This document shows positions 1 to 29,303 of a stretch of 29,303 nucleotides of DNA, piece by piece. The notes under the pieces were generated by a model. That model was not told the origin of the DNA, ran no database searches, and was given only the letters and a program-made list of their open reading frames with translations. The translations under genes were made by a program, and so were the position numbers. Within the stretch, counting starts at the first letter, position 1, and every line of letters begins with the position of its first letter. This DNA comes from a virus: positions 1 to 29,303 of the IMG/VR virus record IMGVR_UViG_3300042402_000700; one strand, given 5' to 3'.

Positions 1-127
1 TTTATCGACTTGCGACGAAACAATACTTCGGTTTCTACTTCTTCGCCAACGATCAAAGTTCCGCAAGACTGCGTTGAAGGTTCGAAGAATTTACAGGTGC
101 GACAAATTTCTAACCTGCGTTTGTACT
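1..127. repeat. Terminal direct repeat, left copy
   Basis: These 127 bases are identical to 29177-29303. An odd-numbered exact end overlap of this size is typical of a de Bruijn graph assembly of a circular or circularly permuted molecule. An open reading frame continues through the join, so the repeat is an assembly overlap and not a biological insertion. The unique genome is therefore about 29,176 bp. Confidence 0.95.
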
Positions 128-149
128 CATTGTTTTTTGCGAATAACAT
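1..149 (-). CDS. Cys-rich zinc-binding-like phage protein, 5' part (continues at 29176 to 28891)
   Basis: This is the N-terminal part of a gene split by the contig join. An ATG at 147-149 opens a frame that passes position 1 and continues without a stop from 29176 down to 28891, giving a 144-residue protein. This part carries CRTC at residues 16-19 and C29. The pattern resumes with CGC at 52-54, C67 followed by P, and CPPC at 122-125. The spacing suggests one or two zinc-binding knuckles; I know similar small Cys-rich proteins from Bacteroidota phages but cannot assign a function. The start overlaps the 3' end of the sigma-like gene by 23 bases, so the two are probably translationally coupled. 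The alternative TTG start visible inside the right copy of the repeat is an artefact of the cut. Confidence 0.85.
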   Translation of the reverse strand, partial: MLFAKNNEYKRRLEICRTCKFFEPSTQSCGTLIVGEEVETEVLFRRKSI

Positions 150-630
150 TTGCTCTTATTTTTTGTTTGATTGAATCGATTGTTCTGTATAAAAAAACAG
201 TTGGTATTCCTGTTTGTTTGGAGAACTCGCGGTAGGTAAAACCCTCGAAGATATATTCTTGAAAGATTAGTCGTTCGAACTCCGTTAAACGACTTATAAG
301 AATGTCTAACTGCTCGTTGGTCATTCGTGCGCCTAGCCACGTCTTATCCACTTCGTGAGCGTATTCTTTGAAGTCGCGACGGTTTCTATTCCAGGCGATA
401 GTTTGGCGATAGAATGGCGACGTTGGACTATTAACTGCTAAGTACATAACACGAATAAGATAGAACTCAAAGTCGCCTGTGTCGATTAGGTTTTCAATGT
501 GTTTACTTCCAAACATAGAAAGCAAAGAATCGTGAAGTAAGTCTTCGTAGTAATCTTCGCCTCGCGAAATGTTCTTCGCAAGTTCTTTGAACTTTTTGTA
601 ATGTCCTTCTATGTAATGTTCAAGTGTCAC
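127..630 (-). CDS. Sigma-70-family-like transcription factor
   Basis: This 167-residue protein looks like a compact two-domain sigma factor. The N-terminal part has an acidic helical segment (about residues 25-42, EDLLHDSLLSMF) that resembles sigma region 2. The C-terminal part (about 109-160) has LTEFERLIFQEYIFEGFTY followed by a SKQTGIP turn and a recognition-like helix, matching the sigma-4 helix-turn-helix layout. The start is GTG at 628-630, overlapping the stop of the upstream nuclease gene as GTGA; no ATG fits because the frame has a stop just upstream. It is the only obvious candidate in the genome for redirecting host RNA polymerase to the late promoter at 28.87 kb. That role is inferred from its position and fold. 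A non-sigma helix-turn-helix regulator is possible. Confidence 0.72.
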   Translation of the reverse strand: MTLEHYIEGHYKKFKELAKNISRGEDYYEDLLHDSLLSMFGSKHIENLIDTGDFEFYLIRVMYLAVNSPTSPFYRQTIAWNRNRRDFKEYAHEVDKTWLGARMTNEQLDILISRLTEFERLIFQEYIFEGFTYREFSKQTGIPTVFLYRTIDSIKQKIRANVIRKKQ

Positions 631-1031
631 CCATTAAAGTATTCGTCTATTACTTTGATTGCTTCTTCATTACCCTTACAAATATACGAAGCGTAGCCCC
701 TGTTTCGTAATTGCTCCTGCCAACGCTTCTGCTCTGGTGATGCTACACCCCCTTTTTCTTTCTTCATTTCAATAGCAAGACCGAAGAACGCTCCGCGTGG
801 TTCGTAGATAAACAGATCGGGAAACCCTTTGACGTATCCAGTACGTTTCATTTTGACCGCTTGCAAGTAACTTGTTCTCATTCCGCCTGCTGAAGCGCAA
901 TACAACGCGTCGGGATATGCTAAACGAAGGTACTTAATTACTATTTCTTGTTGGTTAGATTCAGATTCGGGTGCTATTTTACGTCTTGAAGCGCTTTTTT
1001 TGTAAGTTTTTTTGTATGTCGTGACGTTCAT
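627..1031 (-). CDS. VRR-NUC domain nuclease (PD-(D/E)XK superfamily)
   Basis: The 134-residue protein has the VRR-NUC core. A conserved Glu sits in the SNQQEIVIKYL helix, GFPDLFI carries the catalytic Asp, AIEMKKEKGG carries the E-x-K motif, and SPEQKRWQEQLRNRGY is the characteristic helix after the active site. Family members are structure-selective or Holliday-junction-type nucleases, here likely used in phage recombination, branch resolution or host DNA breakdown. I chose the ATG at 1031 over an upstream in-frame TTG at 1037. It is the first gene of the leftward operon and its stop overlaps the GTG of the sigma-like gene. The N-terminus (about 20 residues, Lys/Ser-rich) is likely disordered. 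Confidence 0.9.
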   Translation of the reverse strand: MNVTTYKKTYKKSASRRKIAPESESNQQEIVIKYLRLAYPDALYCASAGGMRTSYLQAVKMKRTGYVKGFPDLFIYEPRGAFFGLAIEMKKEKGGVASPEQKRWQEQLRNRGYASYICKGNEEAIKVIDEYFNG

Positions 1032-1072
1032 TTTCAATCAGTTAGAAATTATTTTCAATTTATTTTCATTTT

Positions 1073-1106
1073 TTTGTTGTGTATTCAAAAGTTTAGTATA
1101 GATTTG
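1073..1106 (+). promoter_or_regulatory. Rightward early promoter (Bacteroidota type)
   Basis: A TTTG at 1073-1076 is followed after 22 bases by TAGATTTG at 1099-1106, matching the Bacteroidota TTG/TAnnTTTG housekeeping promoter with spacing in the flavobacterial range. Transcription would start near 1113, about 40 bases before the first early gene. The same TAGATTTG box recurs at 15975. Confidence 0.65.
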
Positions 1107-1127
1107 TACTCAACAAACAAACACAAT

Positions 1128-1152
1128 CAAAGATAACCAAATAAAAATCAAA
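1128..1152 (-). promoter_or_regulatory. Possible leftward promoter for the nuclease-sigma operon
   Basis: On the minus strand, TATCTTTG (1135 to 1128) matches TAnnTTTG. The only nearby TTTG (1152-1149) is just 13 bases upstream, which is short for the class. The leftward operon does need a promoter in this gap, and this is the best box I can find. Confidence is low because of the spacing. Confidence 0.3.
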
Positions 1153-1155
1153 GGT

Positions 1156-1407
1156 ATGTATCAAGTAACAAAAACCACACACATCGCAGGACAATCAATA
1201 AGAATTGATTGGTCTTACGAATTCAACGACGAGAACAAAGCAATCAATTGTTTAATGGAACACGCTGCATACAACTCGTTAGATAATATCCGTGAAGACC
1301 TTTACTACGCATCTTCAGACGGAATTAAGCCAGAGACAGAAATTGAAATCGTGCAAATTGAAGAAGAAGATTTTTCACATTTTGTAAATCAAGAAATGTA
1401 CAAATGA
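1156..1407 (+). CDS. Hypothetical early protein, 83 aa
   Basis: First gene of the rightward operon, about 45 bases after the predicted transcription start. The protein is small and acidic, with an EIEIVQIEEEDF tail and no motif I recognise. It starts at an ATG after an A-rich leader, and its stop overlaps the next start as ATGA. In tailed phages this position usually holds host-takeover or accessory genes; I cannot say more. Confidence 0.7.
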   Translation: MYQVTKTTHIAGQSIRIDWSYEFNDENKAINCLMEHAAYNSLDNIREDLYYASSDGIKPETEIEIVQIEEEDFSHFVNQEMYK

Positions 1408-1517
1408 AAAAAACATTACTCTTTATCGCGCTTCTTTTCGGCGCAATGTTAATCGCAGGAACGATTGACGAACAAACAAGACAATTAGAATCACAACCAA
1501 ACACAATAAACAAATGA
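1404..1517 (+). CDS. Small membrane or secreted peptide, 37 aa
   Basis: This short gene lies between two ATGA junctions, overlapping the genes before and after it by four bases each, which strongly supports translation. The peptide begins MKK, then a hydrophobic stretch (TLLFIALLFGAMLIAG, residues 4-19), then a polar tail. This is either a single-span inner-membrane peptide or a signal-peptide-like leader. Its function is unknown; small early membrane proteins of this kind can act on the host envelope or in superinfection exclusion, but nothing here proves that. Confidence 0.6.
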   Translation: MKKTLLFIALLFGAMLIAGTIDEQTRQLESQPNTINK

Positions 1518-1798
1518 AAGATACCCCTATTTTTTTTACAAGGTCTGGAAGTTTTACAATTCAAGAATTTTTTAACGACCTTGACAACATTAACGATAAC
1601 TTTTTAAACACAAAACAAGAAAACAAAATGAAAGTAGAACTAATTCAAAAAACGACGTTAACAGATATGTATTACGTTATCAAAGTAAACGGAGAGTTCC
1701 ATATGTCTTACAACATTTTGGAAGATGCAAAGAACGCATACGACCGAATCAAGTCAGCAACACCACGCGAAGAAGTAATCGAATCAAAAGAAATCTAA
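1514..1798 (+). CDS. Hypothetical early protein, 94 aa
   Basis: The start overlaps the upstream small gene as ATGA. An internal in-frame ATG at 1628 follows an A-rich leader (ACAAAACAAGAAAACAAA) and would give a 56-residue protein starting MKVELIQ. The 38 residues before it are rich in Asn, Asp and Phe. The C-terminal part, with YYVIKVNGEFHMSYNILEDAKNAYD, looks like a small alpha/beta domain. I recognise no family. Either start is possible. Confidence 0.6.
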   Translation: MKDTPIFFTRSGSFTIQEFFNDLDNINDNFLNTKQENKMKVELIQKTTLTDMYYVIKVNGEFHMSYNILEDAKNAYDRIKSATPREEVIESKEI

Positions 1799-1813
1799 AA
1801 ACCAATAAATCAA

Positions 1814-2044
1814 ATGAACAATGAAAGAGCCAATTTTTACAAATCAATTTTTCTCTTTGAAGAAGAAGTACACATTCTTATTGACGGAATCATTACCGCA
1901 CAAAATTACTATGGTAATCAAAAGAACGGGACATTGTCTCGGGATCAATTGTGCGACCAACGAATTGCAGAACTTGAACGAGTATTCGTCAAAATTAATA
2001 GGTCGTATTGGAAAGAATTACCAGAGCCACCAAAAGAAAAGTAA
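1814..2044 (+). CDS. Hypothetical early protein, 76 aa
   Basis: A mainly helical, charged protein with no recognised motif. A competing ORF starts at 1821 in the next frame and runs on to 2180. The 1814 frame looks like the real one over 1814-2044 because its composition is protein-like throughout, whereas the 1821 frame here is Lys/Ser/Thr/Asn-rich and shadow-like. After 2044 the situation reverses (see the next entry). Confidence 0.55.
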   Translation: MNNERANFYKSIFLFEEEVHILIDGIITAQNYYGNQKNGTLSRDQLCDQRIAELERVFVKINRSYWKELPEPPKEK

Positions 2045-2180
2045 TTTTGTTTGCGTTTATTCGAGTGCTAACGCGTACAACCTAACGCACAACGAGATAA
2101 GCGAGAACATTGAGAAATGTCAAAAACTTTCAGAAGCGCGTTGGAACGACCAATTAATTGAATATATTTGTAACCACTAA
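2045..2180 (+). other. Open segment that looks coding but lacks its own start
   Basis: In the frame that is +1 to the 76-residue gene, 45 codons stay open from just past its stop to a TAA at 2178-2180. The predicted peptide is helical (NEISENIEKCQKLSEARWND and so on) and looks real. There is no start codon within this segment in that frame. It may be translated from ATG 1821 or 1911 inside the upstream gene, by a +1 frameshift near the A-rich stretch CCAAAAGAAAAG before 2044, or it may be the remnant of a longer gene broken by an indel. Confidence 0.35.
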
Positions 2181-2194
2181 AAATCAAAATCAAA

Positions 2195-2479
2195 ATGTAC
2201 AACCCAAAAATCACTTATCACTTTTCAATGGACGACGTTAAGCGTCTGAATGAAGAAATAAAAGGCATCGCAGAAAACTTTCACGAAGAAGAAACAGGTT
2301 GGTTTCAAGAAAATAAAGGTCGTCAGTTTACAGACGAAAACGGAAACACTTTCGACTTCGATATTCTTGGACGCTTCTTCCGCGCTGACGAACCAAACTT
2401 CGATCTTCACTACATTCGATTGAAGAAAGACGGAATAATCTTTGAGTTCGACTACCGAATCTTTCAAGACCATATCTAA
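2195..2479 (+). CDS. Hypothetical early protein, 94 aa
   Basis: Acidic protein with N-terminal helices (about residues 10-35) and a beta-rich C-terminal half (FDILGRFFRADE, then IRLKKDGIIFEFDYRIF). No known motif. It starts at an ATG after an AAAATCAAAATCAAA leader typical of this genome, and its stop directly abuts the next ATG at 2480. Confidence 0.7.
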   Translation: MYNPKITYHFSMDDVKRLNEEIKGIAENFHEEETGWFQENKGRQFTDENGNTFDFDILGRFFRADEPNFDLHYIRLKKDGIIFEFDYRIFQDHI

Positions 2480-2620
2480 ATGGGTTACTTCAAACGGATC
2501 AACGAACAATCCGATTTGCACGAAAGCCAAACGCGACACATACAAAGCGACGCGGAACTGGCAGTTAAGTTCGAACAATATCTGAATTCATTTAATAACA
2601 ACAAAATAAATAACAACACA
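2480..2620 (+). other. In-frame 47-codon extension upstream of the SSB-like gene
   Basis: An ATG immediately after the previous stop opens a frame that is continuous with the SSB-like gene. About 38 codons look like a normal polar helical peptide. The last nine translate an A/T-rich leader (encoding Asn/Lys/Ile/Thr) of the kind that normally precedes starts in this genome. Either the SSB-like protein has a long N-terminal extension, or a formerly separate small gene lost its stop and reads into its neighbour. Confidence 0.45.
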
Positions 2621-3274
2621 ATGAGCATTATTGCCCAAAACAACAACAACAACAGCGGAGGACAGACAGTCCCTGCAGGAACGCACGTCGCACGTTGCTA
2701 CCAAATCATTCACATCGGAACAATCGTCGACACCTATCAAGGCGAAGAAAAGTTAGTAAACAAAGTTCGCCTGGTCTTTGAACTACCATTGGAAACCGCA
2801 GACTTCGGTAAAGGTGAACAACCTTTCTCAATCGGTCGCGACTTTACACTTTCAATGCACGAAAAGAGTGGCTTACGCGCCTTCGTTCAATCTTGGCTCG
2901 GCAAGGCAATGAGCGACGCAGAAGCAAACAAATTCGACATTGGTACTTTGTTAGGCAAAGAAGCAATGGTTAGCGTAATGCACCGCACCGCGAACACAGG
3001 ACGCACCTACGCAGACTTAAAGGGAGCGTCGCCACTTGCTAAAGGTATGACTTGCCCACCACAAGTAAACGCAGCGTTTCTTTTAGACTACGACAGCGAA
3101 GACTTTGACCTTCGATTCAAGATGCTTCCAGAGTGGTTGCAAAACAAGGTGAGTTCTTCAGCTGAATTTAGTAAGCGATTAGACCGCGCTGCGGATCAAA
3201 TGAACAAAGCGAAAGCTATGCTCGAAGCTAAAGGTTTAGTGTCAACAGAAAACGAAGACGACTTGCCATTCTAA
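2621..3274 (+). CDS. Phage single-stranded DNA-binding-like protein
   Basis: This 217-residue protein begins MSIIAQ with an Asn-rich stretch. It then has a beta-rich domain with PAGTHVARCYQIIHIGT, KVRLVFELP and SIGRDFTLSMHEKSGLR. It ends in an acidic tail with terminal DDLPF, like the protein-interaction tip of bacterial SSBs. I know this family from replication modules of Bacteroidota phages; an OB-type ssDNA-binding role is inferred. The 2621 start follows a strong A-rich leader; the frame is also open back to 2480. It is the last gene before a terminator-like hairpin, so it may be made at a higher level than the genes beyond. Confidence 0.75.
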   Translation: MSIIAQNNNNNSGGQTVPAGTHVARCYQIIHIGTIVDTYQGEEKLVNKVRLVFELPLETADFGKGEQPFSIGRDFTLSMHEKSGLRAFVQSWLGKAMSDAEANKFDIGTLLGKEAMVSVMHRTANTGRTYADLKGASPLAKGMTCPPQVNAAFLLDYDSEDFDLRFKMLPEWLQNKVSSSAEFSKRLDRAADQMNKAKAMLEAKGLVSTENEDDLPF

Positions 3275-3283
3275 ATACAAATG

Positions 3284-3315
3284 GGGGTTATAACATACAT
3301 TAACCCCTATTTTTT
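3284..3315 (+). terminator. Rho-independent terminator or attenuator
   Basis: GGGGTTA (3284-3290) pairs perfectly with TAACCCC (3301-3307) across a 10-base loop, and TATTTTTT follows. It lies just after the SSB-like gene on the coding strand. No clear new promoter precedes the next gene, so it is probably a leaky terminator that sets the early/middle ratio. Confidence 0.75.
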
Positions 3316-3340
3316 AACTTAACGAATCAAAATCAATACA

Positions 3341-3634
3341 ATGAAAAAATTAGTATCACTTGAAAAGCGCGTTGAGAATCTACTGAAGAAGTATAAATTT
3401 CTCCGCAACAACAACAAAGCACTCTGCGTAAAAATTTGGGAACAACAATTCGATGAACGCAAAGACATAACAAGCAACTTCTTCGCTATGTACGAAAGCG
3501 GAAAGTATGTAAGCGCGGACAACATCACACGAATAGCACGTTTAGTTAAGGAACACAATCCAGAACTACGCGGAACGAACCACGCTACCAATAAGAAGAA
3601 AGAGCAGTTAATTAAACCACTATTAAAGAAATGA
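3341..3634 (+). CDS. Hypothetical protein, 97 aa
   Basis: Basic helical protein with an N-terminal coiled-coil-like segment (LEKRVENLLKKYKFLRNNN), then a compact part (YVSADNITRIARLVKEHNPELRG) and a Lys-rich tail. The layout resembles small DNA-binding proteins of phage replication modules, but I cannot name a family. Its stop overlaps the next start as ATGA, and it lies directly upstream of the DnaA-like gene pair. Confidence 0.7.
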   Translation: MKKLVSLEKRVENLLKKYKFLRNNNKALCVKIWEQQFDERKDITSNFFAMYESGKYVSADNITRIARLVKEHNPELRGTNHATNKKKEQLIKPLLKK

Positions 3635-3870
3635 ACAAACAAATTTATTCAACTCCATTCGGTCGCCTTGTCAAGATTAACTTCAAGACGATGCAGAACT
3701 TTAAGAATGTTCTCCGCATAAGCGATCCAACAGCACGTCTTTACGTTACGCATCCAGAGCGAATGAGAATCAAAGACTTCAACAACATTTGCCTTCACAC
3801 AGGTCTTTCACGCGAAGAAGTTTTTTCAACCTTTACACCTACAATTTTAATCAACGAAGAAAATGACTAA
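3631..3870 (+). CDS. Hypothetical protein, 79 aa, possibly DNA-binding
   Basis: The segment from about residue 45 (MRIKDFNNICLHTGLSREEVF) reads like a helix-turn-helix: two short helices with a turn at HTGLS. The N-terminal half (FGRLVKINFKTMQNFKNVLRISD) could be an oligomerisation helix. It sits between a basic helical protein and the DnaA-like gene, overlapping both neighbours (four and eight bases), so a role in replication control is plausible but unproven. Confidence 0.65.
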   Translation: MNKQIYSTPFGRLVKINFKTMQNFKNVLRISDPTARLYVTHPERMRIKDFNNICLHTGLSREEVFSTFTPTILINEEND

Positions 3871-4396
3871 CGAACAGATAAGACAGCAAATAGTAGATAT
3901 GATTCCTTTTGCACATATGGAAAGATTCGAAACACTATGGACGATGCTAACCCCGAAATATGAACGTTTGAGTATGGAACAGATTAAACAACAACAGGAA
4001 CTCGAGAACGAAAGAGAAGTATTCTGGTCAGCACTTGAAGACGTTGTGTGTAGCGTTGTAGGTATTCAATCGCAAATGCTTTATACTCCAACAAGAAGAC
4101 GCGAGATAGTAACAGCACGACAAATTATTTTCTTTCTTGTGCGTCCTTGTTATTTTCAAAGTTTTCATTCGATAGGTAAGCACTACGGCAAAGACCACGC
4201 AACGGTAATGCACGGAATAAAGCAGGCGACGTGGCAGATTGAATGCGACAAAAGCTACGCTGCAACTGTTGAAAGAATCTGCGAATTGATGAACGCGATA
4301 GGTTATGCTAAACCTATTAAATTTTTCACTAAGTTTGTCGAGCATATCGAACACCAAAAGGAACTCGAAGCAAAAAGAAAAGCCAAACTCAAATAA
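3863..4396 (+). CDS. DnaA domain-IV-like replication initiator
   Basis: Of 177 residues, about 80-130 match the C-terminal DNA-binding domain of DnaA: REIVTARQIIFFLVR, then an IGKHYGKDHATVMHGIK segment corresponding to the DnaA signature that reads the DnaA box. The AAA+ ATPase domain of cellular DnaA is absent. The N-terminal 75 residues are helical and probably form a coiled coil, and the tail is Lys-rich. The likely role is recognition of the phage origin, or mimicry of host DnaA to recruit the host helicase. No helicase or polymerase is encoded, so recruitment of host enzymes is the natural model. I found no convincing DnaA-box cluster to pair with it. Confidence 0.82.
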   Translation: MTNEQIRQQIVDMIPFAHMERFETLWTMLTPKYERLSMEQIKQQQELENEREVFWSALEDVVCSVVGIQSQMLYTPTRRREIVTARQIIFFLVRPCYFQSFHSIGKHYGKDHATVMHGIKQATWQIECDKSYAATVERICELMNAIGYAKPIKFFTKFVEHIEHQKELEAKRKAKLK

Positions 4397-4406
4397 ATCA
4401 AAACCT

Positions 4407-4595
4407 ATGAAAGACTATTGCAGATATTGCGATTCAGAACAAATCGAAGAACGTATTGCAGACATTAAAAACACCAACAGAAAATATCGTGACTGGGACG
4501 ACAGCGATGTGCAGGAGTTATTCGAAGACGAAATAGGACTTTGTTATGAATGTACTCGCGAAGAAAACGCAGACTTTGAAAGGGACGAATACTAA
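4407..4595 (+). CDS. Small zinc-ribbon-like protein, 62 aa
   Basis: I use the ATG at 4407, just downstream of the DnaA-like gene; a longer frame from 4305 exists but overlaps the DnaA-like gene and translates as low-complexity Ser/Lys/Asn. The protein has CRYC at residues 4-7 and CYEC at about 46-49, separated by an acidic, Trp/Asp-rich middle. Two CxxC pairs suggest one zinc site. Function unknown. Confidence 0.65.
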   Translation: MKDYCRYCDSEQIEERIADIKNTNRKYRDWDDSDVQELFEDEIGLCYECTREENADFERDEY

Positions 4596-4602
4596 AACTA
4601 AA

Positions 4603-5004
4603 ATGATGCTAATACTACAACTAAAAAAGAGAATCGAGATTCTCGAAGCGCAAGTACAAGAACTATTGAAAGCGCAAACGCAACCCGCTCAACTTCCAGT
4701 ACCAATAAAAGAAAAGAAGTCGCCATTCGTCAAACCAACCGTTGTCGAAATATACGAATACGCGTGTGAGAAACTAAGCAACGACGACGCGTTAAAGTTT
4801 ACCGAGAAATTTCATGCACACTACGAGGCGAACGGTTGGAAGGTGGGAAGGAACGCGATGAAAGATTGGAAGGCTGCCGTTCGTAAATGGGACTTGTCTA
4901 CCTTTGTAACAACAAACCAAACAACAAAAATCAAAAATGGAAAATTCGACTCCGATGCTGCGCAACGCATCTACAACGACGCTCACAATTACACAAAGGG
5001 TTGA
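4603..5004 (+). CDS. Replication-region protein with coiled coil and W/K-rich domain, 133 aa
   Basis: Translation most likely starts at one of two adjacent ATGs at 4603, after an A-rich leader. Residues 4-25 form a leucine-zipper-like coiled coil (LILQLKKRIEILEAQVQELL). A Pro-rich linker follows, then a domain with VVEIYEYACEK, ALKFTEKFHAHYEANGWKVG and MKDWKAAVRKWD. I know this last motif from Bacteroidota phage replication proteins next to DnaA-like or DnaD-like genes; a replisome-organiser role is inferred. Its 3' end overlaps the next gene by 68 bases in another frame. Confidence 0.7.
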   Translation: MMLILQLKKRIEILEAQVQELLKAQTQPAQLPVPIKEKKSPFVKPTVVEIYEYACEKLSNDDALKFTEKFHAHYEANGWKVGRNAMKDWKAAVRKWDLSTFVTTNQTTKIKNGKFDSDAAQRIYNDAHNYTKG

Positions 5005-5692
5005 CAAAGCAGAACGCGAAAGCGCATTTGTAGCCGACTACGATCTCCCAACGTTTGTTAAGTTATGCTCGAAGGTGTGTGCTATGTACGGAATAGCGTT
5101 ACCCGAAGCGCAACTACTCCAGATGCTGCACGAGTTTATAGGAAAGCACTTTCGGTGGGTTACGTTTGAACACTTCAACCTTGCGTTCGAACTAAATGCA
5201 GCGAATGAACTGAGTAAAAAGTGTGAGCATTTTGGAGCGTTGAGCGTGTCGTTTATTGGTGATGTGTTGACGCACTACAAACCACACAGGGACAAAGCGA
5301 ACTTACAAATTCAGCGCGAAATAGCGCAATCGATAGAAGAAAAAGCAGAACTAATAAAAGAAAATGAAATGGCGGTGAACGACGACAGCTGGAGAAGAAT
5401 GCTTAAAGAAGATATTGACAGCTTCAAACAAGGCAAATACACGACTTTAGAATTGCGCGGAGTGTCAATGATGCGATGGCTCGAAGAAAGTAAGCGTATA
5501 ACTGCTGAAACCTTCACAGACGAGGAATACAACCTGTGTAAAGCGAAGGCACGAAAAACAGTCTTCAATGAACAGCAACTATCAAAAGGAATGGTTGAAC
5601 GAATGAGTGACCGCAAACGTCAGCTACTCAAAGAATCAATTGCGTTCGAAGGCTTCCGTGAACTTTACAAACTTTATTTGTCAAAGCAATGA
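4937..5692 (+). CDS. Conserved replication-region protein (possible helicase-loader type)
   Basis: A 251-residue helical protein. Residues 38-115 contain LPTFVKLCSKVCAMYGIALP, then a helix with WVTFEHFNLAFELNAANEL, then HFGALSVSFIGDVLTHYKPHR. I associate this layout with a conserved Bacteroidota phage family found beside replication initiators. It loosely resembles helicase-loader proteins that pair with initiators, but no diagnostic motif settles that. The C-terminal half is charged and coiled. The start at 4937 lies inside the preceding gene and its stop overlaps the methyltransferase start as ATGA, so the three genes are coupled. Confidence 0.65.
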   Translation: MENSTPMLRNASTTTLTITQRVDKAERESAFVADYDLPTFVKLCSKVCAMYGIALPEAQLLQMLHEFIGKHFRWVTFEHFNLAFELNAANELSKKCEHFGALSVSFIGDVLTHYKPHRDKANLQIQREIAQSIEEKAELIKENEMAVNDDSWRRMLKEDIDSFKQGKYTTLELRGVSMMRWLEESKRITAETFTDEEYNLCKAKARKTVFNEQQLSKGMVERMSDRKRQLLKESIAFEGFRELYKLYLSKQ

Positions 5693-6678
5693 ATCACGGA
5701 TCGTTATTTAGCGGAATCGGTGGATTCGATTTAGCCGCTGAATGGATGGGGTGGAACAATACATTTCATTGTGAATGGATGCCTTTCCCACGCAAAGTTT
5801 TAAGTCATTATTTTCCCAATTCAATTAGTTATGAAGACATTACAAAGACAGATTTCTCTATTCACAGAGGAACAATTGACATACTCACAGGCGGATTTCC
5901 TTGTCAACCATACTCAAGCGCAGGTAAGCGACTTGGGAAAGAGGACGAGCGACACCTCTGGCCGCATATGCTCAGAGTCATTTCAGAAGTTAAACCAACC
6001 TACGTCGTGGGCGAAAACGTTCGTGGACTTACTAATTGGAATGGGGGAGTGGTCTTCGAAGAAGTGTGCGTTGACTTGGAAAGTCAAGGGTACACCGTAC
6101 AACCGATACTTTTGCCAGCTTGTGCCGTTGGTGCGCCACACCGAAGAGATAGAGTTTGGTTCGTCGCTTACAATGCTGCCTACTCCAATAGCAGGAGATT
6201 GGAAAGGTCAGAAGAGGTCGGACGGAACAGCATCAATGCTGAGTGGGAAAGCGAGTTTGGGACTACTTCCAACACCTTGCGCGTTCGACAGCACGAATGC
6301 TCGTGCGACAATGAAAAGCAGTCAAATAAAAGAGGGTTCGATGCACTCAATGACATTGCCGAGGATGTTGGAAATGGGATTACTTCCAACTCCAATGGCA
6401 TCGGAAGGAACGAAGTTAAGTGGAAATCCAAAAGAGAATCAAATGTCAATGACAAAAATAGCTTACGAAATGACTGGCAAAACTTCCCAACTCAATCCCC
6501 GATTTGTGGCGGAGATGATGGGCTTCCCACCCAACTGGACGGAATTACCTTTTCAAAGTGGAGACAAGAATCTATAAAGGGTTATGGAAATGCAATCGTT
6601 CCGCAGGTAGCCTATGAAATTTTTAAAGTAATTGCTGAAATGGACAGGTTAGAAAAACTACAACTAAAACTATTTTAA
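5689..6678 (+). CDS. DNA (cytosine-5) methyltransferase
   Basis: A 329-residue enzyme with the ordered C5-methyltransferase motifs. Motif I is SLFSGIGGFDLA (5-16, S-adenosylmethionine binding). Motif IV is GGFPCQPYSSAG (68-79, with catalytic Cys72). Motif VI is ENV (109-111), motif VIII is RRDRVWF (152-158), and motif X is GNAIVPQVAYEIF (300-312). It methylates cytosine in phage DNA, probably against host restriction; target specificity cannot be read here. Residues about 165-260, where the target-recognition region should lie, are oddly rich in Asn/Ser/Arg/Glu and look unconserved. A second ORF in the +1 frame spans codons 48-296 (see next entry). No cognate restriction gene is visible. It overlaps TerL by one base. 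Confidence 0.95.
   Translation: MNHGSLFSGIGGFDLAAEWMGWNNTFHCEWMPFPRKVLSHYFPNSISYEDITKTDFSIHRGTIDILTGGFPCQPYSSAGKRLGKEDERHLWPHMLRVISEVKPTYVVGENVRGLTNWNGGVVFEEVCVDLESQGYTVQPILLPACAVGAPHRRDRVWFVAYNAAYSNSRRLERSEEVGRNSINAEWESEFGTTSNTLRVRQHECSCDNEKQSNKRGFDALNDIAEDVGNGITSNSNGIGRNEVKWKSKRESNVNDKNSLRNDWQNFPTQSPICGGDDGLPTQLDGITFSKWRQESIKGYGNAIVPQVAYEIFKVIAEMDRLEKLQLKLF
5831..6577 (+). CDS. Overprinted LPTP-repeat protein inside the methyltransferase gene
   Basis: A 248-residue ORF lies wholly inside the cytosine methyltransferase gene, in the +1 frame. It does not look like a random shadow. It has an ATG start, LPTP motifs at residues 116-119, 146-149 and 185-188, each followed by a short polar segment (for example AGDWKG), and a C-terminal LNPRFVAEMMGFPPNWT at 221-237. 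Its N-terminal half has SWAKTFVDLLIGMGEW and KKCALTWKVKGTPYNRYFCQLVP. From memory, similar LPTP/MGFP sequences occur beside or within cytosine methyltransferase genes of other phages; I cannot verify that here. Where this frame is richest in motifs, the methyltransferase frame is low in complexity. Its role is unknown: an accessory or specificity partner of the methyltransferase is one idea. Confidence 0.68.
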   Translation: MKTLQRQISLFTEEQLTYSQADFLVNHTQAQVSDLGKRTSDTSGRICSESFQKLNQPTSWAKTFVDLLIGMGEWSSKKCALTWKVKGTPYNRYFCQLVPLVRHTEEIEFGSSLTMLPTPIAGDWKGQKRSDGTASMLSGKASLGLLPTPCAFDSTNARATMKSSQIKEGSMHSMTLPRMLEMGLLPTPMASEGTKLSGNPKENQMSMTKIAYEMTGKTSQLNPRFVAEMMGFPPNWTELPFQSGDKNL

Positions 6679-7988
6679 TGCAACCATACAAACCCGAATA
6701 CCTACCGCGTCAAATCGAAGCGTTGAACTACTTGAACACCGACAGCATCGTTGAGCAATTGTTATACGGTGGCGCGGCAGGAGGTGGGAAGACTAAGTTC
6801 GGTTGTATGTGGCAGATTCAAAGACGATTGAAATACGCAGGGACGCGTTCGCTTATCGGACGTAGCAAATTAGACACATTAAAAAAGACGACGTTAAACA
6901 CGTTCTTTGAAACAGCGCAAGACTTTGGTTTGGTTGCGGATAAACACTACACATACAACGGTCAATCGAATATCATTAAGTTCTTCAACGGAAGCGAAAT
7001 TGTCCTAAAAGATTTGTTCAGCTATCCCTCAAACCCGAACTTCGACCAACTTGGGTCGATGGAGCTCACAGACTATTTTATAGATGAAGTTTCAGAGGTT
7101 AGCGAAAAGGCGGTCAATATCGTTCACTCGCGTTGTCGTTATAAGTTGAACGAGTTCGGTCTTATTCCGAAAGGCTTCTTGTCTTGCAATCCTTCGAAAG
7201 GTTGGTTGTATAATGAGTTCTACATGAAGAACAACCGCAACGAACTACCTTCACACCGCGCATTTGTTCAAGCGTTGCCGCAAGACAACCCCTTCCTTCC
7301 TGTTGCTTACATCGAATCGTTGCGAAGACTTCCCGAATACGACCGTAAAAGACTTTTAGAAGGGAACTGGGAGTTCGACGACGACAGCGACAAGCTATTT
7401 CAAACGGAGAACTTGCTACGAATGTTCCGCAACGAAGTAATCAATGAAGGAAAGAAGTATATCACAGCCGACATTGCGCGTTTTGGTAAGGATAGAACGA
7501 TTATTATTGTTTGGGAAGGTCTAACTATCATTGATATAATTGAGTTGAATAGAGCAGCGTTGGATGAAGTCGTGAACAAAGTTCGTTTAACCTGTCAACA
7601 GCACGCAATTTTATTGCAAGACGTAGTGTGCGACGAAGACGGAGTTGGTGGTGGTGTGGTTGACTTCTTGAAATGTCGAGGGTTTGTCAATGGATCAAAA
7701 CCAAAGCACCCACAATATCAAAACTTAAAAAGCGAATGTTATTACAAACTCGCTCAATACGTCGAAGAAAACAAGGTAACGATTCTATCCAGTACACGCA
7801 AAGAACAAATCATTCGTGAATTAGAAATGATTAAGCGACATCGCGCAGATGTAGACGGAAAGTTACAGGTCACACCCAAAGACGTAATTAAGAACCGCGA
7901 AGGTATTTCTCCCGACGTTGCCGACGCTATAATGATGAGAATGTATTTTGAACTTAATCCAAGTTATGGACAGTACGTTGTCGGTTAG
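6678..7988 (+). CDS. terL: Terminase large subunit
   Basis: A 436-residue packaging motor. The N-terminal ATPase has Walker A GGAAGGGKT (31-39) and Walker B YFIDE (133-137) with the catalytic Glu. The C-terminal RNase-H-like nuclease has ADIARFGKDRT (Asp265), CDEDGVGGG (Asp319/Asp321) and SPDVADAI (Asp413/Asp416). It cuts replicated phage DNA and pumps it into the prohead through the portal. Length and motif order fit a complete enzyme. It is encoded in the early operon on the opposite strand from the portal and from the TerS-like gene (27753-28166). Its ATG overlaps the methyltransferase stop by one base. Confidence 0.96.
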   Translation: MQPYKPEYLPRQIEALNYLNTDSIVEQLLYGGAAGGGKTKFGCMWQIQRRLKYAGTRSLIGRSKLDTLKKTTLNTFFETAQDFGLVADKHYTYNGQSNIIKFFNGSEIVLKDLFSYPSNPNFDQLGSMELTDYFIDEVSEVSEKAVNIVHSRCRYKLNEFGLIPKGFLSCNPSKGWLYNEFYMKNNRNELPSHRAFVQALPQDNPFLPVAYIESLRRLPEYDRKRLLEGNWEFDDDSDKLFQTENLLRMFRNEVINEGKKYITADIARFGKDRTIIIVWEGLTIIDIIELNRAALDEVVNKVRLTCQQHAILLQDVVCDEDGVGGGVVDFLKCRGFVNGSKPKHPQYQNLKSECYYKLAQYVEENKVTILSSTRKEQIIRELEMIKRHRADVDGKLQVTPKDVIKNREGISPDVADAIMMRMYFELNPSYGQYVVG

Positions 7989-8011
7989 CATAGGTTGACT
8001 ATATTAGCACA

Positions 8012-8224
8012 ATGAAAAACACACCACTATATGAGTCGCTCAAAATGACTTACGAACGCGAACGCGAAATTGTTAATTCGCTTGCGAACTACTTCCAACA
8101 GGGAAAGATTTTAGGCGACATTCTCCTTGAACTTTCACAAAGGAAAGACTTGAACGCGAAAGAGAAAATCTATCTCGCGCTTATGATTGGTTCAATGATG
8201 AGTAAGCCAGATGCAGAAAAGTAA
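8012..8224 (+). CDS. Hypothetical helical protein, 70 aa
   Basis: All-helical small protein (KMTYEREREIVNSLANYFQQ, KEKIYLALMIGSMM) with no recognised motif. It follows TerL by 23 bases and overlaps the next gene by 14. Small helical proteins after TerL may assist packaging or nucleotide metabolism; nothing here decides that. Confidence 0.65.
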   Translation: MKNTPLYESLKMTYEREREIVNSLANYFQQGKILGDILLELSQRKDLNAKEKIYLALMIGSMMSKPDAEK

Positions 8225-8414
8225 TTTACTCACGCAAGTCATTGCTGAATTAGAAGCGCGTGAAGCGAAGGGAATTGAAACGTATGGAACAACACTCGAC
8301 CGACAAGACTTAACGCGCTCTGAATGGCTGCAACACGCATACGAGGAAGCGTTAGACCTTGCGCTTTATTTGAAGAAACTAAAAATAGAAGAAGATGCCA
8401 GAAAGCAAAACTAA
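8211..8414 (+). CDS. MazG-like small helical protein, 67 aa
   Basis: The core (about 17-60) reads KGIETYGTTLDRQDLTRSEW, then LQHAYEEALDLALYLKKL. The EExxDxxxY-type helix and the preceding YG..L.R.DL segment are like short phage proteins related to MazG or dUTPase-type nucleotide pyrophosphohydrolases. Full enzymes in that superfamily are longer and have a second metal-binding helix, so activity is uncertain. It overlaps both neighbours. Confidence 0.6.
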   Translation: MQKSNLLTQVIAELEAREAKGIETYGTTLDRQDLTRSEWLQHAYEEALDLALYLKKLKIEEDARKQN

Positions 8415-8580
8415 AAAAGGAATATGTGTCTACTTACACAAAGACCTTTGGAACGAGATTGACGAGAAACGTGGAGAGAATAGTCGCAACGCTTTCTTGA
8501 GTGAAGCGATTGAGTTCTCTTTGAAGTTCTACGTTCCAGAATCTAAAGTAAAATTGAAAGAACAAACGTCGACAAAATAG
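8395..8580 (+). CDS. Ribbon-helix-helix (Arc/CopG-like) DNA-binding protein, 61 aa
   Basis: Residues 9-45 fit a ribbon-helix-helix: a beta strand (GICVYLHK), helix one (DLWNEIDEKRG), a turn (ENSR), and helix two (NAFLSEAIEFSLKF). Such dimers bind palindromic operators. It is the last gene of the rightward operon. It is a candidate, with the sigma-like protein, for binding the dyads at the late promoter; that link is inference. Its 3' end overlaps the end of the convergent late operon by 38 bases. Confidence 0.65.
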   Translation: MPESKTKKGICVYLHKDLWNEIDEKRGENSRNAFLSEAIEFSLKFYVPESKVKLKEQTSTK

Positions 8581-9118
8581 CGACGGACGATGTTACGATT
8601 AAGGCGCGGTTTCTGCGCTTTTTTTGTTTGTCCAACTTTTTCTTTTCAGCAGTTAGAGTGTTTATTTCTTCGGTTAAGATGTCTTCCTTCTGTTCATAAG
8701 CAACGACTACTTCTTGTAAGTTGTCAATCTTTAAACCTTCAATGTTTAATTGTTCTTTGAGGTTGTTAATTACGAGTGAATCGGAAGCTATAACGCTGTC
8801 GCAACTGTTCACCAAACGGAGAACATCAACGCGAACAATAGTATCTCGAACAAGAATAGAATCACGAGTTCTTTTATAGGTGGTTTTGGCTGTAAGTTGA
8901 GCATCTTCATAGGTTCTTAATTGTTTATAAAGTTCAATTTGTTCTTGAAGTAAGCGGTCGTATTCACCAGCGTTGTAATTAATAATGCTATCTTGCTTTT
9001 GTACGTTTTCTTGTACGATTTTTTTATGCGTACAACCCCACCAACTCCAACAAAGCACCAACCAAATAACAGACGTTCCAACGAATAGCAGTAATGCTGC
9101 GAGTATATTCTTTCTCAT
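8543..9118 (-). CDS. Spanin-like (Rz-type) membrane coiled-coil protein
   Basis: A 191-residue protein with an N-terminal hydrophobic segment (about 4-26), a Cys at 29 after SWWG, a long charged coiled coil (about 30-165, with repeated DSI/DTI/DSL segments) and a second hydrophobic segment at the C-terminus (about 171-191). It is the last gene of the lysis cassette, where Rz-type spanins fuse inner and outer membranes. The second membrane segment is not usual for Rz and is more like the unimolecular u-spanin layout. The Cys lacks a proper lipobox, so neither type is certain. It overlaps the upstream gene as ATGA, and the early-operon terminator lies inside its 3' end. Confidence 0.6.
   Translation of the reverse strand: MRKNILAALLLFVGTSVIWLVLCWSWWGCTHKKIVQENVQKQDSIINYNAGEYDRLLQEQIELYKQLRTYEDAQLTAKTTYKRTRDSILVRDTIVRVDVLRLVNSCDSVIASDSLVINNLKEQLNIEGLKIDNLQEVVVAYEQKEDILTEEINTLTAEKKKLDKQKKRRNRALIVTSSVAILSTFVLSILL
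8601..8625 (+). terminator. Rho-independent terminator of the early operon
   Basis: AAGGCGC (8601-8607) pairs with GCGCTTT (8615-8621, one G-T pair) around a 7-base loop and runs into seven T residues. It lies 20 bases after the last rightward gene, on the plus strand, inside the 3' end of the convergent spanin-like gene. No T run follows on the minus strand, so it acts in one direction only. Confidence 0.8.
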
Positions 9119-10113
9119 AATATCTTTCCTTCGTGTATGCGGTAATTGTGAACGCTAAACGCTCCATTTGTTCCTTTGTCGACTATTGCAAATCCGTGAT
9201 TGTATTTCGAATAAGGGTTGTAGTCGGGCGATAATTCAGATAAGCAACCAACACCCCAACAAGTAATAAACTTTCCGTTTGCGTCTCTCTCGTTGTGTTC
9301 TGCGGTTTGGTGGTGGTGTCCGCACAATGCGCTCACCTTAGTTTTCATAAACAACCCACGCGCAACATTGACAGAAGGAAGGAATTGTTTCCCAAATTCG
9401 TGACCGTGAAAGATTGAAAGTTTACCGATGTTTAATTTACTCTTTCCGTCAATCCATTTAACCTCGTGCTTGTCGCAATGTGTTAGCGTTGGAAAGTCGA
9501 ACGCGTCAATGTCGAATAGTTCGGGTGCTTTGATTCGCATATAACGCCAGTAGCGTTCTTCGTGGTTGCCTTCTTTGTAGTAAATGTTTGCGTTTGGAAA
9601 CGTGTGTCTAAGCGACGCAAGAAATTGACGAATAGAATATAGTTCGTCTTTGAATTTTCTTTTGCGTGGATCTTTAACAAAGTCTGAAATCATATGACAG
9701 TCTAACGCGTCACCATTTAAAATGATTGCGTCGCACCCTTGTTTCAATCCTTCGTTAATCGCGCACTCAATAGCTTCGTTATCTTGATAGGGAAAGTGCA
9801 AATCGCAAAGGATTAAAAACTTTGTTCCCTTTACTTCAACGTGTCTTCGCTTTTTTGCGTACGACTTTGGAAGTGCGTATGGGTTGGAAATTCGAGGTGC
9901 TGTGTCTATCAATTCTTTTTGTGTGTTATGTTTACGACTTTTCGTTCCCATTTTACCACGAACACGACGGACATAATTACGCGCGTGTTCTTGCGTTTCA
10001 AACGCTTCTGGATATTCCGTGAATAGTTTAGCAGCTAAAGAATGATGCGGTGCGTCGGGAAATTTACTACAAATCTCCGCTGCTATTTTTCTCGCTTCCG
10101 TTTGATGTGCCAT
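9115..10113 (-). CDS. Calcineurin-like metallophosphoesterase
   Basis: A 332-residue protein. From about residue 90 it has the five metallophosphoesterase blocks: DLHFPYQD (D-x-H), NGDALD (GD-x-x-D), GNHEER, HGHEF and CGHHHQT (G-H-x-H). These bind two metal ions and hydrolyse phosphodiester or phosphomonoester bonds. The first 70 residues are helical and basic (RRVRGKMGTKSRKH) and may bind nucleic acid. It is read within the lysis cassette, which is an odd place for a DNA-processing nuclease; the substrate is unknown. The start overlaps the 3' end of the holin-like gene by 47 bases. Confidence 0.88.
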   Translation of the reverse strand: MAHQTEARKIAAEICSKFPDAPHHSLAAKLFTEYPEAFETQEHARNYVRRVRGKMGTKSRKHNTQKELIDTAPRISNPYALPKSYAKKRRHVEVKGTKFLILCDLHFPYQDNEAIECAINEGLKQGCDAIILNGDALDCHMISDFVKDPRKRKFKDELYSIRQFLASLRHTFPNANIYYKEGNHEERYWRYMRIKAPELFDIDAFDFPTLTHCDKHEVKWIDGKSKLNIGKLSIFHGHEFGKQFLPSVNVARGLFMKTKVSALCGHHHQTAEHNERDANGKFITCWGVGCLSELSPDYNPYSKYNHGFAIVDKGTNGAFSVHNYRIHEGKIL

Positions 10114-10327
10114 TCTTTGTTTTTGTAAATCGTTCTAAAACAGTTCCTGTAAATAACCCACCTGTTAAAAGCGCGAGCGTGTCAAACATCGCGATAGGAC
10201 AGATGTAATATGTGAATGTTGCAACGTAACTCAAAATGATTAAGTTAATTATCACAAATATAGCAATTACTCGCTTACTTGAAACTTTTGAACAACTACT
10301 TAACAAAGACTTGAACCATTGCTTCAT
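10067..10327 (-). CDS. Holin-like membrane protein, 86 aa
   Basis: Two predicted membrane helices (about residues 18-42 and 46-63) joined by a short turn, with a basic N-terminus and a charged C-terminal tail (RFTKTKNGTSNGSEK). Size, topology and position directly after lysozyme and an XhlA-like gene fit a class II holin that permeabilises the inner membrane. It starts at ATG 10325-10327, overlapping the preceding stop as ATGA. Confidence 0.7.
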   Translation of the reverse strand: MKQWFKSLLSSCSKVSSKRVIAIFVIINLIILSYVATFTYYICPIAMFDTLALLTGGLFTGTVLERFTKTKNGTSNGSEKNSSGDL

Positions 10328-10572
10328 AAAAACTTCAATACGAATTGAACGATTAACCCACCTACAACACCTGCTGCTGTCGCTATACCACCCAAACGAG
10401 CCACTTGTAATCTTTGATTCTGAATGTACTTGTCGTGCTTCTGAACCTTACTAACAAGACCTTCAATTTTCATTTCGTCGTCACCGATTAAAACGTGATA
10501 GATACGATCTATCTTCTTATTCATTTCCTGTAATTCTTCGTGTATCAATTGAATCTCGTTTTCTGTGTTCAT
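10324..10572 (-). CDS. XhlA-like lysis accessory protein, 82 aa
   Basis: I choose the ATG at 10572, which begins MNTENEIQLI; the longer frame from 10617 would overlap the lysozyme gene. The first 55 residues form an amphipathic coiled coil (EELQEMNKKIDRIYHVL) and the C-terminus is a single membrane helix (about 56-80, with GGIATAAGVVGGLIVQ). This is the layout of XhlA/hemolysin-type proteins that work with a holin. It sits between lysozyme and the two-helix holin candidate. Confidence 0.65.
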   Translation of the reverse strand: MNTENEIQLIHEELQEMNKKIDRIYHVLIGDDEMKIEGLVSKVQKHDKYIQNQRLQVARLGGIATAAGVVGGLIVQFVLKFL

Positions 10573-10573
10573 A

Positions 10574-11017
10574 TCACTTAAAGTATAATGCAATTTCAGC
10601 TTCGCGACGACGAACAAGACCCTTCAACACAACACCACCACCTTTGTTCCATAAACGAAAAGAATCTGCTATTGTTGAGTCGTTAGGGTTAGCGTTTACC
10701 TTTCTCAATACTGAAGACTTTTTGAAGCCACCTGTTCCGATGTTGTACGCAAGTGAAACACAAGCACTAAATTGGTTTTCGTTAAGCGTCTGTGTTATTA
10801 ATGCGCGAACCGAAACCGCGAATTTGTCAACGACGTTTTTCGCTAATTGCTCCGCTCTTGCCTGTGTTATAACGTCGCCTTCCTTAACCTTTGTACCGTC
10901 TTCGTAGAAGGTGTTTCCGTAGCCAATAGTCCACACGTTAGCAGGACACAAATAAGCCTTTAAACGACAGCCTTCAAACTTCTTCAATAGCGCGTAGCCT
11001 TCAGCGTTAACTTTCAT
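10574..11017 (-). CDS. Endolysin, GH24 lysozyme
   Basis: A 147-residue muramidase of the T4/P22 lysozyme family that cleaves peptidoglycan glycan strands. The catalytic triad E-8aa-(D/C)-5aa-T is met by Glu15 (KKFEG), Cys24 (AYLCP) and Thr30 (VWTIGYG); this is the natural Cys variant. Downstream are ACVSLAYNIGTGGFKKS, LWNKGGGVVLKGLVRRREAE. There is no signal peptide or SAR anchor, so release needs the holin candidates that follow. Length is normal for the family. Translation starts at ATG 11015-11017, inside the 3' end of a 38-codon gene. Confidence 0.95.
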   Translation of the reverse strand: MKVNAEGYALLKKFEGCRLKAYLCPANVWTIGYGNTFYEDGTKVKEGDVITQARAEQLAKNVVDKFAVSVRALITQTLNENQFSACVSLAYNIGTGGFKKSSVLRKVNANPNDSTIADSFRLWNKGGGVVLKGLVRRREAEIALYFK

Positions 11018-11123
11018 TTTTGAGTTTGTTTATTTGTTTTTCTTTCTTTGCTAAATACTTACGAAACTTTTCTTCGTAAATCTTGTGCATCGTTAAATTT
11101 TTCTTGCGTCCCCTTGTTGCCAT
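11007..11123 (-). CDS. Small basic protein, 38 aa
   Basis: This ORF starts at ATG 11121-11123, 16 bases after the connector gene, and ends inside the lysozyme start (overlap 11 bases). The peptide is strongly basic (MATRGRKKNL, then a Lys-rich helix) with no hydrophobic part. It fills an otherwise empty gap in a tightly packed operon, which supports it. Function unknown. Confidence 0.5.
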   Translation of the reverse strand: MATRGRKKNLTMHKIYEEKFRKYLAKKEKQINKLKNES

Positions 11124-11139
11124 TCAGTTTTTGTTTTAG

Positions 11140-11712
11140 TTATCTCAACCAACCTAAACCACGTCGTCTGTATTCGTAAGGTAGTCTATCGCGTCCGTCG
11201 CTAATCTCGAAAGCGTTCGACGGATATACATTTGTTTGTGACCATATTTGCTGCGTTGTGTTCGTAGTGTACTCTGGAAAGTCCGACTGATTGAAACACA
11301 AATAGTCGACCATTCTTTGCGTGTAAAACATGGCCTGTGAACGCGCTTGGTCGCGGTAGTTTTGTAAGTCTGTTTGACTTATTGGTTGAGTGTCTTCGCT
11401 TGTGCGAATTACAAGACTTCCATTGTCGGTTTTAACGTACAAATGAGGCAATACTTCGTACATAGTCCACCACATTACCATACGACGCAAGTAGTTGTCA
11501 AGAAGGGTTGCGTATGCACCTTCAATGTCGTCGTTCACAACGTCTTCTTTGATGCGGTTGTAAAGGTCAGTACCTAAATATAACTGCGCGTACTTATCTT
11601 GAGAAAGATATATTGCAGGGTACATAAGCAATGGGTCAACGCTTCCGTTAATCCAAGTATATTTCTTGATATAGTTTTCGTCTATTAAAAGAACTTCGGG
11701 TTGTAGTGCCAT
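11140..11712 (-). CDS. Head-tail connector-like structural protein, 190 aa
   Basis: Lies directly after the portal gene, where neck or head-completion proteins are usually found. The helical core (about 35-150, with YPAIYLSQDKYAQLYLGTDLY, LLDNYLRRMVMWWTMYEVLP and QARSQAMFYTQRMVDYLC) resembles the helix-bundle connector family seen in Bacteroidota phages. The C-terminus is Arg-rich (YEYRRRGLGWLR) and may contact portal or DNA. Assignment rests on composition and synteny. Confidence 0.65.
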   Translation of the reverse strand: MALQPEVLLIDENYIKKYTWINGSVDPLLMYPAIYLSQDKYAQLYLGTDLYNRIKEDVVNDDIEGAYATLLDNYLRRMVMWWTMYEVLPHLYVKTDNGSLVIRTSEDTQPISQTDLQNYRDQARSQAMFYTQRMVDYLCFNQSDFPEYTTNTTQQIWSQTNVYPSNAFEISDGRDRLPYEYRRRGLGWLR

Positions 11713-11715
11713 TTT

Positions 11716-13401
11716 TTATGAGTATTTAAGTGAACCGCGTGTTGGTGTGTTAATTGGAGCAACACCTTCAGCTCCTTTTTGTGGTACAAATGGATTGTTA
11801 CCTACGCGCTTATCATTGTTTAATCCGTCGTTAGGTAAAATACGTCCTTTTGAATCTCTCTTTCTGATATAGATTTGACGCTTCCAAAAGTGGTGGCAAA
11901 AACAACCGCCTTTCCAAATGAAGATATTATAAGAAGAACTTCCTTCTGGAGCAAACTCTCCGTTTATTCCTGCGTCGCTCATTTCTTGAATGTCTTCGTA
12001 ACGAAAAGACAAACCTGCCTTTGATAAGTCAACCATTTCTTGACAAAACTCACGACTATTTTCGCTTAAATTTTGAGAGTAAGCGTAACGCAATTTATAA
12101 AGTCCTGTGTCACCAAATGCAGACCTTTCGTCCGCGTTTGCATAACTACGAACACTCATATATTCTTGACGGAAATTAGCTTCGTTGTGTGGGTCTGTTA
12201 CATCTTCTTCGCTTAATAATTCCCACTCGTTTAAATCTACTATTTCAGCTTTCTCTTTCAGAGTGTTAATCCAAACACGACCTTGTTCGTCTGAAAAGTC
12301 ATTCTCAGCAGCAACTACTTTTTTTTTTAACTCAGCAGTTTGCACCGTTGGTTCAACAACTACAACTTCGGGGTCAAAAGGCGAGTTCATTTCGATGTTT
12401 ATTTCTCCTAAAATTGGAGTGAAAACACGTTCAATGATTCTTTGATAAGGTTTGATTACTTGGTTGTTGAATATCTCTAAACCTACCAACATTTCGTCTT
12501 TGTTCGAACCGAATCCTGTCGTGTCGCGTATGCCGTGAATCAATGGTGACACAACGCGGTGTCCGACCATAATTTGCTTCGCTGTTTCTTCAGATAAAAA
12601 CTGATATTGCTTATCTGCATCACTAAGTGGGAACGCTTCGATTTGTGGAGCGCGTGCAGGATCTTCGTTGAAGGTCATTAAGAACTTACCCGCGTTACTT
12701 GCACCGCTCAATCTTGTTTCCCACTCGCGACGAATAGCCTCACGTTCTTCTTTCTGCGGTATGCCATTCAAAAAGTTAATGATGAATGAAGGGAATAAAC
12801 CATTCAATATATTGTTAACGTGGTAAAGTCCCATTTGATAGGACAATTCAACGTAATTTAACGCTCCGAAGTAGTCGGGTTTAGGATAGTAAACACTTCC
12901 TGCACTCATTCCGTGCGCGTAAATAACTTGACGCGGTTGTTCTTGTGCTATTGAAGGGTTGAACGCAGGAATAAACTCTGGCTTACCTCTTTTGCTTCTT
13001 GTATTAGCCCAATCTTTCGAGTAGAAAATTCCTGTAATGTCGTCTTCTTCTTTGTCGTATGCAAGTCTGCAATTCTCAAAAGGCAAGTGGTTTATTTGTA
13101 CAACGCGTGTAAAGTCCATAGACCAAATTACTTCGGCAACAAATGCGCCTTGAAGTTTTAAATCGAAGGCAATACCTTGCAAAGCGTTGTCGAGAATAGT
13201 TCCCGTACCTTGTCCTTCAATCATATAAGAGATTGAGTTCACCAACGCGTTGTGAATTGGTGAGTTTTGGTAAAGGTTTATAAGGTGTTGAGGGAATAAG
13301 TTGTTTTGTCCGTAGTCAATCCAACCGCTTCTGTTCTCTTTTTCAATCGCCTCAACTGGCTGATATAATGAAAGGTTAATTGCTTGTATATTGTTTTCCA
13401 T
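11716..13401 (-). CDS. Portal protein with Cys/His-rich C-terminal extension
   Basis: A 561-residue portal-type protein. Residues about 20-350 form the portal core: NSPIHNALVNSISYMIEGQG, INHLPFENCRLAYD, LNYVELSYQMGLYHVNNI, then SEETAKQIMVGHRVVSPLIHGI and NKDEMLVGLEIFNNQVIKPY. The core ends near the VEPTVQTAELKKK segment. A further 200 residues follow with SREFCQEMV, FAPEGSSSYNIFIWKGGCFC and HHFWKRQIY, a domain I associate with portals of Bacteroidota phages and with head-morphogenesis (MuF-like) regions. The portal forms the DNA gate at the capsid vertex. An A10 run encodes Lys359-361 at the domain boundary (see findings). Confidence 0.9.
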   Translation of the reverse strand: MENNIQAINLSLYQPVEAIEKENRSGWIDYGQNNLFPQHLINLYQNSPIHNALVNSISYMIEGQGTGTILDNALQGIAFDLKLQGAFVAEVIWSMDFTRVVQINHLPFENCRLAYDKEEDDITGIFYSKDWANTRSKRGKPEFIPAFNPSIAQEQPRQVIYAHGMSAGSVYYPKPDYFGALNYVELSYQMGLYHVNNILNGLFPSFIINFLNGIPQKEEREAIRREWETRLSGASNAGKFLMTFNEDPARAPQIEAFPLSDADKQYQFLSEETAKQIMVGHRVVSPLIHGIRDTTGFGSNKDEMLVGLEIFNNQVIKPYQRIIERVFTPILGEINIEMNSPFDPEVVVVEPTVQTAELKKKVVAAENDFSDEQGRVWINTLKEKAEIVDLNEWELLSEEDVTDPHNEANFRQEYMSVRSYANADERSAFGDTGLYKLRYAYSQNLSENSREFCQEMVDLSKAGLSFRYEDIQEMSDAGINGEFAPEGSSSYNIFIWKGGCFCHHFWKRQIYIRKRDSKGRILPNDGLNNDKRVGNNPFVPQKGAEGVAPINTPTRGSLKYS

Positions 13402-13402
13402 T

Positions 13403-13786
13403 TTATGCGCCTGTATAAATTACATCTACGGGAATCGTAGGTGTTGAAACGTCAAAGTAAATTGTTCCGTCTTGAAGGATCATTAAACCCTTTTCAACCA
13501 AACCAACTACGGAAGCGTTGGCAGGGTCTATATTGCTGCTGCTGTTTTGTCCGTACACTTCGTAATGATAACGTCCTGCATCGACCAAACCAACTGTTGT
13601 TAGTCTTATTTTAGTTACGCGTTCGTTCTCGTTTATCACGGTCACTACTTGCGCTAATTGTTCACCTGTCATTTCGTAAGTTAAGACAAGTAAATAATGT
13701 GTAAAGGCAACGTTGAAATACTGCCGTCCTTCGTCTAACGAAAGCCACGCGTATTGATTCGCTGTGTTTGTGTTTAGGTATACCAT
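13403..13786 (-). CDS. Conserved virion-region protein, 127 aa
   Basis: Beta-rich protein beginning MVYLNTNTANQYAWLSLDEG, with FTHYLLVLTYEMTGE, a GRYHYEVYGQNSSSNIDP segment and VGLVEKGLMILQDG near the C-terminus. I recognise this as a small conserved protein of Bacteroidota phage structural modules, usually near portal or capsid genes; its role is not established. A head-decoration or tail component is plausible. Confidence 0.65.
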   Translation of the reverse strand: MVYLNTNTANQYAWLSLDEGRQYFNVAFTHYLLVLTYEMTGEQLAQVVTVINENERVTKIRLTTVGLVDAGRYHYEVYGQNSSSNIDPANASVVGLVEKGLMILQDGTIYFDVSTPTIPVDVIYTGA

Positions 13787-13818
13787 TCCCCTTTTCCTTT
13801 ACGTTAAAATTACATCAC

Positions 13819-13839
13819 AGAGGAGCGCGTTGCTCCTCT
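13819..13839 (-). promoter_or_regulatory. Intergenic hairpin downstream of the tail tube-like gene
   Basis: AGAGGAGC (13819-13826) pairs perfectly with GCTCCTCT (13832-13839) over a 5-base loop, extended by three further pairs with a bulge. No T run follows on the minus strand, so a simple Rho-independent terminator is unlikely. It may stabilise or process the 3' end of the upstream message. Confidence 0.5.
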
Positions 13840-13858
13840 ATGTGTAAAAGTTTTTTGA

Positions 13859-14371
13859 TTAGTCAAGAAGACTTAAAGGCGCACCGTTCAATTTGTAAGC
13901 ACGCTTTGCAGATTCGTGAGTGAAGGCTAAAGTGTAGCCATTCATGTCACCAAGAACAGTTCCTGTTGCAGCAGTTCCAGTTGAAAGGTCTGCTCCGTAC
14001 TCATATCCAACAGCCCACCAATTTCCGTTAGTGTCTTCAACGAAAACAATTACGCGAGCAGTAGCTACGTTTTGCAATTCAAGACGCTTTGCGCTTGATA
14101 ATTTTTGCAACATTACGTTTACCGTCTGCGTGTAAAATACTGTTCCGTTGTCGCGGTTGAAGTTGATTGTTTCTTCAAACGATCCTGTTTGCGTTGGCAA
14201 TTCGTATGTGTACAAATCACCACTTGCAGGACCATTGATTACAGTAACAATTTCGTTCGCGTCTAAGGTGAAAGATGTTACTTCTGTTTTGTCAACCAAA
14301 ACGATTTGCTTAATACCACCGATTCCGTCTTTACAATCGAGTGTAAAACCTGTGCTTAATTCACATGCCAT
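13859..14371 (-). CDS. Tail tube-like structural protein, 170 aa
   Basis: A beta-rich protein starting MACELSTGFTLDCKDGIGG, then IKQIVLVDKTEVTSF, GSFEETINFNRDNGTVFYTQTVNVML, and a C-terminal AFTHESAKRAYKLNG. I associate this N-terminal CELxxGxxLDC pattern with a major tail-type structural protein in Bacteroidota phages. It is flanked by two stable hairpins and follows major capsid directly, as expected for a protein needed in many copies. A head-decoration role is the alternative. Confidence 0.65.
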   Translation of the reverse strand: MACELSTGFTLDCKDGIGGIKQIVLVDKTEVTSFTLDANEIVTVINGPASGDLYTYELPTQTGSFEETINFNRDNGTVFYTQTVNVMLQKLSSAKRLELQNVATARVIVFVEDTNGNWWAVGYEYGADLSTGTAATGTVLGDMNGYTLAFTHESAKRAYKLNGAPLSLLD

Positions 14372-14392
14372 ATTTGTATGTTTTTATTAGCA

Positions 14393-14425
14393 CAAAAGAG
14401 GGGTGGTTTTTATGCCACCACCTCT
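14393..14425 (-). terminator. Hairpin after the major capsid gene, possible leaky terminator
   Basis: AGAGG-GGTGG (14397-14406) pairs with CCACC-A-CCTCT (14415-14425) with one bulged base. On the minus strand TTTTG follows, a short U run. It lies about 30 bases past the capsid gene stop and could lower transcription into later genes. Confidence 0.5.
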
Positions 14426-14452
14426 GTTATGCAAGGGTTAGAATGGTTGAGA

Positions 14453-15355
14453 TTATGCAGTATATTGATAGAACGCGATTTCAGCACCGAAACCGTATTG
14501 TACACCTGCGAAGAAGTTAGCAGCGAAACGTACGTTGTTAGACAAGTCGTATTGGTACATATCTAAAACAGAAACGTTGTTCCATTGGTCAAGTAAATTA
14601 GTTCCGAACCAAAGATTGCTCTTTTGGAACATAGCCATTGTGTCGTCAGACATACCAGGACATTCTACGATGTCGTATTGTCCCTGCCAAGTCATTTTAA
14701 CAGTCTCACCTTGATAAAGGTAAGAACCACCACCAAGACCTAAGATAGCAGTTCTGAATGCTTCAGCAACATTTGAAGAAACCGCGATAACAGGCTTCTC
14801 AGTAGCGCGACGAACACGAACAGGAAGTGTTAAAACAAGTTTGTTCATTTCGTCGATAACGTTTGAAGTAGTGATAGCCTCTGGAGCATCAACATCAAGA
14901 ACGTCACCGTCAGCCAAGAACAAAGTTTCGAAACCTGCGTACTCGCCTGCTGTTGCGTTAACACCTTGCCACATGATGCGCTCATTTTCAGCAGCCATTC
15001 CTGCTAAAATGTTAGCAATTAAAGCGTCAGTCAATGAAGCGTGAAGTTCGTTGTTCTGCTCTGAACGCGCCTCCCAATCCGATAAAAACGTATTTTTACA
15101 CAATTGTCTGTGGATTTGGAATTTTTCCAAAGTCAAAATACGCTCTGTTAAAGTAACTGTTCCTTGTGGATCAAAATCGCAAGTAGCATTTTTGAAAGTT
15201 ACGTTGTCAACAAGACGACGAACAACTTGTTTGTATTCAATGTTCTCTTTGAACGTAACCGCAGCAAGCGATTCGTTGCTTAAAAATGCAGCACGGATAT
15301 AACCTGCCGCCTCGCGACCAGCGTATGTTGTGGTCAAATTTGTAGTAGTAGCCAT
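14453..15355 (-). CDS. Major capsid protein
   Basis: A 300-residue protein in the position of the major head protein, after protease and scaffold-like genes. Features include AGREAAGYIRAAFLSNESL at the N-terminus, a helix LHASLTDALIANILAGMAAEN, VIDEMNKLVLTLPVRVRRA, KPVIAVSSNVAEAFRTAILG, and a C-terminal RFAANFFAGVQYGFGAEIAFYQ. This fits a HK97-fold capsid of the Bacteroidota phage type. I see no Ig-like insertion. The long spine-like helix and P-loop cannot be placed exactly without a model. Two hairpins downstream may isolate its expression. Confidence 0.88.
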   Translation of the reverse strand: MATTTNLTTTYAGREAAGYIRAAFLSNESLAAVTFKENIEYKQVVRRLVDNVTFKNATCDFDPQGTVTLTERILTLEKFQIHRQLCKNTFLSDWEARSEQNNELHASLTDALIANILAGMAAENERIMWQGVNATAGEYAGFETLFLADGDVLDVDAPEAITTSNVIDEMNKLVLTLPVRVRRATEKPVIAVSSNVAEAFRTAILGLGGGSYLYQGETVKMTWQGQYDIVECPGMSDDTMAMFQKSNLWFGTNLLDQWNNVSVLDMYQYDLSNNVRFAANFFAGVQYGFGAEIAFYQYTA

Positions 15356-15373
15356 TTTTTATTGTTTGTTTTT

Positions 15374-15931
15374 TTATTTTTTAAGATGAAATAAGAAACG
15401 CTCCTCAGCCGACATTTTAGCGTATGGCTTAGAAGGTGTTTGTTTTGCTTGCTTTACTTCTTTGATTGAAGACGCAGCAGGTTGTGCGCTTAATTTTGTT
15501 ACTTCGCTCGAAAGTTCTGCGTTTGCCTTTTTAGCTTCAGCAAGTTCGCTTTCCAACTTAGCAACTAACGACAAAAGTCCTTCAACCTCTGCGCTTAGTG
15601 ATTCAGTCGAAGATTGTTCTTCTTCGATTACTACTTCAACCTCTGGCTTTTCTTCTTCCATTGGTTTCAATTCGGTTACAACACCGTCAGCCACAACGAC
15701 AATAATACTTTCAGCTGTCTTGTATTCTCCGTCCATTAACGCAACCTCGTTTCCTTCTGCGTCTTTGCCGAATACACGAACACCTGCTGCCCAAACGTCG
15801 CTGTCTGAATAGATGCTTGTACCGTCCTCTAAAATCGCTTCAACCATTTGCTTCACCTCAACTACTTCTTCAGCAGATAGGCTAACATTGTGTTTTGCGA
15901 ATAGAGCGTTTACTTTTTCTCGTAAATTCAT
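15374..15931 (-). CDS. Scaffold-like coiled-coil protein, 185 aa
   Basis: I choose the ATG at 15931 (MNLREKVNALFAKHNVSLSAEEV); the frame is open to 16003, but that extension translates a leader that carries promoter-like elements on the other strand. A small folded region (about 40-90) is followed by an acidic Glu/Val segment (KPEVEVVIEEEQSS), a coiled coil (about 115-150) and a basic tail (KQAKQTPSKPYAKMSAEERF). The acidic-coil-basic layout directly before the capsid gene is typical of assembly scaffolds. A structural role in the mature particle cannot be excluded. Confidence 0.7.
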   Translation of the reverse strand: MNLREKVNALFAKHNVSLSAEEVVEVKQMVEAILEDGTSIYSDSDVWAAGVRVFGKDAEGNEVALMDGEYKTAESIIVVVADGVVTELKPMEEEKPEVEVVIEEEQSSTESLSAEVEGLLSLVAKLESELAEAKKANAELSSEVTKLSAQPAASSIKEVKQAKQTPSKPYAKMSAEERFLFHLKK

Positions 15932-15949
15932 AATTCTGTTAATTGTTTG

Positions 15950-15982
15950 TTTGATTAGTATATATAAAACTTCGTAGATTTG
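15950..15982 (+). promoter_or_regulatory. Plus-strand promoter inside the late operon
   Basis: TTTG at 15950-15953 and TAGATTTG at 15975-15982, 21 bases apart, match the Bacteroidota promoter and the early promoter box at 1099-1106. It points against the surrounding genes. A Rho-independent terminator on the same strand ends at 16059, so the pair brackets a short transcript. Confidence 0.55.
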
Positions 15983-15989
15983 TTTCGTA

Positions 15990-16059
15990 ATTGAACTTTT
16001 CATAGGTTACAATTTTGATTTTTGGTTTAGACGGGGGAGTGATTACCCCCGTTTTTTTT
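15990..16059 (+). ncRNA. Predicted small RNA, about 70 nt
   Basis: The start is inferred about 7-8 bases after the TAGATTTG box, and the end is the T run of the terminator. The transcript lies almost wholly in the gap between the scaffold-like gene start (15931) and the 58-codon gene stop (16058). It would be antisense to the leader of the scaffold-like mRNA and could base-pair with it. No ORF of note lies within. It is a prediction from flanking signals only. Confidence 0.4.
16031..16059 (+). terminator. Rho-independent terminator on the plus strand
   Basis: ACGGGGG (16031-16037) and CCCCCGT (16046-16052) form a perfect 7-bp stem with an 8-base loop, followed by eight T residues to 16059. 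On the minus strand, the direction of the surrounding genes, the hairpin is followed by CTAAACC and lacks a U run. It is therefore oriented to end plus-strand transcripts. Its T run overlaps the stop codon of the 58-codon minus-strand gene. Confidence 0.75.
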
Positions 16060-16234
16060 ATCCCAAATTGTCAAGAATAGTATTCAGTATCTTCAACTCG
16101 TCTTCGTTCAATCCATACGTCTTAAAACCCATTTTACCGCCCTCATTAGTAATCTTCGTGAGTGCGTTAAGAAACAGGTTTGCGTCGTCGTTGAATAGTT
16201 CGACCTTTAGAAACCCCCCTGCTTCGATGTTCAT
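16058..16234 (-). CDS. Small conserved-looking protein in the head module, 58 aa
   Basis: Starts at ATG 16232-16234 with AAGGAG a few bases upstream, one of the few good Shine-Dalgarno sites here, one base after the protease gene stop. The peptide (MNIEAGGFLKVELFNDD..., then a helix NEDELKILNTILDNLG) looks well folded. It sits between protease and scaffold-like genes. Function unknown; it could be a head-assembly accessory protein. Confidence 0.65.
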   Translation of the reverse strand: MNIEAGGFLKVELFNDDANLFLNALTKITNEGGKMGFKTYGLNEDELKILNTILDNLG

Positions 16235-16235
16235 C

Positions 16236-16817
16236 TTATTCTCCTTTTAGAATCAATTCTAATTCTTCAATTAAGGTCGGTTGCTGTTCGCTTAAATACA
16301 TTTCTTTCTCAGCTATAAAATTTCCTTCGATTGAGAACCCAAGAACTTCTTTGTTTTGAATCTGTTGTTTCACTTCTTCGTTGTCCACTTTCATGCAACC
16401 GAACCAAGTACCTTCTGGAAGGTCAAAGCCGAAGTTTTTAGACTTGTCGTTTTCACCTTCGATAATCCAAGTTTCAACAAGACTAACTCCGTCAACAACT
16501 TTCGCGTGTTCAACTGTTGCGTTGTTTTGGTTTGCTTGCTTCAAGTAGTTGTAAGCGATAGCGCGAATAGTGTCCTTAGAATACTTAACGTAGTATTCCT
16601 CGTCTGTTTCGTCGTTGCGTCTGTAAATGAGTTGGTCGGGAATAAGCAACGCTCCGTACAAAAGACCTCTAAAGTCTTCTTTGAACTTCACGTTGTGTTG
16701 TTCGCTTAATGCCACGAAGTCTACTCCGATAGCAGGTTGTTCTACAACGCTAATAGCATACACTCCTAATAGTCCTGCGTCGTCTATTCCGTATTCAATA
16801 ACTTTAATTTTTTTCAT
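16236..16817 (-). CDS. Prohead protease, XkdF-like
   Basis: A 193-residue protein matching XkdF-type putative serine proteases: FRGLLYGALLIPDQLIYRRN, YYVKYSKDTIRAIAYNYLK, a conserved His in ATVEHAKVVDGVSLVETWII, then GFDLPEGTWFGCMKV and KEVLGFSIEGNF. Family members process scaffold and capsid during maturation. It precedes the scaffold-like and capsid genes in the usual protease-scaffold-capsid order. The start is ATG 16817, four bases after the tape measure stop. Confidence 0.82.
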   Translation of the reverse strand: MKKIKVIEYGIDDAGLLGVYAISVVEQPAIGVDFVALSEQHNVKFKEDFRGLLYGALLIPDQLIYRRNDETDEEYYVKYSKDTIRAIAYNYLKQANQNNATVEHAKVVDGVSLVETWIIEGENDKSKNFGFDLPEGTWFGCMKVDNEEVKQQIQNKEVLGFSIEGNFIAEKEMYLSEQQPTLIEELELILKGE

Positions 16818-16820
16818 TTT

Positions 16821-18635
16821 TTATCCTCCGAGTTTAGATTGATTTTGAATTAATTGTTGTGCTTCTAAGTTGCTGCTCACTTGACTACTCACAACGTACG
16901 CTTGTAGCGGTGGTTGTTGTTGCCCTGGTTGGTTGCCTAAGAAAGCGAAGTTGGCAGGTGAAGGTGCTGTTGTACCGCCTGCGCTTGGAACGCTTCCGCC
17001 ACTACCGCTTCCGCCACTTGTACCCCCACCGCCTTGAAACTGTTGTTTTGATATTATAGCCACACGAGCAAGACCTTGAGCAATTGCTAATCCTGCTGCT
17101 ACTGCCGCACGAACAGGAGCGTCGGGGGTTGATATAGCCATTTGCGAACGATACGCGCCTTGTGCTGCTAAATAAGTGTCTATTGTAGCCGTTGCAATAC
17201 TCACACCTTTTTGTATTTGAAACGCTTTTCTTTGTTGTCTTTCGCTGTCTCCTGCAAATGCTCCTGCTAAGTCGCTAATAATAGACAAAGAAGTTCGCAT
17301 AGCGTCTACGCGAAGGTTTGCTTTTGCTTCTTCTGCCCTTCTTAAATCTTCAACTTCTTTCTGTGATTGTTCCGCTCTTAATGCTGTAAGTTTCGCGTGT
17401 CCTTCCATTTCAGCAAGAAGTTTCGCGTCTGCTCTTTTCTTCAATTCTTCATAACCGATAGATGCCATTCGCTCATCTTCAGCCAACATTTCGTCGTTTA
17501 ATTTTTTACGACGCTCCAACTCTTTGTCGTCCGCTTCTTTTTGTAAACGTTCGTTTTCGTCGTTCTCTTTTTTTATTTGGTCTTTCTTTGCCTTTGCTGC
17601 GTCAGAATCCATTTTTTGAACAGACAATTTCAACCCTGCGTAGTCGTTCTCCATTGTAGCAATGGCATCTTTATTCTCTTGAATGGTTTTATTCAATTCA
17701 GTTTCTAACTCTTGAGGATCTATTAATAATCCTGCGGCTAAATCGGTAAAACCTTCAGCGAGATTACTGTCTACACCAACAACTTTAGCTATTTCGTCAA
17801 CAGCCGTTAAAAGAAGTTGAAGCGGAGCGGTAAGAAAGCGAATAATTCCTTCAAGAATTTCTCTGTTTCTTTTTGCCGTTTGAACCTGTGTAATGGCTTG
17901 CTTTTCGGTAATTGCTAATTGTGCTTTCCTGTCAGCTATTGCAGTTTCTAACGCTTTAATTTTGATATTTAAAATCTCGCGTTCGCTCTTTCCTTGTAGC
18001 TTTAATATGTTAGACTGTTTGTCTATGTTTTCGTATGCCTTTTGCGATGCGTCAGCTTTTGCTTTTGATATAGCAAGACTTTCTCTTTCTTGTTCATTGA
18101 TTCCAGAAAGACCACTTTCAACAGAAGGGAAAAGTTTTATTAAATCGTCAAAGTTTGCAATGATTAAAGCGACAGCACCTGCAAGTAAAAGAATAGGGTT
18201 GGCTATAATTGCTTTAGCTAACGACGCAAAGCCACTAACTAAACCACCTATCTCATTTTTTAAAGTCTTAAAATCAATTTTGGATACATTCGCACCCATA
18301 TTTTTTAAAGCCTGTCCTGCTCCTGCTAAGTCTAAGTCCATTAATCGTGAACCAAACAAACCGATGTTATTCGAAAGACCTTCAAAAGCGTTACCTGCGT
18401 TGGCACTAATCTCTGCGGAAAGGTCGCTTATATTGTCTTTCAATTCAGCAGCACGAGCGGAAGCCTTTTTAAACTCCTCACTCGACCTATCCATTTGTTG
18501 CAACTGATTCTGCAACGCGCGAAGTTCAGCTTTAGCAGAACTAAATCCTTGTGCGGTATTTTGAGCTGCGTCAGCCGTCTGATTAAGGACGTTAACACCG
18601 TTGGTATTTACTATTAAATCAATTGTATTCGCCAT
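16821..18635 (-). CDS. Tail tape measure protein
   Basis: A 604-residue protein with coiled-coil N-terminus (FSSAKAELRALQNQLQQMDR, about 30-80), a hydrophobic segment (about 145-165, IIANPILLLAGAVALIIANF), a second one near 265-285, a long charged coiled coil (about 340-450, Lys/Glu-rich) and a Gly/Ser/Pro-rich region near the C-terminus (about 535-575). Tape measures set tail length and reach the host membrane at DNA entry. At roughly 0.15 nm per residue this predicts a tail of about 90 nm. It is the longest coiled-coil protein here, supporting siphovirus morphology. Confidence 0.88.
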   Translation of the reverse strand: MANTIDLIVNTNGVNVLNQTADAAQNTAQGFSSAKAELRALQNQLQQMDRSSEEFKKASARAAELKDNISDLSAEISANAGNAFEGLSNNIGLFGSRLMDLDLAGAGQALKNMGANVSKIDFKTLKNEIGGLVSGFASLAKAIIANPILLLAGAVALIIANFDDLIKLFPSVESGLSGINEQERESLAISKAKADASQKAYENIDKQSNILKLQGKSEREILNIKIKALETAIADRKAQLAITEKQAITQVQTAKRNREILEGIIRFLTAPLQLLLTAVDEIAKVVGVDSNLAEGFTDLAAGLLIDPQELETELNKTIQENKDAIATMENDYAGLKLSVQKMDSDAAKAKKDQIKKENDENERLQKEADDKELERRKKLNDEMLAEDERMASIGYEELKKRADAKLLAEMEGHAKLTALRAEQSQKEVEDLRRAEEAKANLRVDAMRTSLSIISDLAGAFAGDSERQQRKAFQIQKGVSIATATIDTYLAAQGAYRSQMAISTPDAPVRAAVAAGLAIAQGLARVAIISKQQFQGGGGTSGGSGSGGSVPSAGGTTAPSPANFAFLGNQPGQQQPPLQAYVVSSQVSSNLEAQQLIQNQSKLGG

Positions 18636-18853
18636 TACGAGAGTAGTTTATAAAGTATAAATATCCAAAGCGCGACGTTTACGGAAATAACAATAGTTTT
18701 CCATGTGTAGTGTTTCCACAATTTTAGCTTACGTTTGCCGTTAGCAACACGTCCGTACTCGCTATTATTTTTGACGTTGAGTTTAATGAACTCTAAGCAA
18801 GCGACCATAGCGTTTGCTTTATTTTGAAGATGTCCCTTTGAAGTCGCTTCCAT
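18635..18853 (-). CDS. Small tail-module protein with C-terminal membrane segment, 72 aa
   Basis: A basic N-terminal part (about 1-50, KLNVKNNSEYGRVANGKRK) and one hydrophobic segment at about 53-71 (TIVISVNVALWIFILYKLL). It overlaps the 3' end of the large tail gene by 35 bases and the tape measure start by one. Unusual for a tail module; it might assist entry or be a membrane effector. No family recognised. Confidence 0.65.
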   Translation of the reverse strand: MEATSKGHLQNKANAMVACLEFIKLNVKNNSEYGRVANGKRKLKLWKHYTWKTIVISVNVALWIFILYKLLS

Positions 18854-21458
18854 TGCTTATAATTGTTATTGTGTCACCTAATCCGCTTAATGTAATGCTT
18901 CCGCTACCTTCAACGGTTTCGCCTGTGTACGCTTGTATTGTTACTGTATTAGCTGAAACGCTCTTTTGAATTATCAATTCACGACCTAACGTTGTAGTTG
19001 CAGAAGGCAAATAAATTGTTAGGCTTGCTGCTGTGGTATCTGCGAAAATCATTCGGTCGAAACTCGTTACAACGTAGTCCGTTGTTATCGTCTTAACAGG
19101 CTGCGAGATACTTGCGCTAAATTGAACAGGTGCGCCAAATTGTGTAGGTGCGAGTGTTGGTGCTTGTGAAGTAATGAAAGAACGCGTTCCCCCATTCGGT
19201 TGAGAGAAACAATTGTTCTTCGCGATGTTCCAATTGTAGCCAAAGCGAGTACAACATTCTTGGGTTACTGTCGCAGGATCTCCGTTTGGTGTTTCCCAAT
19301 TCAACGTCTGGTCTAAGTTAGCCGAAACAGGTCTAAGGTCGCAGTCGTTTTCTACATCAAGAATACGAATGAGTTTTACTTTTGTTACTTCTTGTTCACC
19401 TACAACGTACCCTTGAATATCAAGAACGCGCCACCAAGAATCTACTATCCATATTTTATCTGAAAATTGAAACGTGAATATGTCGTTCAAAGTAAGCGCA
19501 AACATTCCTTCCATTATACGCGCTTGTCCGTCGTAAAGTTCGCGGTAATAGTTTCGCCACCAACGATTATAAAGGTTGTCGTAAGGGTTGGCTGTTATTG
19601 TGTGCGGTGGTATTTCGGGAGCGAAGTTTAAATCCTTATCTGCAACGTCTGCGTTTATTACGCTATAATTATTAAGCAAAGCCACAGACGTAGAAACAAC
19701 GTCGTCCGAAACTTCGTCGTAGATGTTTACGTTTGCATGCCCTGCGTAATAGAGAATACGCGGTTTAGGTTGTACGAATTGTCCTTCTGAGTTAATGAAT
19801 CGCGGACAAACTACGTTCGTTGTTTCCACAGGTGCGGAAGGTGTAGACGCAAAAGACAACTCAACCTTTTCTTCGCCTGTTGCGAACTCGTTTGTTATTT
19901 CGAAGTCCGCTTCCGTTACTTCGTACCTTCCGTACACGCGTCCATTGTCGTTGTATAACGAGTTAAAATAATCTCCGTCTTCAGTATAGGTGAAAGTGAA
20001 ATTAGCTTTTTGTAGGTCAGTCGTTGGCGAATACATAATGTCTTTTGACAAGTCTAATTTCTGCGACCAATCCAAAGTATTACCACTTCCGATATATTCA
20101 ACGAGCGGCTCAATGCGTAGCGTGTTTGGTAGTGTGCGGTCGGGAACGAAGGCAAGGTTAAACATCTTTTGTATTGACGTTAAGAAGTCTATTTGCTTCA
20201 TGTCTGGAGCGTTAAACTCCATTACTACTTGGTCAGATGTTAGATTTGTTCCAATGCTTACAAGTTCAATACCTGTTCCTGTGTAATCGTTTGCTCCGTT
20301 TCCTGTAAAAGTAATTGTAGCTTCAGCAGCTGGCATACCATCTATTTGTTGTAAGTTCATAGCTAAACGAATTTCTAAAGTGTCGCCTTGATTTAAACTT
20401 ACTGTACTAATAACACTATTTGAAAATGTAATGTCTGCTAAAAAATAATTTGGAGGTACTGAAAAAAAAGTTCCGTTAACATAAAATTGAGGTTGTATAT
20501 ATAAACTTTGTAAATCCACAGATGCAGTAATTTGCCCACTTACCCAAACTTTAAACGAAAATTGACCACTAAAAGGAGCGGTAAAAATACCACTTGACCA
20601 ATCATTGTTCGGGTCATTATATTCAGTAACAGCAGCAGATAAATTGTATTGATAATCGCCAGGACCGAATGTCTCACCTACTACATTTGAAGCCAATGCT
20701 AACGTACTTGTAATGTCATTTAATCCAAAAGAACTATTCAAATACTGACCGTTAACAAAAGGAACGTACACGTTATCCAAACAATCCGCGAGGTTATCGC
20801 TTGTCCATTGCACGTTAGCATCTTTCATTATTTGCTCAAACAAATAATACGCGCTTACCGAAGGTGTTAAATGACCAACGTAAAGGGGTTTATTAAACAA
20901 CGAACTAAGATTTCCACTTGCATAAATTGGTTGTCCTAAAGGATTTGTAGTTGTTAAATTCCACTTGTCGCATAGCGTTAGAATCGTGTGTTCGTTAGGC
21001 GGTGTTTCAACATATTCATGAAGTAAATCGTAGTCCAAATCACCTGCAACAATCGCTTCAATATCTTTAATTTTCTTGTCATTCAACAAACGTGAAAGGT
21101 TCGGTACTTCACCAAAGAATACAACCTCAAACTCGAACAACTTACCCGACTGCCAGTACAACTTTTTCACTTGAATGTGTCCTGTTGCTATTGGTATTGT
21201 GTTTACCGTTAGCGACGCGTCAACCTTTTTACGGAAGTCAAACCAACCGTTGAAGTTAACGTTGAAGATAGCACCGAAAAAGTCGACATTCGTCTTGCTT
21301 GCAGGAATACGAAACTCCTGCGAGTAGTTACCTATTGAACTAAAATTCGTTAGGTCGGTAAACTTGTAGTTGAGGTGTACCTTTTCATTTTCGTAAAGGT
21401 CAATCGTTGCTGCGTTGCCGTCAAAATCGGTTAGCGTGAGTATTACTTCGTTAATCAT
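18819..21458 (-). CDS. Large tail tip/baseplate protein with C-terminal beta domain, 879 aa
   Basis: The N-terminus (ENEKVHLNYKFTDLTNFSSIGNYSQEFRIPASKTNVDFFG, about 24-63) is the start of a tail-tip family common in Bacteroidota phages. Following parts resemble a hub or distal-tail scaffold (LLNDKKIKDIEAIVAGDLDYDLLHEY; FLTSIQKMFNLAFVPDR). The last 80 residues (about 800-879) form a separate beta-sandwich module with DYVVTSFDRMIFADTTAASLTIYLP and NTVTIQAYTGETVEGS, a domain often found at the ends of phage receptor-binding or structural proteins. It is read before the tape measure. Baseplate or adhesin platform is the likely role. Confidence 0.75.
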   Translation of the reverse strand: MINEVILTLTDFDGNAATIDLYENEKVHLNYKFTDLTNFSSIGNYSQEFRIPASKTNVDFFGAIFNVNFNGWFDFRKKVDASLTVNTIPIATGHIQVKKLYWQSGKLFEFEVVFFGEVPNLSRLLNDKKIKDIEAIVAGDLDYDLLHEYVETPPNEHTILTLCDKWNLTTTNPLGQPIYASGNLSSLFNKPLYVGHLTPSVSAYYLFEQIMKDANVQWTSDNLADCLDNVYVPFVNGQYLNSSFGLNDITSTLALASNVVGETFGPGDYQYNLSAAVTEYNDPNNDWSSGIFTAPFSGQFSFKVWVSGQITASVDLQSLYIQPQFYVNGTFFSVPPNYFLADITFSNSVISTVSLNQGDTLEIRLAMNLQQIDGMPAAEATITFTGNGANDYTGTGIELVSIGTNLTSDQVVMEFNAPDMKQIDFLTSIQKMFNLAFVPDRTLPNTLRIEPLVEYIGSGNTLDWSQKLDLSKDIMYSPTTDLQKANFTFTYTEDGDYFNSLYNDNGRVYGRYEVTEADFEITNEFATGEEKVELSFASTPSAPVETTNVVCPRFINSEGQFVQPKPRILYYAGHANVNIYDEVSDDVVSTSVALLNNYSVINADVADKDLNFAPEIPPHTITANPYDNLYNRWWRNYYRELYDGQARIMEGMFALTLNDIFTFQFSDKIWIVDSWWRVLDIQGYVVGEQEVTKVKLIRILDVENDCDLRPVSANLDQTLNWETPNGDPATVTQECCTRFGYNWNIAKNNCFSQPNGGTRSFITSQAPTLAPTQFGAPVQFSASISQPVKTITTDYVVTSFDRMIFADTTAASLTIYLPSATTTLGRELIIQKSVSANTVTIQAYTGETVEGSGSITLSGLGDTITIISNGSDFKGTSSK

Positions 21459-22693
21459 AAGCCGACAGGTTGTGAGTATTTAAGGTTCAAAGTAACGTTG
21501 TAAAGTTTAGAGTATCTTTCGTCCTTGATAACAAAGTTTTGAGTATCTACAAGAACAGGTGTCATTGTTCCGTCGTCGTTAATTATAAACACGTCGTTTG
21601 AACGGCAAAGTGTTTGAAGTAGGTTGAACTCTCCAACTGAAACCCAGTCGCTGTTTATTTGTAGTCCTTTCGTCGTGTTCACATAACGGTCGGTTATACC
21701 TCTGTCTGAAGTGCTAAAACCAAACGATTCAGAATTGTAATCACCTATTACTTTTTGGTATTGCTTACGATCGTAGTTGTAAGATAGTTCCGACTTCTTC
21801 GTGAAGTTGAAGTAATCCACACCCCCACAAGTATTCGACCAACCCAAGCGAACATTGTCAAAGCGACAATCGTCAGCGACAAGATAGAAACAATAGACGC
21901 GTGAAGCAGGTGTGTAGATAGGCGGTGTAATGGACGCGCCAGCTTGTATTGTGTAGTATTTAACATTCGTGAAATCTGCTCCGTCAGCTATTAAGTTGGA
22001 AGGATAAGCGCCCAAACGCGAAACCGAATCTTCTGTTGTTAGTAGCGTGTAATTTGTCGCTTCAATTAAATCTCCATTATTGTCGTATGTTGAAACAAAT
22101 AAATCAGTCGCGTCGTTATCAGCTAAAAGACCGTTGTTTGAAATAGAATATAACTGTCCGTAGTCAGCTAATCGCGTTGGTATGTAAACCCAGTCAGACG
22201 ATAAACCGCGAGCAGGTGCTTCACTCCACTTGTGCGTAGTGTTTATTCTTTCGCTTAACAAGTATTTGTCCGTTCCGTCAAGTGCGTATCTAAAATTAGG
22301 GTTAGGTCGATAGCCGTCTGCTACTTGATATTCAGCAAGGAACGCGTACACGTCGTCTATGTCAACCATTCCCGAACCGCTTACTGTAAACACTCCGTCG
22401 ACTAACCAACCTTCTTTAATTGTGCAAGATATTTGAACAACACTTTGTCGTTCTTCATTTATGTTCGTTTCTGCCGCTGCGCTCATTTCATGATACAACG
22501 ATTCACGGAAAATAGGTGCAAGGTCTAAGATACCTTTGTTCGCTGCGTTGGGTTGTACGTTCACTTGGAACGTTCCGAAGTCGAACACAAATCTAAACCC
22601 TGCGTTAGCTACGTTGGTCGAAGAAGCGACAATCATAAGTCGTTGCCCGACAGGTGTATATTCGTATGGTTGTTCGTTTATTGTAATTGCCAT
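21455..22693 (-). CDS. Tail protein, 412 aa
   Basis: Beta-rich protein starting MAITINEQPYEYTPVGQRLM, followed by FRFVFDFGTFQVNVQPNAANKGILDLAPIFR, a middle domain with Cys pairs (RVYCFYLVADDCRFDNVRLGWSNTCGG) and a C-terminal RSNDVFIINDDGTMTPVLV. I associate this layout with distal tail or tail-tip components of Bacteroidota phages. It overlaps the next gene by four bases and the previous one by a single base. Confidence 0.7.
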   Translation of the reverse strand: MAITINEQPYEYTPVGQRLMIVASSTNVANAGFRFVFDFGTFQVNVQPNAANKGILDLAPIFRESLYHEMSAAAETNINEERQSVVQISCTIKEGWLVDGVFTVSGSGMVDIDDVYAFLAEYQVADGYRPNPNFRYALDGTDKYLLSERINTTHKWSEAPARGLSSDWVYIPTRLADYGQLYSISNNGLLADNDATDLFVSTYDNNGDLIEATNYTLLTTEDSVSRLGAYPSNLIADGADFTNVKYYTIQAGASITPPIYTPASRVYCFYLVADDCRFDNVRLGWSNTCGGVDYFNFTKKSELSYNYDRKQYQKVIGDYNSESFGFSTSDRGITDRYVNTTKGLQINSDWVSVGEFNLLQTLCRSNDVFIINDDGTMTPVLVDTQNFVIKDERYSKLYNVTLNLKYSQPVGL

Positions 22694-23298
22694 TATTGTA
22701 TCTCTTTAAATTGATTTTCTAACGTTGCGCTAAAGTCCTTTCCGTATGCTTCGACTATCTTAGCTTCGTACTCGTCCCATATGTTCTCCATAGCGTAGTC
22801 GAACGCGTTCCAACCCTTTATTCCGTCACGACGAACCTTGAACATAATCAGTTTTGCAACTGTTTGTTTTAGTTCTTCTGTGGACTTCTTGAACTTACCA
22901 CTACTTGTGTCGCGTAGTCGTATTCCCTTTATCGACATCCAGTCGTAAATCGCTTTTTGCATAGGCGACATTTGACCTTTTGCGGGTTTACTTCCGCTTC
23001 CGCGTTTGAATGAGTAGGGCGCACCTTGCGACTTTTGCGTTCCATTCACACCCTTTTCACGAAACAAAAAGTATTGTCCTGCTTTGCCCTTCGCGTAGAC
23101 CGAAATGTTTATTGACGATCCTTTAATTTGTAGTCTGTAAGCCAAAGACTTTTCGAGCGTTCCGCTTGCTACCGCGTTGGTGTAGTTGCGACCTACCTTT
23201 CGCTTCATGCGATAATCGGACTGCATCAATTCGACAAAGCGTTTAGCCATATCGTTCACGACAGCGAAGAAGTTGGGTGCGCTCTGTTCGTTAGCCAT
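22693..23298 (-). CDS. Neck/tail-completion-like protein, 201 aa
   Basis: The protein has a helical start (FFAVVNDMAKRFVELMQSDY), a beta part (LAYRLQIKGSSINISVYAKGKAGQYFLFREKGVNG), a basic segment with APYSFKRGSGSK, and MSPMQKAIYDWMSIKGI. The beta core with FxFxEKGVxG resembles HK97 gp10-type proteins that join head and tail. Here it lies far from the portal, among tail genes, so tail completion fits better than head completion. Confidence 0.65.
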   Translation of the reverse strand: MANEQSAPNFFAVVNDMAKRFVELMQSDYRMKRKVGRNYTNAVASGTLEKSLAYRLQIKGSSINISVYAKGKAGQYFLFREKGVNGTQKSQGAPYSFKRGSGSKPAKGQMSPMQKAIYDWMSIKGIRLRDTSSGKFKKSTEELKQTVAKLIMFKVRRDGIKGWNAFDYAMENIWDEYEAKIVEAYGKDFSATLENQFKEIQ

Positions 23299-23416
23299 TT
23301 GTTTCTTCTTCCTCTTTTATCTTGTTGAAGAATTGGATTAGTGGCAAGCCAAACTTGGTTGGCATCTCTTGAATGAAAGCATCTAACTGCTTCAAATGTT
23401 CCTCTGTTAGTTGCAT
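23291..23416 (-). CDS. Small acidic protein, 41 aa
   Basis: ORF from ATG 23414-23416 to TAA at 23291-23293, overlapping the start of the neck-like gene by eight bases. The peptide is amphipathic and helical (LTEEHLKQLDAFIQEMPTKF, then FFNKIKEEEE). It fills a 120-base gap and its junctions are tight, so translation is likely. Function unknown. Confidence 0.6.
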   Translation of the reverse strand: MQLTEEHLKQLDAFIQEMPTKFGLPLIQFFNKIKEEEETNG

Positions 23417-23418
23417 AT

Positions 23419-23673
23419 TTAAAAAGATAAAATTGTTACTCCTATTGCCTTCGCTACGCACTCAGCAACGTAGCTGTTATCTGTTCCCCACGCTGCGAAC
23501 TCATCTTCGGTCAAAGTGTAGTTTCCGTTAGAGAGAACCTTGCCTTCATCGGTCTTTAGTTCATAGTAGGTAGTGCAAGTTGTTGCACTTGTTTCAAAGT
23601 TCAAAATTAGAACTGTCATTTCTGTTGCTATCCCTGCGTTTAAAGGAAAGACTATTGGTTGTATTTTAGCCAT
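23419..23673 (-). CDS. Small conserved tail-module protein, 84 aa
   Basis: Beta-rich protein starting MAKIQPIVFPLNAGIATEM, with VLILNFETSATTCTTYYELKTDEGKVL and YTLTEDEFAAWGTDNSYV. I have seen this family in Bacteroidota phage tail modules directly downstream of fibre genes. Possibly a fibre-tip or chaperone-like protein; no proof. Confidence 0.65.
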   Translation of the reverse strand: MAKIQPIVFPLNAGIATEMTVLILNFETSATTCTTYYELKTDEGKVLSNGNYTLTEDEFAAWGTDNSYVAECVAKAIGVTILSF

Positions 23674-23681
23674 TGTTATAA

Positions 23682-26441
23682 TTATAATAAAGTGAATGTT
23701 TTTGTTACTCCTCCAATTCTCATTTGTATGTTAGTTCCATCAAACCAAATGTCTCCGTCTACTGGTGAGGTAGGTGCTGTTCCGCTTGGTATTCTCAAAG
23801 ATGCTTTAGCCGTTGTGGCTGCGCCTAAAATTGTTATACCTCTCGCTACTTCAATTGCTCTAAAATCTGCTACCGCTGTTAGCGTTGGATTGATGTAAAG
23901 ACCTCGCGTTATTCCGTTAGCACCTCCTGTTTGATTGATTGTTCCTTCAATTCTTGTAAACTCAAAAGTACCCGTTCCTGATGTTGGAGCAAAACCCTTG
24001 TAAATTCCGAAGCTAATACTTGATCCTATTGTTGCAGTAAAACTAACTCCCGATATTGCAATAACTCCACGAGATCCTTGCGTTGTTATTGCGCTACTAA
24101 ATGCAATATTTCTTCCTCCTATGGCTAATGTGTTTTCATCACTCGCGTAAGGAAAAATTGTTGTTCCTGTAGAAATTGAATTAAGTCTAATAGCACCATC
24201 ATTTCTAACGGCAAACATTGCAACGGCATCACTATTTTGAGTTGTTAAAGCGACTGTAGCACTTGTATTTCCAACACCGCTTAATGTTGTTTGCCCTACA
24301 ACTCTCGCAGTTCCATTCACATCGAGCTTGTAACCTGCGTCTGTTGTTGTGCCGATGAGGAAATTACTTCCTGTATTTACATAACAAGCAGCAGTAGTAC
24401 CGATGTTGAAAATATTAGTAAACGCAGAATTGTACACAGCAAATGTAGTAGCTGTTGAAAATCCTCTCGTATAACCAATTGTTCCCCATTTAATGTAACT
24501 GTTATTATTAAATACAATAGCGTTACCACTTGCTTGGGGTGTTAGGTTAAGTAGATTATCTCCTGTGCTTACAAGACTCAAACGCTTATTTGTATTATCC
24601 CAACTTAACCCAGCATCTTCCTGCAATACATTGCCTGTTCCTTCAAACAACACACGTCCAACAGTTCCGCTTGTTATTGGTGTAGTGCCTACCGTTAAGC
24701 CTGTCGCTATTGTGAATGTTCTATCTGCTGATAAGTCTTGCGTTGTGCCGTTAATTGTGAGGCTGCGAGTTGAAGGAACTTTTGAATTGAAAGTTGTCCA
24801 ATCCGCAGAACTCAAAGCACCTCTATTCGCTGCGCTTGCCGTTGGTAGGTTGAATGTGTGTGTGCTTGTTGCAGACGAGATACCAAAGTCAGTTCCACTT
24901 GTTCCAGTTGCGAAGTTTTGCACCTGTGCCGTTAAGCCATTTAGCGCAGTCAATCCCGTTGAGAATGTCGTAATGACTTGACAAAGGTGACTATTTTCGG
25001 TGTGTAGTTTAATTGTCCTTCCCGAATTGTTAACGTAGATTCTTACCGCTAATCTATCAGTTAATGCTAAGGTAGTTTGCGGAATAGCTAATGCGCTAAC
25101 ATAAAGGTCAGTTACTGTTCCATTGGTTATGCCTTCTGGAGTAGCTGAGTTAGAAGCTATCAAAGATAATGTAGCTCCATCCCATTTGTATAACTCGATA
25201 TAAAATGAAGGAGTACCACCGTTACTTGACGAACTAAAATATGTTTCGAAGTTCCAATTTCCAGCTGGTATCTCTAACTGATTTGGGACGTTAGCGTCTG
25301 TTATGAAAGATTGAATATATCCATTCGTCGCAATGGTGAAATCTGTTCCTACTCCTAAGACAGGTGTTCTGTCCATTTCTTTGAAAGAGATACCGCCAAA
25401 AGTACCTTGCGCTACTGAGCCATTTAAGTAGAATGATAACGAAGCACCACCACCTGTTGACGAAGGGAAGTTGGCAAGGCTTCCGTCACCTCTTACATAT
25501 TGCGAAACCGTTCCTGCTCCTGTTACTGCTAAATCTCCAGACGATGTAATAGGACTATTCGCCACACTAAACGCTGAAGGCATTGTTAAACCAACGCTTG
25601 TAACTGTTCCATTTGTTAAAGTAGGTAAGTTATCTAAATCGTTATAATTGTTGCTGAATGCAGTCGCTCCTAAGTCTGCGCTATTTGCTTTAAGTCCTAT
25701 TTCGGTTTGCAAAGTATTAACGTCGTCCTCGACATTAGTAATAGACTGCTCAATATCAATTATCGTTTGACAATCGCCTATCGTTTCGCACGTTAGACCT
25801 ACTTCGTCAGTCAACAAGTACCAACCGCGCACACCTTCGTTGTTCGTTCCGTAGTAATAATTCGGTGCTGGTGTCGCTTCATCGTTCACAAGCGAAACGT
25901 TTCCATTCTCGTCGCGTGTGATTGAATCAATGAAAGTTAGTATTGATCCTGTGCCACCTGTCGAAGATTCAAAAAAGTCGTTCCACTCCGCAGGAATACT
26001 GCACGCGTCCCAATAGTAAGGAACAAGAAGGTCTAAACTAATCGTCCAACCCGTTAGCGTGTGCTGAAATTCTTCTAAGAATGGTTCAAGACTTACATTT
26101 TGAACTGTGATTAAATCGCCAAACAAAACTCGGTGGTTCGTTATCTCAGCTATCAAATCTTCAGCTATGCGTTGAAGGTCGGAAAGAACCTCGCGTTGGT
26201 ATTCGGGTTTTTCTTCTTTGTCGCGAGGCATATCCGCAAGGACAATCTGAAAACTAAACGTTTTCATTCCTTTTGCATACGTCACGTTGGAAGGCACGAC
26301 GTGCATAAATGGATATTCACCAAACTTCTCAAGGTCTGAAACCTCGATTTGTCCGTGAGAGAATCTCTTTAATATAAAGTGTCCAGAAGCAAATGCTTTG
26401 AACCTATCTATAAGCGCGTTGTAGCTTTGTACGTTCGACAT
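23682..26441 (-). CDS. Tail terminator-like domain fused to tail fibre, 919 aa
   Basis: I start at ATG 26441 (MSNVQSYNALIDRF); a TTG at 26453 is in frame. Residues 1-165 form a small alpha/beta domain (FASGHFILKRFSHGQIEVSDLEK, then FQIVLADMPRDKEEKPEYQREVLSDLQRIAEDLIAEI) like tail-terminator or tail-completion proteins of these phages. After WDACSIPAEW comes a low-complexity Gly/Ser/Thr beta-fibre of about 750 residues with recurring fibre modules: STHTFNLPTASAANRGALSSADW, LTINGTTQDLSADRTF, DAGYKLDVNGTARV and a C-terminal DGDIWFDGTNIQMRIGGVTK. The fibre part is probably the host-binding element and the fusion ties it to the tail end. Confidence 0.75.
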   Translation of the reverse strand: MSNVQSYNALIDRFKAFASGHFILKRFSHGQIEVSDLEKFGEYPFMHVVPSNVTYAKGMKTFSFQIVLADMPRDKEEKPEYQREVLSDLQRIAEDLIAEITNHRVLFGDLITVQNVSLEPFLEEFQHTLTGWTISLDLLVPYYWDACSIPAEWNDFFESSTGGTGSILTFIDSITRDENGNVSLVNDEATPAPNYYYGTNNEGVRGWYLLTDEVGLTCETIGDCQTIIDIEQSITNVEDDVNTLQTEIGLKANSADLGATAFSNNYNDLDNLPTLTNGTVTSVGLTMPSAFSVANSPITSSGDLAVTGAGTVSQYVRGDGSLANFPSSTGGGASLSFYLNGSVAQGTFGGISFKEMDRTPVLGVGTDFTIATNGYIQSFITDANVPNQLEIPAGNWNFETYFSSSSNGGTPSFYIELYKWDGATLSLIASNSATPEGITNGTVTDLYVSALAIPQTTLALTDRLAVRIYVNNSGRTIKLHTENSHLCQVITTFSTGLTALNGLTAQVQNFATGTSGTDFGISSATSTHTFNLPTASAANRGALSSADWTTFNSKVPSTRSLTINGTTQDLSADRTFTIATGLTVGTTPITSGTVGRVLFEGTGNVLQEDAGLSWDNTNKRLSLVSTGDNLLNLTPQASGNAIVFNNNSYIKWGTIGYTRGFSTATTFAVYNSAFTNIFNIGTTAACYVNTGSNFLIGTTTDAGYKLDVNGTARVVGQTTLSGVGNTSATVALTTQNSDAVAMFAVRNDGAIRLNSISTGTTIFPYASDENTLAIGGRNIAFSSAITTQGSRGVIAISGVSFTATIGSSISFGIYKGFAPTSGTGTFEFTRIEGTINQTGGANGITRGLYINPTLTAVADFRAIEVARGITILGAATTAKASLRIPSGTAPTSPVDGDIWFDGTNIQMRIGGVTKTFTLL

Positions 26442-26691
26442 AGTTGTAGTCAATTAAGTAAGTCATATAAGTAAATATCTCCCACGCGGATTTTTCCGTA
26501 ATTAAATCTAATTTAGTTATATCGCGTCCGCAGGCTTCCATAAATAAGTGATACCAACCGTAGCGACCTAACACCTGCGTTAGTCCTTCTCTGTCGTCAA
26601 CTGCTCCAGTTCCGTCGTCAGTTTGCTCACTTCCTTCTCTAAATAGTCGAGCGAAGTGCTGCTTAGTTCGTTGAGCAAAGTCGAAAAAAAA
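26404..26691 (-). CDS. Tail assembly chaperone -1 frameshift extension (GT-like)
   Basis: In the -1 frame of the chaperone gene, codons are open from just after a stop at 26704-26706 to a TAG at 26404-26406. Slippage on T TTT TTT (within the T9 run at 26684-26692) would join chaperone residues 1-159 to 93 new ones, giving a 252-residue fusion. The extension includes QHFARLFREG, VLGRYGWYHLFMEACGRDIT and AWEIFTYMTYLIDYNYVE. It overlaps the next gene by 38 bases. It could instead be partly a separate 56-codon gene from GTG 26574. Frameshifted chaperone pairs (lambda gpG/gpGT) are standard in siphoviruses. Confidence 0.65.
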   Translation of the reverse strand, partial: FFFDFAQRTKQHFARLFREGSEQTDDGTGAVDDREGLTQVLGRYGWYHLFMEACGRDITKLDLITEKSAWEIFTYMTYLIDYNYVERTKLQRAYR

Positions 26692-27161
26692 AGCATCGCT
26701 CCGTTAAATTGTTCAAGTGTCATTTGCTCGACGTACGACTGAACGAGTTCGCGGTTTGCTTTGCTGTGTGGTATAATTGTGTACTTTGTCCCAACGCGTT
26801 TGTCTATTGGTCGGTAAAGCGTACCCATTATTTTCACAATGTTCGCGTTTACGTCGGATGCCCACGTTGAAATATCCGCATATTCACCCATACTAATAGA
26901 ATACAGGTCGGGAATGAAACCAAAGTCTTTGTCTTTGATTGTTATAGTTTCGAAGAACTTCGCGCTTTCATTTAGTAGTGTTCCTTCAAATGCTGCTAAA
27001 AGTGTAGGCAAGTGTTGGAAGGGAATTTGTTCCGCCTGTTCTTTCAGTAGGTTACTAATACTAACCAACTTGTCTATGTCGCTTTTCGCGTTGTGATAGT
27101 CAACGTATTGCTTGACGCTTATGCTTGAATAGTCAGCAGGTATACTTACTTTTATACTCAT
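26580..27161 (-). CDS. Tail assembly chaperone (G-like)
   Basis: A 193-residue mostly helical protein: PADYSSISVKQYVDYHNAKSD, then DIDKLVSISNLL, a conserved FGFIPDLYSISMGEYADISTW, LYRPIDKRVGTKY and a C-terminal coiled coil (SLDYLEKEVSKLTTELEQL). The GFIPxLxxIxxGEYxDL motif is one I link to tail-chaperone-like proteins of Bacteroidota phages. A T9 slippery run encodes Leu-Phe-Phe at 157-159. Such proteins bind the tape measure during assembly and are usually absent from virions. It is read well before the tape measure instead of directly before it. Confidence 0.75.
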   Translation of the reverse strand: MSIKVSIPADYSSISVKQYVDYHNAKSDIDKLVSISNLLKEQAEQIPFQHLPTLLAAFEGTLLNESAKFFETITIKDKDFGFIPDLYSISMGEYADISTWASDVNANIVKIMGTLYRPIDKRVGTKYTIIPHSKANRELVQSYVEQMTLEQFNGAMLFFSTLLNELSSTSLDYLEKEVSKLTTELEQLTTEKD

Positions 27162-27179
27162 TTATTCGTATTTATTCGT

Positions 27180-27335
27180 TTATGAACCGCAATAAAGACA
27201 CCCTTCTTCGTCGTCGTCGATTGTGTTCGCTTCGTTGTATATTCGTATGGCTTCCATTTGCACTTGTTCCTTCGTCCATTCTGGATGAAACATCGCAATC
27301 TGCGACCGTAAGAAGTTTAATTTGTTTTCGCTCAT
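27180..27335 (-). CDS. Small acidic protein with C-terminal CxxC, 51 aa
   Basis: Starts at ATG 27333-27335, overlapping the previous stop as ATGA. The sequence has KLNFLRSQIAMFHPEWTKEQ, a helix to about 37, then an acidic TIDDDEEGCLYCGS ending. The CxxC is too single to make a zinc site alone. A longer ORF in another frame over this region (27172-27447, Arg-rich) is a shadow. Confidence 0.62.
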   Translation of the reverse strand: MSENKLNFLRSQIAMFHPEWTKEQVQMEAIRIYNEANTIDDDEEGCLYCGS

Positions 27336-27508
27336 TCTTGATTTTGTTTTTTAATTTCGCGCGTGTCCCAGAACATATCGCATTGCCCGTCCTTAATTGG
27401 TGAAAGGCTGAAGTACGCTTGTCGCCACTCCGAAGGCTTCGCCACATAGCGCAAGCACTTTTCTTTTTGGTTGCAGTTGATGCCTTCGCACATTGTTATA
27501 TCCGCCAT
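27332..27508 (-). CDS. Small Cys-rich protein, 58 aa
   Basis: Starts at ATG 27506-27508, three bases after the previous gene. Contains MCEGINCNQKEKCLRY (Cys7, Cys12, Cys18), then EWRQAYFSLSPIKDGQCDMFW with Cys43. This CxGxxC...C..Y...P.E.RQ.YF......GxC pattern is one I know from small proteins of Bacteroidota phage tail modules. Probably binds metal or has disulphides; role unknown. Confidence 0.7.
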   Translation of the reverse strand: MADITMCEGINCNQKEKCLRYVAKPSEWRQAYFSLSPIKDGQCDMFWDTREIKKQNQE

Positions 27509-27510
27509 AT

Positions 27511-27756
27511 TTAAACTATCAATTGGTCAATGTCTATTTCGTGATGAGTCATTAGTGCGCGAAAGTATTCAAACACTTCTTCAATGCCTTCTTGGTACGC
27601 GCCTTCTTGCCTGTCGTTGTACTTGGTGAACTTCCTGTAACCATTCATTTCAATTTCCCAAAGTAACGAAGCCATATCACGAGCCTTTGTTATTCTGTTG
27701 AACTCCACACGATCGTTGGAATCTGAAAGGTCGAATGTTAAAGTTGCTTTGCTCAC
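27511..27756 (-). CDS. Conserved helical protein, 81 aa
   Basis: GTG start at 27754-27756 overlapping the TerS-like stop as GTGA. Begins SKATLTFDLSDSNDRVEFNR, then ARDMASLLWEIEMNGYRKF and a helical C-terminus. I recognise this opening from many Bacteroidota phages, always as an unassigned protein near the tail chaperone or TerS-like genes. Confidence 0.7.
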   Translation of the reverse strand: MSKATLTFDLSDSNDRVEFNRITKARDMASLLWEIEMNGYRKFTKYNDRQEGAYQEGIEEVFEYFRALMTHHEIDIDQLIV

Positions 27757-28166
27757 AGCTTGTCGTTTATGATTATTTGAATAGGAGCGTCATTCACACC
27801 TGCAATTTCATTTCGCTCAACGTAGCCTCGTTTCTTTCCTCGTGTCTTCAAATAGAAAATTGTTGCGCTTGTGTTGGGTGCGTCTTGAATACGGATTACT
27901 TCACCGTCTGGTGTTGACACCTCGCGGTGCGCTCCCTTAATCAATTCGAACAACTGACTTTCTGCGAAGTCAACAGCAAGGTCAGATAACGATTCAACCT
28001 TTGCTTTGTAGTCTTCGTCTTCTTGCAACCAACGATAGTGTGTTGTTCTATCTATGCCTACAATTTCACACGCGGAAGTTACCACACCCAAAGTGCTTTC
28101 GAGAGCCTTTAGCATAGCATTCTTTTTTAGTGTTGCGTTTTGTGGTTTGTTTTCTTCCTTGCTCAT
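27753..28166 (-). CDS. Terminase small subunit-like DNA-binding protein
   Basis: A 137-residue protein. Residues 18-50 (MLKALESTLGVVTSACEIVGIDRTTHYRWLQEDEDY) form a helix-turn-helix like those of small terminase subunits and related phage recombination proteins. A helical oligomerisation part (SLSDLAVDFAESQLFELIKGA) and a C-terminal APNTSATIFYLKTRGKKRGY follow, the latter frequent in TerS-like proteins. It would recognise phage DNA and load TerL. It is far from TerL and on the opposite strand, but lies within 400 bases of a structured non-coding region at 28539-28890 that could hold the packaging site. Confidence 0.78.
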   Translation of the reverse strand: MSKEENKPQNATLKKNAMLKALESTLGVVTSACEIVGIDRTTHYRWLQEDEDYKAKVESLSDLAVDFAESQLFELIKGAHREVSTPDGEVIRIQDAPNTSATIFYLKTRGKKRGYVERNEIAGVNDAPIQIIINDKL

Positions 28167-28184
28167 AATTTATAAATATAAGAA

Positions 28185-28538
28185 CTACCCTAATTTTCCT
28201 TTGTAATGGTTAATAAGTTGCTCCATTTTAGAATCGTAGTATTTCGAAAACGTCTTGAACCCGTCGTTGTCTTGTTCGAATAGTCGAAAGAGAACACCTC
28301 TAAGACGTTGTGAAGGCTTCTTTAACGTATCTTCTAACTCGCTCTTTAGACTTTCTACTGCGTCCAGTTCTTCGCGCTTAAAGTCTTCGTCTTTGAAAGC
28401 AAGATAACCAAACTGATTAGCGATTGTGAATAGTTCTGACGCTTGCGCAGGTGAAAGTTCATTCGTTCCAAAGGTTAGTTTGAGCGTCTTGTCCTTTCGC
28501 GTACCTACTGCTTCGAGTTGAGCTGGTATGATTATCAT
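28185..28538 (-). CDS. Conserved phage protein, 117 aa
   Basis: First gene of the late operon. Starts MIIIPAQLEAVGTRKDKTLKLTFGTNELSPAQASELF, then a helical part and a C-terminus with RLRGVLFRLFEQDNDGFKTFSKYY. I know close relatives as a widespread unassigned protein of Bacteroidota phages. The LKLTFGTNELSP segment suggests a beta-hairpin, and binding to nucleic acid has been assumed for similar genes; I have no firm basis for that. A 310-base leader separates it from the late promoter. Confidence 0.72.
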   Translation of the reverse strand: MIIIPAQLEAVGTRKDKTLKLTFGTNELSPAQASELFTIANQFGYLAFKDEDFKREELDAVESLKSELEDTLKKPSQRLRGVLFRLFEQDNDGFKTFSKYYDSKMEQLINHYKGKLG

Positions 28539-28540
28539 TT

Positions 28541-28573
28541 TATGTCATTAAATTTATTAGTATGTCACTAAAT
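28541..28573. repeat. Direct repeat pair, 20-base period
   Basis: TATGTCATTAAAT (28541-28553) and TATGTCACTAAAT (28561-28573) differ at one base and lie exactly 20 bases apart, immediately upstream of the first late gene. Two turns of the helix separate them, so a dimeric protein could bind both. Possible operator or iteron-like site. Confidence 0.5.
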
Positions 28574-28685
28574 ATGCAAAGAAAAGAAAAGAACAAAGAA
28601 AACGTGTAAGCACTTTAAAGAAAGAACAAAAGAAAAAGCTCCCCCAAAAAGATTACTCTCGCCCTTAAAAGGGCAGTTGCTCGTT

Positions 28686-28847
28686 CCAAGCATTGGTGTA
28701 TTGCAAGTGTGGTCATTGGTTACTTCGCTGTGACTTACGAAGGCGGTTTGTGTTCTTATCCAGTTTGTTTCATTTACTTAAAAAATATACCCCCAATTAT
28801 TTCAGCCGCCAAGCAAAAATAAAAGGGGGTAGTTTCGCAATGCTTGG
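28686..28847. repeat. 10-base perfect inverted repeat in the leader
   Basis: CCAAGCATTG (28686-28695) and its exact complement CAATGCTTGG (28838-28847) are separated by 142 bases. The right arm also forms part of a nearer pairing (28803-28814 with 28842-28850), so the two structures compete. Confidence 0.5.
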
Positions 28848-28849
28848 CT

Positions 28850-28881
28850 GTAACAAATATACTTTGAATGTCAATTGTTAC
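28850..28881. promoter_or_regulatory. Dyad operator over the late promoter
   Basis: GTAACAA (28850-28856) and TTGTTAC (28875-28881) are perfect inverted 7-mers 18 bases apart. The left arm overlaps the -7 box and the right arm the -33 element. A dimer bound here would cover or contact the polymerase. I did not find a second copy elsewhere. Confidence 0.6.
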
Positions 28882-28883
28882 AA
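28854..28883 (-). promoter_or_regulatory. Leftward late promoter
   Basis: On the minus strand, TTG (28883-28881) is followed after 19 bases by TATATTTG (28861-28854), the best Bacteroidota promoter in the window. A TTGACA-like element lies between. Transcription would start near 28847 and read the whole structural operon. Confidence 0.7.
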
Positions 28884-28890
28884 CGATAAG

Positions 28891-29303
28891 TTATTCACCT
28901 ATTTCAACATCTTTCATTGATTCAAGAAACGTATTTATGTCTTTCTTCACACAAGGCGGACAAGTTGAACGCTCGTTAAACGCTCCTGTGGCTTTATCCT
29001 TGAACGAATAGAACTTCAGCATATCTTTCTGCTCAAGACGTCCTTGCGCCTTCATATCGAGCAAGAAACGTTTAAACTCTATTTGTTCCTCAATAGAAAG
29101 AACACCTTCCCATTTAGACGCGGGACAAGAAGCGAACGCTAACTTTGCTTTTATCGGCATTACACAACCACAAAGTTTTATCGACTTGCGACGAAACAAT
29201 ACTTCGGTTTCTACTTCTTCGCCAACGATCAAAGTTCCGCAAGACTGCGTTGAAGGTTCGAAGAATTTACAGGTGCGACAAATTTCTAACCTGCGTTTGT
29301 ACT
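28891..29303 (-). CDS. Cys-rich zinc-binding-like phage protein, 3' part
   Basis: Continuation of the 144-residue protein that starts at 149 across the contig join (bases 29177-29303 duplicate 1-127). This part carries CGC (residues 52-54), ASCPASKW (Cys67), a helical middle (IEEQIEFKRFLLDMKAQGRL) and CPPC (122-125). It is the last gene of the leftward nuclease-sigma operon and stops only seven bases before the late promoter's -33 element, so read-through could feed the late operon. Confidence 0.85.
   Translation of the reverse strand, partial: YKRRLEICRTCKFFEPSTQSCGTLIVGEEVETEVLFRRKSIKLCGCVMPIKAKLAFASCPASKWEGVLSIEEQIEFKRFLLDMKAQGRLEQKDMLKFYSFKDKATGAFNERSTCPPCVKKDINTFLESMKDVEIGE
29177..29303. 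repeat. Terminal direct repeat, right copy
   Basis: Exact copy of positions 1-127. See the left copy; the two should be counted once. Confidence 0.95.

Follow-up and report, generated by a model that had tools for sequence, protein, structure and literature searches.

M.EcoHK31I, a methyltransferase with the specificity YGGCCR, has a small chain that was reportedly found by Lee, Kam and Shaw in 1995 to be read out of frame inside the gene for its large chain. In multispecific Bacillus phage m5C methyltransferases of the SPbeta/SPR/phi3T type, the recognition domains sit between motifs VIII and IX. M.EcoHK31I is a two-polypeptide m5C methyltransferase in which the alpha polypeptide holds motifs I-VIII and X and the smaller second polypeptide holds motif IX, and its predicted TRD has been placed on the large subunit (PMC3404938). 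M.AquI is also a split m5C methyltransferase, the second chain of which carries both IX and X (PMC3404938). The SPbeta/SPR/phi3T-type enzymes belong to temperate phages and possess arrays of recognition domains (PMC12707154).

Here, we have analyzed a whole virus contig of 29,303 bases (hereafter, the window), which carries terminase, portal, tape-measure and lysozyme genes and in which one m5C methyltransferase gene (alpha) encloses a second ORF (beta) in its +1 frame. We consider it about 85% probable that positions 5689-6678 encode both subunits of one split m5C methyltransferase, with motif IX and recognition contributed in trans by beta. Based on motif layout and not on sequence homology, the pair most likely works like M.EcoHK31I, as motif IX is found on a second, smaller chain in both cases, nested out of frame here and reportedly also in M.EcoHK31I. 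The placing of the TRD does not fit this analogy: unlike M.EcoHK31I, the TRD-equivalent segment of the window's alpha is unconstrained and the constraint lies in the beta frame, the recognition region appears on beta in the form of an exchangeable LPTP array, and the system is phage-borne. With M.AquI the pair would share the making of one enzyme from two chains, but its motif X stays on alpha; two relatives (L168 and L301), with IX and X on the second chain, are AquI-like. The exchange of cassettes in the window's family resembles the recognition-domain arrays of the SPbeta/SPR/phi3T type in organization, and those enzymes have one chain and one frame, whereas the window's cassettes lie in a second, overlapping frame.

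Organization of the locus

Alpha is a 329-amino-acid ORF at 5689-6678, and beta is an ATG-initiated ORF of 248 codons at 5831-6577, wholly inside alpha over codons 48-296. Both are on the plus strand, as are all of their features described below. Beta lies exactly where, and in the frame in which, a first-pass annotation made from the sequence had placed an ORF overprinted in the methyltransferase gene. The motif positions given there were also exact (LPTP at beta residues 116-119, 146-149 and 185-188, SWAKTF at 59-64 and LNPRFVAEMMGFPPNWT at 221-237). The low complexity that it had noticed in alpha residues ~165-260 was confirmed and reflects the LPTP units as read in the other frame: ctgcctactcca, for instance, gives LPTP in one frame and AYSN in the other.

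Alpha matches Pfam PF00145 (E 8e-45) and phrog_363, and its alignment to methyltransferases of solved structure is confined to about residues 1-176 (1-162 for the hits to HhaI/HaeIII). Its motifs were located at 5704-5745 (motif I), 5890-5916 (motif IV, with PCQ), 6004-6021 (motif VI, with ENV), 6133-6168 (motif VIII) and 6580-6624 (motif X), and a low-complexity linker that is unconstrained as alpha-frame protein extends between motifs VIII and X (6169-6490). Beta matches phrog_1008 (E 2e-35), a PHROG named 'DNA methyltransferase', which was also matched by all of the 73 aligned betas; no match was obtained in a sequence search of beta against solved structures. As delimited by alignments, beta begins with an N-domain (residues 1-115, 5831-6175) that overlaps alpha motifs IV-VIII and in which a hairpin, LTWKVKGTPYNRYFCQLV, is predicted for residues 80-100 (AF2 local pLDDT ~70). 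The N-domain is followed by three LPTP cassettes (residues 116-145, 146-184 and 185-215, at 6176-6265, 6266-6382 and 6383-6475, respectively) and by the stretch assigned to motif IX, GKTSQLNPRFVAEMMGFPPNWT (residues 216-237, 6476-6541). Directly after the beta stop, an alpha-only tail (6578-6678) contains motif X, GYGNAIVPQVAYEIF.

The alpha start overlaps the stop of the upstream gene (ATGA, window 5689-5692), and the stop of alpha in turn shares nucleotides with the start of terminase (TAATG, window 6678). Given these overlaps, alpha, its upstream gene and terminase look translationally coupled. Among the proteins scanned, which represented part of the ORFs, no restriction-system endonuclease was recognized near alpha and beta. 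Elsewhere in the window, the tape-measure gene (16821-18635, minus strand) contains a 204-codon ATG ORF on the opposite strand (17893-18507, plus strand).

Assignment of motif IX to the inner frame

The first-pass annotation had described methyltransferase motifs I-VIII and X as intact. We found motifs I, IV, VI, VIII and X in alpha; the absence of motif IX had gone unnoticed there. Because Pfam and NCBIfam models match motif IX of the relatives poorly or miss it entirely, a direct peptide comparison was used. The M.HhaI peptide 269-289 (GKTRKLHPRECARVMGYPDSY) could be aligned to GKTSQLNPRFVAEMMGFPPNW of beta with a BLOSUM62 score of 57 (shuffles: mean 20, SD 3.3, 0 of 5000 reaching it), and the same peptide scored 20 against alpha, which is the chance level. 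In all betas the match lies ~33 residues from the C-terminus and, on the DNA, immediately precedes alpha motif X; residues M230, G231, P233, W236 and T237 are invariant across 73 sequences. A profile comparison places the beta stretch at M.HhaI 269-307, just before motif X, a position at which the segment taken alone is not significant. Judged from these alignments, motif IX is carried by beta and is absent from alpha.

The relatives show several arrangements of the same elements. In single-chain homologues (L188/L195, L193/L197 and L194/L202), motifs I-VIII, LPTP units, IX and X follow one another in one frame and in that order. In sequentially split homologues, LPTP units, IX and X are on a second chain, as observed in Mycobacterium phage Camperdownii (gp75) and in Brevibacillus (L301). 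In actinobacterial virus contigs (L198-L201 and L207), frame 0 contains I-VIII, IX and X together with a low-complexity linker, and a long ORF in the +1 frame has a beta-like N-domain and LPTP units without motif IX. The presence of motif IX in the alpha frame of these contigs implies that the division of labour between the frames varies. In L195 (1435-2859), L197 and L202, the first LPTP units are in a +1 ORF, and frame 0 contains the later units together with IX and X; either frameshifting or a recent exchange of frame could explain this change within the array.

It would be improbable, in our view, that alpha is complete and that beta is a separate protein (a regulator, an inhibitor or an anti-restriction factor) which merely shares its DNA. 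Alpha does retain motifs I-VIII and X, and the actinobacterial contigs have IX in the alpha frame. However, alpha of the window has neither a motif IX above chance nor a constrained region between VIII and X, the beta stretch matches motif IX of M.HhaI, and the single-chain homologues hold the units of beta within the enzyme itself. The earlier suggestion of an accessory or specificity partner can be made more precise in favour of a split enzyme: beta would be the missing part of the same enzyme, contributing motif IX and probably target recognition.

Evidence for translation of the inner frame

In 107 of 109 loci, an inner ATG occupies a fixed place, 100-200 nt past the start codon of alpha. 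In Bacillota homologues, a Shine-Dalgarno sequence precedes the inner start in 15 of 17 cases, compared with 18% of other downstream ATG/GTG codons (p 5e-10, a value that is optimistic since the sequences are related). By inspection, few of the window's own gene starts have Shine-Dalgarno signals. Translation of beta is thus supported by evolution and by the ribosome-binding sites of relatives.

These starts also bear on the idea that only one canonical chain is produced, by programmed frameshifting of alpha into the +1 frame after motif VIII and perhaps back again before motif X. Such slippage would agree with the canonical order of motifs along the DNA and with the change of frame of the cassette array in L195, L197 and L202, but the conserved in-place ATG and the Shine-Dalgarno sequences of Bacillota speak against it; beta is moreover conserved from its ATG on, upstream of any useful slip site, and two slips would be needed because frame 0 resumes with motif X as soon as beta has ended. 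No cytosine methyltransferase cluster is listed in the main text of a survey of frameshifting (PMC3711429). We consider programmed frameshifting quite unlikely, and two separately initiated subunits remain our preferred reading.

Selection on the two frames

The length of the inner frame was compared with random expectation. None of 20,000 synonymous shuffles of alpha had an open +1 stretch of at least 257 codons (maximum 218, mean 81), and neither did any of 20,000 sequences drawn according to the codon usage of the phage itself (maximum 231, mean 66). The longest open run in the +2 frame of the alpha gene is 32 codons, and in ten other genes of the window the runs reach at most 79 (+1) or 90 (+2) codons. 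Among 109 distinct homologous loci, the median open length was 264 codons in +1 versus 38 in +2.

A codon-phase test was then based on 48 independent pairs of homologues, in which substitutions were counted by alpha codon position; alpha position 1 corresponds to beta position 3, and alpha position 3 to beta position 2. Upstream of the overlap, rates at alpha positions 1, 2 and 3 were 0.038, 0.021 and 0.207 (3/1 ratio 5.5), and over motifs IV-VIII they were 0.069, 0.031 and 0.149 (ratio 2.1). In the alpha linker (residues ~165-266) the rates became 0.331, 0.164 and 0.165, with a ratio of 0.50 (95% 0.43-0.58), and in the motif IX stretch of beta 0.161, 0.047 and 0.120 (ratio 0.75); in the alpha-only tail they were 0.081, 0.039 and 0.286 (ratio 3.5). 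The fastest-varying position is therefore the third position of alpha outside the overlap and the third position of beta in the alpha linker. Accidental misalignment of unrelated cassettes would dilute such a signal, not create it. As the 3/1 ratio reverses along the gene, the constrained frame passes from alpha to beta and back to alpha, a switch which two translated and selected proteins could account for and one protein could not. Both frames are under purifying selection. These results bear out the idea in the first-pass annotation that constraint trades between the frames, and selection is not confined to the methyltransferase frame: alpha residues ~165-266 are constrained in the second frame instead.

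The reversed substitution pattern in the linker by itself already refutes the possibility that beta is a chance or shadow ORF, open through gene composition and untranslated, which we regard as very improbable. The absence of a comparable frame in all 40,000 randomizations, the conservation of frame, start codon and motif IX over many phyla and the Shine-Dalgarno sequence before the inner start point in the same direction. In favour of a chance ORF, an ordinary single-chain methyltransferase of a streptococcal phage (L305, 1192-2334) has an open +1 stretch of 160 codons, which suggests that this type of gene may tend toward longish +1 frames. A bias of the L305 type is perhaps general, making overprinting easier.

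Distribution of the nested pair

A search of IMG/VR with the inner protein revealed 494 relatives, and 75 of the best 80 loci had it nested within a methyltransferase gene, in the +1 frame. Since a sample selected by beta is biased toward beta, a second sample was drawn by the first 48 residues of alpha, which are upstream of the overlap. In this sample, the complete pair was found in 74 of 80 phage loci, and the remaining six comprised three truncations at contig ends and three loci with one indel. In these last three (L102, L126 and L147), which were the only loci of the 80 with internal stops, both frames run on in parallel after the single indel, shifted together, as would be expected from assembly error or recent mutation.

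Nesting, always in +1, was also seen in 68 of the 80 top-ranking loci from bacterial genomes; according to record names, they belong to Bacteroidota, Bacillota, Pseudomonadota, Nitrospirota, Acidobacteriota, Verrucomicrobiota and Parcubacteria. Among the remaining 12 bacterial loci, several were also nested, but broken by stops, cut at contig ends or missed by the pattern. The frame is conserved in the beta-selected, the alpha-selected and the bacterial samples. Neither loss of the frame, nor common internal stops, nor selection on the methyltransferase frame alone was observed, these being the outcomes that the first-pass annotation had named as refuting its reading. The large majority of matches to beta come from the same overlap, which answers the question raised in the first-pass annotation of whether they would derive from standalone genes, and further matches come from the single-chain or sequentially split homologues.

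The pair also occurs in isolated phages of Paenibacillus, Bacteroides, Lacticaseibacillus, Xanthomonas, Klebsiella, Escherichia, Edwardsiella and Komagataeibacter. In prophages of E. coli ETEC H10407 (L303) and E21 (L302) and in phage epsilon15 (L304), beta is nested in +1 and the records annotate only the outer methyltransferase. The inner gene has been annotated in Paenibacillus phage Lily (gp63, 'g62 internal gene') and in E. coli phage K1ind2 (ORF28, 'Mte8-like'), and in P. larvae phages, where two genes bear the annotation 'DNA cytosine methyltransferase'. These genes have family and nested position in common with beta of the window, and their records explain neither the link to motif IX nor the cassette array. 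A relation to YdiP of BsuMI, an idea taken from one phage annotation, found no support in the literature searched.

That beta is a nested mobile element, for example of the homing HNH endonuclease type, has hardly any probability: a precedent is described in ShiLan (PMC11855218), where such an endonuclease is hidden in an insertion in a phage methylase, but searches of Pfam and NCBIfam gave beta no match to HNH or to any other nuclease family, its PHROG bears a methyltransferase name, and it spans the catalytic motifs of alpha and is not an insertion.

Modular exchange of LPTP cassettes

Between the N-domain and motif IX, betas contain 0-6 units, each beginning with LPTP, the recurring types of which are 28-46 residues long. 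At 65% identity, 164 internal units were grouped into 57 types. The commonest type, with the consensus LPTPTVFDSTNASATMKSSQVKEGSMHSMTLPRMLSMGL, was present in 46 of 105 loci at eight different array positions and is represented in the window by cassette 2; cassette 1 is of the second most frequent type (consensus LPTPIAGDWKGQKRSDGTASMLSGKASLGL, 16 loci). Among betas with N-domains at least 85% identical, the cassette arrays differed in 297 of 328 pairs. Conversely, units at least 90% identical were found in betas with N-domains less than 60% identical, mostly at different array positions. These comparisons indicate that the cassettes undergo modular exchange independent of the backbone, and the LPTP cassettes would be candidate DNA-recognition units.

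Structure prediction was performed for a single-chain homologue (L195), in which residues 1-178 and 362-448 (containing IX and X) were folded with a pLDDT mostly above 90 in the AF2 model, and the LPTP region had low confidence. With Foldseek, this model matched M.HhaI over the catalytic part only (~165 alignment columns), with nothing on the LPTP units. The AF2 model of beta alone was of low confidence (pLDDT 53), which might hint at a subunit that folds on its partner.

According to the split-enzyme reading, alpha, in frame 0, would fold as the large catalytic domain, with SAM binding, the catalytic cysteine of PCQ and the domain-closing helix of motif X, and its long linker would stand in place of the small domain. 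Beta would be initiated separately at its own ATG within alpha, from the same mRNA in the +1 frame, and would provide elements of the small domain in trans, namely motif IX and the LPTP region, which would bind the DNA and select its target site. We infer that alpha and beta assemble into an active enzyme, in which the cassettes would serve recognition, and which probably methylates the phage's own DNA as protection from restriction enzymes of the host. Swapping LPTP cassettes, each of which has to be open in two frames, would alter the sequence or sequences protected.

A broader proposal is that phages keep a combinatorial library of specificity cassettes in the second frame of the methyltransferase. 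Recombination of the 28-46-residue cassettes, each stop-free in both frames, would change or add protected sequences, and the array, IX or X would have changed frame in some lineages. To this proposal we assign even odds.

Implications of the overprinted methyltransferase

Parts of this system were already known: phrog_1008 has been catalogued and annotated as a gene in some phages, and split methyltransferases have likewise been described. With respect to the literature searched, the demonstration of selection on the inner frame is new, and so is the reading that assigns motif IX and recognition to beta in phages. Also new are an overlapping frame that holds an array of exchangeable cassettes, relatives whose units switched frame, and the occurrence of the arrangement, mostly unannotated, across phages and prophages of so many phyla.

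Functional long same-strand overprinting has rarely been shown in bacteria and their DNA phages. In the present case several kinds of sequence evidence, independent of one another, back it, and it extends over phages and prophages from many phyla. The inner gene is often omitted in standard annotation, so that the methyltransferase of an E. coli prophage or of a classic phage such as epsilon15 seems whole but lacks motif IX. It is predicted that such 'orphan' methyltransferases would seem inactive if only one ORF were cloned. Being natural, split and modular, a methyltransferase of this kind, the units of which can be exchanged, may be of use in enzyme engineering and in reading the anti-restriction strategy of a phage.

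Follow-up and report, generated by a model that had tools for sequence, protein, structure and literature searches.

A promoter and a terminator facing against the head genes

Does the short gap between two late genes of an uncultured virus encode a small RNA on the opposite strand and, if so, which messages would such an RNA meet? The window (i.e., the whole stretch of DNA analyzed here) is a virus record of 29,303 bases with early-type genes on the plus strand at around 1.1 to 8.6 kb and a long series of head, tail, and other genes on the minus strand, including the following landmarks of the record:

6678-7988: terminase large subunit (PHROGs)
11716-13401: portal (PHROGs)
15374-15931, minus strand: scaffold-like protein of 185 aa, the late gene downstream of the RNA gene (ATG at 15931)
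16058-16234, minus strand: conserved ORF of 58 aa, the late gene upstream of the RNA gene (its stop overlaps the end of the T run)
16236-16817: head maturation protease (PHROGs)
16821-18635: tail tape measure (PHROGs)

The name "scaffold" for the 185-aa protein is our own reading of its gene place and coiled-coil look. This protein and the protease match opposite ends of a single 349-aa family (phrog_24921), and the unit that they form (15374-16817) is split by the 58-aa ORF and the RNA gene in the lineage of the window. Many relatives (e.g., L029, L042, and L084) carry an extra stretch of ca. 335 nt between the protease and the 58-aa ORF that is absent in others. Among the early genes, the one at 3863-4396 encodes a protein with a DnaA C-terminal (DNA-binding) domain (Pfam PF08299) that is possibly a replication initiator. 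No nucleotide relatives were found among named phages, and the only protein relatives among these are the Nonlabens phages P12024L/S, in which protease and scaffold form one ORF without a gap (a single ORF in P12024L). These relatives, together with the promoter type described below, suggest a Bacteroidota host. When 84,980 genomes of bacteria and archaea were scanned with a pattern for host or prophage copies, the single match, found in a Gammaproteobacterial MAG, had neither the -7 box nor the T run and was judged to be due to chance.

The interval of the predicted RNA lies exactly between two minus-strand genes, that of the 58-aa ORF and that of the scaffold-like protein. The features of this locus and the two other promoters of interest are:

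15950-15982, plus strand: promoter of the Bacteroidota housekeeping (sigma-ABfr) type, TTTG, 21 nt, TAGATTTG, read directly
15987, plus strand: predicted transcription start, a purine, 4 nt past the -7 box
15987-16059, plus strand: predicted non-coding RNA of ca. 73 nt
15997-16003, plus strand: TTTTCAT (complementary to ATGAAAA), an element that 61 of 73 relatives share
16013-16028, plus strand: conserved single-stranded core TTTTGATTTTTGGTTT, complementary to early-gene leaders and unpaired in the predicted fold
16031-16059, plus strand: intrinsic terminator with a 7-bp stem, an 8-nt loop, and T8
1073-1106, plus strand: early promoter with the same -7 box
28861-28854, minus strand: predicted late promoter TATATTTG, of the same class as the early promoter

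Both signals on which the initial annotation had built its proposal of a plus-strand small RNA can be read directly from the plus strand, i.e., TTTG at 15950-15953 followed by 21 bases and TAGATTTG at 15975-15982 as well as a perfect 7-bp stem (ACGGGGG at 16031-16037, loop AGTGATTA at 16038-16045, and CCCCCGT at 16046-16052) with eight T at 16052-16059. They also face against the surrounding genes as described there, the neighbors being minus-strand ORFs, and the -7 box is indeed that of the early promoter, where TAGATTTG recurs at 1099-1106. This box fits TAnnTTTG/TTTG, the consensus given for Bacteroidota housekeeping sigma promoters in PMC7366714. Transcription of F. johnsoniae genes is described in PMC6847099 to start 4 to 5 nt after the -7 element; the same source states that G in the third box place is nearly absent from F. 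johnsoniae promoters and that the box was revised to exclude it. The third place is G in the window (and in 14 of 73 relatives overall), which counts against a strong promoter. The timing of the RNA does not follow from the box shared with the early promoter, since the predicted late promoter belongs to this class as well.

Taken alone, each of the two signals is unremarkable in the window: the promoter pattern is found 4 times compared to a mean of 1.69 (7 of 100 shuffles reach 4), and terminator-like hairpins are not above chance (19 versus a mean of 16.4, sd 4.0). Scanning for sigma-70 promoters, the wrong promoter type, performed no better than on shuffles. Around 310 to 360 nt of non-coding sequence (28540-28900, minus strand) separate the late-type promoter TATATTTG from the first late gene and contain the palindrome GCCCTTTTAAGGGC, a close form of which lies upstream of an ORF in relative G001. 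In 29 of 73 relatives (such as L016 and L124), the spacer between the -33 and -7 elements contains an inverted repeat, TTTAGnnnCTAAA, that overlaps the RNA promoter and is possibly an operator.

Conservation of the probable RNA gene among relatives

The combined unit of promoter and terminator occurs once in the window and nowhere on either strand of 614 kb from distant relatives. Among close relatives, 86 distinct protease-to-capsid regions (window included) vary in length outside the gap from the stop of the 58-aa gene to the scaffold ATG, which itself measures 124 to 127 nt in all 86. These regions reduce to 73 distinct gaps, and every one of them has the -7 box GTAnATTTG(TTTC) (GTAnATTTGTTTC) without exception, followed by a purine at the start site (G in 34, A in 39), a pyrimidine, and AATT; the T run is also kept. 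The -33 element is TTTG in 37 gaps, TTTA in 35, and neither in one, so that TTT(G/A) is found at a fixed spacing in 72 of 73. Conservation of box, stem, and spacing, which the initial annotation proposed to compare among relatives, is borne out for the -7 box, for the spacing, and through compensatory pairs for the stem, and only in part for the -33 TTTG; no relative among the 73 keeps the hairpin without the -7 box, an outcome that favors its small RNA. By sequence, the small RNA gene would have a promoter of its own in this -7 box and the TTT(G/A) spaced from it.

Searches with capsid and protease brought up 148 loci, of which only 15 are without a complete unit, all of them cut off by a contig edge, and a pattern scan of viral contigs found at least 119 stretches. 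Altogether, 240 copies were found in 256 loci that overlap, so that these copies are not independent phages; both neighbor genes flank 236 of them, and the other 4 end at a contig edge on the side of the small gene. For 24 records picked from loci already linked to the RNA family, the count of 24 out of 24 tells only that each has exactly one copy. No promoter-terminator unit is present in distant capsid relatives, for which 80 loci were assessed in order of their similarity to the P12024L capsid, and the top match of the covariance model in distant relatives (E 0.019) lies elsewhere, downstream of the capsid gene.

The stem, its types, and its covariation were analyzed on the 59 distinct RNA sequences among the 73 gaps. 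Changes on both sides are seen in 4 of its 7 pairs (75 cells), with 99.3% of cells paired and none of 500 shuffles doing as well, so the covarying stem and the T run would by sequence provide the RNA with its own terminator. The hairpin comes with one of four matched stem types, apart from a recombinant with a mismatched stem (L076:1398-1470), where CGGAGGG faces CCCCCGT. Among relatives, stem types occur in changing combinations with upstream types, which suggests recombination inside the RNA gene, and the RNA body carries indels. In the predicted fold (z -2.95), the 73-nt RNA has a weak stem at its 5' end, an unpaired core rich in U, and the terminator. On the plus strand, no ATG-started ORF of at least 20 aa begins inside the RNA, as fits a non-coding RNA, and one TTG-started ORF of 21 aa (16015-16080) crosses the terminator. 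None of 4227 Rfam families matches the RNA at gathering score, and no tRNA was found.

Box positions show no synonymous change except at the one free base. Comparable codons, i.e., degenerate ones with an invariant amino acid, are rarely invariant as DNA (only 1 of 30 in the 58-aa gene and 10 of 143 in the capsid gene), which places the constraint on the box at the level of DNA or RNA. Judged from the conserved promoter, start purine, terminator, and spacing, a plus-strand RNA of the proposed length of about 70 nt is strongly supported, and we consider it very probable that the feature is a real, independent small-RNA gene of a Bacteroidota-type phage lineage. Transcription itself could instead be what matters, with the convergent promoter interfering with or timing the late operon and the RNA as a by-product; the unit does oppose the surrounding late genes for head and tail, yet an invariant core and a conserved loop would be left unexplained, and we regard this as quite improbable.

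The scaffold leader on the opposite strand

The position of the RNA opposite the leader of the scaffold-like gene, another claim of the initial annotation, is confirmed, and because the late genes and the predicted late promoter are on the minus strand, the RNA is by position fully complementary to the late mRNA. The main rival to the reading that we favor below builds on this arrangement: a cis-antisense RNA, pairing from end to end with the part of the late mRNA that separates the 58-aa and scaffold genes, would block an upstream start of scaffold (ATG 16003 or its equivalents) or elicit cleavage by RNase III and in this way set the level of scaffold and capsid. Its anatomy would be analogous to that of P22 Sar and lambda OOP. 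Upstream, the scaffold frame stays open without any indel in 65 of 65 distinct regions (in the window up to the ATG at 16003), and 71 of 73 gaps have an in-frame upstream ATG. This upstream stretch may be translated; in some relatives, the RNA covers such an in-frame ATG. However, the near end of the RNA is 55 nt upstream of the well-conserved scaffold ATG (15931), and the supposed N-terminal extension shows no constraint at the protein level, with heterozygosities of 0.246/0.220/0.234 at codon positions 1/2/3 compared to 0.041/0.022/0.258 for true scaffold codons. Moreover, the leader ATG is out of frame with scaffold in 17 of 73 relatives that still keep the element complementary to it: of the 61 carriers of TTTTCAT, 44 have it in frame and 17 out of frame, which fits an anti-start element better than a start of scaffold. 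Cis-antisense action alone would also leave the fit to early leaders (see below) unexplained, and overall we see it as a possible but less probable function. The tuning of the capsid module suggested by the initial annotation is kept possible by the antisense position, while the sequence evidence points more to early leaders, which it did not name as a target.

These same data bear on the idea that only the minus strand is constrained, as a leader of early type with the start of a scaffold extended at its N-terminus, and that the plus-strand signals are incidental. The open frame, the upstream ATGs, and a leader-like motif on the minus strand would agree with it; the box, the start purine, the U run, and G-U pairs at the stem base fit the plus strand only, and both the codon-position test and the 17 out-of-frame cases speak against it, making this the least probable of all explanations.

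The conserved core matches leaders of early genes

The core parts TTTGATTTT and GGTTT are present in 73 of 73 gaps, and this unpaired conserved core is the complement of a signature of early-gene leaders, AAACC..AAAATCAAA..AUG. In its DNA form, AAACC..AAAATCAAA..ATG, the signature is common to early leaders (in the window at 1795-1816, 2178-2197, and 3320-3343) and seldom seen in other phages or in late genes. Aligning the RNA to the start regions of the window picks out early leaders with AAAATCAAAATG and AACC elements, and the predicted early targets are:

1814-2044, plus strand: 76 aa, leader AAAAACCAATAAATCAAATG, AATCAAA in 13 of 17 orthologues
2195-2479, plus strand: 94 aa, leader AACCACTAAAAATCAAAATCAAAATG, AATCAAA in 21 of 21 orthologues
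3341-3634, plus strand: 97 aa, leader GAATCAAAATCAATACAATGAAAAA, AATCAAA in 10 of 14 orthologues
4407-4595, plus strand: 62 aa, leader AATAAATCAAAACCTATG, AATCAAA in 6 of 8 orthologues

The best-scoring widely kept start, +4937 (AATCAAA in 21 of 21 orthologues), is doubtful and may not be a true start because it lies inside another ORF (4546-5004). Orthologues are not independent, and the leader signal amounts to about five gene families; protein-family searches with four of the five proposed target genes (1814, 2195, 3341, and 4937) gave nothing useful. With early and late genes taken from simple strand-based ORF calls, AATCAAA is found in 92 of 392 early leaders compared to 25 of 580 late and 7 of 426 distant starts. 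In some relatives (L427:547-616 and L404:1969-2041), the leader of the 97-aa gene has a hairpin, GAGAGGG..CCCTCTC, before AAAATCAAA..ATG, and this order of parts matches the minus strand of the RNA gene.

The predicted duplex energy of nt 1-46 of the RNA with the early starts of its own genome is better than the dinucleotide-shuffle mean in 21 of 21 genomes, 20 of which are the first 20 of the 24 records already linked to the RNA family. Mean z across the 21 is -2.86 for early starts (-0.68 to -5.03) and -0.76 for late starts, the latter calculated without the RNA's own locus (one start dropped in 20 of 21 genomes). For the window alone, z is -2.48 for 16 early starts (4 of 300 shuffles) and +0.31 for 25 late starts, and a target search by energy alone was not decisive there. 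When leaders were matched for a high A content, six representative RNAs gave z of -2.6 to -6.0 for early leaders (0 of 40 shuffles each), compared to -1.3 to +0.1 for late leaders and -1.7 to +0.75 for distant relatives.

A covariance model built solely from the RNA sequences and run over the genomes recovers 21 RNA genes (E 6.7e-11 or better) followed by 42 weak matches, with no second copy of the RNA in these genomes; the secondary matches are mostly early start regions. Out of these 42, 38 are antisense to the early strand and 35 fall on early start codons versus 12.5% expected. The share on start codons is 6 of 34 in distant relatives and 8 of 28 in four other, named flavophages that were added as controls because the distant control loci are mostly head regions. 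The core is thus conserved, predicted to be unpaired, and complementary to several leaders, as a multi-leader seed would be. Co-variation of RNA and targets was not seen: pairing energies of own minus other types are around zero (-1.2 to +1.9 kcal/mol per early gene), and the variable base (T/A) before GGTTT has no matching change in leaders.

The starts of the four named flavophages give z of -3.75 and -4.02 with 2 of the 6 RNA types while the other four types fall short of -2, suggesting that the fit is partly generic to A-rich leaders. A real RNA may act on host mRNAs with phage-like A-rich leaders, as the initial annotation also suggested, and leaders of Bacteroidota are described as A-rich in PMC6847099. 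This seems improbable to us, though not as much so as mere interference by transcription, since the phage's own early leaders fit more strongly and do so with all six types.

A proposed early-to-late role for the RNA

The explanation that we favor, with somewhat less than even confidence as a whole, is that the RNA is a trans-acting repressor of early translation for which the late mRNA is a sponge. In a first step that is well backed by the sequence, host RNA polymerase would read the plus-strand box and make an untranslated RNA of ca. 73 nt that ends at the hairpin and T run. Its core UUUUGAUUUU-GGUUU, usually with UUUUCAU upstream, would pair with the early start signature AAACC..AAAATCAAA..AUG, and pairing of RNA and leader would lower the translation of early genes. 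The late polycistronic mRNA, transcribed across the RNA gene, would contain all 73 nt of the RNA in perfect complement and may absorb or destroy it (as a duplex, through RNase III) when the late genes are switched on. That class-wide early shut-off and a late-mRNA sponge together form a two-way early/late switch, with one 73-nt sequence used on both strands, is a more speculative and rather unlikely version. Acting against early leaders, the reading we prefer, and acting in cis on the leader of a longer scaffold, the less probable one, are compatible, and one RNA could do both.

The RNA gene is kept in every relative with a contig that covers the site, within the head operon of an uncultured lineage that probably infects Bacteroidota. 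If the RNA acts on early leaders, it would be a class-wide translational switch for the infection cycle. To our knowledge, Shine-Dalgarno pairing is not in use in the Bacteroidota phylum, and we know of no sRNA chaperone there; the proposal, if true, would show how RNA regulation works in a setting for which no use of Shine-Dalgarno pairing or of Hfq is known. Start site, length, seed, and targets are all specified to the base, which makes for a sharp prediction.

Comparison with known systems

A few enterobacterial phages are known to carry small antisense RNAs that have their own promoter and control lysis or lysogeny. Our literature search found no report of the RNA described here, though absence of reports is not proof. 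Trans-encoded bacterial sRNAs use a short, unpaired, conserved seed against several leaders and have an intrinsic terminator at the 3' end; the RNA predicted here shares this plan of seed and terminator but is encoded by a phage. Bacteroides is described as having no obvious Hfq or ProQ homologue (PMC7366714), leaving no known chaperone for the RNA.

Among phage RNAs, P22 Sar and lambda OOP appear nearest in anatomy. Like the RNA predicted here, P22 sar is presented in PMC13397905 as a small antisense RNA in an intercistronic region, directed against the neighboring ant mRNA, and the title of a reference cited there gives it a promoter of its own, as is also predicted for our RNA. It differs in that no sequence relation was found, that our RNA lies in a Bacteroidota-type head operon, and that the core of our RNA also fits several early leaders. 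The same source describes another phage small RNA beside a coat gene, P22I, which is on the same strand as coat, whereas our RNA is antisense. Lambda OOP is likewise a unit of promoter, RNA, and terminator opposite an operon for which RNase III cleavage of the mRNA:RNA hybrid was proposed (PMC5869508). As stated there, OOP overlaps the coding end of cII by 52 bases, while the RNA predicted here falls between late genes, its only overlap with them being at the stop of the 58-aa ORF. Nearest in action would be c4 of P1/P7, a phage antisense RNA described in PMC12197685 as blocking a ribosome binding site; according to that source, c4 targets a single mRNA by means of RNA loops, whereas the core of our RNA is predicted to be unpaired and fits the leaders of several early genes.
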